64,000 nt of DNA. Source: Nocardia abscessus NBRC 100374. Its GTDB lineage: Bacteria; Actinomycetota; Actinomycetes; Mycobacteriales; Mycobacteriaceae. The notes beneath the pieces were generated by a model. It had not been told where the DNA came from. It searched no databases and saw only the letters and a list, made by a program, of their open reading frames with translations. Position numbers and translations under genes: made by a program. The stretch covers positions 1-64,000 of the forward strand of contig NZ_BAFP01000001.1 in the NCBI RefSeq assembly GCF_000308455.1, read 5' to 3'. Each line of letters opens with the position of its first letter. Position 1 is the stretch's first letter. This document shows, in pieces, positions 1-64,000 of this stretch.

Positions 1-3000
1 CCCGCCGCTCCGGTCCGGCACGAGCCTGCGGAACCGGATCGCCCCCGGACCAGCGAGTGGCCCGCCACCGGAACCGCCGCACCGACCAAGGCGGACGATT
101 CGAAGCAGAGTGCGAGCTCCCGGCTGCTCAGCGACTCGGGATCGATCGCGTTCGCGACGCTGATCAGCAGAATCACGGGTTTCGGCAAGCAACTGATGCT
201 GCTGACCGTGCTCGGCCCCGCGATCGCCAGTGCGTTCACCGTCGCCAGCCAGATTCCGAACATGATCGCGGAATTGGTGCTCGGCGCGGTGCTCACCGCG
301 ATCGTGGTGCCGACGCTGGTGCGCGCGGAGCAAGAGGATCCCGATCGCGGGGCGGCGTTCGTCCGGCGCTTGGTGACCGCGGCTTTCGTGGTCCTGGCCA
401 CCGCCGCACTCCTGGCGACGGCCGCGGCGCCGGTACTGACCACACACGTCTTCCTGCCCGACGACGGCCAGGTCAACACAGCGCTCACCACGGCGCTGGC
501 GTTCCTACTGTTGCCGGCGATCCTGTTCTACGGCATGTCGGCGCTACTCACGGCGATCCTCAACACCCGGCAGATGTTCAAGCCCGGCGCGTGGGCCCCG
601 GTGCTGAACAACCTGGTCGTGCTGACCGTGCTCGGCTTGTACGTCCTGATGCCAGGGGAGATCACGCTCGATCCGGTCCGGATGAGCGACCCGAAGCTAC
701 TGGTGCTCGGCGTCGGCGTAACGATCGGCGTGGTGGTGCAGGCGGTCAGCCTCGTCCCGGCGATCCGCAGGGCAGGCATCGACTTGCGCCCGCTGTGGGG
801 GATCGACGCCCGGCTCAAGCAGTTCGGCGGGATGGGCGCGGCCATCATCCTGTACGTGCTGATCAGCCAGGCGGGCTTCGTCTTCGCCACGCGGATCTCC
901 GCGCATGCCGACGAGGCGGGTCCGGCGATCTACAACAACGCGTGGCTGCTGCTGCAACTGCCCTACGGCGTGCTCGGTGTCACCGTGCTCACCGCGATCA
1001 TGCCGCGGCTGAGCCGCAATGCCGCCGCGGACGACACGCCCGCGGTGGTCGACGATCTCTCCGCCGCCACCCGGTTGACCATGATCGCGCTGGTCCCGGT
1101 AGTCGCCTTCCTCACGCTGGCCGGTCCGCAGGTCGGGCAGGCCCTCTACGGCTACGGAAACTTCGGATCCGACGCCGAACGTCTCGGGCTCGCGGTCAGC
1201 TGGTCGGCGTTCGCGCTGATCCCGTACTCGCTCGTGCTGATCCACCTGCGGGTGTTCTACGCCAGGGAGCAGGCGTGGATCCCGACCTGGATCATCCTCG
1301 GCATCACCGCCGCCAAGATCGTCTTCTCGGCGCTGGCTCCGGTGCTCACCGACGCGGAGCACGTGGTGATCGCGCTCGGCGTCGCGAACGGACTCGGCTT
1401 CGCGGTCGGCGCCGTGGTGGGCGGTTACCTGCTGCACCGCAGTCTGGGTGATCTCCGGATGGCCAATGTCGGCCGTACGGTGACGCGTGTCGTACTTGCG
1501 TCGCTCGCGGGCGGCGCGGTGATGTGGATCGTGGATCGGGTACTCGGCTTGGATCGCCTGACCGCGTCCTTCCACGGACCGGGTTCGCTGATCCGGGTGG
1601 CGATCACCGCGATCGTCATGTTCGCGGTGGCCTTCGGTCTGATGCGACTCGCCGGTATCCCGGAGATCGTCGCCATCACCGTGGCCATCTCGCGGCGCCT
1701 CGGCTGGACCCCGCCCGCGCCGGATCTCGACCTGGAAAGCCCGGTCGAAGATCCCTACGTCACGCAGGTACTGCGCAGGCCCGACTCGTATCTGGACTAC
1801 CCGCGGTTCGATCCGTACATGGACGCCCAGACCATGGTGCTGCCCGTGATCAGACCTGATGCCGTTGACCGCACCGGCATGGGTGAGTTCCCGTACCCTG
1901 TTCGGCAGAGAAGCACAAGTGGCGAATTCGCCGGAACCTCGACATATCAGGGCGAAGGAGGACCGAGGGTGAGCGACGACGCGGTGGGCGGCGTCCCAGC
2001 CGCCGATTCTTCTGTGACCACGCCCGGCGGACTGTTTACCGATGTTCCGCCGACCGCGGGGGAGCCGTTGGATCCCGCGTACGCGAACAAGGAGTCGGGC
2101 ATGGGCGCACCGGATCAGGACGCGGCCAGACCGCAGGACAACCAGCTACCGCCGCGCGATCCGATGTACGACACGGGGATGATCCCCATCGGCTCGCCGG
2201 AGATGCCGCCGATGGGTGGCGAGAACCTGGGCGCCCGCCGGATACCGCGCGGCCCCAAGCTGATTCCGGGCGCCTCGGTGGCCGGCGGGCGCTACCGCCT
2301 ACTGGCCGGTCACGGCGGCGCCCGCGGTCTGAAGTTCTGGCAGGCGCTGGACATCAAGCTCGATCGCGAGGTCGCGCTGACCTTCGTCGACGCCGACCAG
2401 AAGGCGACCGAGAACTCCGGCCAGGACGGCCCCCAGGCGATCCTGTCCCGGACGCTGCGTCTCGGCCGGATCAACTCGCCGGGTCTGGCCCGCGTTCTGG
2501 ACGTCGTACGCGGTAGCTCCGGCGGCATCGTGGTGGCGGAGTGGACCCCGGGCCGTTCGCTGCGGGAGATGGCTGAGACGGTGCCGTCGCCGATCGGTGC
2601 GGCGCGCGCCATCCGCGCCCTCGCCTCGGCGGCCGAACTGGCCCACCGCGGCGGTGGGTCGCTGTCCATCGACCATCCCGACCGGGTGCGTATCAGCGCC
2701 TCCGGTGACGCGGTGCTGGCCTTCCCGGGCACCCTGTCCGACTCCGACGCGCAGTCCGACGTGCGCGGCCTCGGTGCGATGCTCTACGCGCTGATCACCG
2801 CGCGCTGGCCGATCCGCTCCGGCGGTGTCACCGGCGCCGCTGCGACGGTGGGCGGGCTGCGGCTGGCCGAATTCGGTCCGGACGGCACTCCGGTGGAGCC
2901 GAGACAGATCCGTCCGGAAGTGCCGTTCGAGATCTCCGCGGTCGCCGTGCGCTCGCTGGAGTCGAACAAGGGCGTGCGCACCGCGGCCACGGTTCAGCAC

Positions 3001-3774
3001 GTGCTGGAGCAGGCGTCGGTGGTCGATCAGAAGACCGATTTCATCCCGGTGCTCCGGCTCGGCCAGCGCCCACCCTCGAATATGGACGACTCGCTCGCCG
3101 ATCCGGAACTGCTCGCGGCCGAACGCGAACGCTCCCAGCGGATGATGTGGATCATGGTCGGCCTCGGCATCCTCGCCGCGCTGGTGGTCGGCATCGTGAT
3201 CTGGTGGATGGTCAGTGTGTTCGCGCCCGGCGCTTCGGACGCGCCGCTGAACGAACAGCGCAACATCGGCCTGACCACGAACAACCAGCCCGCGCCGACG
3301 CCAGCGGCGGCGGGTCCGAACCTCACGCCGGCCGGTGTGCCGGTCCCGGTGACCGGTGTGTCGGTGTTCTCGCCGGAGGGCACCGCCGACGGCGTCGCCA
3401 ACGTCCAGGCGGTGCTGGACAACGACCCGGGCACCCAGTGGCGCACCGATCAGTACTTCCAGCAGTTCCCGGCACTCAAGAAGGGGGTCGGGCTGCTGGC
3501 GACGCTGCCCGCCCCCGCCAAGCTCACCAATGTCTCGATCAACTCGCCCAGCGCGGGCACGTCGGTGGAGATCCGTACCTCGCCCACCGGCTCGCCGACG
3601 CTGGATCAGACCCAGCTGATCGGTTCCGCACGGCTGGACGACGGCGTCACCGACATCCCGGTGCGTGCCGACCAGGCCGCCCGCTACGTTCTCGTCTGGA
3701 TCACCGGACTGGGGAACTCCGGAGGACAGTTCCAGACCGCTATCGCCGATATTCGCTTCGACGCCGCCTCTTAG
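1..3774 (+). CDS. murJ: MurJ/MviN lipid II flippase with C-terminal pseudokinase (5' partial)
   Basis: Likely flips lipid II across the cytoplasmic membrane for peptidoglycan synthesis. The reading frame is open from base 1, so the true start lies outside the window. The first half is a polytopic membrane domain of the MviN/MurJ (MATE-like) type, beginning around SRITGFGKQ and running to about base 1700. A low-complexity cytosolic linker follows, then a protein-kinase-like fold (about 2280-3000). This fold lacks the usual VAIK lysine (VALTFV instead), the HRD aspartate and the DFG motif, so it should be a pseudokinase. A single membrane segment (about 3145-3230) leads to an external beta-rich domain. 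The same architecture is known for M. tuberculosis MviN (Rv3910), whose phosphorylated pseudokinase binds FhaA. The next gene is sigM, as in mycobacteria. Confidence 0.93.
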   Translation, partial: PAAPVRHEPAEPDRPRTSEWPATGTAAPTKADDSKQSASSRLLSDSGSIAFATLISRITGFGKQLMLLTVLGPAIASAFTVASQIPNMIAELVLGAVLTAIVVPTLVRAEQEDPDRGAAFVRRLVTAAFVVLATAALLATAAAPVLTTHVFLPDDGQVNTALTTALAFLLLPAILFYGMSALLTAILNTRQMFKPGAWAPVLNNLVVLTVLGLYVLMPGEITLDPVRMSDPKLLVLGVGVTIGVVVQAVSLVPAIRRAGIDLRPLWGIDARLKQFGGMGAAIILYVLISQAGFVFATRISAHADEAGPAIYNNAWLLLQLPYGVLGVTVLTAIMPRLSRNAAADDTPAVVDDLSAATRLTMIALVPVVAFLTLAGPQVGQALYGYGNFGSDAERLGLAVSWSAFALIPYSLVLIHLRVFYAREQAWIPTWIILGITAAKIVFSALAPVLTDAEHVVIALGVANGLGFAVGAVVGGYLLHRSLGDLRMANVGRTVTRVVLASLAGGAVMWIVDRVLGLDRLTASFHGPGSLIRVAITAIVMFAVAFGLMRLAGIPEIVAITVAISRRLGWTPPAPDLDLESPVEDPYVTQVLRRPDSYLDYPRFDPYMDAQTMVLPVIRPDAVDRTGMGEFPYPVRQRSTSGEFAGTSTYQGEGGPRVSDDAVGGVPAADSSVTTPGGLFTDVPPTAGEPLDPAYANKESGMGAPDQDAARPQDNQLPPRDPMYDTGMIPIGSPEMPPMGGENLGARRIPRGPKLIPGASVAGGRYRLLAGHGGARGLKFWQALDIKLDREVALTFVDADQKATENSGQDGPQAILSRTLRLGRINSPGLARVLDVVRGSSGGIVVAEWTPGRSLREMAETVPSPIGAARAIRALASAAELAHRGGGSLSIDHPDRVRISASGDAVLAFPGTLSDSDAQSDVRGLGAMLYALITARWPIRSGGVTGAAATVGGLRLAEFGPDGTPVEPRQIRPEVPFEISAVAVRSLESNKGVRTAATVQHVLEQASVVDQKTDFIPVLRLGQRPPSNMDDSLADPELLAAERERSQRMMWIMVGLGILAALVVGIVIWWMVSVFAPGASDAPLNEQRNIGLTTNNQPAPTPAAAGPNLTPAGVPVPVTGVSVFSPEGTADGVANVQAVLDNDPGTQWRTDQYFQQFPALKKGVGLLATLPAPAKLTNVSINSPSAGTSVEIRTSPTGSPTLDQTQLIGSARLDDGVTDIPVRADQAARYVLVWITGLGNSGGQFQTAIADIRFDAAS

Positions 3775-4025
3775 GCCGGCTCCGCCGCGGCCGCACCCTC
3801 GTTCGTGCGGGCCGCGCACCGCGCGACGCCGACCGGCGCGCATTCCGCCGTTACCGGCCTCGATCAGCTGGTTGCTGCCAAATCGTTACGGACGCTATGA
3901 TCTTCGGGCGCTCTCAGCAGGGGAGCTTCCCAGGTTCCGGTGTTTCGATCCTGGATGCTGCGAGATTTCGGTGACGGTCAAACCGTGCCCGTTGCCGCCG
4001 TGAGAGCTGTCCAAGGGGTTGGCAT

Positions 4026-4658
4026 TTGTCGTCCGAAGTGAACGAGGAGTTCGGCGGGGGGACGTCGCGGCCGGTGGTGTGTCACGAGCGTTCGTTCTCA
4101 CCCGACGAGTACACCGATGTAGAACTCTTGCGAGCGCATGTCCGCGGTCAACGGCACGCGTTCGCCGAGCTGCTGCGCAGGCACAACGATCATCTGTGGC
4201 AGACCGCGCTGCGCACGTCCTACACGCGCGAGGACGCGGCCGATTCGCTGCAGGACGCGCTGTTGTCGGCGCATCGCACGGCTGCCTCGTTCCGCGCGGA
4301 ATCGGAGGTGCGCAGCTGGTTGCACACGATCGTGGTGAATGCCTGCCTGGACCGGATCCGGCGCAACAAGACCAGGCGCGCGTTGTCGCTGTCGCCGGAG
4401 ACGATGCCCGAGCCCAAGCACGACCGCGACGAGATGGCCGAGGTGGAGATGTCGATGGTCATCGACCGCGCCCTGTTCTCGTTGCCTCCGGATCAGCGGA
4501 CCGCGCTCGTCGCGGTCGATGTGGAGGGGTATAGCGTGGCCGAGGCGGCCGCCTTGCTCGGTGTGCCCGAGGGAACGATCAAGAGCCGGTGCGCCCGCGC
4601 GCGGCAGCGGTTGAAAGAGCGATTGGAATTTCTGCGTGATCCGGGGAACCGGAGGTAG
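4026..4658 (+). CDS. sigM: ECF RNA polymerase sigma factor SigM
   Basis: 210-residue extracytoplasmic-function sigma factor. Region 2 spans roughly residues 35-105, including the DAADSLQDALLSA helix and WLHTIVVNACLDRIRR. Region 4 is near residues 145-205, with LPPDQRTALV and the helix-turn-helix VAEAAALLGVPEGTIKSR. The start is a TTG preceded by AAGGGG seven bases upstream; a GTG twelve bases further in is an alternative. Position between murJ and a membrane-anchored anti-sigma-like gene matches sigM (Rv3911) of M. tuberculosis. The 250-bp gap after murJ suggests its own promoter, but I could not identify a convincing SigM-type promoter there. Confidence 0.9.
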   Translation: MSSEVNEEFGGGTSRPVVCHERSFSPDEYTDVELLRAHVRGQRHAFAELLRRHNDHLWQTALRTSYTREDAADSLQDALLSAHRTAASFRAESEVRSWLHTIVVNACLDRIRRNKTRRALSLSPETMPEPKHDRDEMAEVEMSMVIDRALFSLPPDQRTALVAVDVEGYSVAEAAALLGVPEGTIKSRCARARQRLKERLEFLRDPGNRR

Positions 4659-4733
4659 TTGGGATGCGTCATTAACAGTGACGAACCACTGAACGATTCA
4701 CAGGCAGCTCCCGACGGCGAGGGGCTTCCCGCG

Positions 4734-5537
4734 ATGTCAGATGCGAACAACGGAGGTGCGATGGCGACCAGGTCCGTGCCGCAGCCCCCGTTCGCGTCCG
4801 AATTGCTGGCTGACCTGCACGCCGACAATGTGACGCCGCAGCAGCGCGAGCAGTTGTGGCCTGCGGTCTCGCGTGATCCGGAAGCCATGCGTTTCCTGCG
4901 TTCACTAGACGAGGTGAGCGCCGAGTTACGCACGCTCGGCCAGGATGAGCGCATCATTCATCCGATGCCGGAGGACGTGGTGACCAGGCTCGCGCTGTTC
5001 ATCGACCAGCTCGAACCACCCGAGGATGCGCCGCCGCAGGATGCTTCGGTTCACCAGCTGCCGCGCGCGTCGGTAGGCGAATCCCAGGGCGAACCAAGAG
5101 ATTCCGTATCCGCGCCGATCGCTCTCGACGAGCGTCGCCGCGGCAGGTTGCGCTGGTTCGCCGCGGCAGCCGCGACGATTGTCACAGTGGCGTGCGCGGG
5201 TGTGTTCGTTTCGACGATGCGCGACGGTGACGCCCCCGCGCCCACCACCGGCAACGACGATCTGGGCGAGGACCTCACCGTCACAGCCGCCCTCAGCGCG
5301 CTCGGCCGCCACAACGTCACCGGCTCGCTGGCCGGCCCGGGGGCGCTCGAGCGTTGTGTTCTGGCGAACGGACTCGACCGCACGGTGCTCGGTTCGACCG
5401 ACATCAGGTTCCAGGGCGGCAACGCGGTGCTCATCCTGCTCAACGGCCCACGCCCGCCCAAGATCACCGCGCTGGTCGTCGGAACCGGTTGCGGTACAGG
5501 TGATCCACAGCGTAGAGCGCTGCAGGACATCGGCTGA
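4734..5537 (+). CDS. Putative membrane-bound anti-sigma factor for SigM
   Basis: About 267 residues. The N-terminal part contains SELLADLHADN, similar in position to the cytoplasmic sigma-binding part of RsmA (Rv3912). One hydrophobic segment lies after a basic stretch (RRGRLRWFAAAAATIVTVA), followed by an external domain of about 100 residues. This one-TM layout downstream of an ECF sigma gene is typical of anti-sigma factors. The start is uncertain: ATG at 4734 has GAGGGG nine bases upstream, ATG at 4761 has GGAGG only four bases upstream, and an in-frame TTG directly follows the sigM stop. Function is inferred mainly from context. Confidence 0.75.
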   Translation: MSDANNGGAMATRSVPQPPFASELLADLHADNVTPQQREQLWPAVSRDPEAMRFLRSLDEVSAELRTLGQDERIIHPMPEDVVTRLALFIDQLEPPEDAPPQDASVHQLPRASVGESQGEPRDSVSAPIALDERRRGRLRWFAAAAATIVTVACAGVFVSTMRDGDAPAPTTGNDDLGEDLTVTAALSALGRHNVTGSLAGPGALERCVLANGLDRTVLGSTDIRFQGGNAVLILLNGPRPPKITALVVGTGCGTGDPQRRALQDIG

Positions 5538-5581
5538 CGTTGCGACCTGGACCACGTGGGCGGTGTGACCCCGGCAACGCG

Positions 5582-5608
5582 GGAACAACAGCCATTACCC
5601 TGTTGTTG
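5582..5608 (+). promoter_or_regulatory. Candidate SigH/SigR-type promoter of trxB
   Basis: GGAACA at 5582-5587 is followed 17 bases later by GTTG (5605-5608). This fits the GGAAYA-N(16-20)-GTT pattern known for actinobacterial oxidative-stress sigma factors (SigH, SigR), which drive thioredoxin genes in M. tuberculosis and Streptomyces. It lies about 40 bases before the trxB start. It is a prediction from sequence only. Confidence 0.6.
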
Positions 5609-5645
5609 ACCGACACGTCCGAACGAATCTTCCCGAAAGGGCCCC

Positions 5646-6662
5646 ATGAGCGAGCGTAGCGAGCGAACAAGCGACACCGGCACGCGAGTTCGCGACCTGA
5701 TCATCGTCGGCTCTGGACCTGCCGGCTACACGGCCGCCGTCTACGCGGGCCGCGCCGAGCTCCAGCCGCTGCAGTTCGAGGGGACCCAGTTCGGCGGTGC
5801 GCTGATGACCACCACCGAGGTCGAGAACTTCCCCGGCTTCCGCGAGGGCATCATGGGCCCGGATCTCATGGAGGAGATGCGCGAGCAGGCCAAACGGTTC
5901 GGCGCGGAGATCCGCACCGAAGACGTGGACGCCATCGACCTGACCGGCCCCGTCAAGAAGGTCGTCGTCGGCGGGGAAACCTTCGAGGCCTATGCGGTCA
6001 TCCTCGCCATGGGCTCGGCCGCGCGCTACCTGAACGTTCCGGGTGAGCAGCGGTTGCTCGGCCGCGGCGTCAGCGCCTGCGCCACCTGCGACGGCTTCTT
6101 CTTCAAGGGCCAGGACATCGTGGTGGTCGGCGGCGGCGACTCCGCGATGGAGGAGGCGACCTTCCTCACCAAGTTCGCCTCCAGCGTCACCATCGTGCAC
6201 CGCCGCGAGGAATTCCGTGCCTCCCGCATCATGCTGGAGCGCGCGAAGGCGAACGAGAAGATCAAGTTCCTGCTCAACGCCGAAGTGGCCGAGGTGCACG
6301 GTGACAGCAGCGTCACCCACCTGACCCTGCGCGACACCCGGACCGGCGAGACCTCCGACCTGCCCGCCACCGGCCTGTTCGTCGCGATCGGCCACGACCC
6401 GCGCAGCGAGCTCGTCAAGGGCCAGGTAGCGCTGGACGACGAAGGATACGTGCTGGTGCAGCACCCGACGACCGTGACCGACATCCCGGGCGTCTTCGCC
6501 GCGGGTGATCTGGTCGACCACACCTACCGCCAGGCGATCACCGCCGCGGGCACCGGCTGCCGAGCGGCCATCGACGCCGAGCGCTGGCTGGCCGAGCAGG
6601 GCGACATCACCTCGAACACCCTCGATCACGCGGGTGAGTCGGTGGCCGTCCCCGCCAACTGA
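5646..6662 (+). CDS. trxB: Thioredoxin reductase (NADPH)
   Basis: Transfers electrons from NADPH via FAD to thioredoxin in the cytoplasm. The 338-residue protein has the FAD motif GSGPAG near residues 22-27, the redox-active CATC pair (Cys145 and Cys148) and the NADPH-binding GGGDSAMEE near 162-170. The C-terminal FAD motif is FAAGDLVDH. The GAAAGG just before the ATG at 5646 acts as ribosome site. The first twelve residues ([12 protein letters not shown]) precede the conserved fold and come from a short repeated-looking leader (gagcgtagcgagcg). trxC follows by 57 bp, so the two likely form one unit under the SigH-like promoter upstream. Confidence 0.96.
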
Positions 6663-6719
6663 GCTCGCGCCGTCCGAGCTGCTGATCTTCCGTTTCGCTG
6701 TATCGCAAGGAGAACATTC

Positions 6720-7052
6720 ATGTCCAAGTCCGCCAACACGGTCGTCGTCACCGACGCGTCCTTCGCCGACGACGTGCTGCTGAGTGAGAAGCCCGTCCTC
6801 GTCGATTTCTGGGCCGACTGGTGCGGGCCGTGCAAGATGGTCGCGCCCGTCCTCGAGGAGATCGCGGGCGCGCACGCGGACAAGCTGACCATCGCGAAGC
6901 TGGACGTGGACGCCAACCCGAGCACCGCCCGCGATTATCAAGTCCTTTCGCTGCCCACTATGATGCTGTTCCGCGGCGGTAAGCCGGTCAAGCAGATCGT
7001 CGGAGCGAAGGGCAAAGCGGCTCTTCTGCGCGAACTCGAAGACATCATCTGA
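6720..7052 (+). CDS. trxC: Thioredoxin
   Basis: 110-residue thioredoxin with the canonical WCGPC active site (Cys35 and Cys38) and the cis-proline region LSLPTMMLF. It reduces protein disulfides using electrons from the TrxB encoded directly upstream. AAGGAG lies seven to eight bases before the ATG. Order trxB-trxC-cwlM is the same as Rv3913-Rv3914-Rv3915. It probably shares the trxB promoter. Confidence 0.97.
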   Translation: MSKSANTVVVTDASFADDVLLSEKPVLVDFWADWCGPCKMVAPVLEEIAGAHADKLTIAKLDVDANPSTARDYQVLSLPTMMLFRGGKPVKQIVGAKGKAALLRELEDII

Positions 7053-7210
7053 CGACGCGATCCGACGACGCGCCGTAGGATGCCTGGACCCGGGATTCTC
7101 GAAACCCGGTCCGGGTCTGAGACAATCGACCGACGCTCCGGTCGTGCGAAGGTGTATCCCATCGCATGAGTGGGTACCCGCGGGTTGACGGAAGGAAAGG
7201 GCTCTCACGC

Positions 7211-8404
7211 ATGCACCGACTTCGTCACGGCGATTCCGGTCCAGCCGTAGCAGAGGTTCGGAGCACCCTGGCAAGCCTCGGGTTCCTACACGCGCACGTC
7301 GGTACCGACCAGTCGGACGCACGCGAGTATTGGAAGGACACCGAAGTCTCCTTCGATCACTACCTCGACTCCGCGGTTCGCGCTTTCCAGCAGCATCGCG
7401 GTCTGCTCGTCGATGGCGTGGTCGGCCCGGCGACCTACCGGGCACTGAAGGAGGCGTCCTATCGGCTCGGCGCGCGAACGCTGATCTATCAGCTGTCCGC
7501 GCCGCTGTACGGCGACGATGTGGCCACGCTCCAGCGCAGGCTGCAGGACCTCGGCTTCTACGTGCACCGCGTCGACGGCTACTTCGGTCCGCATACCCAT
7601 GACGGGTTGACCGCGTTCCAGCGCGAGATCGGGCTCTCAGCCGACGGCATCTGCGGTCCCGATACGCTGCGCTCGCTCGACCTGCTCGGCGCCAGGGTGA
7701 CCGGTGGCAACCCGCACCGGATCGCCGAGGAAGAGGTCGTGCACCGCGCTGGTCCGCAGCTGACCGGCAAGCGGATCGTCATCGACCCTGGTCTCGGCGG
7801 TCCGGACAAGGGGTTCGGCGTGCCCACCGAATACGGCGACGTCTACGAGTCGGAAATCCTGTGGGACCTCGCGAGCCGTCTGGAAGGGCGGATGGCGGCC
7901 ACGGGGATGGAAACCTTCCTGTCCCGTCCGTGGGGTGCCAACCCCACCGACGCCGAACGCGCGGACACCTCCAACGCGTTCGATGCCGACCTGATGATCT
8001 CGCTGCGCTGCGCCACCAATCCGAGTCCGCTGGCCAACGGCGTCGCCGGGTTCTACTTCGGCAACTCGCACGGCTCGGTCTCCATGATCGGCCAGGTGCT
8101 GGCCGGCTTCATCCAGCGGGAAGTCGTCGCGCGAACCTCGTTGCAGGACTGCCGTACCCACGCGCGGACCTGGGATCTGTTGCGCCTCACCAAGATGCCC
8201 ACCGTACAGGTCGACATCGGTTATCTGACGAACGATTACGACGCCTCGGTGCTCACCAACCCGCGCATGCGCGACGTGATCGCCGAAGCCATTCTCGTCT
8301 CGGTGAAGCGGCTGTACCTGCTCGGCCAGGACGACCAGCCCACCGGCACATACACTTTCGCGGAATTGCTGGCCGAAGAGCTGGCCGCCGCCGACCGGAT
8401 GTAG
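7211..8404 (+). CDS. cwlM: CwlM-like amidase homolog, regulator of MurA (zinc site lost)
   Basis: About 397 residues with two peptidoglycan-binding_1 repeats (around LRHGDSGPAVAEVRSTL and GDDVATLQRRLQDLGFY) and a C-terminal Amidase_3 fold. Sequence shows the zinc ligands are gone: IDPGLGG stands where active enzymes have a DPGHGG-type motif, and ISLRC where they have a SIHAN-type motif; the catalytic Glu position near VQVDIGYLTN is Asp. No signal peptide is visible. In M. tuberculosis CwlM is cytoplasmic and, when phosphorylated by PknB, activates MurA. The PTGTYTF stretch near the C-terminus resembles the region of that phosphosite. ATG 7211 has GGAAGGAAAGGG upstream; an earlier in-frame ATG (7166) lacks a clear site. 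Confidence 0.88.
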   Translation: MHRLRHGDSGPAVAEVRSTLASLGFLHAHVGTDQSDAREYWKDTEVSFDHYLDSAVRAFQQHRGLLVDGVVGPATYRALKEASYRLGARTLIYQLSAPLYGDDVATLQRRLQDLGFYVHRVDGYFGPHTHDGLTAFQREIGLSADGICGPDTLRSLDLLGARVTGGNPHRIAEEEVVHRAGPQLTGKRIVIDPGLGGPDKGFGVPTEYGDVYESEILWDLASRLEGRMAATGMETFLSRPWGANPTDAERADTSNAFDADLMISLRCATNPSPLANGVAGFYFGNSHGSVSMIGQVLAGFIQREVVARTSLQDCRTHARTWDLLRLTKMPTVQVDIGYLTNDYDASVLTNPRMRDVIAEAILVSVKRLYLLGQDDQPTGTYTFAELLAEELAAADRM

Positions 8405-8423
8405 CCCGGTCCTCTCCGCAACG

Positions 8424-8465
8424 CGAAGCGCCCCCTGCCTTTCGGAATCGGCAGGGGGCGCTTCG
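8424..8465. terminator. Bidirectional hairpin terminator
   Basis: A perfect 16-bp stem (CGAAGCGCCCCCTGCC at 8424-8439 and its complement at 8450-8465) encloses a 10-base loop. It sits 19 bp after the cwlM stop and just before the stop of the convergent leftward gene, so it can end transcription from both sides. Confidence 0.9.
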
Positions 8466-8474
8466 ATGTCTACC

Positions 8475-9245
8475 TCAGCGCGCCCCGATGCGGGTCGGCG
8501 CGGTCATGGATGCCGCCGCGAGCAGCTGGTCCAGCGCCCGTTCGACGTCTTCCTTCCAGCCGTGGTCGGAGTCGAGCTCCAACCGCAGGCGCGGGAAGCG
8601 GTGATGCGGGGCCACGACCTCGAAGCCCACGTCTTCCAGGAAGTCGGCGTCGATCATGCAGCCCTCGGGCGAGCATTCGGTCGCAGCACCCGCCGCGCTC
8701 GCCCCCTTGATCGGAGCGACGATCCGCTCCAGCAAAGTCATCGACCCGAACCGCTCGGCCAGCGCATGCGTCGGTGGTTCGGTGCGGATGCCGAATACCT
8801 CCAATGCGCGCACGCCGCGTCGCACCAGATCGGCTACCACGGCCTGGATCAGGCGGTGGGCAACGTCGGCATCATGGTAGGGGAATTCGGCCCGCAGCGT
8901 GGTCAGCAGGACCGCGTCCGGGCTCACGGGGGAGGTGGGGAAGAGCGTCGACCTCGGCACCGCGCTCGGCGGTGCGTAGAGGGCACAGCCGGCCACGTTG
9001 CCGTCCACGGTCGCTACCTGCCCGCACGACCCCCACTCCAGCATGACCGTGGACAGCCAGGCTTCCTTCTCGAAGACCGGATCGCTGAAGTTACGCGAAT
9101 CCTCCGCCACCGCGGGGTCCATCTCCCAGAACACACAGCGGCGCGCATGCGCGGGAAGCATTTCCAGTCCGCCGAGGGTTAGTGCTGTGACGCTGGTCGA
9201 CACCGCTCTGCTCAGCCTCCAGCTGTCCGATTCATCCACGCTCAC
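8475..9245 (-). CDS. GNAT-like acetyltransferase family protein
   Basis: 256 residues, GTG start at 9245. The middle part (WLSTVMLEWGSCGQVATVDGN and AVVADLVRRGVRALEVFGI) looks like an N-acetyltransferase fold, and the C-terminal FLEDVGFEVVAPHHRFPRLRLEL is typical of a GNAT end region. Substrate unknown. Location between cwlM (convergent) and parB (same strand, upstream) matches Rv3916c, a conserved protein of unknown role in the mycobacterial ori region. The conserved position next to parAB suggests core function, but nothing in the sequence tells which. Confidence 0.75.
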   Translation of the reverse strand: MSVDESDSWRLSRAVSTSVTALTLGGLEMLPAHARRCVFWEMDPAVAEDSRNFSDPVFEKEAWLSTVMLEWGSCGQVATVDGNVAGCALYAPPSAVPRSTLFPTSPVSPDAVLLTTLRAEFPYHDADVAHRLIQAVVADLVRRGVRALEVFGIRTEPPTHALAERFGSMTLLERIVAPIKGASAAGAATECSPEGCMIDADFLEDVGFEVVAPHHRFPRLRLELDSDHGWKEDVERALDQLLAAASMTAPTRIGAR

Positions 9246-9454
9246 GTCGCATCAAAGTTTGCTCGCCAGCAAGAATAAGCGATCAACGGGAACCCGCCTC
9301 ATTCCATGTCGCTGTGCTGTTGGTCAGAAGAACTTGTGTTGCTTCGCCGCGGGCGATTCGCGCTCCGCGGCCGCGGGAATCCATGCCGTCACAGTGACGT
9401 TTCGGCCCGGTATCCACACCTATCGAAACCACAAGTTGAATTTCGTCACTTCTG

Positions 9455-10468
9455 TCACACGTTGGGTGCGTTCTGCTCCATCAGGGCGACGATGCGTTCG
9501 AGGTCTTCGACCGACCCGAACTCGACGACGATCTTGCCTTTGCGCTTGCCCATGCTCACGAGGACCCGGGTGTCGAAGGAGCCGGACAGTCGATCGGCCA
9601 CGGCTTGTAAGCCTGGCATCTCGATCGGCTTGCGCCGGGCGACGGGAGAGGGCGCGGCCGCGTCCTGCTCTCGGTTCGCCAGCATGACGGCTTCCTCGGT
9701 AGCCCGGACCGAGAGTCCCTCGGCGACGATTCGGGCGGCGAGCACCTCTTGAGCGTCCGCACCCGCTTCGAGACCGAGCAGTGCTCGCGCGTGCCCGGCG
9801 GACAGTACGCCCGCCGCGACCCGGCGCTGCACCGGGATCGGCAACTTCAGTAGACGGATCATATTCGTCACCACCGGGCGAGAGCGGCCGATTCGGGCAG
9901 CCAATTCCTCGTGGGTGACGTCGAATTCCTCCAGCAACTGCTGATAGGCCGCCGCCTCTTCGAGCGGATTCAGCTGCACCCGGTGGATGTTCTCCAGCAG
10001 GGCGTCGCGCAGCATCGACTCGTCCGCGGTCTCCCGGACGATCGCCGGGATGGCGGCCAGGCCGGCCTCCTGACAGGCCCGCCAGCGCCGCTCACCCATG
10101 ACCAGCTGATAGCGGTCCACGCCCGGTTCGGTCCGGCGCACCACGATCGGCTGCATCAGCCCGAACTCACGGATCGAATGCACCAGCTCGGCCAGTGCGT
10201 CTTCTTCGAAGACCGTGCGCGGCTGCTTCGGGTTCGGCTCGATCTGGTCCGGCGGGATCTCCCGGTAGCTGGCGCCGCCGACCTCGAGTTCGGCATTGTC
10301 CGCGGGATCGGGTACCCGATGCAGATAGGCGGAGGGGGGCTGCGGCCCGATCGGATCCAGACCGATGACACTCGCAGCGGCGCTGCTGAGACCCGGCGTG
10401 GCCGTCGGTGTCGTCGGGATCAGCGCCGCAAGACCGCGCCCGAGCCCACCCTTCTTAGCCTGACTCAT
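9455..10468 (-). CDS. parB: Chromosome partitioning protein ParB
   Basis: 337-residue centromere-binding CTPase. The N-terminal CTP-binding domain includes [14 protein letters not shown] (residues about 124-137), preceded by [19 protein letters not shown] helix-turn-helix region follows ([26 protein letters not shown]), then a C-terminal dimerisation domain. The extreme N-terminus [18 protein letters not shown] is the ParA-contacting segment typical of ParB. parA is immediately upstream (70-bp gap), and many parS-like sites lie within 5 kb, consistent with ParB loading and spreading here. Confidence 0.96.
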
Positions 10469-10538
10469 CGGTCTACCGACCCCTTCCTCGTTCCGCCACC
10501 AAACCGGACTGTGCCGAGCGTCGACTCGGCTGACCGAG

Positions 10539-11549
10539 TCACTCCGCCGACTTCGCCGCGGCGGCGCGCGGAGCTATCGCGCGGGCCGCCATCTCACGTC
10601 CGGCATCCAGGTAGCTCATCGCGCCCCGGGAGCCTGGATCATAATCGAGCACCGTCATGCCGTAACCCGGCGCCTCCGACACCTTTACGCTGCGCGGGAT
10701 CACCGACCGCAGCACGACGTCACCGAAGTGTCCGCGGACCTCCTCGGCGACCTGGTCGGCCAGCTTGGTGCGGCCGTCGTACATCGTGAGGATCACGGTC
10801 GAGACGTGGAGTTCCGGATTCAGGTGCGCCTGCACCAAGCCGATATTGCGGAGCAACTGGCCGACGCCCTCGAGTGCGTAGTACTCGCACTGGATCGGGA
10901 TCAGCACCTCCTTCGCCGCGACGAGGGCGTTCACCGTCAGCAGCCCCAGCGAAGGCGGGCAATCGATCATCACGTAATCGATGTCGTATCCGGCGATATT
11001 CGCCTCCTGGATGGCGGCTTTCAGCCGACCTTCCCTGGCCACCATCGACACGAGTTCGATCTCGGCGCCCGCCAGATCGATGGTCGCGGGGATGCAGAGG
11101 AGGCGGTCGCTGTGCGGACTCGTCTGGATCGCGTCCCGGACCGAGACCTCGCCGATGAGCAACTCGTAGCTGGAGGGAACACCCGAATGATGCTCGATAC
11201 CCAGGGCGGTACTGGCGTTGCCCTGCGGGTCGAGATCGATCACGAGAACCGTCATCCCCTGGTGTGCCAGGGCGGCCGCCAGATTCACGGCGGTGGTCGT
11301 CTTCCCGACACCGCCTTTCTGATTGGCGATGGTGATGATGCGTTGCTCGTGCGGTTTCGGCACAGTCACCTTTCCTGGATGGAGTACCTGACTTGCACGT
11401 TGCGCTTCGGCAGCTATCGGGGTCTCACTGGGGGAGATGTGCCCGAACGGTGTGCTTCCGAATGCCTCCGCGTCGAGATTGCTGGAGTCCAGCATCCCCG
11501 GCACGCGCGACGTCGTTTCCCGTGAAACATTCGCCGGACCGCTCGACAT
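10539..11549 (-). CDS. parA: Chromosome partitioning ATPase ParA
   Basis: 336 residues. The deviant Walker A motif KGGVGKTT is near residues 75-82, and the ParA signatures DLDPQGNAS and [14 protein letters not shown] are present. The first 65 residues form an unconserved, proline- and serine-rich leader ([14 protein letters not shown]...) that overlaps a parS-like sequence, a common arrangement in actinobacterial parA genes. A later start is therefore possible. Works with ParB to segregate the origin. In M. tuberculosis rsmG lies close upstream; here 3.2 kb separate them. Confidence 0.95.
11514..11529. other. parS-like site inside 5' end of parA
   Basis: CGTTTCCCGTGAAACA matches the parS consensus TGTTTCACGTGAAACA at 14 of 16 bases. 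It lies within the first codons of parA, where it also encodes VSRET. Confidence 0.6.
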
Positions 11550-11838
11550 AGACAGCTCCTAACCCGAGAAACTTCAGAACACGCGCGCCCGACGGGACGG
11601 GTCGACACCATGCCAGCAACAGCCTTTGTCGGATCGAACACGATGCACAACCGGGTCCGCGGCGCCCGATCGACCGAGCGGAGCTGCTCGCCGCTGTGAC
11701 AACCAGATCCCTCCGTGGCATCCACGCTCACGCCCGACGACCACTAGCTTGCCAGCACTGAGCGCTTTACGAAAGCTGAATCGCGGCGAGGCGCAAAGCG
11801 ACACGCAAAACCGCACGATTTCACTCCAACGCGCCCGC

Positions 11839-11854
11839 TGTTTCACATGAAACA
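11839..11854. other. parS site
   Basis: TGTTTCACATGAAACA differs from the palindromic consensus at one base (G to A at the centre). Confidence 0.8.
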
Positions 11855-12140
11855 TTGCCCGTGGACCGATGTTCCCGGCGGATCGGCAGCTGCCCGGACT
11901 GCATTCGATCGTCGGATACCGGATAGCTACTCGCAGCGCCGGTTTGGTTGTGCTGCCTTTGTGTACTCGGTTCGCATCCTCCGGTCCAGAGACCGCGCAA
12001 CGATGTCATGGCTGCGACTGCACCTGATCGCGATACTCCGATCCTCGACTGTACGAACGAAAGCGGTGTCCGGGGACCATCCGGTGCCCCCGACGGCCGT
12101 CGCGGTCGCGGACACCAAGGCGCTCCTTTCGGATCGTGTG

Positions 12141-12420
12141 GACGACAGCGCCGAACGGTGGCGGTCGGCCGGGCAACCAGCGGCTCTTGAAAGCTAGGTC
12201 AAGGAAGCTGACCTCAGCTGGTGGCCAGCCAACATCGGCAGACTCCGAGCCGAGGAAGCGAGAGCCGCGTCCGCTTCTCCGACTCTCTCGCGGTAGTTCC
12301 GCTGGCGATGTTTCACGTGGATCATGCAGTGCGATCCTCCTGAACCTCTGAGCAGAAGCACCCGAGCCGGTCGCGCGACGTGCGACCGGTCTGCTCGCTC
12401 GGTTGTACCGTACGAACGAA
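12141..12420 (+). repeat. Inverted duplication, arm A, with embedded parS
   Basis: This segment resembles, in reverse orientation, 13413-13675. Shared blocks in order: GACGACAGCGCCGAAC (12141), GAAAGCTAGGTCAA (12189), a CAGCTGG-type block, a parS-like site (12309), GCAGTGCGATC (12326) and a CGGTTG...CGTACGAACG block (about 12400-12418). Spacing between blocks is nearly the same in both arms, for example 120 versus 121 bases from the second block to parS. The arms have diverged between blocks. Confidence 0.75.
12309..12324. other. Degenerate parS site (arm A)
   Basis: TGTTTCACGTGGATCA has an intact left half and two changes in the right half of the parS consensus. It sits at the equivalent place to the 13497 site in the other arm. 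Confidence 0.6.
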
Positions 12421-12608
12421 GCGCCTTCCGGTGGTTCCAGAGCGTTGCGCTTCCCTCGGCACAGATCCCGCCTCCTCGCCCTCCCAACTCCCCACGCAGT
12501 GGAGAACACCGACTCGGCGGTGCCACGTTCACCGAGGTGACCTCGGTGGGCCGCCCGACGCGCTGATCTCGTCTGAAGAGCGTTCGCCGCAAGGTGCTGT
12601 CGAAGTAA

Positions 12609-12642
12609 CCCTCGCACTGACTGTGTCACCTCAGTGCGAGGG
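12609..12642. other. 12-bp perfect hairpin
   Basis: CCCTCGCACTGA (12609-12620) is perfectly complementary to 12631-12642 across a 10-base loop. There is no T-run on the plus strand. It may be a terminator for leftward transcripts from rsmG or a structural element of the centromere. Confidence 0.55.
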
Positions 12643-12757
12643 CTGGTGGCGATGAGATTCGGCATCTGCGCCACTGGCCGGCCCTGATGATTCCGCCGCG
12701 CAACGCCGCAGGAAACGCGGCCTTCTCCGCACGAGGCGATAGCCAGGGAACGGGATG

Positions 12758-12814
12758 AAGAGAACCCGTTGCGCTCGAGAGAACCCGTTGCGCTCAAGAG
12801 AACCCGTTGCGCTC
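12758..12814. repeat. Three tandem 19-bp repeats
   Basis: The unit (A/G)AGAGAACCCGTTGCGCTC occurs three times head to tail (12758-12776, 12777-12795, 12796-12814), differing only at the first base(s). No gene covers it. Confidence 0.9.
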
Positions 12815-12931
12815 GGTGGGATGGCTTCATCGATTGGCTGTGCCCGTCCCGCGGGGAGAGTCGACCTGCCGGGGCTTGTCGGCCGACGCGACTGTGAGCG
12901 CGGGTCCGCAACGCGAACGGCCGCCGCGCTC

Positions 12932-12947
12932 TGATTCACGTGAAACA
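12932..12947. other. parS site
   Basis: TGATTCACGTGAAACA matches the consensus at 15 of 16 bases. Confidence 0.8.
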
Positions 12948-13412
12948 TCCACGGCGATGTCGCGGGTTCGCTCGCGACCTGACAGAAGAAGGACTAGTCG
13001 TACCGCGTAGTCGTGCGACTGGATGGTTGGGGTGCGCCAGGTGGTCCGGGGGGGAGTTCGCGATCAGCCTGCGGCTGGGTTCAGTCTGCACACGTAATGG
13101 AGCGCACCTATGAGGTAGCGCCCGTGATCGGCCTGTAGCGGGTGATGGGCCTGGGCTTCTGATTGTCGTGCGCCGGATCGGCGTGTTCCACATCGTCGGC
13201 GCGCATCGCGGTTGCCGTGTGTCTGGATGCCTCGGGTGCTCTTCATGGGCCCGGTGGTCGGGTCCACCGGGGCGTCTGTGTTCGCCGGGTGGTCCAACAG
13301 GCGGGGTCGTCTGTGGCTGCGGTTTGAGCTTGCAACTGGGTAGGAACCGGAGGCGTCGAGGGGTTCTGCGCGCCGCAGCGGAGGACGACGCTTGGGAACG
13401 CAGTGGAGGCGT

Positions 13413-13675
13413 CACGTTCGTACGTTGCAACCGAGTTGTCCGGACGGGCGCCTCCTTGGGGTGCTGCTATCACGGCGGAGGAGTGATCGCACTGCGCGCT
13501 TCACGTGAAACATCGTCCGCCGGATCCGCCTCGAGAAGGTTGGAAGGCCGAGGCGGTTTCGCTTTCGCGACTCGACGGACATGCCGTGGTCGTCTTGCCT
13601 CCAGCTGAAGTCATTCTCTTTGACCTAGCTTTCGGGGGGCTGGGTGCAACGGCGCCATGGTTCGGCGCTGTCGTC
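13413..13675 (-). repeat. Inverted duplication, arm B, with embedded parS
   Basis: Reverse-strand counterpart of 12141-12420. On the minus strand it reads GACGACAGCGCCGAAC (13675-13660), GAAAGCTAGGTCAA (13633-13620), the parS-like site (13512-13497), GCAGTGCGATC (13495-13485) and a CGGTTG...CGTACGAACG block (13433-13415). The two arms are separated by about 1 kb. Confidence 0.75.
13497..13512. other. parS site (arm B)
   Basis: CGCTTCACGTGAAACA, 14 of 16 bases of the consensus, with the complete TTCACGTGAAAC core. Confidence 0.75.
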
Positions 13676-14146
13676 CGCAGGAGCCGGATGGACAACCCGC
13701 ACGCGGACGAGGTGGTCCGCAACCCGGGCTCCCTCGATGTCTCTTTCAACGCGATCAGCCGGAGATACAACTGCAAGCGCCCCGGGCGGAGCGATAGCTG
13801 GTTCACCGGGGTGGTCGACTCTTCCAGTGAACGATGATCGCGCTGCGCGATTGTGGCGCATGCGCGCTGGCTGAGATGCACGCGGGCTGCATGCATGGGG
13901 CGGGACTTCGCCGCTGCACTCGCGAAGTCATGACGATCGGCCGGTGCCCTAGTAGGCGGGCGCCTTGGTGGTCGGCATGCGCTGGATCATGGGTGTACGG
14001 CCGGGGTGTCCGTACTGCCAGGCAATGGATGTGCCACCACGTGGTCTGACGCTCTCGGGTGCTCGGCCTGCGATTGGGCGCTACCGGTCTCGCGGGCGGG
14101 ATCGACGCGAGGATCGCCACTGTCGCCAGTGCTGCCGAGCCAGTCT

Positions 14147-14162
14147 CGATTCACGTGAAACA
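14147..14162. other. parS site inside an extended palindrome
   Basis: CGATTCACGTGAAACA matches 14 of 16 bases. It is flanked by GTCTCG (14143-14148) and CGAGAC (14165-14170), which extends the dyad. Confidence 0.75.
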
Positions 14163-14215
14163 TCCGAGACGGGGGGCCTCTGAAGGTCTCTAACCGTCGA
14201 CGGTTCGGCGCGCCT

Positions 14216-14231
14216 TGATTCACGTGAAACA
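14216..14231. other. parS site
   Basis: TGATTCACGTGAAACA, identical to the site at 12932 and 15 of 16 bases of the consensus. Confidence 0.8.
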
Positions 14232-14774
14232 TCGAAGGGTCGTGGACCGGTCTTCGGGTTCTCGCAGTCGCAGCGCTGCCACCGATGCGGCGAGTATGGA
14301 CAGGCGGCCCAGGAACCTAACCTGGTGCACTCCAGAAAGAGGCGAAGTTCGAGCAGGACGTGAGGAAGGCCGACACGGAACCGATCAACGTCAAGCGGTC
14401 GCCGGTCTCCCGCTGCCACCGCTCGCGGTCGTACGGACAGGCGATGGATTTGCGACGGATGTGCGCCCGGTCTTCAGCCAGCGGCAGGACGAGGACGCCG
14501 GGCGCATTGGACGTAAGCGCAGGGCCCTCGCGCAATTCCGCTCTCGATCCGCCTGCAGCCCGCGACCATCATCGTGCCTGCAATCGAGCAAATTCCGAAC
14601 TTGCTCGCTAACCTCACGGCCTGCAACCCCGCGTCATTCCGTCAATGTGACGAAACGACCCCAAGCTCCAGGCCGAAGCCGCGACCTTCGCGATCGAGCG
14701 CGGATAAACAGGTAGCGGGCAGTAGCCCACCGGCCCGAGCGACCCCCGCGCCCGCCTCGACTACCCAGCAGGTC

Positions 14775-15569
14775 TTACTCGCCCTTCCGCGCAGCCCTCT
14801 TGGTACGCCCGCTCTCCGTCGCTGCGGCTCGGGCCGCCTTCTCGCCGCGTTCGACCGCTCGTTCGGCGCGCCGCCTCGAAGTGCGCTCGGCGCGCGGGAG
14901 CCGCTCGGCGCTGATCACCATGGTCGGCGTGGAGACCAGGCCGGCGCCGCATTCCAGCACGACCGCATTGCCGGCCCCGGCTTTCGCCAGGGCCTCGCCA
15001 TCGCGCGCGAGTTCCTCTGCGGCGCTAGCGCCCTTGAGCGCGAGCATGTGCCCGTGGTCGCGGAGGAGGGGAAGGGACCACTGGGCGAGTTTCCCGAGCG
15101 GAGCCACCGCACGGGACGTGACGACATCCGCGCCGCCGGCTTCCTTCATCACACCGGACTGTTCGGCGCGCCCGCGTACCACAGTGACGTCCAGGCCGAC
15201 GGCTTCGATGAACTCGCTCAAGAAGATGGTTCGGCGCAGCAGTGGTTCGACCAGGGTGATCCGAAGGTCCGGCCGCGCGATGGCAAGCGGGATGCCGGGC
15301 AATCCAGCGCCGCTGCCGATATCGACTACGGACGCGCCTTCGGCGATCAACTCACCGAGTACCGCGCAGTTGAGGATATGGCGATCCCAGAGGCGAGGCA
15401 CCTCGCGCGGACCGATCAGCCCGCGCTCCACGCCCGCGGTCGCGAGTGCCGTGCAATATCGACGCGCGAGATCGAGTCGGTCGCCGAAGACGGTGGCCGC
15501 CGACACGGGTGGCTCCGACTCCGCGGGCACCGCGGTGGTTCCACCGAGATCTCGTTCCACGTGAAACAT
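14775..15569 (-). CDS. rsmG: 16S rRNA (guanine-N7) methyltransferase RsmG
   Basis: 264 residues. Methylates the streptomycin-region guanine (G527) of 16S rRNA; loss gives low-level streptomycin resistance in many bacteria. The SAM-binding motif [16 protein letters not shown] is near residues 80-95, and [16 protein letters not shown] is the family's N-terminal signature. The basic C-terminal tail ([20 protein letters not shown]) extends beyond the usual fold. The start codon region MFHVERD overlaps a parS-like sequence. khpB and yidC lie upstream on the same strand. Confidence 0.95.
15553..15568. other. parS-like site at the start of rsmG
   Basis: CGTTCCACGTGAAACA, 14 of 16 consensus bases, encodes FHVER at the N-terminus of RsmG. 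Confidence 0.7.
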
Positions 15570-15710
15570 CCTTCCGAACTCGGGTCATCTACGTGCGAGC
15601 AATCGGGCACCGGACACGAACAAGGCCCCCGGTCCGGAGACCAGAGGCCCTATCCAACCACTACCCAGGCGGGGCGCGAAACATGCCGCCCGCTTCGGGA
15701 ATACCGTCGC

Positions 15711-16262
15711 TCAGCCGGGAACGACCACCACGTGGCGGTTCGGTTCGACGCCCTCGCTCTCGCTGCTGACGCCTTCCACCGCGGCCACGGCGTCGTGCAC
15801 GATCTTGCGCTCGAACGGAGTCATGGGCGCGAGCGGCTCCGGCTCACCGGACTCCAGCACGCGCTGCGCCGCAGCCGCGCCGAGTTCGCTCAGTTCGGAC
15901 CGCCGCTTCGCCCGCCAGCCCGCCACGTCCAGCATCAGTCGGCTGCGCACTCCGGTCGTCTGCTGGACGGCGAGGCGAGTCAGTTCCTGCAGGGCGTCGA
16001 GCACCTCGCCGTTGCGTCCGACGAGCTTCGTCAGGTCACGGCCGCCGTCGATGCTCACCACGGCACGGTCGCCTTCGACGTCGAGATCGATGTCGCCGTC
16101 GAAGTCGAGCACGTCGAGCAACTGCTCGAGGTAGTCGCCGGCGATCTCGCCTTCCTCGATGAGAGCTTCCTCGGTATCACTCACGGCATCGCCGGTGTCC
16201 GCCCCGGCGTTCACCATCGTCGTCGCCACGGTGGCGTCCCCTCCGTCGGTCTCCACAGTCAT
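15711..16262 (-). CDS. khpB: Jag/KhpB family KH-R3H RNA-binding protein
   Basis: 183 residues. An acidic N-terminus (about 45 residues) is followed by a KH-like domain (DLDVEGDRAVVSIDGGRDLTKLVGRNGEVLDALQELT) and an R3H domain ending in PMTPFERKIVHDAVAAVEGVSSESEG. The extended Jag_N domain is not evident, as in other actinobacterial forms (Rv3920c). These proteins bind RNA and, in Gram-positives, affect cell-wall growth with YidC-linked expression. It sits 113 bp downstream of yidC on the same strand, the usual pairing. Confidence 0.92.
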   Translation of the reverse strand: MTVETDGGDATVATTMVNAGADTGDAVSDTEEALIEEGEIAGDYLEQLLDVLDFDGDIDLDVEGDRAVVSIDGGRDLTKLVGRNGEVLDALQELTRLAVQQTTGVRSRLMLDVAGWRAKRRSELSELGAAAAQRVLESGEPEPLAPMTPFERKIVHDAVAAVEGVSSESEGVEPNRHVVVVPG

Positions 16263-16375
16263 TTGATTTCCTTCATCTGCTCATCGCGCGCGCCGGGCAA
16301 TCGCCGCCGGGCGGTATTCGCGATCAAGGGTTGCTCAGTGCTCCAGGCGGGCGGCTCGTCCCGCCGATCATGAGG

Positions 16376-17467
16376 TCAGCGCCTGCGCTTCTGGTTCGCC
16401 CTGCCCCGGTTGCCCGGCCGTTTCTGGCCCGCTGGACGGCGTTGCCCCGATGCCTGCTTCGGCGGCTTAGCGGTGCCGTTCGTCGACGGAGCAGCGGTGT
16501 CCTCGTCCGATGCGGTGTCGGTGGCGGCGGATGCCGGCTTCTTCTTGACGTTGACCGGTTTGGCGCCGGGCTTCGGCGCGTTCTGCGCGCGCTGCTCCAG
16601 CTTCGCCTGCTTCTTGGCTTCCTCTTCCTTCTCCATGCGACCGAAGACGAGGTGCTGCTGCCCGTAAGTCCAGATGTTGTTGGCGACCCAGTAGAGCAGG
16701 ATGGCGATCGGCAGGAACGGACCACCGACGAGCACGCCGAGCGGGAACACCCAGAGCGCGAGCTTGTTCATCATCGCGGCCTGAGGGTTGGCCGCAGCTT
16801 CCGGTGTCTGCCGCGCCACGGAAGCGCGCGCGTTGAAGTGGGTGGCCAGACCGGCGATGACCATCAAAGGGATCGCGACGAGTGCGATGCTCAACCGGCT
16901 CGGCACGCCGCCGTAATCGGCGAACGCCTGCAACTCGCTGACGGGTGTGGTGATGAACGCCGAGATCGGTGCGCCGAAGATGCGCGCGCTCAGGAAGGAC
17001 TGGACGTCGGTGGCGCTGAACACATAGTTCGCGGTGTTCGCGTTCTGCTCGGGCGTGAGGCCCAACTGCCCGAAGCCGTGACCGGTCCGGTTGAACGAGC
17101 GCAACACATGGAAGAGTCCGAGGAAGACCGGCACCTGGGCGAGGATCGGCAGGCAACCCATCAGCGGGTTGAAGCCGTTCTCCTTCTGCAGCTTCTGCAT
17201 CTCGAGCGCCATTTTCTGGCGATCGTTCTTGTACTTCTTCTGCAGCTCTTTGATCTGCGGCTGCAGTTCCTGCATCTGCTTGGTGGTGCGCACCTGCTTG
17301 ACGAACGGCTTGTAGAGCACCAGACGCAAGGTGAACACCAGGAACACCACGGCCAGCGCCCAGGTGAGACCGTTGTCCGCGCCGAACGCGAACCCGAAGA
17401 CCCGATGCCAGAACCAGAGGATCCAGGACACCGGGTAATAAATGAAGTCGAGCACGGCTCTATGCAC
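16376..17467 (-). CDS. yidC: Membrane protein insertase YidC
   Basis: 363 residues. Inserts proteins into the cytoplasmic membrane, alone or with Sec. The first TM is near residues 28-50 ([21 protein letters not shown]) and is followed by the cytoplasmic hairpin [16 protein letters not shown]. The [20 protein letters not shown] segment and two more C-terminal TM segments ([23 protein letters not shown] and neighbours) complete the core. A long basic, alanine- and lysine-rich C-terminal tail follows, suited to ribosome contact. The start overlaps the yidD stop by 8 bp, indicating coupled translation. Confidence 0.95.
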
Positions 17468-17858
17468 TCCCGTCGTTCGTGTCGCCGATCACCGCGTGCG
17501 GCGATCCTTTACAAGCGTTCGGCTCCGACCGAGGTCCGGCGAGCAGGCTCGGGTCCTGCGGCGCCGTGTCGGTCGCTGCCCCGTCCGCCGGATCGGCGCG
17601 CACCGTGCTCCGCTTCCGTTCCGGGACGGGGTCCCACCCACCAGGGTGCCAGGGCGCGCATTTGGCCAAGCGCACGACCGTCAGTCCGAGCCCGATGAAC
17701 ATGCCTCGGGTGCGTAGTGCGGTCACCGCGTACTCGCTACAGGTCGGTGTGAATCGGCACACCGGCATGCGGGTGGGGGAGACGTAGGTCCGATACAGCT
17801 CGATCAGAAAGACCAGCACGTTCGCGGGCAGTCTGGCGATCGTCGCGGAGCGGCTCAT
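17460..17858 (-). CDS. yidD: Membrane protein insertion efficiency factor YidD
   Basis: 132 residues. The family core is clear: [25 protein letters not shown], then [18 protein letters not shown] near the C-terminal part, with the conserved cysteines. A 45-residue polar tail is added. I chose the ATG at 17858, which gives the normal N-terminus and overlaps the rnpA stop by 4 bp (ATGA); longer upstream reading is arginine-rich antisense-like sequence. YidD helps YidC-dependent insertion and sits between rnpA and yidC as in most bacteria. Confidence 0.93.
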
Positions 17859-18286
17859 GCCGAACCACCCGTTGCCACGCCCGGTGCGGCGCCGACGCCG
17901 AGCTTGCGCAGCGCGGTGCGCAGTTGGCGCAGCAGGTCCTCCGACGACGCCGTAGCCGCGCCCGGGAGCGCACGGATCACGACATCGGTCCCGGGCGGCA
18001 CTTCGTCGACCACCTGGGCGCACATATGACGCAGGCGGCGGGCCACGCGATGTCGAATCACCGCGTTGCCCACCGCCTTGCTGACGATCAACCCGAAGCG
18101 CGGTCCGCCTACGCGAACCAGCACGTCGTCCGGGATCTGATCATGTCGTCCCTTCGCGCCCACACTTCCGTCATACCCGTGCGCGAGCGCATGCACGACC
18201 AGATCACGCCTCCCGATTCGCTGGCCGCGGCGCACCGTCCGGGAGAAGTCGGCACGATGATGCAACCGATACGGCTCAGGCAACAC
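17855..18286 (-). CDS. rnpA: Ribonuclease P protein component
   Basis: 143 residues, GTG start at 18286. It binds the RNase P RNA and helps 5' processing of tRNA. Family features: LHHRADFSRTVRRGQRI at the N-terminus, and RFGLIVSKAVGNAVIRHRVARRLRH, the RNR-type RNA-binding motif. The region after residue 120 is variable. It overlaps yidD by 4 bp and follows rpmH by 21 bp, so rpmH-rnpA-yidD-yidC is likely one transcript. Confidence 0.95.
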   Translation of the reverse strand: MLPEPYRLHHRADFSRTVRRGQRIGRRDLVVHALAHGYDGSVGAKGRHDQIPDDVLVRVGGPRFGLIVSKAVGNAVIRHRVARRLRHMCAQVVDEVPPGTDVVIRALPGAATASSEDLLRQLRTALRKLGVGAAPGVATGGSA

Positions 18287-18307
18287 CCGAGCGTCCGAGA
18301 GCGAAGA

Positions 18308-18451
18308 TCAGGCAGTGAGGGAATCGCGGCCCTTACGGCGACGCGCCGAGACGATGGCGCGGCCCGCACGGGTGCGCATCCGGAGGCGGAAGCCGTGAAC
18401 CCGCGCCCGACGACGGTTGTTCGGCTGGAACGTCCGCTTGCCCTTGGCCAC
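18308..18451 (-). CDS. rpmH: 50S ribosomal protein L34
   Basis: 47 residues, beginning [20 protein letters not shown] from a GTG codon and ending [11 protein letters not shown]. Length and sequence are typical of L34. The gene is too short for routine ORF calling but is unmistakable. It is divergent from dnaA, as in most bacteria, with 633 bp between them. Confidence 0.97.
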
Positions 18452-19084
18452 GGTCAACACTCCTCGAGTAGGCGGGCACCAGGTAGTGCCCGAAGCTTGT
18501 CGGTGATACGTGTATGCGCGAATGAATCGCAGGTCTGGTCATCATCGGCGCGCGTCGGTCCTGGCGCACAGTCGGTCGATCACGACCTAAACGCGGTCAG
18601 CACAAGACCGCCACCGCACCAAGGGGTGACTGTACGAGGGTACTGATCGGCTCGGGTCGGGTCAAACTCGCCCCACCCCATCGGCTCGGGCCCGGCGACC
18701 AGGCAGAACCGGTTCCCGCGTCAGGCGTTTTGGCAATGACCGTGACCTCGTCCACACCCCTAGCCATCGCGCGGCCGGGGCCAGTAGGCTGCTTAGCCAG
18801 GCGATTGCTACAGAACCGCAGGTCGTGGCGTTGCTCCTCTCGCGCGTACGCGCGTTCCACAGCTCCCCAGGGTTCTCCACATCTGTGGATAATTGTGTGG
18901 AAAGACCCCTGGAGTGGCATATTCGTAGGGCCGACGGTGCCACGCCGCTGTCCAGATGGGGGACCCGGGCAGCGTCCGAACCGGTTACGGACGTACGCAG
19001 GATCACGGGACCGACCAAGAGCGTCGCACTCCACGCGTGCCCCGGCCGTCTGCTCCTATCGACCTACTCCGGGGAGGAAACTGC
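18452..19084. other. rpmH-dnaA divergent intergenic region
   Basis: 633 bp with no gene. It must carry the promoters of rpmH (leftward) and dnaA (rightward). Near 18855-18905 there is a cluster of CCACA/TGTGG elements: TTCCACAG, TCTCCACAT, the perfect DnaA box at 18884 and TTGTGTGGAA. This cluster fits DnaA autoregulation or an origin sub-region. Confidence 0.75.
18884..18892 (-). promoter_or_regulatory. Perfect DnaA box upstream of dnaA
   Basis: TGTGGATAA is the exact complement of the consensus TTATCCACA. It lies about 190 bp before the dnaA start, in a cluster of weaker boxes. Confidence 0.85.
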
Positions 19085-21022
19085 ATGGACGACGAGCAGA
19101 ACGTGTTGGCCACCGTATGGCCCGAGGTTGTCACCGAGCTGACCACCGGCTCACCCGACGGCGCGATTCCTCCGGTGACCCGAGCACAGCAGGCCTGGCT
19201 GAAGCTGGTCAAGCCGCTGACGGTCGCACAGGGGTTCGCCCTGCTCTCGGTGCCCTCGTCACTGGCCCAGGAGGCCATCGAACGCGATCTGCGCGAGCCC
19301 ATCCTCCGTTCCCTCGCCCGTCGGCTCGGTCCTCAGGTGGAAGGACTCGGTGTCCGCATCGCCGCCCCGACCACCCCGACCGTCGACCGGCAGAGCAACA
19401 CGCCACGGCATGCGCGGATGACGAGCAGGCCCGAGCGCACCAGGGAAGGCCGCGGTCCCGCCGCCTATCCCGGTTCGGAATTCCCCGGCCGGGATGCCTA
19501 CCCGGGGCCGCGTTATGCACAGCCCGCCGACTTCGCACAGGCGTCGCCGTATCACGACGGCTCCGACTACCCGGGCACCGAATACGGCCAGGACTTCGCA
19601 CCGCCGGAGGAGTACCGCCAGTCCGATTACTCCCACGCCGACTACCCGCCGCGCGGCGAGTACTCCACGACGGCCGAGCTGCCGACGGTGTCCGGGCCGG
19701 ACGTCGCCCCCCGCCGCGAACCCGGACTTCCGCCGCGCCGGGAGCCGGCCATCCCGCCGGGGCAGGAGTCTTTGTTCAATCCCGAACCGTCCCCGGGCGG
19801 CATGCGCAATCCGATCCGTGCTCAAGTACGCGAAAACACCGACGACGACACGGGTCTGGCACACGATCCGGTGCGTGAGCCCGTGGGTGACCACCCGCGC
19901 GGCGATCACGACGACGAGCCCGTGGTGAACGTCCGTAACTCCTGGCCGACCTACTTCGCCAAGTCGCAGGAAACGCCTGCTCCTTCGACGTCCTCGGCCA
20001 GCCTGAACGCGAAGTACACCTTCGAGACCTTCGTCATCGGCGCGTCCAATCGCTTCGCCCACGCTGCCGCCGTCGCCATCGCCGAAGCGCCGGCCCGCGC
20101 CTACAACCCGCTGTTCGTCTGGGGCGCTTCGGGGTTGGGCAAGACCCACCTGCTGCACGCGGCGGGCCACTACGCGCAGCGTCTGTTTCCCGGGATGCGG
20201 GTCAAATACGTTTCGACCGAAGAGTTCACCAACGACTTCATCAACAGCCTGCGCGACGACCGCAAGGTGGCGTTCAAGCGCCGCTACCGCGAGACCGACA
20301 TCCTGCTGGTCGACGACATCCAGTTCATCGAGGGCAAGGAAGGCATCCAAGAAGAGTTCTTCCACACCTTCAACACCCTGCACAACGCGAACAAACAGAT
20401 CGTCGTCTCCTCGGACCGTCCGCCCAAGCAGCTGGCCACGCTGGAGGAGCGGCTGCGGACGCGATTCGAGTGGGGTCTGATCACCGACGTGCAGCCGCCG
20501 GAGCTGGAGACGCGCATCGCCATCCTGCGCAAGAAGGCGCGGATGGACCGGCTCGATGTGCCGCACGACGTGCTGGAGCTGATCGCCAGCCGGGTGGAGC
20601 GCAATATCCGGGAGTTGGAGGGCGCGCTGATCCGGGTGACCGCGTTCGCCTCGTTGAACGGTCAGCCCCTGGATCTGCCGCTGGCCGAAGTGGTGTTGCG
20701 CGATCTGATGCCGGACACCGCGACACTGGAGATCAACGCGGCCACCATCATGGCCGTCACGGCGGAGTACTTCAACACCACCTTGGAAGAGCTCACCGGT
20801 CCCGGCAAAGCGCGGCCGCTGGCGCAGGCCAGGCAGATCGCGATGTACCTGTGCCGCGAGCTGACCGATCTGTCCCTGCCGAAGATCGGGCAGGCGTTCG
20901 GTCGCGACCACACCACGGTGATGTACGCGGAGAAGAAGGTGCGCAAGGAGATGACCGAGCGCCGCCGCGTCTACGACCAGGTGCAGGAACTCACAGCCCG
21001 GATCAAGCAGCGCTCCCGCTGA
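19085..21022 (+). CDS. dnaA: Chromosomal replication initiator DnaA
   Basis: 645 residues. Domain I (residues about 1-95: [13 protein letters not shown]...) precedes a very long, Pro/Gly/Tyr/Asp-rich domain II (about 100-295). The AAA+ domain III has Walker [10 protein letters not shown] and Walker [10 protein letters not shown], and domain IV carries the DnaA-box-binding signature [15 protein letters not shown]. The long linker explains the size compared with about 507 residues in M. tuberculosis. GGGGAGG seven bases before ATG 19085 fixes the start. An intrinsic terminator follows the stop within 20 bp, so dnaN is transcribed separately. Confidence 0.97.
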
Positions 21023-21039
21023 GCTCTATACACACCTGA

Positions 21040-21071
21040 GCACCGCCCCTGACCTGGGGCGGTGCTTTTTT
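21040..21071 (+). terminator. Rho-independent terminator of dnaA
   Basis: A 10-bp stem GCACCGCCCC / GGGGCGGTGC (21040-21049, 21056-21065) with a 6-base loop is followed by six T residues. Confidence 0.93.
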
Positions 21072-21077
21072 GTGGCC

Positions 21078-21120
21078 TGTGGATTCCTCGAGGAATCCTT
21101 GTGGAGTCCTCGAGGAATCC
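21078..21120. repeat. oriC palindrome repeat pair 1
   Basis: Two 21-base units start with TGTGGA and are spaced 22 bp apart (21078 and 21100). The first contains the perfect 18-bp palindrome GGATTCCTCGAGGAATCC; the second differs at one base of it. Each starts with a DnaA-box-like TGTGGA core. Confidence 0.9.
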
Positions 21121-21253
21121 ACTGGTTTGTCCACCGATTCGTGCACAGGCTGGGGCGATGGCCCCCGCTAGTTCCCCCACAGGCCGAATTCAACAGTTTC
21201 CCCAGGCTCGATTGCGCACAGGCGCTGACCAGCGAAGTGTCCGGATCAGACCC

Positions 21254-21301
21254 TGTGGATTCCTCGAGGAGTCCATGTGGAGTCCTCGAGGAATCCTCGA
21301 G
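21254..21301. repeat. oriC palindrome repeat pair 2
   Basis: Two units again 22 bp apart (21254 and 21276) with the same TGTGGA plus CTCGAG design, followed 11 bp on by a further CTCGAG (21296-21301). The pair starts exactly 176 bp (8 x 22) after pair 1. Confidence 0.9.
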
Positions 21302-21480
21302 CTATCCACGATTTCGTGCACATATGTGAACAACCGGGTGAATCCGGTGGAACAACTCGAGGACTGCTCGAGGATGAATCTGGGACAACCTGGGAACTCC
21401 ACAGACGCCTCGTGTTCATCCTCGAGACACCCCGTAGCCATCCCCACGGCACCACGCCGCCTGACCAGCGGATTCGGCCG

Positions 21481-21514
21481 CAGTCCACAGAATCCACAGT
21501 GCCTACTACTACTT
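21481..21514 (+). other. Candidate basal unwinding element (DnaA boxes plus DnaA-trios)
   Basis: Two abutting 9-mers CAGTCCACA and GAATCCACA (21481-21498) are followed by a 4-base spacer (GTGC) and then CTA-CTA-CTA-CTT (21503-21514). On the other strand this reads 3'-GAT-GAT-GAT-GAA-5', the DnaA-trio pattern described for Bacillus subtilis oriC. A+T-richer DNA follows. Confidence 0.65.
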
Positions 21515-21902
21515 CAGTTCTTCTCATTAGAGATCTCTCTTCAAAACAGGGTGTGTGGAAAGTCGGTCGAGCAGCGCACCTTCGGAGCCGGCCGGGTTTC
21601 CCGCAAGGACGACAGCGCGGACGGAACACGGACTCATCGATCCGACGGGCGATCGAGGTACGCGATCCGCCTCGGCACGGCGCGTGCGCGATCCCCACGT
21701 GGCTGCCCTCTCGTCCCTGCTCCGCACGCGCCGTCCGTACCGCCGGAGGGTCGGGCTAGGTGCGCGTGCCCCGCGCGGGTACGGTTTGATGTCGGTCGCC
21801 TGTGCCAGACTGCGAAGGCGGCCGATTCGGCAGGACCCTTTCGAGCACCGACACTGACGAGCCGACAACAGATCACGGAACCGGGAGAGGACAGATCGGG
21901 CC

Positions 21903-23078
21903 ATGGAGCTTGCAAGCATGAAGTTTCGGGTCGCCCGCGAGGATTTCGCCGAGTCCGTCGCCTGGGTGGCGCGCAGTCTTCCGTCCCGGCCTCCGGTTCC
22001 GGTACTCGGCGGTGTACTGCTGGTCGCCGACGAGGACGGTCTCACCGTGTCCGGCTTCGACTACGAGGTCTCCGCGCAGGTGCGGGTCGCGGCCGAGGTC
22101 GCGGGCCCCGGCCAGGTGCTCGTCTCCGGTCGTCTGCTGGCCGACATCACCAAGGCGCTGTCCAACAAACCGGTCGACGTCTCGGTGGACGGCACCCGCG
22201 TCCTGATCGCCTGTGGCAGTGCGAAGTTCTCCCTGCCCACCATGCCGGTCGAGGACTATCCCCAGCTGCCCGAGGTGCCGCAGCAGACCGGTGAACTGAG
22301 TGTGGAGGTCTTCGCCGAGGCGGTCGGCCAGGTCGCCGTTGCCGCGGGCCGGGACGACACCCTCCCCATGCTGACCGGTATCCGGGTGGAGATCGAGGGA
22401 TCGCAGGTCGTTCTCGCGGCGACCGACCGGTTCCGCCTCGCCGTCCGGCACATCGAATGGCAGCCCGCCCGCGCCGACATCGAGACTTCGGTGCTCATCC
22501 CGGCCAGGACGCTGTCGGAGGCCGCCAAGACGCTCGGCCCCTCCGACGCGCCCGTTCAGCTGTCCCTCGGCTCCGGTGCGGGGTCGGACGGACTGCTCGG
22601 CATCGTGAACGCGGGCCGCCGGACCACCACCCGCCTGCTCGACGCGGAATTCCCCAAGTTCCGCCAGTTGCTCCCCAAAGAGCACACCTCGATCGCCACC
22701 CTCGCCGTGGCCGCGCTCACCGAGGCGATCAAGCGCGTCGCGCTGGTCGCCGAGCGAGGCGCCCAGGTGCGGCTGGAGTTCTCCACCGACGGCGTGCTGC
22801 TGTCCGCGGGCGGTGACGACGCGGGGCGGGCCGAGGAGTGGCTGGAGGCCGATTTCCGCGGCGAATCGCTCACCATCGCGTTCAATCCCGGTTACCTCAT
22901 CGACGGCTTGTCCGCGTTGCACGCGGATCGGGTCACCTTCGGATTCACCACACCGAGCAGGCCGGCCGTGCTGCTGCCCGCGTCCGAGGAAGAGCCCGAG
23001 GTGCTCGATTCCGGGACGTTCGCGGCGCTGGCGAGTCCGTACATCTACCTGCTGATGCCGGTCCGGCTCCCGGGCTGA
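21903..23078 (+). CDS. dnaN: DNA polymerase III beta subunit (sliding clamp)
   Basis: 391 residues with the three clamp domains expected of DnaN. It ends LLMPVRLPG, matching the conserved clamp C-terminus that forms part of the partner-binding pocket. It tethers the replicative polymerase to DNA. ATG 21903 ([14 protein letters not shown]) is used; a second ATG at 21921 (MKFRVARED) is equally plausible because the conserved sequence starts there. GGGAGAGGA lies about ten bases upstream of the first ATG. recF follows after 243 bp. Confidence 0.96.
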
Positions 23079-23205
23079 TCGCCTGTGCACGACCGGGTAT
23101 CGTGCGGATCCGCGCCGCGTGATCCAGTGCGGGTGAGCGGCCACGTCGCTGGAGAATCCTCAGCGACGTCGGAGAACTCGGTTTCGGCGGGTCTGGGGGC
23201 AGACG

Positions 23206-23214
23206 TTATCCACA
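23206..23214 (+). promoter_or_regulatory. Perfect DnaA box between dnaN and recF
   Basis: TTATCCACA, followed 3 bp later by a TTCCACAGG element. The 243-bp dnaN-recF interval shows no other recognised feature. Confidence 0.8.
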
Positions 23215-23321
23215 GGTGTTCCACAGGGGTGCGGCACACCGCACGGCATCCGTCGGACGCGGCGCCGACGTGCCGTTCGGCGGAAATGTCCGCTTCGGCC
23301 CAGGCAGGGGCACGATAGCGG

Positions 23322-24590
23322 ATGTTCGTCCGAACTCTGTCGGTGCGTGACTTCCGCTCGTGGGAGTATGCGGAACTCGAATTATCCCCAGGTCGAACCG
23401 TTTTCTTGGGATCGAATGGCAACGGTAAGACAAACCTGCTGGAAGCGATCGGCTATCTGGCCACCCTGGGGTCCCATCGTGTCGCGACGGAAGCTCCGTT
23501 GATCCGCACCGGGACCGAGCGGGCCCGGATCGGCGCCACGGTGGTCAACGCCGGCCGCGAGCTGCGCATCGATGTCGAGCTGAACCAGGGCAGCCCCAAT
23601 CGCGCGCAGATCAACCGCTCACCGGTCCGCCGGACCAGGGAGATCCTGGGGATTCTGCAGACGGTGCTGTTCGCTCCGGAGGATCTCGCACTGGTACGCG
23701 GCGATCCCGGGGAACGCCGTCGATTCATGGACGAGTTGTGCACAACCCGCCTGCCCAGATTGGCCGCGGTCCGTGGCGACTACGACCGGGTCCTGCGCCA
23801 GCGTTCGGCGCTGCTGAAAACCGCCGGGCGGCAAGCCAGGTCGAAGGCGGATCTCAGCACCCTCGACGTCTGGGACGGCCACCTGGCCGAGCATGCCGCC
23901 GTCCTGCTCGCACAGCGGCTGCGCTTGGTGCACGATCTCGCGCCTTATCTCGCCCGGTCCTATGCCTCGATCGCTCCGGAGTCGCGGCCGGCCTCGATCG
24001 TCTATCGCAGTGCGGCGCTGCCCCCGGAGTTCCTGGATCCGGCCAGACCGCCACGCCCGGAGGACACCGGGGAACTGGAGGCGATCGTGCTGCGCGAACT
24101 CGCCGCCGCCCGACCGAAGGAACTCGAGCGCGGGGTGTGCCTGGTCGGCCCGCATCGCGACGAACTGGACCTGATGCTGGGGGATTCCCCCGCGAAGGGA
24201 TTCGCCAGCCACGGCGAATCCTGGTCGTTCGCGCTGGCCCTTCGGTTGGGCGCGTTCGAACTATTGCGTGCCACCGGCGCCGAACCGGTACTGCTGCTCG
24301 ACGATGTGTTCGCCGAACTCGATCGCCGTCGCCGCGCCGCGCTCGCGGCCGTCGCGGCGGACGCGGAGCAAGTGCTGATCACGGCGGCCGTGCCGGAGGA
24401 CGTGCCCGCCGAGCTGGCTGCCGTGCCGCTGCGGGTGGAAACCGCGGGCGGCCCCGATAGCCGTGTTTCGCGGATCGTCGCGCCGGGCTGGTCCGAGAGC
24501 GGCGAACCGGGGAACGACGATGCCGAGTATCCGCCGCTCGGGCGAGAGGGAGATCCGCTCACCGGTGCGCCGGAATCCCGCACACCATAG
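23322..24590 (+). CDS. recF: DNA replication and repair protein RecF
   Basis: 422 residues. Walker [19 protein letters not shown] is near residues 30-47; the signature region and Walker [16 protein letters not shown] lie near residues 325-339. It loads RecA at gaps together with RecO and RecR. The start ATG gives [14 protein letters not shown], the standard RecF N-terminus. The last 40 residues (after RIVAPGW) are a polar extension. A perfect DnaA box begins right after the stop. Confidence 0.96.
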
Positions 24591-24951
24591 TTATCCACAG
24601 GAGGAATGGACAGGTGAACCGAGCGTCGGCGTCGGCCGCTCCCGTCCACTACAGTGACCTGTCGTCGGGAAGACCGGTCGAGCTTTCACCAGCCGAATCC
24701 GATTCCCTAACACCTGTGGAAAACTTCTTCGGCCGTGACGGAACGATTCTGTGGAACGTGATTCGGCAACAGTCGAGCAAGCGACCAGTGTCGTTCCGAA
24801 ATCCGGCTCTTTGGGCGTCGAACAGGGAGTTTTGGCACGCCGGATCAATGGTCGGCCCACATGTGCTCCGGTGCCGGCAACCTTCCGTACAGGCTGGGGA
24901 CAACTTGAACAAAACTGGGGACAAACCACCGGCCGCGGAGGGAGAGGGGCG
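24591..24951. other. recF-dciA interval
   Basis: 361 bp. It opens with a perfect DnaA box TTATCCACA (24591-24599) and contains several CTGTGGA/GGGGACAA elements. An open frame (GTG 24614 to TGA 24955, 113 codons) has AGGAGG nine bases upstream and overlaps the dciA start as ATGA. Its codon third-position G+C looks low for this genome and the product resembles nothing I know, so I do not call it a gene. Confidence 0.6.
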
Positions 24952-25512
24952 ATGAGCGATCAGCCCGCGGAGCCTGAATCCGCAGGCCCGGAGCCTGAAT
25001 TGCGCGGGATCGATCTGGCTCGGCGTGCTCTGGAGGAGGCGCGCGCCGCGGCACGGGCGAGCGGCAAGGCGGTCGGGCAGGGGCGTTCGTCGCCTCAGCG
25101 CAGGCTGCGGGCCGGCGGTCGCAGGCGGACCGGATGGTCCGGCGCCGGCCCGGACGACCGTGATCCACAGCCGCTGTTCAAGCTGACGGGCTCCATCGCC
25201 AAGAATCGCGGGTGGTCGAACAAGGTGGCCGAGGGCATGGTGTTCGGCCGCTGGGCGGCAGTGGTCGGCGACGACATCGCCGCGCACGCCACACCGGTCA
25301 CCTTGAAGGACGGCGTGTTGAGCATCGCCGCCGAGTCGACCGCCTGGGCGACCCAGTTGCGCATGCTGCAGGGCCAGATCCTCGCGAAGATCAACGCCGC
25401 CGTCGGCCAGGGCGTGGTGACCTCGTTGAAGATCTCCGGGCCTGCCGCGCCGAGCTGGCGCAAGGGCGAGCGTCATATCAAAGGTCGCGGACCGCGCGAC
25501 ACCTACGGATGA
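24952..25512 (+). CDS. dciA: DciA-type helicase-loading protein (DUF721)
   Basis: 186 residues, close to Rv0004 (187) and in the same place between recF and gyrB. The N-terminal half is charged and Ala/Arg-rich; the conserved DUF721 domain covers [30 protein letters not shown] to the [27 protein letters not shown] end. DciA is the ancestral operator of the replicative helicase DnaB in bacteria lacking DnaC/DnaI. ATG 24952 is preceded by GGAGGGAGAGGGG. Confidence 0.93.
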
Positions 25513-25561
25513 CCACCCCGCGCAGTATCTGATACTTGGTGTTACGTTTACCTCCTGTCAG

Positions 25562-25577
25562 CGTTTCACGTGGAACG
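25562..25577. other. Degenerate parS-like site
   Basis: CGTTTCACGTGGAACG keeps the GTTTCACGTG left half but has three differences from the consensus. It lies about 70 bp upstream of the hydrolase gene. Confidence 0.4.
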
Positions 25578-25643
25578 CTCGCCCGACGTCGCGCCCGGAA
25601 CTCGCCCGCGTCGGATCGGAATCGTCCGAGCAGAAGGGGTTCG

Positions 25644-26555
25644 ATGACCATCACCACGTCGGTCGGTCCATTTCCGGCGACCGCGACCCGGACCGTTAGC
25701 CGGGGCGACGTCGAACTCGCGGTCTTCGAATGCGGCAATCCCCAGGGGGTGCCGGTCCTGTTGATCCACGGGTGGCCCGATACCCATGTGCTGTGGAGCC
25801 GGGTGGCCGCCCTGCTCGGCGGCCGGTACCGCGTGATCGCCTTCGACAACCGGGGCGCGGGCGACAGTTCGACGCCGACCGCGGTCGAGGCCTACCGGAT
25901 CGAGGAGCTCGCGGCCGATGTTCGCGCGGTCATCGACGCGGTGGCGCCCGGCGAACGAGTGCACGTCCTCGGACACGACTGGGGATCGGTGATCGGGTGG
26001 GAGGTGGTCGCCGCCGCAGAGGCCGCCTCGGCAATCGCGTCGTTCACCTCGGTGTCGGGTCCGAATCTGGACTTCCTCGGCGCCTACTTGCGCGGTCCTC
26101 TTACCGCGGCGCGGCTGCGCGGCGCGCTGGGCCAAGCCGTCGCTTCGGCCTATACCGTGGCGTTCCAGATCCCCAAGTTGCCGGATCCGGTGCTGCGGCT
26201 GTTGTCCGGCCGCTGGCCGCGCTTCCTCGCGTTCTTCGACGGCCTCGACCCCGCGCTGGTGGAGACGGCGCCGACGCTGCGCGCCGATATGATCAACAGT
26301 CTGAAGCTCTACCGTGCGAACATCCGCTCCCGCCTGCGCCATCCGCGCCCGCGTCCGATCGAGGTGCCCGTCCAGCTGATCGTCGCCACCGGCGACCGTG
26401 CCGTGCGGCCGGTGGTGAACGCCGAGGCCGACCGATGGGTCCCGCGTTTGTCCCGGGTGGAGATACCGGCGCGGCACTGGTCGCCGATCTCACACCCGGC
26501 GGAACTGGCGCGGCACACCGCCGCGTTCGTCGCTCGGATCGACGCCGGGCGTTGA
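25644..26555 (+). CDS. Alpha/beta hydrolase, epoxide hydrolase-like
   Basis: 303 residues. The oxyanion motif HGWPD (residues about 42-46) and the nucleophile elbow GHDWGS (Asp nucleophile) are the epoxide-hydrolase/haloalkane-dehalogenase type rather than a Ser lipase. The C-terminal ARHWSPISHPAELARH supplies the catalytic His. Substrate unknown. ATG 25644 has AAGGGG upstream. It is inserted between dciA and gyrB, a position normally empty in mycobacteria, so it is an accessory gene in the core origin cluster. In related organisms such domains are sometimes fused to an SDR domain; here only the hydrolase is present. Confidence 0.85.
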   Translation: MTITTSVGPFPATATRTVSRGDVELAVFECGNPQGVPVLLIHGWPDTHVLWSRVAALLGGRYRVIAFDNRGAGDSSTPTAVEAYRIEELAADVRAVIDAVAPGERVHVLGHDWGSVIGWEVVAAAEAASAIASFTSVSGPNLDFLGAYLRGPLTAARLRGALGQAVASAYTVAFQIPKLPDPVLRLLSGRWPRFLAFFDGLDPALVETAPTLRADMINSLKLYRANIRSRLRHPRPRPIEVPVQLIVATGDRAVRPVVNAEADRWVPRLSRVEIPARHWSPISHPAELARHTAAFVARIDAGR

Positions 26556-26771
26556 TCCGGGCCGACGACTCGCCACGCATCTCTCAGCCCACTTCTGATG
26601 GATCAAAAATGCCGCAAGGCTGATCCGAGTCGCCGAGATCCGTTTTCTCGCATCCACGGCGCTGTGAGGGGTGTCGTAGGTGGGCTGTAAGTTGGGTGTA
26701 CCAGTAGGATGGTGACGTAACTAGCGGCGACACCTTCGGCGCGTTCCGCACAGTCCGCGCGTGGACCCTAA

Positions 26772-28901
<2,130 letters not shown>

Positions 28902-28958
28902 GCCGGCGTGCCACTGCTGCACAGCCCCTATTGACGTCAGGCCCGGTAAGGAGACCGC

Positions 28959-31478
<2,520 letters not shown>

Positions 31479-31517
31479 TCCATCAGCGGCGGCAACGAAC
31501 GGATCTAAGGATTCCCA

Positions 31518-32735
31518 TTGACCACTCCGAATCAGCCGAATGACGAGCGGCACCAGACGAACGGTGTGACCGAGCGGATCGCACCGTCACCGATCCCGCC
31601 GCGGCCGATCCCACGGCCGGTCGCCTCGGCCGAGAACGGTCAGCCCGGCGGCGGCCAGCAAAGCGGCGGCCAGCCGGGCGGTCACCCTGGTGGCGGACAA
31701 CCCGGCGGCCACCCCGGTGGCGGTCAGCCGGGTGGACACCCGGGCCAGCCGAACGGGCCGCAGTCCGGCGGGCATCCGGGTAACCAGCCCGGCGGCAACC
31801 AGCCGAACGCCCAGCCGCACGAGATTCGCGAGCAGCAGGGTGATTTCGCGCCGCAGCAGGGCGGGCCGAACCAGGCGCCCGATGGTGACGGCCAGGATCG
31901 TTTCGACCAGAAGACGGCGCGGATCAGCAACCAGGCTCCGCAGTCCGCGCCCGAGAGCGAGGACAAGCAGCCGGTCGGCGCGGCCGCCAACGGCGGACCG
32001 CAGTCGCCGTACCAGGACGGGTGGGCGCAGCTGCCGCAGCGGGAGCCGCAGTCCAATCTGTACCGTCCCGGTCAGGCGCCGGTCACCGGCCGCCCGAACT
32101 CGGGCGGCGGGGGCGGTCTCGGCGGCGGCACGTCCAACGCGCGCACCACCGCCGACTTGGCGGCCAAGGCGGCACGCAAGGAAGCTGCCATGGTGAAGTC
32201 GGTCGGTATCGACGGGCCCACCCGCAGCATCGCGAGACCGGAGCTGATCAAGGACATGCCGGACCTGTCCGAGATCCGGCATCCGCTGCCGCCGAGCGAA
32301 GCTCCCGGGAGCCCGCAGTCCGGGCCGGTCTCGCCCGCGGTTCCGGTCGCGGTGGCCGCCGCGGTCGCCGCCGGTGAGCCGCTGCGGGCCACGGTGCAGA
32401 TCCGTCGTATCGACCCCTGGTCGACGCTGAAGATCTCGCTGGTGATCAGCGTGGCCATGTTCTTCGTGTGGATGCTGGCGGTCGGCCTGCTGTACATCGT
32501 GCTCGAGGGCATGGGCGTGTGGGAGCGGCTGAACAACACGTTCACCGACATGGTGTCCCAGGACAGCGGCTCGGTGGGGCTGATCGACGCCGGCACCGTC
32601 TTCGGCTACGCGGGCGTGATCGGCCTGATCAACGTCGTGCTGTTCACCGCGCTCGGCACCGTCGGCACCTTCATCTACAACCAGTGCTGCGATCTCGTCG
32701 GCGGCATCCAGGTCACCCTGGCCGACCCCGACTAG
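31518..32735 (+). CDS. DUF3566 transmembrane protein with Gly/Gln/Pro-rich N-terminus
   Basis: 405 residues from a TTG start with AAGG nine bases upstream. Residues about 35-100 are a repeat region built on [14 protein letters not shown] units. A disordered stretch follows, and the conserved DUF3566 domain is at the C-terminus ([21 protein letters not shown], two membrane segments, ending [11 protein letters not shown]). Rv0007 occupies the same position after gyrA but is about 100 residues shorter. DUF3566 proteins are actinobacterial membrane proteins of unclear role. A hairpin terminator follows. Confidence 0.9.
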
Positions 32736-32747
32736 TACGGCGTTGCG

Positions 32748-32785
32748 AACGGCCGGTACTCCCACCAAGGGGGTACCGGCCGTTT
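32748..32785 (+). terminator. Hairpin terminator after DUF3566 gene
   Basis: A stem of about 16 bp (AACGGCCGGTACTCCC, one G-T pair, with its complement at 32769-32784) and a 5-base loop, followed by TTTCCGTT. Confidence 0.85.
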
Positions 32786-32928
32786 CCGTTCGTGCCGTCC
32801 GACGATGTGGACCGGCACTTGCGGCCGCAAGCGAGGCTAAGTAGGGCTTCTACCAGCCGTTTTGGTTCAGTGGAGAGGTGTTGTGTAGTCTCTACACGTT
32901 GTTGTTCACCGCGAACGACACCAGGTAC

Positions 32929-33002
32929 GGGCCTATAGCTCAGGCGGTTAGAGCGCTTCGCTGATAACGAAGAGGTCGGAGGTTCAAGTCCTCCTAGGCC
33001 CA
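32929..33002 (+). tRNA. ileT: tRNA-Ile (anticodon GAT)
   Basis: 74 bases. Acceptor arms GGGCCTA / TAGGCCC pair fully; the D arm has AGCTCAGGCGGTTAGAGC, the anticodon stem CTTCG/CGAAG carries GAT at 32963-32965, and the T loop is GTTCAAGTC. CCA is not encoded. It occupies the usual place after gyrA-DUF3566. Confidence 0.97.
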
Positions 33003-33143
33003 CCCATCCTCCTGATGTGGTCATCGACCATTCGAAAATTCTCTTCGATCCAGTGCTCAGAGCCCTTTGCGGAGCGCATCGGTTCGTCATCGGTCATGGT
33101 CTCGTGGCCGGAGCCGCCGCTTCCGGAGCAAGAGCTTCAGGGA

Positions 33144-33190
33144 AAACGGAAAGGGCGAGTGCTTCTCAGAAGCACTCGCCCTTTCCGTTT
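33144..33190. terminator. Long bidirectional terminator between the tRNAs
   Basis: A perfect 23-bp inverted repeat (33144-33166 and 33168-33190) beginning AAACGGAAAGGGCGAGTG. A-rich and T-rich ends suit termination on both strands. It separates tRNA-Ile (+) from tRNA-Ala (-). Confidence 0.92.
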
Positions 33191-33191
33191 G

Positions 33192-33264
33192 TGGAGCCTA
33201 GGGGAATCGAACCCCTAACCCCTGCCTTGCAAAGGCAGTGCTCTGCCAATTGAGCTAAGGCCCC
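33192..33264 (-). tRNA. tRNA-Ala (anticodon TGC), copy 1
   Basis: 73 bases on the minus strand: GGGGCCTTAGCTCAATTGGC, anticodon TGC in a CTTTGCAAG context, perfect T stem AGGGG/CCCCT. It is convergent with tRNA-Ile, whereas in M. tuberculosis alaT follows ileT on the same strand. A near-identical second copy lies at 42548 in the opposite orientation. Confidence 0.97.
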
Positions 33265-33474
33265 GGCACCGTTCGTCACGGCTTGCGTGTACAGACGCCT
33301 CCAAAACGGTACCTTCTCGCCGTTGACATGGTCAAAACGGCTGGATGCGGCGGCGGGGCCAGGGCCGCATTCGGGCGATGTCGGCTGTGCGGGCCGGGAT
33401 CGCCGCCTATGGTGGTCGCAGCGTCATGATCCGGTTTCTCGATGTGTCGTTGGTTGCTCGATGAGAGGACCCGC

Positions 33475-35676
33475 ATGTCTCGGTATCTGTTCGCCCTCGG
33501 CCGTCAGGTCGCTCAGCTGCGCTGGTGGGTGCTGGCCGTGTGGCTGCTGCTGCTCGCCTGCGCGATCGTGTTCGCGGCGGCGAGCGGTGGCAAGACCACC
33601 GACAACTTCACCATTCCGAACACCGAGTCGCAGGATGCGGTTTCGCTGCTGAAGCAGCGGATGCCCGCCTACAGCGGCGCCCAGATGCAGGTGGTCTTCG
33701 CCACTCCCGGCATGGCGAAGGTGACCGACCCGCAGCCGAGCGATCGAATCCAGCAGGTCATGGCGGGTTTGCGCGGGTTGCCCCAGGTTGCCACGGTGGT
33801 CGACCCATTCGAGGCTCGAGCGATCGCACCCGATCAGCGGGTCGCGCTGGGCAGTGTGCAGTTCTCGGTCCCGGTGGGGGAGGTCACCGAGGAGACGTTG
33901 GACGAGGTCGACCGCGTCGCCGTACCAGCGCGCGAGGCAGGTCTCGAAGTGGAGTTCTCCGGAGCCGTCTACCCCGGCTTCACCGCCGAAGTGCCCGAAA
34001 CACCGGAACTCCTCGGCATCGCCGCGGCATTCGTCATCCTGCTGATCACGTTCGGGGCGGTGGTGGCCGCGGGCCTACCCATCGTCACGGCGTTGGTCGG
34101 CGTGGCGATCGGTCTGACCGGAATCCTCGGCATAGCGGCGTTCGTCGACGTGCCTGCGGCAGCGACCTCACTGGCATTGATGCTGGGATTGTCGTGCGGG
34201 ATCGACTACGCGCTGTTCATCCTGTCCCGGCACCGGCACAACATCGTGCTGGGTCTTCCCGCGGAGGAGTCGATACCGCTGGCGGTCGGCACGGCGGGAA
34301 GCTCGGTCGTGTTCGCCGCGGTGACCGTGATCATCGCGCTGTGCGGTCTGGCGGTGGCCGGTATTCCGTTCCTGACGGTCATGGGTCTGACGGCGGCGGG
34401 CGCGGTGCTGGTGGCGATGCTGGTGGCGCTGACCTTGCTGCCCGCGCTGCTCGGATTCGCCGGTGGCACGGTCGCCCGCTTCATCTCGCCACCGCTGCAT
34501 CCGGGACGCCCGGAAGAGGTGGCGCGGATCGCGGCGTACGAGCCGGAGCGCACCATGGGGCACACCTGGGGCCGGTTCGTCACGCGCTACCGGGTGCCGC
34601 TGCTCGTACTCGGCGTCGCGGCGCTCGTCGTCTTGGCGGTGCCGGCGACGCGGATACAGCTCGGGTTGCCCAGTGGGGAGTCGCAACCGGAGTCGAGTAC
34701 CGCTCACAAGGCCTACGACCTGGTCAGCCGCTCGTTCGGTCCCGGCTTCAACGGCCCCCTGTTGATGGTGACCGATCTGTCCCGGGCCACCGGGCCGGAC
34801 GCCGCGCAGACGCTGATAGACCGGCTGCGCGCCGAACCCGACGTCGCCGCGGTGCAGCCGGCGGGCAGCGGGGATCGTTTGGTGCTCATCCAGGTCGTGC
34901 CCAAGACCGGGCCGGACGACGAAGCGACGGCGGAACTGGTCACCCGGCTGCGCGACAACCGCGACCGCCTCGAGGCGAACACCGGGGCCGCCTTTCTGAT
35001 CGGCGGTACGACGGCCGCGAATATCGACACCTCCGACCGGCTGGCCGCCGCGCTACCGATCTTCCTGCTGGTGGTGGTCGGCCTGGCGCTGGTGCTCCTG
35101 ACGATCGCCTTCCGCACCGTGCTGGTGCCGTTGTCCTCCATCGTCGGCTTCATTCTGTCGGTCTTCGCGGCGCTCGGCGTCCAAGTCGCGGTGTTCCAAT
35201 GGGGTTGGGGAGCGAACTTCTTCGATGTGACCGCTGCGCAGACGCTGAGCTTTCTGCCGATCATCATTCTCGCGATCATCTTCGGGCTCTCCAGCGACTA
35301 CCAGATCTTCGTCGTCTCCCGGATCAAGGAGGAATACAGCCGCACGGGGGACGCGAACGGGTCGGTGCGGAACGGAGTCGCGCATTCGGCCCGGGTGGTG
35401 AGCGCGGCGGCGCTGATCATGTTCGCCGTTTTCGTGGCCTTCACCTGGGTGGACAATCCGGTCGTCAAGCCACTGGCGTTCACGCTGGCGGTCGGCGTCG
35501 TCCTCGACGCTTTCGTGGTGCGCCTGACTTTGATTCCGGCCGTCATGGCGCTGGTCGGTGAGCGGATGTGGTACCACCCGCGCTGGTTCGGGCGTTATGT
35601 CCCTGATCTCGATATCGAGGGGGCCGAACTGGAGAAGGAGTTCACCCCGAGCACCGTCGGCAGCGCGGCCGGTTGA
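33475..35676 (+). CDS. MMPL/RND family membrane transporter
   Basis: 733 residues with the two-repeat RND layout: TM1, an external domain (about residues 50-180), TM2-6, TM7, a second external domain (about 430-530) and TM8-12. Conserved MMPL motifs are GLSCGIDYALFILSRHR in the first half and GLSSDYQIFVVSRIKEEY in the second. Members export lipids or drugs using the proton gradient; this size fits the smaller MmpL-like or antibiotic-export types. ATG 33475 has GAGAGGA upstream. A TetR gene ends 16 bp beyond its stop on the opposite strand, so TetR control of this transporter is possible but not shown. Confidence 0.9.
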   Translation: MSRYLFALGRQVAQLRWWVLAVWLLLLACAIVFAAASGGKTTDNFTIPNTESQDAVSLLKQRMPAYSGAQMQVVFATPGMAKVTDPQPSDRIQQVMAGLRGLPQVATVVDPFEARAIAPDQRVALGSVQFSVPVGEVTEETLDEVDRVAVPAREAGLEVEFSGAVYPGFTAEVPETPELLGIAAAFVILLITFGAVVAAGLPIVTALVGVAIGLTGILGIAAFVDVPAAATSLALMLGLSCGIDYALFILSRHRHNIVLGLPAEESIPLAVGTAGSSVVFAAVTVIIALCGLAVAGIPFLTVMGLTAAGAVLVAMLVALTLLPALLGFAGGTVARFISPPLHPGRPEEVARIAAYEPERTMGHTWGRFVTRYRVPLLVLGVAALVVLAVPATRIQLGLPSGESQPESSTAHKAYDLVSRSFGPGFNGPLLMVTDLSRATGPDAAQTLIDRLRAEPDVAAVQPAGSGDRLVLIQVVPKTGPDDEATAELVTRLRDNRDRLEANTGAAFLIGGTTAANIDTSDRLAAALPIFLLVVVGLALVLLTIAFRTVLVPLSSIVGFILSVFAALGVQVAVFQWGWGANFFDVTAAQTLSFLPIIILAIIFGLSSDYQIFVVSRIKEEYSRTGDANGSVRNGVAHSARVVSAAALIMFAVFVAFTWVDNPVVKPLAFTLAVGVVLDAFVVRLTLIPAVMALVGERMWYHPRWFGRYVPDLDIEGAELEKEFTPSTVGSAAG

Positions 35677-35691
35677 TGTCACCGCGCCCGA

Positions 35692-36348
35692 TCAGGCGGC
35701 GTCGCCCGGCACGCCGTCGAGGGAAGGCAGGGGAAGCGAGCAGATCTCGCGCGCCTCGTCGGCGGGGACGCCGAACATCCGTAGCAGGTCCTCGGTGACC
35801 TGATCGGTGGCGGCCGCGTCGTCACGGTCGGGGTGGTCGTGGAGCAACTGGCCGAGGCACAGCGCTGCCCCGGCCACGATCGTCATCGACAGTTCCGCGT
35901 CGCGCGTCTGGAACCGGCCTGTACGGGCGGCGGCCTCGATATCGCGACGAGCCCGAGGTGCGAGACCTTTCTCGGAGGCGGTGAGCGTCAGCCCGTTGTT
36001 GAGCAGCACCTTGCTCAGCGTGGGGATTCTCCGGTGCATACGGCCGGTGAGCCGGAAGCTCTGCGCGAAGACGTGGGCCGGGTCGTCGATGTCCGCGCAG
36101 AGGCGGTCGAGTACCGCGCCGTGCTGATCGAGCGCCTCCTCGACAGCGGCCTGTAGGAGTTCTTCGCGGCTTTGGAAGTGGTTGTAGAACGATCCCATGC
36201 CGACGTCGGCGGCCTGCGTGATCTCCAGGATCGGCGCGTTCGCTTTCCCGGTGGCGATGAACGACTGGGCCGCGGACACGAGGGCTGCGCGGGTACGGGC
36301 CTTGCGGCGCTGCAAGCGGTTGGGCTCCGCCCCGGTGTGCGCTGTCAT
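35692..36348 (-). CDS. TetR family transcriptional repressor
   Basis: 218 residues. The N-terminal helix-turn-helix is clear: ARTRAALVSAAQSFIATGK, ILEITQAADVGMGSFYNHFQSREELL. The C-terminal ligand domain is unassigned. ATG 36348 is preceded by AAGGAG. It is divergent from the meta-cleavage operon, and the 132-bp gap holds two TGACGA-type palindromes that look like its operators. It most likely represses that operon and itself until a pathway intermediate binds. Confidence 0.92.
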   Translation of the reverse strand: MTAHTGAEPNRLQRRKARTRAALVSAAQSFIATGKANAPILEITQAADVGMGSFYNHFQSREELLQAAVEEALDQHGAVLDRLCADIDDPAHVFAQSFRLTGRMHRRIPTLSKVLLNNGLTLTASEKGLAPRARRDIEAAARTGRFQTRDAELSMTIVAGAALCLGQLLHDHPDRDDAAATDQVTEDLLRMFGVPADEAREICSLPLPSLDGVPGDAA

Positions 36349-36402
36349 GCCCGCTCCTTTCCCTGTCGGTGCCTCGACCATGGTAGCGCCGCAACTCAGT
36401 TA

Positions 36403-36416
36403 TGACGAATTCATCA
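36403..36416. promoter_or_regulatory. Candidate TetR operator O1
   Basis: TGACGAATTCATCA, an imperfect palindrome with the same half-site as O2, 55 bp before the TetR start codon. Confidence 0.6.
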
Positions 36417-36446
36417 AAGCTGCTTGACTGAATGTTGCGTCGTATG

Positions 36447-36460
36447 TGACGATATCGTCA
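36447..36460. promoter_or_regulatory. Candidate TetR operator O2
   Basis: TGACGATATCGTCA is a perfect 14-bp palindrome, 20 bp before the dioxygenase start. It is 44 bp from O1 centre to centre. An outer dyad TTGACTGA/TCAGTCAA (36424-36431, 36458-36465) partly overlaps it. Confidence 0.7.
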
Positions 36461-36480
36461 GTCAATGGAGGGAGCGGTCG

Positions 36481-37614
36481 ATGGGCGACCAGCACGACCC
36501 GCACACCGGATTGCACAGCGAACGCGGCGCGGTGGCGGGCGAGCATCCGGGGCGGGCGCGCGATCCGATCGTCAAAGTGCACGATCTGGCATGGCTGGAG
36601 TTCGAGAAGCCGAACCTGGAGCGCGCCGAGGTCTTCGGGCACGCGTTCGGCTTCTCGACCTCGCTGCGCACGGCCGACGAGCTGTACTTACGCGGCGCGG
36701 ATCCGGGGGCGCCGTGTGTGGTGATTCGCCGGGGCGTGCGCTCGCGGTTCGTCGGCCCCGCCTTTCGCGCGGCGGACACCGCCGACCTGCTCCGGTTGGC
36801 CCGGGCCGGAAGCAGCACGGTGGTGAACTTGCCCGAGAGCTTGGGCGGATCGACCGTAGATCTGACCGACCCGAGCGGATTGCGCGTGCGGGTGGTCGCC
36901 GATACCCACACCTTGCCCGTCCTCCCCGCACAGCCGCCGCACAGGCTCAACTTCGGGCACGAACTCGCCCGCGTGAACCGGACGCAGCGGCCGCCCCGCG
37001 TGCCGGCACGCGTGCAGCGGCTCGGGCATGTGGTGGTGCAGACCACCAGGTACCGCGAAACGCTGGATTGGTATCTGCGGCATCTGGGCCTGATAGTCAG
37101 CGACTTCCTCTACTACCCGGGCCAACGGGAGCGCGGCCCGGCGATGAGCTTCATCCGCTGCGATCGTGGCCGGACACCTGCCGACCACCACACATTGGCG
37201 TTGGCGCTCGGGCCGGCGAACCGATACGTGCATTCGGCCTATCAAGTCGCCGACCTGGACGCCATGGCCGCGGGCGGGGAGTACCTGCGCGATCACGGCT
37301 ACTACCGGTCGTGGGGGATCGGCAGGCATATCCAGGGCAGCCAGATCTTCGACTACTGGCGCGATCCGGACGGGTTGCTGGTCGAGCATTTCAGCGACGG
37401 CGACATGTTCGACTGCACGGTGGAACCCGGCTGGGCGCCGTTCACCGCCTCCGGGCTGGCGCAGTGGGGGCCGCCGGCCAGCAAAGACTTCCTCGGCATG
37501 AAACCGGGCCGAGAATCCGTTCGCGAGCTGCGCGCGATGGTCGACGCGCTGCGCGAGGACAACGAATTCGATTTCCGTCGCCTGCGCGGCCTGTTGAAAG
37601 TAGCCAGCTCATGA
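36481..37614 (+). CDS. Extradiol ring-cleavage dioxygenase (VOC family)
   Basis: 377 residues with two vicinal-oxygen-chelate domains (about 32-145 and 180-310). The second has the expected iron ligands His183 (LGHVVVQ), His236 or 237 (ADHHTLAL) and Glu302 (LLVEHF), plus the conserved His251/Tyr-rich region. It should cleave a catechol next to its hydroxyls using Fe(II) and O2. GGAGGG lies eight bases before ATG 36481. It is the first gene of a five-gene operon and its stop overlaps the next start (ATGA). It is longer than the usual 290-310 residues because of a 30-residue leader and a C-terminal extension. Confidence 0.85.
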   Translation: MGDQHDPHTGLHSERGAVAGEHPGRARDPIVKVHDLAWLEFEKPNLERAEVFGHAFGFSTSLRTADELYLRGADPGAPCVVIRRGVRSRFVGPAFRAADTADLLRLARAGSSTVVNLPESLGGSTVDLTDPSGLRVRVVADTHTLPVLPAQPPHRLNFGHELARVNRTQRPPRVPARVQRLGHVVVQTTRYRETLDWYLRHLGLIVSDFLYYPGQRERGPAMSFIRCDRGRTPADHHTLALALGPANRYVHSAYQVADLDAMAAGGEYLRDHGYYRSWGIGRHIQGSQIFDYWRDPDGLLVEHFSDGDMFDCTVEPGWAPFTASGLAQWGPPASKDFLGMKPGRESVRELRAMVDALREDNEFDFRRLRGLLKVASS

Positions 37615-38546
37615 GCATTTCCGTTCTCCGTACCTCCGACGCCTGGTGGGTGTCCACACCCGCGGGCGCCGCCAAGGTCGATACCGCCGCGACCACCACC
37701 GGGCAACTGCTGGCCGACCGGCAGGCGATTCGCGCGGCGTCCGCGAGCGCCGAGGTGGTGCCGGTCGAGAGCCTGTCGCTGGTCTCGCCGGTGACCGCGC
37801 CGTGCCGGGTGGTGGCGCAGATGACGAACTTCGCCTCGCACGTGCAGGATTCCGGCGGAGATCCGGCCACGGTGCCGCTGACGTTCTTCCGCAAGACATC
37901 CGGTTCGATCAGCGGCCCGCACGACGACGTCATTCGGCCGTCGCACGTGCGGTTGCTGGATTACGAAGTCGAGATCGGGCTGGTGTTCGGTCGGGAGATG
38001 CCGGTCGGCTCCGAGATCACCGAAGCGAACGTCGCCGACTACATAGCCGGGTTGGTCGTCACCAACGACATCTCCGCCCGCGACGTCCAGCTGCCGAAAA
38101 CCCAGTTCTACGAGGCAAAGTCGTATCCGACGTTCACCCCGGTCGGGCCCGCGCTGGTGCTGCTGGAGGCAGACGAGCTGAAGCGGTTCACCGATCTGCG
38201 GCTGCGGTTGTGGGTCAACGGCGGGCTGCGGCAGGACATGACCGTCGCCGACATGATCTACCGGCCGCTGGAAACCCTGCGCGTGTTGACCGGTTTCCAG
38301 CGCATGGACGCGGGCGACCTGCTGCTCACCGGAACCCCTGTCGGCACGGCGATCAGTGCCCCGCCCAAACCGGTCGAGATCATCGGCTCGCTGCTGCCGC
38401 CTGCGACGAAGTGGAAGCTGTTCTTCAAACGCCAGGCGAAGAATATGAAGTACCTGCACGACGGCGATGTCATCGAGGCGACGGTGTCCACCGACGACGG
38501 CGCCATCGATCTGGGCCGCCAGCGCACCACGGTGAGGTACCGGTGA
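37611..38546 (+). CDS. Fumarylacetoacetate hydrolase family protein
   Basis: 311 residues. The FAH fold is seen from SPVTAPCRVVAQMTNFASHV onward, with metal ligands in DYEVEIGLVFGREM (Glu119, Glu121) and TNDISARD (Asp153), and GDLLLTGTPVG near the end. Family members hydrolyse or hydrate/decarboxylate oxo-acids from ring cleavage. Next to an extradiol dioxygenase, it probably processes the meta-cleavage product. ATGA overlap with both neighbours' junctions (start overlaps the previous stop; its stop overlaps the next GTG). Confidence 0.9.
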   Translation: MSISVLRTSDAWWVSTPAGAAKVDTAATTTGQLLADRQAIRAASASAEVVPVESLSLVSPVTAPCRVVAQMTNFASHVQDSGGDPATVPLTFFRKTSGSISGPHDDVIRPSHVRLLDYEVEIGLVFGREMPVGSEITEANVADYIAGLVVTNDISARDVQLPKTQFYEAKSYPTFTPVGPALVLLEADELKRFTDLRLRLWVNGGLRQDMTVADMIYRPLETLRVLTGFQRMDAGDLLLTGTPVGTAISAPPKPVEIIGSLLPPATKWKLFFKRQAKNMKYLHDGDVIEATVSTDDGAIDLGRQRTTVRYR

Positions 38547-40429
38547 CCGAGGACCTCCTGTGGCCCCGCTACGCGGAACCGGCCGACCTCCCCGAGATCG
38601 AATCCGTGCCACTGGCCGAGCGCGGCCTGCCGGAATCGACCTACGCCCTGCTGGTGCGAGCCGCGCGAGCACGGCCGGAGCGCACCGCGGTCACCGTGCT
38701 GCCGGAAGCGGCGCGGTGGCGGGAACCGTTGCGGCGCACCTTCGGCCAGCTGCTCGGCGATGTGCACAGATACGCGAACCTGCTGTATGAAATCGGCGTG
38801 CGCCGCACCGACGCGGTGGCCTTGATCGCGCCGAACTGCGCCGAGCTGATCCCGGCGACTCTCGCCGCGCAGCTCGCCGGAATCGCCGCACCGATCAACA
38901 GTGGACTGTCCCGGCGGCACATCGCCGAATTGCTCCAGCGCACCGGAGCCCGCGTGCTCGTCACCGCCGGACCCGAGTTATCCGCCGCCGCTTGGGGTAC
39001 CGCGCGAGGCCTGGCCGCCGACGGCATGGTGGACGCGGTGCTCGCGCTGCGACCGACCGGCGCGGCCGACCCGGAGCCGCTGGAGCCCATCGACGGCGTG
39101 CGCGTCGGCTATCTCGACGAGCTGGCCGCGGCGCACGATGCGGTCGGCTTCGCCGGGGAGCCGCCGCTCGCGCAGGACCTCGCCGCGTTGTTCCACACCG
39201 GTGGCACCACGGGTGTGCCGAAGCTGGCGGCGCACACCCATGCCAACGAAGTCGTCAACGCGTGGATGATCGCCGCGGATTCCCTGCTCGGCGCCGACGC
39301 CGTGGTGTTCGCGGCCCTGCCGCTGTTCCACGTCAACGCGCTGGTCGTCACCCTGCTCGCGCCCTTGTTCAAGGGGCAGCCGGTGGTGTGGGCCGGACCG
39401 CTCGGCTATCGGGACCTCGCGCTCTACGGCGAGTTCTGGAAGATCGTCGAGCACTATCGGCTCGCCGCGATGAGCGCGGTGCCCACCGTCTACGCGGTGC
39501 TCGCGCAATGTCCGGTCGACGCCGATATCGGCAGTCTGCGCTACGCGATGGTGGGCGCGTCGCCGCTGCCGCCCGCGGTTCGGGAGAGCTTCCAGACGCA
39601 CACCGGGATCACCCTGGTCGAGGGCTATGGGCTCACGGAGGCGACCTGTGCCAGCGCGCGCAGCTTCCCTGAGCTGCCCCGTCCGGCGGCGGTCGGCCAG
39701 CGTATGCCCTACCAGCGGGTGAAGGTGGTCCGAATCGATGCGGACGGCGCTCGGACGGAACTGCCCACCGGCGAGACCGGCGTGCTGACCATCGGCGGGC
39801 CCACGGTGTTCGCCGGCTACGTGACCGGCCGCGGCCGGCAAGGCCACGCACTCGACGGCATGGGCACACTGGTCGACGGCTGGCTCGACACCGGCGACCT
39901 CGCCCATATCGACGCGGACGGCTTCATCCATCTGCACGGCCGCGCGAAGGATCTGATCATCCGCGGCGGCCACAATATCGACCCGGCCATGATCGAGGAC
40001 GCTCTGCTGGCCCACCCGCAAGTGACCGCGGCGGGCGCGGTCGGCCGCCCCGACGTTCATGCCGGGGAGGTTCCCGTCGCGTACGTCACCCTCGCGACCG
40101 GCGCCGACGTCGGGGAAACCGAATTGCTCGAATGGGCAGGCCGGCGGGTACCGGAGCGTGCCGCCGCGCCGAAGACGGTCACGGTGCTCGACGTGCTGCC
40201 GGTCACCGATGTGGGCAAGCCCTACAAGCTCGGGCTGCGCGCCGACGCCACGCGCCGCGAGCTCCTGGACGCACTCGGTGCGGCCACGGGGGTATGCGCC
40301 GTCGCGGCCACCGTCGAGGACGGAGCGATCCTCGCCTCTGTCGAACTCGACGAGACCGGTGATGAAAGCGCCGTCGCGGCGGTGCTGGGCCGGTACGCGA
40401 TCGAGTGGAAGATAGAGGTGCGTCGATGA
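38543..40429 (+). CDS. Acyl-CoA synthetase (AMP-dependent ligase)
   Basis: 628 residues, GTG start overlapping the preceding stop (GTGA). The ATP loop FHTGGTTGVPK is near residues 216-226, EGYGLTEAT and WLDTGDLAHID are standard A3-A8 motifs, and VGKPYK (about 557) carries the catalytic lysine. It adenylates a carboxylate and transfers it to CoA. The substrate may be the aromatic acid entering the pathway or a carboxylate released from ring cleavage; sequence alone does not decide. The final 60 residues after the Lys motif are longer than in most short ligases. Confidence 0.92.
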   Translation: MTEDLLWPRYAEPADLPEIESVPLAERGLPESTYALLVRAARARPERTAVTVLPEAARWREPLRRTFGQLLGDVHRYANLLYEIGVRRTDAVALIAPNCAELIPATLAAQLAGIAAPINSGLSRRHIAELLQRTGARVLVTAGPELSAAAWGTARGLAADGMVDAVLALRPTGAADPEPLEPIDGVRVGYLDELAAAHDAVGFAGEPPLAQDLAALFHTGGTTGVPKLAAHTHANEVVNAWMIAADSLLGADAVVFAALPLFHVNALVVTLLAPLFKGQPVVWAGPLGYRDLALYGEFWKIVEHYRLAAMSAVPTVYAVLAQCPVDADIGSLRYAMVGASPLPPAVRESFQTHTGITLVEGYGLTEATCASARSFPELPRPAAVGQRMPYQRVKVVRIDADGARTELPTGETGVLTIGGPTVFAGYVTGRGRQGHALDGMGTLVDGWLDTGDLAHIDADGFIHLHGRAKDLIIRGGHNIDPAMIEDALLAHPQVTAAGAVGRPDVHAGEVPVAYVTLATGADVGETELLEWAGRRVPERAAAPKTVTVLDVLPVTDVGKPYKLGLRADATRRELLDALGAATGVCAVAATVEDGAILASVELDETGDESAVAAVLGRYAIEWKIEVRR

Positions 40430-40782
40430 GCGTCGCATCTGTCGTGCTCGCCCTGGTCCTGGCGGTGTTCTTCGCGGCGCTCGGTGCGGCGAAGGTGCTG
40501 GCGGTGCCGTTTATGCGGGAACGGGCAGCGCACGTCGGCTATACCGTCACGGCCTACCGCGCGATCGGCTCCGCCGAGATCGCCGGTGCGCTCGGCCTGT
40601 TGCTCGGCATCGGTTGGTGGCCGCTCGGAGCCGCGGCGGGGATCGGCCTGGTGCTGTTGCTTGTCGGCGCCGTCGTCGTCCACGTGCGCGCGGGCGACGG
40701 AGTGCGGGCGTTCACTCCCGCGATCGTGAGCTGCTTGCTCACTGTCGCCTACGTCGTGACACAGTTCGGAGCCGCCCGATGA
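40426..40782 (+). CDS. DoxX-like four-helix membrane protein
   Basis: 118 residues with four predicted membrane helices and the DoxX-like features AALGAAKVLAVPFMRERAAHVGY and SAEIAGALGLLLGIGWWPLGAAAG. Its role is unknown; DoxX-like proteins have been linked to redox or quinone-associated processes. It is fully embedded in the operon (ATGA overlap at both ends), so it probably supports the neighbouring oxygenases. Confidence 0.85.
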   Translation: MSVASVVLALVLAVFFAALGAAKVLAVPFMRERAAHVGYTVTAYRAIGSAEIAGALGLLLGIGWWPLGAAAGIGLVLLLVGAVVVHVRAGDGVRAFTPAIVSCLLTVAYVVTQFGAAR

Positions 40783-42296
40783 ACGTTCCGGTCGTGATCG
40801 TCGGTGCCGGTCCGACCGGGCTCACCACGGCCGTCCTGCTCGCCCGATACGGTGTCGAGTCGCTCGTGCTGGAGCGCTGGGAAGGCATCTATCCGCAACC
40901 GCGCGCGGTGCATTTGGACGGCGAAATCCGCAGGCTGCTGGCAAGGTTGGGCGTGGGGGAGGAATTCGACGCCATCTCGAGGCCCGCCCTGGGGCTGCGG
41001 CTGCTCGACCGAAACCATCGGGTGCTGGCCGAATTCCGCCGCGATCCCGCGGGCGGCCGCAACGGGCACCCGGACGCGAACATGTTCGACCAGCCGGAGC
41101 TGGAGGGGATCCTGCGCACTGCCGTGCAGCGCCATCCGGAGGTGACGCTTCGCGGCGATGTCGAAGTCACCGCGGTGACCCAGGAGACCGGCTACATCCG
41201 GGTCGAGTTCACCGACCGGACCACCGGCGCGACGGAGTCGGTCCAGGCGCGATATGTGCTGGGCTGCGACGGCGCCAACAGCCTGGTTCGTGCCACCATC
41301 GGCGCCCGGATGCGTGACCTGAACTTCGAGCAACGGTGGCTGGTGGTGGACGTGGCGACAACGGCGGAAATCGGGGCGTGGGAGGGCGTACATCAGGTCT
41401 GCGATCCGGTCCGCGCCGCGACGTACATGCGCATCGGCACGACGCGGCACCGATGGGAGTTCCGGCTGCGCCCCGGTGAGGCCGCGGCGGACTACGACGG
41501 GATCGGCGGGCTCTACGAGCTGATCCGCCCTTGGACCGGCGACGTTCCGGCCGAAGAACTCGAGTTGCTCCGGGTAGCCGAATACACCTTCCGCGCTCAG
41601 CTCGCCGACCGCTGGCGAGCGGGCCGGGTCTTCCTGCTGGGCGACGCGGCCCATCTCACACCCCCCTTCATCGGTCAGGGCATGGGCGCCGGACTGCGCG
41701 ACGCGGCCAACCTCACCTGGAAGCTTGCCGGAGTTCTCGCCGGAAGCTTGCCGGAGCGGGTCCTGGACTCCTACGAGACCGAACGAAAGCCGCACGCGCG
41801 GACCATGATTCGGCTTGCCAAGGTCACCGGAATGGCCATGACGGACGGCGGTGAACTGGGCGATCTCATCCGCCGACTCCTCGCTCCGCAGCTGCGCCGC
41901 CTGCCCAGTTTTCACGCCCTCGCGACCAGCGGCCGCACACCGCCGCTGTGCCGGTCCGAACTCGTCATGCGGCGGGTTCCGTGGCCCGGCCGCGCGGGCC
42001 ATCTGGTTCCCAACGCGGTGCTGGACGACGGCCGTCGCTACGACGACGTCGTCGCGGGCCGGTACGCGATCGTCACCACGATCGAACCGACATCCGCGCA
42101 GCGCACCCGGATCCGCGATCACGGCGGAGCGCTGGTCGTCGTCGGCTCGGCGGACGAACTGGGCCGCTGGCTACGCCGGGGCGGTACCCGTGCCGCACTC
42201 GTGCGGCCCGACGGCGCCGTGCAGTCCACCGCCCGCGAGCTGTCGGCCCTGTGTGCGGCCATGCCGCGATTCCCCTCCGTTCGAGTGGTCGATTGA
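40779..42296 (+). CDS. FAD-dependent aromatic hydroxylase (MhpA/PheA type)
   Basis: 505 residues. The FAD dinucleotide motif VGAGPTGL is near residues 8-15, the middle DG motif YVLGCDGANSLVR and the GDAAHLTPPFIGQGMGAG ribose-binding motif follow, and there is a thioredoxin-like C-terminal part as in phenol and 3-(3-hydroxyphenyl)propionate hydroxylases. It would use NAD(P)H and O2 to add a hydroxyl, making the catechol for the extradiol dioxygenase. It starts within the stop of the DoxX-like gene and ends the operon. Confidence 0.92.
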   Translation: MNVPVVIVGAGPTGLTTAVLLARYGVESLVLERWEGIYPQPRAVHLDGEIRRLLARLGVGEEFDAISRPALGLRLLDRNHRVLAEFRRDPAGGRNGHPDANMFDQPELEGILRTAVQRHPEVTLRGDVEVTAVTQETGYIRVEFTDRTTGATESVQARYVLGCDGANSLVRATIGARMRDLNFEQRWLVVDVATTAEIGAWEGVHQVCDPVRAATYMRIGTTRHRWEFRLRPGEAAADYDGIGGLYELIRPWTGDVPAEELELLRVAEYTFRAQLADRWRAGRVFLLGDAAHLTPPFIGQGMGAGLRDAANLTWKLAGVLAGSLPERVLDSYETERKPHARTMIRLAKVTGMAMTDGGELGDLIRRLLAPQLRRLPSFHALATSGRTPPLCRSELVMRRVPWPGRAGHLVPNAVLDDGRRYDDVVAGRYAIVTTIEPTSAQRTRIRDHGGALVVVGSADELGRWLRRGGTRAALVRPDGAVQSTARELSALCAAMPRFPSVRVVD

Positions 42297-42433
42297 AGTG
42301 CATTTCATAACTGACGAAATGTTCATGCCGTGCTCATAAGCTATTGCCGGGATCCACCGGCGGCGGTGCCGAACCGGGGTGCGAGCTCGGCTTCTTCTGG
42401 GCCGGCTCCCAGCAGCGCAGTAGGGTGGAAACC

Positions 42434-42541
42434 ATGAAAATTCTTCTCACCGCCGGTGTGGTGGTCCTGGTCCTGTTCGGAATCTCCAAGCTGCGCCAGC
42501 GCGGCGATGCGGACATGTGGCACGAGGTGACCACTCGCTGA
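42434..42541 (+). CDS. DLW-39 family microprotein
   Basis: 35 residues, MKILLTAGVVVLVLFGISKL then RQRGDADMWHEVTTR. One short membrane-like helix and an acidic DxW-type C-terminus match the actinobacterial DLW-39 family, normally found near the gyrA-tRNA region. GGGTGGAAACC precedes the ATG. The tRNA-Ala copy 2 starts 6 bp after its stop. Function unknown. Confidence 0.75.
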   Translation: MKILLTAGVVVLVLFGISKLRQRGDADMWHEVTTR

Positions 42542-42547
42542 CCCACT

Positions 42548-42620
42548 GGGGCCTTAGCTCAATTGGCAGAGCACTGCCTTTGCAAGGCAGGGGTTAGGGG
42601 TTCGATTCCTCTAGGCTCCA
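42548..42620 (+). tRNA. tRNA-Ala (anticodon TGC), copy 2
   Basis: 73 bases, GGGGCCTTAGCTCAATTGGC with anticodon TGC. It differs from copy 1 by one base in the T stem (CCTCT for CCCCT), giving a G-T pair. The two copies are inverted relative to each other and bound a 9.4-kb segment. Confidence 0.97.
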
Positions 42621-42680
42621 CGAATACGTCGTTCCGGGCTTGTTCCGTGCGTTCGTGACCGGCTTCCGGCCGCTAGCCGT

Positions 42681-42711
42681 CGGGCACCGGGGGAGTACCC
42701 CCGAGTGCCCG
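42681..42711 (+). terminator. Hairpin terminator after tRNA-Ala copy 2
   Basis: A 13-bp stem (CGGGCACCGGGGG at 42681-42693 with 42698-42711, one bulged A) and a 4-base loop AGTA. Confidence 0.75.
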
Positions 42712-42928
42712 GTGAACTTCCCGGAGTGAGTCGGCTGCGTCTCCGTCGTCGTCCATCATCCAGCCGCCGACGACGGCTTCCGTGGGTGTTTCCGACCGGG
42801 GGGGTGGTCGTCTTCCGCCTCTGGCGATGCCGTCACCGTGACGCGAGAGGCATCGTGACGTGAGATGGGTGCCTGCCGGTCGGCGCCTCGGCGGGTGGAT
42901 GGATTTCTCGGTCGGGAACCGGATGTTT

Positions 42929-42946
42929 TGTGTCCAATTGGACACA
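42929..42946. promoter_or_regulatory. Perfect 18-bp palindrome, candidate operator or partition site
   Basis: TGTGTCCAATTGGACACA is fully self-complementary and lies 111 bp before the ParA-like start. It is unlike the chromosomal parS sequence. Confidence 0.6.
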
Positions 42947-43057
42947 GAGCACAAGCGGCACAGCCGCGACAGAGCGTGCTAATCGGACGATATTCGCTCG
43001 GCCTGTGCCAGACTGGCCCAGCACAGTAATGCACTCCTCACCCTGGGAGGACCGTCT

Positions 43058-43783
43058 ATGACGAATTCTGTTGCGCCACTCGAATTGCCCGAACCCCTGG
43101 TCATCACGCTGGGGAATCTGAAGGGCGGTGTCGGCAAAACGACATCGGCGTTCTTCTTGGCGAGTTACTTCGCTTCGGTTCACGAACTGCGGGTGCTGGT
43201 GATCGACGCCGACCCGCTCAGCCAGACGGGATACTCCTGGCACCGGCGGCTGGTCAAAGGGGGCGTCGAAGTGCCGTTCGAGCTGGTTGCGTTCCCTTCT
43301 CGACACGTCAACGACTGCATCACCGACAATGCCGCTGATTTCGACGTCATCATCGTGGACGCCGGGGGCGAGTCCGCCGAGATCTTCAAAGCCGCTATTC
43401 CCGAGAGCGATGAACTCCTGCTGTTGACGAGCGTGAGCCCGTCCGAAGTCAAACGTGTGCCGAGCACCTTCAAAGCCGCAGAGGAGGCAGCGGCCGGGAG
43501 CAACCGAGAAATCCGGGTGCGAGTGCTGATGACCAAAGTTCCGGTGATCATGAAGAAAGGCGTGAACGTCTCGACCGAATACCGGGCGCAGCGGGGGCAC
43601 CTGGAAAGCGCGGGATACGACGTGTTCAATTCCTATCTGAGCGCGTGGAAATGGTATCGCGAGGCGGCCGACGGGGAGGTCGGCGAGGGCGCCGAGAACC
43701 CGATCGAGGATCTGGGCGAGTACCGGAAGGTGGGCGACGAGCTGGTGAACTCCTACCGCGTCCTCATGGAGGTGTCGGCCTGA
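43058..43783 (+). CDS. ParA/MinD-family ATPase (plasmid-type partition protein)
   Basis: 241 residues. Deviant Walker A KGGVGKTT (residues about 24-31), an IDADPLSQTGYSWHRRL block replacing the chromosomal DLDPQGN, and VIIVDAGGES as Walker B. It is shorter and clearly distinct from the chromosomal ParA at 10539. Such small ParA proteins usually act in plasmid or integrated-element partition or in positioning protein complexes. GGGAGGA precedes ATG 43058. It overlaps the next gene by one base (TGATG), so the two act together. Confidence 0.85.
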   Translation: MTNSVAPLELPEPLVITLGNLKGGVGKTTSAFFLASYFASVHELRVLVIDADPLSQTGYSWHRRLVKGGVEVPFELVAFPSRHVNDCITDNAADFDVIIVDAGGESAEIFKAAIPESDELLLLTSVSPSEVKRVPSTFKAAEEAAAGSNREIRVRVLMTKVPVIMKKGVNVSTEYRAQRGHLESAGYDVFNSYLSAWKWYREAADGEVGEGAENPIEDLGEYRKVGDELVNSYRVLMEVSA

Positions 43784-44574
43784 TGCCTCCGCAACGCAGG
43801 AAAGGTTCGATCGGCGGCGCGAATCCGCTATCCGACGGCGCCGAGCACACGCCACCGGTCTCGCCGCTGCGCGATGCCGAATGGCGGCGGCCGAAAGCTG
43901 CTGTGAGCCCGAATGTTCTGACCATGCCGGTGCCGGACGCGGGTGACGGTCCACTGAGCGATCGGGAACGGGTCCAACTGACGGCGTGCGAGTCGTCGAT
44001 CGACACGCTGCGCATCGCATTCTGGGCGGCCGGGCGTGCTCTGCAGATCGTGCGGGACGGCCGGCTGTACCGCGACAGCCACGAGACCTTCGACGAGTAC
44101 GTGGAACAGCGGTGGGACATGCAGAGGTCGTACGCGCACAAGCTCATTCGCGCTTGGCCGCTGGCTGCCCGGCTGCATCCGGTGGCGCCCGCGATCAATG
44201 AAGGCCAGGTTCGTGAATTGTTGCCCATCGCAGCCGAATACGGCGAGGACGCGGCGGTCACCGTCTACACCACGATCGCCGCGGGCGCCGACGTGAAGGT
44301 GACCGCGGGAAAGCTCCGGCAAGCGATCGCGCTGCTTCCCGAACGCTATGACGAGGACGTGGTGGTCGAGCGCCTCCAGGCGTGGCTACGCGGTGAACTG
44401 CCGGAGGACCCGAACGATCGTGCGGCGGATATCTTCAGCACCATGGAATCCCGGCTCGCGGCGCTGACCAGGCGCGTCGTCAAGGGATCGAGCGACGATC
44501 CGCGCGCGGCCCGTGAATTCGCCGCGCGGCTGCGGACGATCGCGAAACAGATCGAGGAGCAGATCACCGCATGA
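43783..44574 (+). CDS. Unassigned partner of the ParA-like ATPase (ParB-like candidate)
   Basis: 263 residues, not confidently assigned. A disordered, basic N-terminus (MPPQRRKGSIGG) of about 60 residues is followed by an all-helical region with FDEYVEQRWDMQRSYAHKLIRAWPL, reminiscent of plant/phage DNA-binding proteins that recognise target sites through a KilA- or Rep-like helix set, then EGQVRELLPIAAEYGEDAAV. A C-terminal helix (LRTIAKQIEEQITA) could dimerise. The tight coupling with a ParA-type gene makes a DNA-binding adaptor role likely. No ParB CTP-binding motif is seen. Confidence 0.6.
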   Translation: MPPQRRKGSIGGANPLSDGAEHTPPVSPLRDAEWRRPKAAVSPNVLTMPVPDAGDGPLSDRERVQLTACESSIDTLRIAFWAAGRALQIVRDGRLYRDSHETFDEYVEQRWDMQRSYAHKLIRAWPLAARLHPVAPAINEGQVRELLPIAAEYGEDAAVTVYTTIAAGADVKVTAGKLRQAIALLPERYDEDVVVERLQAWLRGELPEDPNDRAADIFSTMESRLAALTRRVVKGSSDDPRAAREFAARLRTIAKQIEEQITA

Positions 44575-44866
44575 AGTTCCCCGACGCGCGGACGCCGGCG
44601 GCGTTAGCTAATTGCGAATTGATAATTCGGAAAGCTGTAGCGAAACGAGTTATGGTTTTGTTACGAAATATGCGCGTGTTGGGCTTTACGTGATGTGTTC
44701 TATGCCGAAAGGTGAACGCTCGGATCGGATCCGCTGGACTGACGAAGCACCGTGATGGTTTTCGAATCAATTCGAGGTCTTTGGTGAAGTCCGTCGCGCC
44801 GGGAATTGCGGCGACGTACGGGCCCCCCGCCGAAGAACGACGATATGAACATCGGAGGACCGCATC
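44575..44866. other. A+T-richer intergenic stretch
   Basis: 292 bp. About 44604-44690 is markedly A+T-rich for this genome and includes a small hairpin CGAATT-GAT-AATTCG (44615-44629). The promoter of the NlpC/P60 gene should lie here. No gene seen. Confidence 0.55.
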
Positions 44867-45712
44867 ATGGCATCATCGACCGACGTCCGATATATCCGCT
44901 ACCTGCGAAGTGCCGTTTTCTGGGCACTCACCGCCGGAGCGGCCGCCCTCATGGGCATGTTGTTCAGCGCCGCGGAGGCATCGGCACAGCCGGTGACCAT
45001 CCCCGGCGTGGGAACATTCGAGATTTCCGACGAGATTTCATTGCCCGGCCCACCGGAAGAACTGTTCCGGCACAACGCGATACTCCCGGTCACCGACGCT
45101 CCGGTGACGCCCGCGATCTACGAAATCGAGAACACCGCCGCCGCTCCGCTTCCGCAAATCGAAATAGCGCCTGCCACGCTCGGCCCGGCGATCGAGTCCC
45201 CGGTTTCGGTGGTCGTCCCCGTGATCGAGGTACCGCTGCCGACGATGGTTCCGGCGATCGAGATCCCGCTGCTGGGCGCGCTTCCGGAAATCGAGCTTCC
45301 CTTCCTCTCGGACCTTCCGCAGATCATGCCCCGGGCGCCCACCCCGCCCGCCACGGTGATCCCGCAGAAGACCGCAGGCGAAATGGCAGTCGACGCGGCA
45401 CGAACCAAACTCGGCGCCGACTACAACTACGGCGCGGTCGGCCCCGACTCCTTCGATTGCTCGGGCCTGGTGCAGTGGTCATACGATCAGGCCGGCGTAG
45501 AACTCCCGCGCACCAGCTACGACCAGCTCGCCACCGGAACACCGATACCGCTCGACGATCTGCAGCCGGGCGACATGGTCTCGTACTACGGCGGAAGCCA
45601 CTCCGCCCTCTACGCCGGCGACGGCAAAGTCATCCACGCATCGACCTATGGCATCGGGGTGACCACCTCCCCGCTCTCCTCGATGCCGGTGACCGGTGCC
45701 CGCCGATTCTGA
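44867..45712 (+). CDS. Secreted NlpC/P60 peptidoglycan hydrolase
   Basis: 281 residues. A signal peptide with a long n-region and hydrophobic core (about 15-38) ends in ASA before Gln41. A proline- and isoleucine-rich linker of about 120 residues contains repeated IEIP/IELP segments. The NlpC/P60 domain (about 170-281) has catalytic Cys198 (DSFDCSGLV), His245 (GGSHSALYAGDG) and His257 (VIHAS). It should cut the gamma-D-Glu-mDAP bond in cell-wall peptides, as RipA/RipD-type enzymes do. GGAGGA lies seven bases before the ATG. Confidence 0.9.
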   Translation: MASSTDVRYIRYLRSAVFWALTAGAAALMGMLFSAAEASAQPVTIPGVGTFEISDEISLPGPPEELFRHNAILPVTDAPVTPAIYEIENTAAAPLPQIEIAPATLGPAIESPVSVVVPVIEVPLPTMVPAIEIPLLGALPEIELPFLSDLPQIMPRAPTPPATVIPQKTAGEMAVDAARTKLGADYNYGAVGPDSFDCSGLVQWSYDQAGVELPRTSYDQLATGTPIPLDDLQPGDMVSYYGGSHSALYAGDGKVIHASTYGIGVTTSPLSSMPVTGARRF

Positions 45713-45774
45713 CTTCCTCGAACTCCTCGACAGCCACCACAGTCGCGAGCACCGGCAGACGCGTGGCAGCGGTT

Positions 45775-46479
45775 TCACTGAGTGAGGGGACCGTGCCGGT
45801 CCAGATGCAGGTAGGTGAATCCGGTGACGAGCAGGCACACGACGGTCGCGGTGATCAGCATGGCCCAGCCGGCGACCAGCAGGCTCAGCAGACCGCCGAG
45901 CAGTGCTCCGAGCGCGAAACTCGCATAGAGCAAGAAGTATCCGAGCCAGTCCGCGTAGTCGCCGCCGCTGATATGACGTTCGATGCCCTGCCCCATCTTG
46001 ACCAGGGTTCCCGTGACATAACTGAGCGGCACCGACACCTCACCGTTCTGCACGAACGACGTATTGAGCGCCCCGACGCCGAAGGCGACGAACATGATCG
46101 GCAGCAGCCCGATCGGCTCGGTGGTCGTCTGGTACTCCAGGATATCGATGACGCAAGCGAGCGCCAGGCAGACGGTGGTGAGCAGGGTGGGTCCATGCGG
46201 GTGCCCGGACCAGTAGCGCCTGCGGCACCACGAGGCCACGACCACACCGGAGAGGAACGACATCAGCAATCCGGCGGCCGCCAACGCCATGTCCGGCTCG
46301 TCGTGGAAATACCCGAGGACGGCGCGTTCGGTATTGCCCGTCATGAAGGTGACGAAATAGCCAGCCGTATGCATGAACGCCGCCGCGCCGATCAGCCCGG
46401 CGAGCGCGGCCAGCACCCAGGACAGTCTGGCCTCGCTGTCGAAAAGCGCCTCTTTGCGACTTTCTTCCAGCTCCGGCAC
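45775..46479 (-). CDS. DUF1275 (YoaK-like) membrane protein
   Basis: About 234 residues with six predicted membrane helices and the family signatures AAFMHTAGYFVTFMTGNTER and VGALNTSFVQNGEVSVPLSYVTGTLVKMGQ. Function of DUF1275 is unknown. GTG 46479 is preceded by GGAAGGAG; an upstream in-frame GTG at 46509 would add ten residues. It converges on the NlpC/P60 gene and is divergent from the SDR remnant. Confidence 0.87.
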   Translation of the reverse strand: MPELEESRKEALFDSEARLSWVLAALAGLIGAAAFMHTAGYFVTFMTGNTERAVLGYFHDEPDMALAAAGLLMSFLSGVVVASWCRRRYWSGHPHGPTLLTTVCLALACVIDILEYQTTTEPIGLLPIMFVAFGVGALNTSFVQNGEVSVPLSYVTGTLVKMGQGIERHISGGDYADWLGYFLLYASFALGALLGGLLSLLVAGWAMLITATVVCLLVTGFTYLHLDRHGPLTQ

Positions 46480-46707
46480 GGGTCGAACTCCTTCCGGTAA
46501 GGGCGGCACCCCAGTGAAGCAGGCTTCTCAACGGAATCCGCCAACGCAGCGCCGGTGGTTGCCGATCGATCGCCATCGCGCGGCGGCGGCAGTTGGTTCC
46601 TGCGCGGTAACCGAGTAATTCGGAAGTGCCGTCTTCCGCTGGTCCACGACGGTGACGCAAGATCCTGTCGGTTACGAAAAGTAACTGACCAAGAAGGGAT
46701 CCCGATC

Positions 46708-47217
46708 GTGAACGCAGGAAAGAAGGCCGTGGTGACCGGCGGCACGCACGGCATGGGGCTGGCCATCGTGGAGGCGCTGCTCGACGAGGGGGTGCAGGTC
46801 GTGCTCACCGGCCGCAACGAGCACACTTCGATCGTCTTCACCACCGTCGCCAACGACGTCGTATTCCCTGGACTCAGCGCGTATTCCGGATCGAAGGAAG
46901 CGCTGCGGGCGATCGCCCAGGTGCCGGCGGCCGAGTTGCTGCCGCGCCGGATCAGGGTGAACTCGGTGGCGCCCGGGTTCATCGAGACGACGACGATGGG
47001 CGTGGTCGGGCTGACCGAACAGCAGCGGGCCGAATTCCTGGAACAGGGTGAGCGCAGTACGCCGTTGCGGCGCAACGGAACTGTGCACGAGGTCGCGAAG
47101 GCCGCACTGTTCCTTGCCTTCGACGCAACGTTCACCACGGGCGTCGAGCTTCCGGTCGACGGTGGTTGGGCGCAGGGGCTCGGGGCGGCCGGGGCGGAAG
47201 CCGAGGCGGCGGCATGA
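46708..47217 (+). pseudogene. SDR oxidoreductase with internal in-frame deletion
   Basis: 169 codons, against about 245 for the family. The N-terminal Rossmann start is intact ([20 protein letters not shown]...VVLTGRNE), but the next residues jump directly to [25 protein letters not shown]. The part normally carrying the second half of the NAD fold, including the NNAG/NAGV motif, is gone (about 75 residues). The YxxxK pair survives (AYSGSKEA), while the catalytic serine position appears to be Val. The frame stays open, so a short protein may be made, but dehydrogenase activity is unlikely. It overlaps the next gene (ATGA). Confidence 0.75.
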
Positions 47218-47699
47218 CCCAGCAGGTGACGGCGTTCGCGGAGATCGAGGCGGAGTTCGACGCCTACGTCGGGCGGATCGTCTACTCGACCATGGTGACG
47301 GTGGACAAGCGGAACCGGCCGCGCACCAGGGTGCTGATCCCGATCTGGGAAAAGATGGACGGCCGCCCGCTCGGTTGGCTGGGCACCTACCGGACGCCGG
47401 TCAAAGCAGCGCACATCGCGAACAACCCGCATGTCAATTTCTCCTACTGGGCGCAGGGCACCAACAACTCGGTCGCGGTCGACGCGACCGCGGAGTGGGT
47501 CGACACCCCCGAGATCCGGCAGCGGGTGTGGGAGTTGTACCGCAAGACGAGTCCGCGTGGCGCCGGCTACGACCTCGGGCAGTTCTGGCGGTCGCCGCAG
47601 GATCCCCAGCTGCAGATCCTGCGATTGGAGCCGTGGCGCGTCCAGGTGATCCGGGGCATGGATCTGCGCAGCCGGATCTGGCAGGCGCCCTCCGCGTAG
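47214..47699 (+). CDS. Pyridoxamine 5'-phosphate oxidase-fold protein
   Basis: 161 residues. The split-barrel fold of flavin-binding PNPOx-like proteins is suggested by [32 protein letters not shown] and by [35 protein letters not shown]. Such proteins bind FMN, F420 or haem; which one cannot be told. Start overlaps the SDR remnant stop by 4 bp, so they are coupled. Confidence 0.8.
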
Positions 47700-47756
47700 G
47701 GGCGGGCGCTCGGCCGAGGCCGCCCCGGTCGGTCGCCGCTCGGTTACCGTGCTGAG

Positions 47757-48692
47757 GTGGATACTGTGCTCGATTTCCTGGTGACCGAGCCGGTGGCGAC
47801 GGCGCCGCTCGATGATGTCGCCGCGGCGTGGACGCGACACCGCGTGGCCGCGAATCGATTCGACCAGCCGGTGGAGGTGGCGATCGCGGGCGGTTTCGGC
47901 GCCGATCGGCTCGGGTACGCCTTCCTGTCCGGTTATCAGGAGGCGTTGCGCACGTTGATTCCGGACCTGCCGGAGGACGAGCTGGTCGCGATGTGCGCGA
48001 CCGAGGAGGGCGGCGGTCACCCCGCCGCGATCCGCGCCACACTCACCGAACGGGACGGCGTCTGGGTGGTCAACGGGACGAAATCGTTCGTGACCATGGG
48101 TTCTTTCGCGCGGCGGCTGGTGGTGATCGCCAGCGTCGGCACATCGTCCGACGAGCGGAATATGCTGCGCGCCTGCATGATCGAGGCTCGTGCTGCCGGG
48201 GTGCGCCGGACCGACCACCCCGCACTGCCGTTCGCGCCCGAGGTTGCGCACTCTTCGGTCGTGCTGACCGACGTGCCCGCGCGTGTGCTTCCCGGCGACG
48301 GGTATCTGGACTACCTCAAGCCTTTCCGCACGATCGAGGACATCCACGTGCTCGCCGCCACTTTGGGCTGGCTGGTGCGGGTGGCCCGAGCGTCGGACTG
48401 GCCGCAGGCGAGCAGGCAGCGGCTGCTGACCCTGGTGGCCGCCGTACGCGGCCTCGACATCGATGCGCCGAGTTCCCCCGGTGTCCACATAGCACTCGGC
48501 GGCCTCTTCGAATCGTTCGGTGATCTGCTGGCCGGACTCGAGCCGCTGTGGCAGACAGCGGACCTGGTGACCCGGCAGCGGTGGGAGCGCGACCGGCCGT
48601 TGCTCGCGACCGCCGGGCGTGTGCGCGGCCAACGGCTGGCCGCCGCGTGGCGTGCGGTCGAACCGTCCGAACCAGCCGGAACAGGGGTCTGA
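47757..48692 (+). CDS. Short acyl-CoA dehydrogenase-like protein
   Basis: 311 residues, GTG start (a GTG nine bases later is also possible). The central flavin-barrel motifs are present: MCATEEGGGHPAAIRATLTERDGVWVVNGTKSFVTMGSFA. The N- and C-terminal helical domains are shortened compared with normal acyl-CoA dehydrogenases (about 380 residues), and the usual catalytic Glu region is not evident. It may be an oxidoreductase of unusual substrate or a degenerate member. Tandem hairpins after the stop mark the end of the transcript. Confidence 0.7.
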   Translation: MDTVLDFLVTEPVATAPLDDVAAAWTRHRVAANRFDQPVEVAIAGGFGADRLGYAFLSGYQEALRTLIPDLPEDELVAMCATEEGGGHPAAIRATLTERDGVWVVNGTKSFVTMGSFARRLVVIASVGTSSDERNMLRACMIEARAAGVRRTDHPALPFAPEVAHSSVVLTDVPARVLPGDGYLDYLKPFRTIEDIHVLAATLGWLVRVARASDWPQASRQRLLTLVAAVRGLDIDAPSSPGVHIALGGLFESFGDLLAGLEPLWQTADLVTRQRWERDRPLLATAGRVRGQRLAAAWRAVEPSEPAGTGV

Positions 48693-48711
48693 CCTGGCCC
48701 GGAAATGGGGA

Positions 48712-48780
48712 GCGGGCCTCGGCGAAGGGGGGGAGTTAGCCGAGGCCCGCGTAGGGTCGGCCCGGGGGGGAGGGGCCGAC
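48712..48780 (+). terminator. Two tandem terminator-like hairpins
   Basis: First stem: GCGGGCCTCGGC (48712-48723) with 48739-48750, perfect 12 bp. Second: GTCGGCCC (48756-48763) with 48773-48780, 8 bp. Both have G-rich loops. Confidence 0.75.
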
Positions 48781-49525
48781 GTGAACGATGCTACTCGATG
48801 ATGTGCGATCGTGTGTGCGTGGGGACTACCACTTTCCAAGTTTTTTCGGGCGGGATTACTTTCCGGATCGCTGGTAGCCGACACCATCGGTGGAGTGGGC
48901 GCCCGCGCCGATCCTGACCGTTGGCCCGATATTTGCCAAAATCCCTGGCGAGCAAGCTGTTCCGTGCTGCCATGTCGATGTGACCTGCTACGGCGCCGAG
49001 GGCTGCGAACCATGCCGACCGGTCGCCGTACGACAAATCCCCTGCAGGCTTCGGGCGTGTCGACCGCCTCTGAACGGTTTGCCGCGTGTCGCGATTCGAG
49101 CACCGCATCGGAACTTGTCGTACGCCGATGCGAACATACGTTCGTGTCCACTATCTCGACAGTTCGGGCGGAACGCACCACCTCTGCGCACCGTCGTGCG
49201 CTCGAGCTTCCGCTGTCCGAGTACGGGTCTCACGCGATTCGGGTAGTCCGCTACGCACGCTTCGAGGCCTGGGCACGCGGGATCATCGAACCGGTCGCAT
49301 TCCGATCCGGTACCCCCGAGCACTACTGGATCGGAATGCGGCCTTCTCGCGTGATGCGATTTCCCCGGTCGTTGCCGGCCCACCGGAACAAATCGGATGA
49401 ATTTGTCGGCGGCCGGGACAATACTGACCCGGTATCGGCCGGTCACCCGATTCAGCGAATTGATCGGCGCCCGGGACTCCTGGCGTCACACGCCGACCAC
49501 AGAGAACATCAACCTCAGGAGAATC
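48781..49525. other. Gene-free interval before the ABC exporter
   Basis: 745 bp. Open frames here show no recognisable product. It must contain the promoter of the exporter genes. I see no other structure in it. Confidence 0.6.
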
Positions 49526-50527
49526 ATGCCCGACGCAATAGTCGCCGAGGGTCTGGTCAAAAGATATGGCCAGCTGGTGGCCCTCGACGGACTCGACCTG
49601 CGGGTCCCGGAAGGAACCGTCACCGCCCTGCTCGGACCCAACGGCGCAGGTAAGACCACCACCGTCCGGGTGTTCACCACCCTGCTGGTGCCGGATGCCG
49701 GACACGCGACGGTCGCGGGAATCGACGTGCTGCGCGATCCGCAGGCGTTGCGCTCGCACATCGGTGCGTCGGGACAGTACGCCGCGGTCGACGAATACCT
49801 CACCGGTTTCGAGAATTTGGAAATGGTGGGACGTCTTTATCACATGGGCGTGCAGCGCAGTAAGGAACGCGCGCGCGAATTGCTCGAACGATTCCGGCTC
49901 ACCGAAGCCGCGGACCGGCCGGTCAAGGGCTACTCCGGCGGCATGCGGCGTCGCCTCGACCTGGCCGGCGCTCTGGTCGCGAATCCACCCGTCCTGTTTC
50001 TCGACGAGCCGACCACCGGACTGGATCCCCGTGCGCGCTTGGACCTTTGGGACGTCATCGAGGAACTCGTCGCGGGCGGGACCACGTTGTTGCTCACCAC
50101 CCAGTACATGGAGGAGGCCGACCGGCTCGCCGACTCCATCGCGGTGATCGACCACGGCAAGGTGATCGCCAAGGGCACCGCGGACGAACTCAAGACCATG
50201 GTCGGCGGCGACCGCATCGAGCTGACCGTGGACCGCGCGGACAATCTCGGCACGGCCGAGGCCGCACTGAAGAGCCTGGCCGACGGCGAGATCCATCTCG
50301 AGCCGGGATTGCGCCGGATCATCGTCCCGGTCGCCGACGGATCACAGGCGCTGGTCGAGGCGGTCGGACGGCTGGCCGAGCACAACGTGCAGATCCACGA
50401 CGTCGGCCTGCGGCGCCCGTCGCTGGACGACGTCTTCCTCACCCTCACCGGTCATGAAGCGGTGACGTCGGCCGACGGCCACAAGGCGAACGACAAGCTG
50501 GAAGCTACGGAAGGAACGATCCGATGA
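49526..50527 (+). CDS. ABC transporter ATP-binding protein (DrrA family)
   Basis: 333 residues. Walker A GPNGAGKTT (about 38-46), signature YSGGMRRRLDLAGAL, Walker B PPVLFLDEPTTGLDPRAR and the C-terminal LRRPSLDDVFLTLTGHE of the daunorubicin-resistance (DrrA) family. It powers export of a drug or lipid through the permease encoded next. AGGAGA lies before ATG 49526. The stop overlaps the permease start (ATGA). Confidence 0.93.
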   Translation: MPDAIVAEGLVKRYGQLVALDGLDLRVPEGTVTALLGPNGAGKTTTVRVFTTLLVPDAGHATVAGIDVLRDPQALRSHIGASGQYAAVDEYLTGFENLEMVGRLYHMGVQRSKERARELLERFRLTEAADRPVKGYSGGMRRRLDLAGALVANPPVLFLDEPTTGLDPRARLDLWDVIEELVAGGTTLLLTTQYMEEADRLADSIAVIDHGKVIAKGTADELKTMVGGDRIELTVDRADNLGTAEAALKSLADGEIHLEPGLRRIIVPVADGSQALVEAVGRLAEHNVQIHDVGLRRPSLDDVFLTLTGHEAVTSADGHKANDKLEATEGTIR

Positions 50528-51372
50528 CCGCGACGGCCCCGTCTCTGGCACGGCCCTCGCTGGGCGAGCGACTGTCCATCGTGGTCAGCGACAGCGTGAC
50601 CATCGCGAAACGCAACGTCATCAAGATCAAGCGGGTGCCCGATGTCCTGATCTTCTCCACGCTCTCGCCGATCATGTTCGTGCTGTTGTTCGCCTACGTC
50701 TTCGGCGCGGCCATCGACGTGCCCGGTCTGTCCGGCGGCTATCGCGAGTTCCTCATCGCGGGCATCTTCGCGCAGACCGTGGTGTTCGGCGCGACCTTCA
50801 CCGGCGCGGGCCTGGCCGAGGATATGCAGAAGGGCATCATCGACCGGTTCCGCTCGCTGCCGATGGCCTCGTCGGCGGTGCTGGTGGGCCGCACGATCAG
50901 CGACGTGGTGATCAATGTGGTGAGCCTGACGGTCATGTCGGTGACCGGTCTGGTAGTCGGCTGGCGGATCCGCGGATCGTTCCTGGACGCGGTGCTGGCC
51001 TACATCCTGCTGCTGCTGTTCGCCTACGCGGTGTCCTGGATCATGGCCGTGGTCGGTCTGCTGGTGCGGACGCCCGAGGTGTTCAACAACGCCAGCTTCA
51101 TGGTGATCTTCCCGCTCACCTTCATCGCCAACACGTTCGTCCCCAGTGAAAAGCTGCCCCCCGTGCTGCGCGTGATCGCGGAATGGAACCCGGTGTCGGC
51201 ACTCACCCAGGCGACCCGTGATCTGTTCGGTAACACCAACCCGCTCGCACCACCGCCGCAAGCCTGGTCGCTGCAGCATCCCGTCATCACCTCCCTGGTC
51301 TGGGTGGTGGTGATCCTGGTGGTGTTCGTGCCGCTGGCTCTGCGTCAGTACAAGAAGACCGTCAGTCGCTGA
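50524..51372 (+). CDS. ABC-2 type transporter permease (DrrB family)
   Basis: 282 residues with six membrane helices of the ABC-2 type. Family features include VTIAKRNVIKIKRVPDVLIFSTLSPIMFVLLFAYVFG near the N-terminus, GLAEDMQKGIIDRFRSLPM, and NTFVPSEKLPPVLRVIAEWNPVSALTQATRDL towards the C-terminus. Works with the ATPase encoded immediately upstream. Substrate unknown. Confidence 0.93.
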   Translation: MTATAPSLARPSLGERLSIVVSDSVTIAKRNVIKIKRVPDVLIFSTLSPIMFVLLFAYVFGAAIDVPGLSGGYREFLIAGIFAQTVVFGATFTGAGLAEDMQKGIIDRFRSLPMASSAVLVGRTISDVVINVVSLTVMSVTGLVVGWRIRGSFLDAVLAYILLLLFAYAVSWIMAVVGLLVRTPEVFNNASFMVIFPLTFIANTFVPSEKLPPVLRVIAEWNPVSALTQATRDLFGNTNPLAPPPQAWSLQHPVITSLVWVVVILVVFVPLALRQYKKTVSR

Positions 51373-51387
51373 TCTCCGACGCCCGGG

Positions 51388-51600
51388 TCAGTGATCGTGC
51401 TCCGCGCCGGCTTCCGCCAAAGAGGTCGGCGCGGAGCCATTGCGGGAGTATCCGATGCGCGGTGGCGCCGGGGCGGGTTCGGGCTGCTGAGGCCTGCGGG
51501 TGCGGATCAAATAAGCCACGCCACCGGCCAGCGCGACGGCGGCCGCGACGATGAGCCGGTTACGTGAACGCGAAGAGACATGCAGGCGCCCCGAGGTCAT
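51388..51600 (-). CDS. Small single-pass membrane protein
   Basis: 70 residues, MTSGRLHVSSRSRN followed by one membrane helix (RLIVAAAVALAGGVAYLI) and a polar, proline-rich tail ending EHDH. No family recognised. It is divergent from ppiA, in the position of Rv0008c (a membrane protein) in M. tuberculosis, though I cannot claim homology. No strong ribosome site is visible. Confidence 0.6.
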   Translation of the reverse strand: MTSGRLHVSSRSRNRLIVAAAVALAGGVAYLIRTRRPQQPEPAPAPPRIGYSRNGSAPTSLAEAGAEHDH

Positions 51601-51707
51601 GGGAACCACTCTATGCACAGCCCGGCGATTCGCGCAGGAGTCCCAGCTCACAGTGCGGTCCGGCCCAGTTCCGCGGCCGAGCCGCCGACCGTGGCACGAT
51701 GGGCGGC

Positions 51708-52235
51708 GTGACCTCACCGAATCAGACATCCGTGGCAACGCTGCACACGAATCACGGCGATATCAAGCTCTCGCTCTTCGGTAACCACGCGCCCAAGACG
51801 GTCCGCAATTTCCTAGGTCTCGCCGACGGTTCGGCGCCGTACACCACCGCGAACGCCAGCGGCGGCAGTAGCGGCCCGTTCTATGACGGTGCCCTGTTCC
51901 ATCGCGTGATGGCCGGCTTCATGATTCAGGGTGGCGACCCCACCGGCACCGGTCGTGGCGGCCCCGGCTACGAATTCGGCGACGAGTTCCACCCGGAGCT
52001 GCGCTTCGACCGGGGTTACCTGCTGGCGATGGCCAACGCGGGGCCGGGCACCAACGGCTCACAGTTCTTCATCACCGTCGGCCGCCAGCCGCACCTCAAC
52101 CGGAAGCACACGATTTTCGGTGAAGTCGTGGACCCGGATTCCCGGAAGGTCGTCGACACGATCGCGACCACCAAGACCGATCGCAACGACCGGCCTCTGG
52201 AGCCCGTTGTCATCACCAAGATCACGATCGAATGA
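51708..52235 (+). CDS. ppiA: Cyclophilin-type peptidyl-prolyl cis-trans isomerase
   Basis: 175 residues. Catalytic core motifs are intact: FHRVMAGFMIQGGDPTGTGRGG, LLAMANAGPGTNGSQFFITV, and HLNRKHTIFGEVVD. It catalyses proline isomerisation in the cytoplasm; no signal peptide. Close in sequence and place to PpiA (Rv0009). GTG 51708 is chosen; ATG 51699 three codons earlier is an alternative, and neither has a strong ribosome site. Confidence 0.95.
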   Translation: MTSPNQTSVATLHTNHGDIKLSLFGNHAPKTVRNFLGLADGSAPYTTANASGGSSGPFYDGALFHRVMAGFMIQGGDPTGTGRGGPGYEFGDEFHPELRFDRGYLLAMANAGPGTNGSQFFITVGRQPHLNRKHTIFGEVVDPDSRKVVDTIATTKTDRNDRPLEPVVITKITIE

Positions 52236-52239
52236 GACT

Positions 52240-53112
52240 ATGAATCCCCAGCCGCCCGCACCTACGTGCGTCCGCCATCCGAATCGCCCGACCGGCCTGG
52301 CCTGCACGCGGTGCGGGCGGCCGTCCTGTGCGGAGTGTCTGCGTCCCGCTGCCGTCGGCCAGCACTGTGTCGACTGTCTGCGTTCGGATCAGCGCAGCGT
52401 CGCGCCGGTGCGGACGGTTTCGGGCGCAGCGACGGCCCGGACGGCCGCACCCTATGTGACCTATGCGCTGATCGCGATCAACTTGATGATCTACGCGATC
52501 ACCGCGGCACAGGCGAAGAGTCTGATGGACAACCAGCGTGGCTCCGCGCTGTTCCTGGACTGGGTGCTGTGGGCACCGGCCGTCGCGCACGGCGAATGGT
52601 GGCGAGTGCTCGGCTCCGGGTTCCTGCACTACGGTCCGATCCATCTGCTGCTCAACATGTTCGCCCTGTACGTGGTGGGCCGGGATGCCGAACTGGTGCT
52701 CGGGCGGTTGCGCTATCTCGCCGTCTACCTGGTGTCGCTGCTCGGCGGATCGGCCGGGGTCATGCTGTTCGCACAGGACAGTCTCACGGCGGGTGCGTCC
52801 GGCGCGGTGTACGGCATGTTCGGTGCGATCACGGTCATTCTCATCCGGTTGCGGCAGAACCCGAATCAGATGCTCATCCTCATCGGCATCAATGTCTTCA
52901 TCAGTTTCTCGCTGCCCGGCATCTCGCTCTGGGGGCATCTCGGTGGTCTGGCCGCGGGCACGCTCGCGACGCTCGGCATCCTGTTCCTGCCGGTCTGGCT
53001 GCGGGTGAAGACTCCGGAGGCGGCACGGGCGGTCGGCTGGGTGTCCGTGGCGGTGCTCGCGATCGCGGCGCTGGCGTTGGTGTCGGTGGGGGCTATCACT
53101 TCCACTGCCTGA
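52240..53112 (+). CDS. Rhomboid family intramembrane serine protease
   Basis: 290 residues. A cysteine/histidine-rich N-terminus (CVRHPNRPTGLACTRCGRPSCAECL...CVDC, residues 10-46) could bind zinc. Six membrane helices follow. The active site is Ser187 in GASGAVYG and His233 in WGHLGG, with Asn139 in HLLLNM. It cleaves membrane proteins within the bilayer; targets unknown. It begins four bases after the ppiA stop, suggesting co-transcription. Confidence 0.93.
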   Translation: MNPQPPAPTCVRHPNRPTGLACTRCGRPSCAECLRPAAVGQHCVDCLRSDQRSVAPVRTVSGAATARTAAPYVTYALIAINLMIYAITAAQAKSLMDNQRGSALFLDWVLWAPAVAHGEWWRVLGSGFLHYGPIHLLLNMFALYVVGRDAELVLGRLRYLAVYLVSLLGGSAGVMLFAQDSLTAGASGAVYGMFGAITVILIRLRQNPNQMLILIGINVFISFSLPGISLWGHLGGLAAGTLATLGILFLPVWLRVKTPEAARAVGWVSVAVLAIAALALVSVGAITSTA

Positions 53113-53122
53113 CACCGGTATT

Positions 53123-53138
53123 CGCTTCACGTGAAACA
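53123..53138. other. Distant parS site
   Basis: CGCTTCACGTGAAACA, identical to the 13497 site (14 of 16 consensus bases), lies 10 bp after the rhomboid gene stop and about 38 kb from the parS cluster. Confidence 0.7.
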
Positions 53139-53173
53139 TTCGCGTCCGGGTGTGCCGACGACCCGGGCGCGGG

Positions 53174-53659
53174 TCAGCGAGTCTTGTCCTCGGTGAGCCG
53201 GAGCGCTTCGACCAGGTCGTGGTACACCATCTCCGGGTTGACGCCCAGATCCCAGCGGCCGAAGATCAGCAGCCGCTCCGCGCCGTCGCGCTCGACGTCG
53301 AGTTCCAGCATGGGCATCTTGCGCCCGAGGCGCCGGTAGCTCACCACGCGGGCACGGACGATCTGATCGGGTGTGTATTCGTCCGCCCCGGTCAGCGTGC
53401 GCACCACCAAGCGGGGTCGCGCACCGGACACGACGGACAGCCGCGGGCGTTGCCGGAATCCGAGCCCGGCCAGGGCGAGCAGGCCGACGGCTGCCAGCCC
53501 GACGAGCAGGCGGCTGGCCGCCTCGGTGGTGACGAGCGCGGCGATGGCCAGCGCGATGCCACCCACCGTGACGGCGACGAGCGCGGCTGTCGGCGTGGTC
53601 CAGGCGTGGCTCGGCTCAGCGTGCTCCCGTGGGCCGGGGACCGCGGGCTCCGGACTCAC
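53174..53659 (-). CDS. PH-domain membrane protein (Rv0010c-like)
   Basis: 161 residues. Two membrane helices (about 25-68) precede a C-terminal bacterial PH-like domain (RLVVRTLTGADEYTPDQIVRARVVSYRRLGRKMPMLELDVERDG...). GTG start at 53659. Location between the rhomboid/ppiA pair and crgA fits Rv0010c. Function unknown. Confidence 0.85.
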   Translation of the reverse strand: MSPEPAVPGPREHAEPSHAWTTPTAALVAVTVGGIALAIAALVTTEAASRLLVGLAAVGLLALAGLGFRQRPRLSVVSGARPRLVVRTLTGADEYTPDQIVRARVVSYRRLGRKMPMLELDVERDGAERLLIFGRWDLGVNPEMVYHDLVEALRLTEDKTR

Positions 53660-53683
53660 AGCACTTCCCCATCGCTCCTCGAG

Positions 53684-53692
53684 TTGTCCACA
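53684..53692 (+). promoter_or_regulatory. DnaA box upstream of the PH-domain gene
   Basis: TTGTCCACA, followed four bases later by TCATCCACA (53696-53704). They lie between crgA and the PH-domain gene. Confidence 0.55.
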
Positions 53693-53751
53693 GGCTCATC
53701 CACAGGTGTGCATGAATGACACGTCTGTAATCCGTGTCGACGTCGCCACGC

Positions 53752-54015
53752 TCAGCGCCAGCGCATCGTCATGATCAGGCCCACCACCATCAGGCCGAAG
53801 CCGATCAGGAAGTTCCAGGCGTTCAGGTCGTTCATCCAGCTGATCTGCTCGGCCGCCAAGTAGTAGACGAGCAGCCAGACCAGCCCGGCGAGCATGAACC
53901 CGAGCATGATGGCGACGTACCAGACCGGAGACGGCCCAGCCTTCACCTTCACCGGGGTCCGGCTGGCGGGGTTGATCGTATAGTCGGTCTTCTTACGGAC
54001 CTTCGACTTGGGCAT
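53752..54015 (-). CDS. crgA: Cell division protein CrgA
   Basis: 87 residues, [25 protein letters not shown], then two membrane helices ([22 protein letters not shown] and [18 protein letters not shown]). This is the complete CrgA/Rv0011c protein, a septum factor that recruits FtsI/PBP-type proteins and contacts FtsZ, FtsQ and CwsA in mycobacteria. Divergent from pabA. Confidence 0.96.
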
Positions 54016-54111
54016 GACGTCCTCGTATTCGGCGGCAGGTCGTGGTCTCTAGGCTATCCCAACAGGTAATGGATGCGACGCGGTGCCGTGACGGGACGTA
54101 ATCTCGATGCC

Positions 54112-54756
54112 ATGCGTGTTCTGGTCGTCGACAATTACGACAGCTTCGTCTTCAACCTGGTGCAGTACCTCGGTCAGCTGGGTGTCGAGGCCGTCGTCTG
54201 GCGCAACGACGATCCGAACCTGGCCGACGTGGGCGCGGTCGTGCGCGACTTCGACGGCATCCTGATCAGCCCAGGTCCCGGTACCCCGGACCGGGCGGGC
54301 GCCAGCATCCCGTTGGTGCGCGCCTGTGCCGAGCAAGATGTTCCGCTGCTCGGCGTGTGCCTCGGCCACCAGGCGATCGGCGAGGCGTTCGGCGCTACCG
54401 TCACCAGGGCTCCCGAGTTGTTGCACGGGAAGACGAGCGAGGTCTTCCATATCGGCGCAGGCGTGCTGGCCGGTCTGCCCGACCCGTTCATCGCCACGCG
54501 ATATCACTCGCTCACCGTGGTCGAGGACACCTTGCCGGAGGAGATCGAGGTACTCGGACGCACCGAGAGCGGGATCGTGATGGCTATGCGTCATCGCACG
54601 CTGCCCATCCACGGCGTGCAGTTCCATCCGGAATCGGTGCTGACCCAGGGTGGGCACCGGATGCTGGCGAACTGGCTCGGCGTGTGCGGGAAACGTCCGG
54701 CCGAGGGCTTGGTGCAGACGCTGGAGGCGGAGGTCGCCGCGCTGGTGCTGCAGTGA
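54112..54756 (+). CDS. pabA: Glutamine amidotransferase, anthranilate/ADC synthase component II
   Basis: 214 residues. Class-I glutamine amidotransferase with catalytic Cys in LLGVCLGHQAIG and His/Glu in HGVQFHPESV. It supplies ammonia from glutamine for aminodeoxychorismate and/or anthranilate formation. In M. tuberculosis the gene here (Rv0013) is called trpG. The start MRVLVVDNYDSF is standard. Its stop overlaps the next GTG by 4 bp. Confidence 0.93.
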   Translation: MRVLVVDNYDSFVFNLVQYLGQLGVEAVVWRNDDPNLADVGAVVRDFDGILISPGPGTPDRAGASIPLVRACAEQDVPLLGVCLGHQAIGEAFGATVTRAPELLHGKTSEVFHIGAGVLAGLPDPFIATRYHSLTVVEDTLPEEIEVLGRTESGIVMAMRHRTLPIHGVQFHPESVLTQGGHRMLANWLGVCGKRPAEGLVQTLEAEVAALVLQ

Positions 54757-55436
54757 CCCGTCCGCATGTGCTGCTGTCGGTGGCGATGAGCATCGACGGG
54801 TACATCGATGACGCGAGCCCCGAGCGGCTGCGTCTGTCGGATGCGGCGGACTTCGATCGGGTCGACCAGGTCCGCGCGGACTCCGACGCCATCCTGGTCG
54901 GAGCGCAGACCTTGCGCAGTGACAATCCGCGGCTGCTCGTCGACAGCGCCGATCGCAGGGCGACTCGCGTCGCGGCGGGCAAGCCGGCGTATCCGCTGAA
55001 GGTGACGGTTTCGGCGAGCGGCGATCTGGATCCCGAGCTGCGTTTCTGGCATCACGGCGGCGACAAGCTCGTCTACACCACGGAGGCAGGCGCGGCGAAA
55101 CTCGCCACCCGGCTGGCCGGGCTGGCCGATGTGGTGGATCTCGGCGCCGAACTCGACTTCGCCGCGCTGCTGGACGATTTGGGCAGGCGAGGTGTCGACC
55201 GCCTCATGGTGGAGGGAGGCACCCGCATCCACACCGCGTTTCTCGCTGCCGATCTGGCCGACGAACTGCACCTTGCGGTCGCCCCCATCCTGGTCGGCGA
55301 CGTCGCGGCCCCTCGCTTTCTCGACCCGGCCGACTTTCCGGGCGCGCCTCATCGCAGAATGCGGCTCACCGGCGTGACGCAGGTCGGTGACGTCGCTGTG
55401 TTGCGCTATCTACCGAAGGCGGACGACCTGCACTGA
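54753..55436 (+). CDS. RibD C-terminal domain (pyrimidine/dihydrofolate reductase-like)
   Basis: 227 residues from GTG. The family motif is HVLLSVAMSIDGYIDD at the N-terminus, then DSDAILVGAQTLRSDNPRL and RLMVEGGTRIHTAFL. This fold binds NADPH and reduces pteridine- or pyrimidine-type substrates; homologues include riboflavin-pathway reductases and the F420-independent DHFR-like RV2671. Coupling to pabA hints at folate or riboflavin metabolism. It is an insertion relative to M. tuberculosis, where pknB follows trpG. Confidence 0.88.
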   Translation: MTRPHVLLSVAMSIDGYIDDASPERLRLSDAADFDRVDQVRADSDAILVGAQTLRSDNPRLLVDSADRRATRVAAGKPAYPLKVTVSASGDLDPELRFWHHGGDKLVYTTEAGAAKLATRLAGLADVVDLGAELDFAALLDDLGRRGVDRLMVEGGTRIHTAFLAADLADELHLAVAPILVGDVAAPRFLDPADFPGAPHRRMRLTGVTQVGDVAVLRYLPKADDLH

Positions 55437-55666
55437 CGCCGGTGCCATACGTCGACTATCGGCGTATGCGCCACGGCGCGAAGGGTGAGCGAACCGCGGA
55501 CGACCGTCGGCCGTCCGCGGCCGAACTCGCGTGGCATTCCGGCCCGGCCGCTGTGCACCGACCGGTCCGGCCTGCCGAGCGGGAGCCACCTGAGTGACGG
55601 CGCGTCGAAGTGTTCGTGTGGACGCGGAGATGTGGTCGGTGCACTACCTCCGCGCCGGCCCTGGAT

Positions 55667-56086
55667 TCAGGGGCGTCCGTAGACGGCGGTCACGAACTCG
55701 CCGAGCTGGTTGTCGTCCAGGTGCCGGGCCAGGTCCGCCTCGCTGATCATGCCGACCAGCCGTTTGTTCTCGATCACCGGCATGCGCTTGACCCGGTTGC
55801 TTTCCATCTCGTCGAGAACTTCCTCGATGTCGGCGTTGGCGTCGACCCACCGCGGCGTCGCTTCGCACAGTTCGGAGACCTTGCAGGCCGATGTGTTCTT
55901 GCCCTGTGCGATGCACTTCACGACGATGTCGCGGTCGGTGACGATGCCACACATCCGCTCGTTCTCGTCCGAGACGATCAAAGACCCGACGTTGAGTTCG
56001 GCCATGGTTCGTGCGGCCTGCTCGATCGTCGTGTCCTTGGGGATCCACTGAACGCCGGGTTTCATGATGTCCCTGGCAGTGGTCAT
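55667..56086 (-). CDS. Two-CBS-domain protein, Hrp1-like
   Basis: 139 residues made almost entirely of two CBS domains: MTTARDIMKPGVQWIPKDTTIEQAAR...GIVTDRDI, and CEATPRWVDANADIEEVLDEMESNRVKRMPVIENKRLVGMISEADL. It is close in build to the hypoxic response protein 1 (Rv2626c) of M. tuberculosis; the ligand and partner are unknown. GAGGAGG precedes the ATG. It lies downstream of pknB on the same strand (106 bp gap). Confidence 0.9.
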   Translation of the reverse strand: MTTARDIMKPGVQWIPKDTTIEQAARTMAELNVGSLIVSDENERMCGIVTDRDIVVKCIAQGKNTSACKVSELCEATPRWVDANADIEEVLDEMESNRVKRMPVIENKRLVGMISEADLARHLDDNQLGEFVTAVYGRP

Positions 56087-56192
56087 GAGCTACCTCCTCG
56101 TGCTCAGCTGCGCTGATTGGGATGGAGCAGCATCATTCTCCCGCAATTCACACCGGATGGTCTTGTTTTCTCGATACCGGCGACGGGGCCGG

Positions 56193-58094
56193 TCACGGCG
56201 GGCCCAGCACCCCCACACCGACCAGGATGGCGCTGTTCTTCTGGATCGAACTGCCCGCGGACGGTTGCTGGCTGAGGATGCGGCCGACATTGCCCGCGTC
56301 GAAGGTGCCCTGCGGCGACTGGCTGATCTGGCTGGTGCTACCGGTCCACCCTTCCGCGCGCAGCTTCTCCACCGCCTGCGAAACGGTGAGACCGACCAGC
56401 GACGGCATCTTCAGATCACCCGCGGACACCTGGATGGTGACCGTGGAGCCTTTCTCCGCGTTGCTGCCGCCCGCCGGACTGGAAGCGACCACTTCACCCT
56501 TGGGCTTGGCGGACTGCACCTCTTGGACGACCACCTTGAAGCCGTTGCCCTCCACGTTGGGCTGCGCCACGTCGATCATCTGGCCGACGACGTAAGGAAC
56601 GCGGACCGCCTCCGGGCCGGTGCCGATCGTGACGACGACTTCCCAGTCGACGTCGACCTTCGAACCAGGTGACGGGTTCTGCTCGATCACCTGGTCCGTC
56701 TCGGCGGTGCTCGACGGTTTGCGCTCGACGTTCGGATTGATCCGCAGACCCTTGGAGTTCAACACCTGCTCGGCTTGCTCCTGGGTCAGTCCCGTGAGCT
56801 TCGGCACCTGGACCTGCGCGGGCCCGGAGGACACCTGGACGGTGACCGTACTGCCCTCGTCGATCCGTGAGCCGCCGAGGGGCTGGGTCGCGATCACGTT
56901 GCCCGTGGCGACCTTGCTGTCGGGCTTCTGCTGGATCGCCACCGTGAAGCCGAGCTTCTGCAACGCGTCCTGCGCCTGCTGCGAGGACTTGTTGGACAGG
57001 TCGGGAACGGCGACCTGGTCCGGCCGGCTTCCCGGCCCGAGCAGCACCCAGAACAGCGCGAACACCACGGCGACGGCCGCGACGGCGCCGAGCGCGATGT
57101 AGGCGGTCCGGCGCCCGGCGTTCGGTTCGGCCGGATCCTGCTCGGCGGTGTCGTCGTCGCGCTCGACGGTGCGGTAGACGCGGGGCGCGGGGTCGTCCGC
57201 GCCCATGATGGTGGTGCGGTCCTCGTCGGTCATCACCATCGGTGCGATGGGCTTCTGCCCGCCGAGCACCCGGATCAGGTCCGCGCGCATCTCGGCGGCG
57301 GTCTGGTACCGGTTGGCCGGGTTCTTGCTCATCGCCTTGAGCACCACCGAGTCCAGCTCGCGCGGTACCCCGGCGTGCACGTGGGAGGGCAGCCGCGGGT
57401 CTTCCCGGACGTGCTGGTAGGCGACGGCGACCGGCGAGTCACCCGTGAAAGGCGGCTCGCCGGTGAGGATTTCGAACAGCACACAGCCGACGGAGTAGAC
57501 GTCCGAGCGGGCGTCCACCGTCTCGCCGCGCGCCTGTTCCGGGGAGAGGTACTGCGCGGTGCCGATCACCGCCGCGGTCTGCGTCATCGGGTTGGAGCTG
57601 TCGGCGATCGCGCGCGCGATGCCGAAGTCCATCACCTTCACCGCGCCCGCCCGGTTGATCATGATGTTCGCGGGCTTCATATCGCGGTGCACGATCCCGG
57701 CCTTGTGGCTGAAATCCAAAGCGGCGCAGACGTCCGCGACGACCTCCATCGCGCGGCGCGGCGGCAGCGGTCCCTTGCCGCGCACGATGTCGCGCAGCGT
57801 GTCGCCGTCCACGTACTCCATCACGATGTACGGCAGCGGGCCGCCGTCCACCTCGGCCTCGCCGGTGTCGTAGACCGCGACGATGGCCGGATGGTTGAGC
57901 GCGGCGGCGTTCTGCGCTTCGCGCTTGAACCGGAGGTAGAAGGTGGGGTCACGGGCCAGGTCCGCCCGCAGCACTTTGATCGCCACGTCCCGGCTCAGCC
58001 GGATATCGCGCGCTTTGTGCACCTCGGACATACCGCCGAACCCGATGATCTCGCCAAGCTCGTAGCGAGACGAGAGATTCTTCGGGGTCGTCAT
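56193..58094 (-). CDS. pknB: Serine/threonine protein kinase PknB with four PASTA domains
   Basis: 633 residues. Kinase domain with GFGGMSEV P-loop, Lys40, HRD Asp138 and DFG Asp156; the activation loop has Thr171 and Thr173, the same positions as in M. tuberculosis PknB. A juxtamembrane segment and one membrane helix (about 340-362) lead to four external PASTA repeats that sense muropeptides or lipid II. It controls cell-wall synthesis by phosphorylating CwlM, MurJ-type and other proteins. ATG 58094 overlaps the pknA stop (ATGA). Confidence 0.97.
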
Positions 58095-59608
58095 GGCAAT
58101 CCTTGCGAAGAAGTAGCGGGTCCGCTGCGGGTGGCCGAAGGCCCACGGGCACCGGGAATCTCCGGGAACGGTAGGTCGAGGGTCGGAACGCGCGGCCGGG
58201 TGGTGGTGCTGGGCGCGGTGGTCGTCGGCTTCGTCGTGCTCGGTGCCGTGGTGCTGGGCGGCGGGGTGGTCGTCGTCGGCTCCGGTGTCGTGGTCTTCGG
58301 CTCGGTAGTGGGCGGTTCGTAGGTCTCGGTGTCCACCGGCGGAGGTGCGGGCTTGGGGGTGGTGGTGCTGGCCACCGGCGGGGCGGGCTTGGGGTTCGGC
58401 GCGATCGTCGTGGTGGGCGACGGCGTCGAATCCGGATTGGTGTCCCCGCCGAACAGCAGGAAGATCGTGAGCGCGCCGAGCAGTACGGAACCGATGCCGA
58501 GACCCGCCAACCATTTCTGTGTCGAGGTGAACCGCTTGCCGTCGCCCGGCGGCTGATCGCCCGCCGCGCCACGGCTCAGCATGGTGGCCGGAGCGGCGAC
58601 CGTGCCCGCGCGATTCGCCGCGCCCACCGACCCTGCCGCGGGCGTCGAGTAGCGCACCGTCGCACCGTCGAAGTCGCTCGGCGTGGAGGGAATCACGGCG
58701 GTCGGGCCGGGCGGGAGCACCCGCGTGGCGCCGGTCAGGGGCGCGGCGGGGTGGGCGCCGCTCGGCGACGGCGGACGACGACCCGCGCGCACGGCGGCGA
58801 CCGCGTCGGCGAACTCGCCACCGCTGGAGTAGCGGCGCGCGGGGTCCTTCTCCATCGTGATCTCGATCAGTTCGCGCACGTTGCCGGGAAGATCGGCCGG
58901 CATCGGGGGCGGAGTCTCGCGAACGTGCTTCATCGCGACGGTGATCGCGCCGTCGCCGGTGAACGGCCGCTGTCCGGCCAGCACCTCGTAACCGACCACC
59001 GCCAGCGAGTAGACGTCGCTGGCCGCGGTGGCGTCCTCGCCGACCGCCTGTTCCGGGGCGATGTACTGGGCGGTGCCCATCACCATGCCGGTCTTGGTCA
59101 CCGGGGAGGCGTCCACCGCTTTGGCGATGCCGAAGTCGGTGATCTTCACCTGGCCGGTCGGCGTGACCAGGATGTTGCCCGGTTTCACGTCGCGGTGCAC
59201 GACGCCCGCGCGGTGCGCCACCTCCAGCGCGCGCCCGGTCTGCTCGAGCAGGTCGAGGCCTTGCGCCACCGACAGCCTGCCGAGCCGGTTGAGCACGGTG
59301 TTCAGCGGCTCGCCCTGCACGAACTCCATGACCAGGTAGGCGATTTCGCTGCCCTGCGGGTCGATGGTCTCGCCGTAGTCGTAGATCCCGGCGATACCGG
59401 GGTGATTCAGCTGGGCGGTGGTCTTCGCCTCGGTGCGGAATCGATGCCGGAACGTCGGGTCGGCCGAGAACTCCGACTTCAGCACCTTGACCGCGACCCT
59501 GCGGTCGAGCCGGGTGTCCAACGCTTCCCAGACCTGGCCCATGCCGCCGGTCGCGATCAACCGCTGCAGCCGGTACCGGTCGGCGATCATCGCACCGTTG
59601 TTCAGCAT
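58091..59608 (-). CDS. pknA: Serine/threonine protein kinase PknA
   Basis: 505 residues. P-loop TGGMGQVW, Lys41, HRD Asp139 and DFG Asp157 are intact. After the kinase domain comes a linker, one membrane helix (near [21 protein letters not shown]) and a Pro/Thr-rich external tail without PASTA domains. It acts with PknB in growth and division. ATG 59608 gives [14 protein letters not shown]; the second Met is an alternative start. The gene follows pbpA by 37 bp. Confidence 0.96.
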
Positions 59609-59645
59609 CGAGGTCCCCGTACCTTCACTCGCACATCCATATCGT

Positions 59646-61112
59646 TCAGCCCCCTCGAAGACCGGCGTTCAGGACCGCGCGAGCCACCGGCGCGGCCACC
59701 GAGCCACCGGTCGCGGCAAGCGCCCGGTCCCCACCGTTCTCCACGATCACCGCGATGGCGATCTTCGGGTTCTGCGCGGGGGCGAACGCGATATACCAAG
59801 CGTGCGGCGGCGTGCTGCGCGGGTTGGACCCGTGCTCCGCGGTGCCGGTCTTGGACGCGATCTGATAAGGGGTCTGGCCACCTCCGGCGGTGTTGCTCTC
59901 CGACGCGATCATCAGGTTGGTCAGGGTCGACGCTACATCGGCGCTGACGGCCTGGCCGACCGAGACCGGCTTGGTCTTGGTCAGCTCGCTCAGATCCGGG
60001 CCCTGCAACTGATCGACCAGGTAGGGCTCCATGCGGACGCCGCCGTTGGCGATGGTCGCGGCGACGACCGCGTTCTGCAGGGGGGTCAACGCGACGTCGC
60101 GCTGCCCGATGCTGCTCTGGGCCAGCGCGGCCTCGTCGGCGATCGGGCCGACGGTGCTCTCCGCCACCGGCATCGGGATCCCGCGGTGCGGGCCGACACC
60201 GAACGCGGCCGCTTCGTCCTTGAGCCGCGCGGAGCCCACCTTGAGTCCGAGTTCGGCGAACGCGGTGTTGCATGAGCGCCGGAACGCCTCGAACAACGAG
60301 GCGGTCGGGTTCGGACCGCACGTGGAGCCGTTGTAGTTCTCCATCGGGACGGTGGTGCCGGGCGGCGTGAAGTTCGGCGCGGCGGTGAACTGGTCGTCGG
60401 GAGTCGCGAGGCCGTTGGCCAGCGCGGCGGCGGTGACCACGACCTTGAACGTGGACCCGGGCGGGTAGGTCTGGGAGATGGCGCGATTCAACATGGGATG
60501 GCGCGGATCCGCACTCAGGGTTTCCCATGCCTGGGTGCCGCGTGCGCCGTCGTGCCCGGACAACCGGTTCGGGTCGTAGCTGGGCGTGGACACCATGGTC
60601 AGGATCTTGCCGGTGCTCGGCTCGATCGCCACCACCGAGCCGGTGTAGTCCTTGCTGGTCAGCTGGTCGTAGGCGACCTGCTGCATCACCGGGTCGAGCG
60701 TGGTGAGCACGTTGCCGCCGCGCGGATCCCGGCCGGAGATCAGGTCGACGAGGCGGCTGCCGAACAACTGACTGTCGGAGCCGTTGAGCACCGAGTCCTC
60801 GGCGCGCTCCAACCCGGTGCTGCCGTACTGCATCGAGTAGAAACCGGTCGCGGGCGCGTACGCCTCCGGCTCGGTCGGGTAGGTGCGCAGGTATTTGTAG
60901 CGGTCGTCGGTCGCGATCGAGCTGGCCAGCACGGTGCCGCCCGCGGAGATCTGCCCGCGCTGGCGGGAGTACTCGTCCAGCAGCACGCGGGAGTTGCGCG
61001 GGTCGGAGCGCAGGTCGTCGGCCTTGATCACCTGCACGTACGTGGCGTTCGCCAGCAGCGCGACGACCATCACCATCACCGCGACGGCGACTCGGCGTAG
61101 TGGAGTGTTCAT
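59646..61112 (-). CDS. pbpA: Penicillin-binding protein PbpA (class B transpeptidase)
   Basis: 488 residues. A membrane anchor near residues 8-26 is followed by the dimerisation domain and the transpeptidase with Ser220-x-x-Lys223 (PPGSTFK), SCN and SKTGTAEHG. It cross-links septal or elongation peptidoglycan with RodA as glycosyltransferase partner. It overlaps the rodA stop by 4 bp (61109-61112). Confidence 0.96.
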
Positions 61113-62593
61113 GTCAGGGGCCCCGCTTCCGGTCGTCCCGCATCGCGGCGCAGCAGTTCGGTCTGCGCGTCGGCGAGCGGCGCCGGCTCCTTCTTACGCA
61201 CCGGGGCGGGCGCTCGGGCGGCGTCGGAAATCTTGATCAGCAACGCCAGCAACGCGTAGTTCGCCAACAGCGAAGACCCACCGTAGGACATGAACGGGGT
61301 GGTGAGGCCGGTCAGCGGAATCAGCTTGGTCACACCGCCGACCACGACGAACAGCTGGATCGCGATGGTGAACGACAGGCCGGCCGCGAGCAGCTTACCG
61401 AAGCTGTCGCGCACCGCGAGGGCGGTGCGCAACCCGCGCACCACGAACACCAGGAACAGCACCAGCACCGCGGTGAGCCCGATCAGCCCGAGTTCCTCGC
61501 CGATGGTGGTGACGATGAAGTCGGTCTTGGCGAACGGCACCTGGTTGGGCCTGCCGCTGCCGAGGCCGGTCCCGGCAAGGCCGCCGGTGGCCAGGCCGAA
61601 CAGCGACTGGGAGATCTGATAGCCGGTGTTGTTGTAGTCGTCGAACGGGTGCAGCCAGGTCTCCACCCGGACCCGCACGTGGCCGAACAGCCGGTAGGCG
61701 AACAGGAATCCGAGGGCGAGCAGTCCGCCGCCGATGACCAGCCAGCCGACCCGTTCGGTGGCGATGTAGAGCATCACCAGCACGGTGCTGAAGATCAGCA
61801 GCGAGGTACCGAGATCCTTCTCGAACACCAGCACGCCGATGCAGACGATCCAGACGGCCAGGATCGGGCCGAGGTCGCGGCCGCGCGGGAACTCCATGCC
61901 GAGCACGTGCCGCCCGGCGGCGGTGAACAGCTCGCGCTTGGCGACCAGCACCGAGGCGAAGAAGATGATCAGCAGGATCTTCGCGAACTCGCCCGGCTGA
62001 ACGCTGAAGCCGGGCAGCCGGATCCAGATCTTCGCGCCGTTGGTCTCGGAGAACGCGCTGGGCAGCAGAGCGGGGATGGCGAGCGCGACAAGGCCGATCA
62101 GGCCGAGGGTGTAGCTGTAGCGGGCCAGCGTGCGGTAATCGCGCAGGGCGATCAGCAGCGTGATGAACACCAGCGTGCCCAGCGCGGTCCACAGGATCTG
62201 CTGGGTGGCGTCGGGAGAGGGGGTCGCCCACGAGTTGTACGCGGCGGTCTGCTGGTCGGCCAGGTCGAGCCGGTGGATGAGCACCAGGCCGAGGCCGTTG
62301 AGCAGCGCGACGATGGGCAGCAGCAGCGGATCGGCGAACGGGGCGAACCGCCGCACGGCCAGGTGCGCGATCGCGAACAACGCCAGGTAGGCCAGACCGT
62401 ACTTGGCGATGTCCCAGGTGATCGACTGTTCCTGACTGGCCTCGACCAGGAAGAGCGACACGGTGGTGATCACCGCCGCGGCCCCGAGCAGCAACAGTTC
62501 GACGTTTCGTCTGGTGCTCGGCGGTGGCGCGGGAGCGAAGCCGCCCGGGGGACTGGGAAAAGCTCCAGCCGACGGCGGTGCCGGCGCGGACAT
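61109..62593 (-). CDS. rodA: RodA/FtsW-family SEDS peptidoglycan glycosyltransferase
   Basis: 494 residues. A proline-rich cytoplasmic N-terminus of about 28 residues precedes the SEDS membrane core ([48 protein letters not shown], and [16 protein letters not shown]). It polymerises lipid II and pairs with PbpA encoded next. It overlaps the pstP stop by one base (TGATG). Confidence 0.96.
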
Positions 62594-64000
62594 CAGTCCG
62601 TCACCCGGCAGCTCTCCCCCGTGGTCTGGGGGGTCGGCGATATGCTCGACGGCGTGGCAGGAGCCTCCGACTTCGTCGGCGTCTTGATTTCGGTGCCCCT
62701 GGCGTCACCCTGCTCCGGCGCCGGTGCGGGCGCGCCGGTGGCCGGTGGGGGCGCGGCGCCGTTGGGCGCGGGCGGTGCGGGCTCGGCGGACGGGACGACC
62801 CCGGGCTGCGGCGCCGCTTCCTTGACCGGGCAGGGCGGCAGCAGTTCGCGCTGGGCGAGGTAGGTCATCGAGTCTCTGGCCTTGTCCAGCGAACCCGGCG
62901 GCAACCCCTTGTCCACCTGATCGCGGCCGGTCTGCTTCAGATCACTGACCTTCAGCGGCTTGCACGAGGACGGCACGTCCTGGCCGGGCTCGGTCAGGGT
63001 GAGTTCACCGTTGCGGGTCACGCACCCGACCAGGTTCACGTCGTGGATGGAGTAGCCGAGGATCGACCCGGGCAGCCCGCGCAGGACGACGACCGAACCG
63101 TCGTCGGCGCCGACGTAGTAGTTGCTGCGAATCATCTTGTAGCCGACGACGAGCCCCACACAGACCGCGACGACGAGCGCCAGCGCGAGCACGATCCAGC
63201 GCAGCCGGTGCGACTTCTTCGCGGGCGGTTCGGGCGCGGCGGCGGCGCGGCGCGGCGCGGCGCGCGGCGGACGCAGGGCGGAGGCCCGGCCCGCGGCGGT
63301 GTTCGGCGGAGGGCTGTCCTCGTCGACGCCGGACGCGGCGCCCGCCACGATCGGGTGGCTCTGGCCGTAGTCCAGATCGATGACGTCGGCCACCACCACG
63401 GTCACGTTGTCGGGACCGCCGCTGCGCAGCGCCAGCTCGATGAGCCGGTCGGCGCACTCGTCGGTGCTGCCCTCGCGCATCGTGTTCGCGATGGTCTCGT
63501 CGCTGACCACGTCGGACAGGCCGTCGGAGCACAGCAGGTAGCGGTCGCCCGCGCGCGATTCGCGCATGATCAGCGTCGGCTCGATCTCGTTGCCGGTGAG
63601 CGCGCGCATGATCAGCGAACGCTGCGGATGCGTGTGCGCCTGCTCCGGTGTGATCCTGCCCTCGTCGACCAGCGACTGGACGAACGTGTCGTCCCGGGTG
63701 ATCTGGGTGAGCTCGCCGCCGCGCAGCAGATAGGCGCGCGAGTCGCCGATGTGCACGAGACCGAGTTTCTTGCCCGCGAACAGGATTGCGGTGAGCGTGG
63801 TGCCCATGCCGTCGAGCTCGGGCTCCTCCTCGACCTGATCGGCGATGGCGGCGTTGCCCTCTCGGGTCGCCGCGTCGAGCTTGCCGAGCAGATCGTCGCC
63901 GGGTTCGTCATCGTCGAGATGGGCGAGCGCGGCGATCATCAACTGGGACGCGACTTCTCCCGCGGCATGGCCGCCCATGCCGTCGGCGAGCGCGAGCAGC
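62593..64000 (-). CDS. pstP: Serine/threonine phosphatase PstP (5' partial)
   Basis: The frame is open to the right window edge, so the N-terminus (about 35 residues) is missing. PP2C motifs are visible: [35 protein letters not shown] and [10 protein letters not shown] with the metal-binding aspartates. A membrane helix ([23 protein letters not shown]) follows, then a external domain of about 190 residues rich in Pro and Ala. It reverses PknA/PknB phosphorylation. The fhaB genes expected upstream would lie beyond the window. Confidence 0.95.

Follow-up and report, generated by a model that had tools for sequence, protein, structure and literature searches.

Phased CTCGAG sites in the dnaA-dnaN interval of Nocardia as probable methyltransferase targets within a ladder of predicted DnaA half-boxes

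How replication is limited to once per cycle in Nocardia and Rhodococcus is, to our knowledge, an open question. The window analysed in this work (the whole stretch of 64,000 nucleotides from Nocardia abscessus NBRC 100374) contains the interval between dnaA and dnaN, and this interval has eight copies of the palindrome CTCGAG. The locus raises the question of what recognises these sites at the expected origin. A preliminary description suggested cooperative binding by a dimeric protein beside DnaA. The features of the locus are as follows.

19085 to 21022, plus strand: dnaA (TIGR00362, 477 bits, cut-off 344)
21023 to 21902, no strand assigned: dnaA-dnaN interval, the expected oriC (from its place between both genes and the aligned relatives)
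21078 to 21098, plus strand: unit 1, TGTGGA half-box and perfect palindrome, CTCGAG at 21087
21100 to 21120, plus strand: unit 2, TGTGGA and palindrome, CTCGAG at 21109
21118 to 21134, plus strand: two TCCAC half-boxes, one in register (21118) and one shifted by a base (21130)
21254 to 21274, plus strand: unit 3, TGTGGA and palindrome, CTCGAG at 21263
21276 to 21296, plus strand: unit 4, TGTGGA and palindrome, CTCGAG at 21285
21296 to 21309, plus strand: CTCGAG at 21296 and TCCAC at 21305, the next two 11-bp steps of the ladder
21347 to 21372, plus strand: GTGGA at 21347, CTCGAG at 21356 and 21367 (11 bp apart), in another phase
21398 to 21426, plus strand: TCCAC at 21398 and CTCGAG at 21421
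21484 to 21513, plus strand: TCCACA, TCCACA and TACTACTACT, a box pair with what we take to be a DnaA-trio-like run (from the sequence)
21903 to 23078, plus strand: dnaN (TIGR00663, 337 bits, cut-off 138)

The eight CTCGAG within 340 bp start at 21087, 21109, 21263, 21285, 21296, 21356, 21367, and 21421, exactly as described previously. The 22- and 11-bp spacings between them are also correct, and the four units that join TGTGGA to an 18-bp palindrome are present, with the palindrome of unit 1 perfect. The block from 21078 to 21426 (349 bp) has eight CTCGAG compared with a mean of 0.19 and a maximum of three in 2000 shuffles. CTCGAG is also the most frequent palindromic hexamer of the dnaA-dnaN interval (eight copies; three for the runner-up), and the window as a whole exhibits no CTCGAG enrichment (32 found, 33.5 expected). 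The four copies of GGANTCCTCGAGGANTCC in the 8.41-Mb genome are all located in the dnaA-dnaN interval; the reversed control gave none, and the 18-bp palindrome was not found elsewhere in this genome. The two main arrays are near copies of each other (96% over 45 bp).

The TGTGGA and TCCAC half-boxes of both main arrays share one 11-bp frame with CTCGAG, which bears out the phasing and the link to DnaA-type half-boxes (themselves predicted) that had been claimed. Counted from the CTCGAG at 21087 as zero, the steps of the ladder are at -11, 0, 11, 22, and 33, and again at 165, 176, 187, 198, 209, and 220. The elements off the ladder are one TCCAC at 45 and a third group at 257 to 334 that has a different phase. 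Neither perfect TTATCCACA nor perfect TTGTCCACA was found within the dnaA-dnaN interval, and the half-boxes are therefore considered as predicted DnaA sites only. The low-affinity DnaA sites of E. coli are 9-mers 2 bp apart, that is 11 bp from centre to centre (PMC6727663). The ladder has this step in common with the E. coli arrays since its sites are located about 11 bp apart in one register. The ladder differs from those arrays in that its slots alternate with a palindromic methyltransferase site and its DnaA sites are predicted.

The DnaN encoded in the window is 99% identical to that of the N. abscessus genome searched. The related origins were collected by a scan for relatives of dnaN, in which 80 matches were listed (65 from Nocardia and 15 from Rhodococcus, Prescottella, and Antrihabitans). 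CTCGAG is present in 65 of the 65 Nocardia intervals among the matches listed, with 3 to 11 copies each and 484 in total. The 22-bp step is exhibited by 56 of these 65 loci, the 11-bp step by 57, and either step by 63, and the repeats and their spacing are thus kept in relatives, which was the check that the preliminary description had proposed. The alignments were built from 57 Nocardia loci, and eight of the 65 with a longer dnaA-dnaN interval were left out. These 57 aligned origins among the matches listed have 443 exact CTCGAG compared with 10.4 in shuffles, and hexamers with one mismatch to CTCGAG are depleted in them (33 compared with 151 expected). The distance between the two 22-bp pairs had been described as exactly 176 bp (8 x 22). 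This does not hold as a strict rule: both pairs are present in 50 of the 57 aligned Nocardia origins, of which 13 have a distance of 176 bp, 22 have 175 bp, and the others range from 153 to 186 bp. The distances cluster in near-11-bp steps (153; 163-164; 174-177; 185-186).

Two observations concern the structure of these loci. The eight longer intervals, those of N. carnea, N. sienata, and their relatives (L037-L043 and L046), are 1.6 to 2.7 kb long compared with less than 1 kb; the extra DNA is located before the oriC block, and the open reading frame list of L042 has no obvious gene there. An oriC-like stretch (78.5% identity over 521 bp) is located at NZ_LN868939.1:705862-706382 (L084). This 2.66-Mb record, which is titled 'Nocardia farcinica NCTC11134 plasmid 2', may therefore be part of the chromosome.

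The slots of array 1 were scored with one base of slack in 51 of the 57 aligned Nocardia species among the matches listed. Slot 1 is occupied by GTGGA in 43 species, CTCGAG in 5, and TCCAC in 2, and is empty in 1. Slot 3 has TCCAC in 20 species and CTCGAG in 6 (25 empty), and slot 4 has TCCAC in 21 and CTCGAG in 10 (20 empty). CTCGAG and half-boxes therefore hold the same 11-bp slots in different species. With zero slack, 147 of the 167 elements in slots 1 to 5 are exactly in phase, 17 are one base off, 3 are two bases off, and none falls in the remaining eight phases. Since the species are related, the slot counts do not represent independent events. Single-step decay is rare among the Nocardia species that lack a site. 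At the partly occupied aligned positions 109, 194, and 273, the other letters mostly resemble a half-box end, with TCC-ACAGG or TCC-ACCGG replacing TCC-TCGAG. At positions 143 and 316, which are also partly occupied, the other letters are unrelated to a half-box end.

The origins of Rhodococcus and Prescottella only partly follow this pattern, as CTCGAG is present but the 18-bp palindrome is not, and the flanks and steps differ. R. qingshengii and Rhodococcus sp. P-2, both related to R. erythropolis, have 9 origin CTCGAG. The unit common across genera is the bare hexamer CTCGAG, which fits a methyltransferase site more closely than a dimeric-repressor operator. The 11-bp steps of CTCGAG occur in six genera and the 22-bp steps in five. 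Among the distinct linkers with steps of at most 36 bp, 142 of 187 (many of them from Nocardia) have steps of 10-12, 21-23, or 31-33 bp. Since 15- and 18-bp steps are found repeatedly as well, the phasing is a strong tendency and not a rule. No half-boxes accompany the 12-bp CTCGAG array of R. tibetensis. L074 (15-bp steps) and L080 (12-bp steps) have tandem runs of six CTCGAG just downstream of dnaA, in which the steps are constant, the linkers otherwise differ, and DnaA half-boxes are absent. Triple CTCGAG clusters located anywhere in the genome were found in 47 of 60 relatives, and that search by itself therefore says little.

A methyltransferase with this specificity has precedent. An orphan methyltransferase that recognises CTCGAG has been reported in Nocardia, together with CTCGAG clusters in the non-coding DNA from dnaA to a polymerase III gene and a strong correlation between the origin cluster and the methyltransferase gene (Blow et al., 2016, PMC4752239, legend of Fig. 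6 and section 15). The CTCGAG cluster as such was thus already known, and the statement in the preliminary description that no factor with this site had been described does not stand. The findings in this work agree with that report in motif, place, genus, and the correlation of cluster and gene. However, the gene class, the methylated base, the half-box ladder, and the deamination footprint (see below) are not given in the sections of PMC4752239 that concern CTCGAG, and the word 'Vsr' has no occurrence in its text as available. We have added a candidate gene beside Vsr, a co-occurrence survey, the footprint in N. camponoti, and the shared 11-bp slots. PMC4752239 is the only report linking CTCGAG with an origin in the parts of the open-access literature covered by our search, in which no description of the 11-bp ladder or of the enzyme class was found. 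A CTCGAG restriction-modification system has been reported on a putative plasmid and not at the origin (PMC5644110).

Five methyltransferase families were searched to identify the candidate enzyme. The 11 genomes searched comprised five that have an origin cluster (the genome of the window, N. abscessus, and three others) and six with 0-2 origin CTCGAG. PF00145 (cytosine-5) yielded one orthologous protein in 5 of 5 cluster-bearing genomes, with 75-99% identity to the protein of the genome of the window. The other families were rejected as the CTCGAG methyltransferase: PF01555 is absent in two of the five cluster-bearing genomes, PF02384 in one, and PF02086 in four, and PF07669, which matches in each of the five, does so in frames that range widely in size, from 533 to 1390 aa. 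The gene is located outside the window, in the same genome:

G000:C270:40563-41732, minus strand: candidate methyltransferase of 390 aa (PF00145, TIGR00675)

The protein scores 132.6 bits against TIGR00675 (dcm; cut-off 100.65). The end of its gene overlaps the start of a Vsr endonuclease gene (TIGR00632, 114.1 bits, cut-off 97.85), and Vsr adjoins the methyltransferase in 29 of 30 loci. A Pfam search of ten open reading frames selected from the 18-kb stretch around the methyltransferase revealed no restriction enzyme. This conserved and apparently stand-alone Dcm-type cytosine-5 methyltransferase is the best candidate for CTCGAG methylation, and the CTCGAG sites are very likely its targets. 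From the motif, the taxon, and the co-occurrence, we infer that the enzyme of Blow et al. is the PF00145 gene found here. Related and neighbouring genes were also observed. A second methyltransferase paralogue (51-52% identical) is present in N. wallacei (G103, C219:3361-4491) and Antrihabitans (G069, C1:611800-612909), and second Vsr homologues (41-51% identical) are present in five genomes. About 6 kb from the methyltransferase in the genome of the window, a protein of an anti-phage defence type with ApeA_NTD1 and HEPN_Apea domains is encoded (L128:186-1694, minus strand).

The presence of the enzyme was checked in 50 of the 80 listed genomes (15 of 15 outside Nocardia and 35 of 65 Nocardia), and an ortholog is present in 47 of the 50. 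R. spelaei, Rhodococcus RD6.2, and R. oryzae do not have the enzyme, and their origins have 0, 1, and 0 CTCGAG. Few origin CTCGAG (2, 1, and 1) are found in R. yunnanensis, KRD197, and Antrihabitans even though the enzyme is present. The methyltransferase gene is in three pieces in P. defluvii (L072; G071:C1:326844-328002) and has one stop in N. shimofusensis (L143; G078), where the origins keep 9 and 7 CTCGAG; the broken genes reflect either sequencing error or recent loss.

Across the family, the enzyme was found in 60 of 151 genomes at E<=1e-40 and in 12 of 30 genera. Origins were then surveyed in 80 genomes (42 with and 38 without the enzyme) with the genus of the window excluded, several of them shared with the first set. 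dnaN was found in 79 of the 80 and the 2 kb upstream of it was taken; the counts exclude two genomes with weaker homologues (50 and 64% identity), which have 0 and 1 CTCGAG. At least three origin CTCGAG were found in 28 of 40 non-Nocardia genomes with the enzyme (up to 16 copies) compared with 0 of 37 without it, each of which has at most one. The contrast is also seen within genus g42, where the one enzyme-bearing genome has 10 CTCGAG, mostly in 11-12-bp steps, and the two genomes without the enzyme have none. Fewer than three origin CTCGAG were found in 12 of the 40 enzyme-bearing genomes, namely 6 of 7 from genus g27, all 3 from g36, and the only one from each of g46, g48, and g51. No alternative repeated palindrome stood out in these five genera among the enzyme-bearing genomes free of the cluster. 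Either the enzyme serves other purposes or its role at the origin has been lost in these genomes.

A full-length relative of Vsr is present in 21 of 23 genomes searched. R. oryzae has none, and N. camponoti has only a 41-residue match located elsewhere. In R. spelaei and RD6.2, Vsr is present although the methyltransferase is not. The methyltransferase of N. camponoti has no stop and retains PCQ and ENV. Hexamers were counted in samples of about 400 kb with N. abscessus and N. suismassiliense as Nocardia controls. N. camponoti has 23 CTCGAG compared with 224 CTTGAG/CTCAAG sites, and the corresponding counts are 166 and 68 in N. abscessus, 178 and 68 in N. suismassiliense, and 283 and 132 in RD6.2. 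Of 3545 hexamers, none is as depleted in N. camponoti as CTCGAG, whose observed/expected ratio is 0.17 there compared with 0.68, 0.72, and 0.79 in the other three samples. Relative to the mean of the two Nocardia controls, CTCGAG is shifted to CTTGAG 24.6-fold, the largest such shift among both the 1032 CG pairs and the 3280 C-to-T pairs. The product of the outer C, TTCGAG, is not raised (250 compared with 290 and 309). Unrepaired deamination of CT(5mC)GAG would give such a shift, which strongly suggests that the inner C is the methylated base. Two figures count against this reading: G+C is lower in N. camponoti (65.2% compared with 67.2-68.7%), and RD6.2, where the enzyme is absent, has more CTTGAG/CTCAAG sites than both Nocardia controls. 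The footprint appears to tie enzyme, site, and base together in this one lineage and in samples of about 400 kb. The origin of N. camponoti keeps 4 CTCGAG compared with 0.044 expected, and one CTTGAG/CTCAAG is also located in the interval. These sites are kept against mutation pressure and are therefore very likely held by selection.

These findings resemble two known systems. The arrangement is similar to Dam/SeqA of E. coli in that many methyltransferase sites are located within oriC, and differs in that the mark there is 6mA at GATC and here probably 5mC at CTCGAG. Adenine methylation of GATC is not a feature shared here, as the motif is CTCGAG and PF02086, the Dam family, is absent from the genome of the window and from N. 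abscessus. SeqA needs GATC sites phased by whole turns in vitro, a phasing that the GATCs of E. coli oriC do not themselves show (PMC5145175). The gene pair is similar to Dcm-Vsr of E. coli and ScmA-VsrA of Caulobacter, where a solitary cytosine-5 methyltransferase is accompanied by a Vsr-type endonuclease that repairs 5mC deamination (PMC12907096). The motifs of those systems are CCWGG and YGCCGGCR, whereas co-occurrence and footprint point to CTCGAG here. The terms 'oriC' and 'origin of replication' do not occur in the available text of PMC12907096.

Several other explanations have to be weighed. Chance or a recent local duplication of a 22-bp unit would account for the near identity of the main arrays. 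However, CTCGAG is kept in every one of the Nocardia loci among the matches listed, and the sites in N. camponoti are held against mutation pressure. The preliminary description had named a lack of the repeats in relatives as the sign of chance duplication, and conservation in relatives therefore excludes it on those terms; we give it almost no credence. A dimeric DNA-binding protein other than a methyltransferase, with the palindromes as its operators, was the preferred reading of that description. Palindrome and helical phasing agree with it, and sequestration would likewise require a reader specific to the origin. Nevertheless, the genera have just the hexamer in common, the presence of the cluster tracks the methyltransferase, and a methyltransferase for CTCGAG has been reported (PMC4752239), which makes such a protein very unlikely.

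The CTCGAG units might instead be low-affinity DnaA sites of an 11-bp array in which methylation is incidental. The step equals the 9-mer and 2-bp gap of the E. coli arrays (PMC6727663), and the slots are filled by either TCCAC/GTGGA or CTCGAG. Against this, a palindrome is not required by DnaA, but the hexamer is conserved exactly and seldom occurs with one mismatch. Clusters also accompany the methyltransferase gene in every case (none in the 37 genomes without it), and the array of R. tibetensis has no half-boxes. We consider this reading improbable. Methylated CTCGAG could also serve strand-specific repair, segregation, or transcription of dnaA or dnaN rather than the timing of initiation. 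The enzyme is retained in genomes without the cluster, which speaks for such a role, but CTCGAG is interleaved with DnaA-type half-boxes inside the dnaA-dnaN interval, and this alternative is unlikely.

The reading we favour, with a probability of roughly 0.6, is that the eight CTCGAG are methyltransferase targets set in a predicted DnaA ladder, which would tie DnaA assembly to the methylation of the origin. The 12 enzyme-bearing genomes that have fewer than three origin CTCGAG speak against it, as do the recurrent 15- and 18-bp steps. The gene pair and the C-to-T shift strongly suggest that the enzyme makes CT(5mC)GAG and that Vsr repairs its deamination. The passage of the fork would leave CTCGAG hemimethylated until the enzyme catches up. 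The hemimethylated state could be read on one helical face by a SeqA-like protein or by DnaA itself, and this reading would delay the refilling of the DnaA ladder and limit initiation to once per cycle. Such hemimethylation-timed control of DnaA assembly, similar to Dam/SeqA but with 5-methylcytosine, is the most likely role by analogy, and cooperative reading on one helical face is plausible from the phasing. The slots common to CTCGAG and half-boxes favour a direct effect of methylation on DnaA, whereas the 12-bp array of R. tibetensis favours a separate reader. A more specific version, which we regard as tentative, is a 5mC clock in which CT(5mC)GAG and half-boxes are interchangeable 11-bp rungs, methylation would set the number of DnaA molecules able to assemble, and Vsr would preserve the rungs from mutation.

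If the 5mC clock is true, control similar to Dam/SeqA evolved on a different base, with a different enzyme and a different reader. The mark of Dam and CcrM is 6-methyladenine, and an origin controlled by 5-methylcytosine would, if true, widen the picture based on those two enzymes. N. camponoti, which lacks full-length Vsr, also illustrates how the specificity of a cytosine methyltransferase may be read from sequence alone. The candidate gene, the candidate base, and the fixed ladder make the limit on replication in Nocardia and Rhodococcus directly testable.
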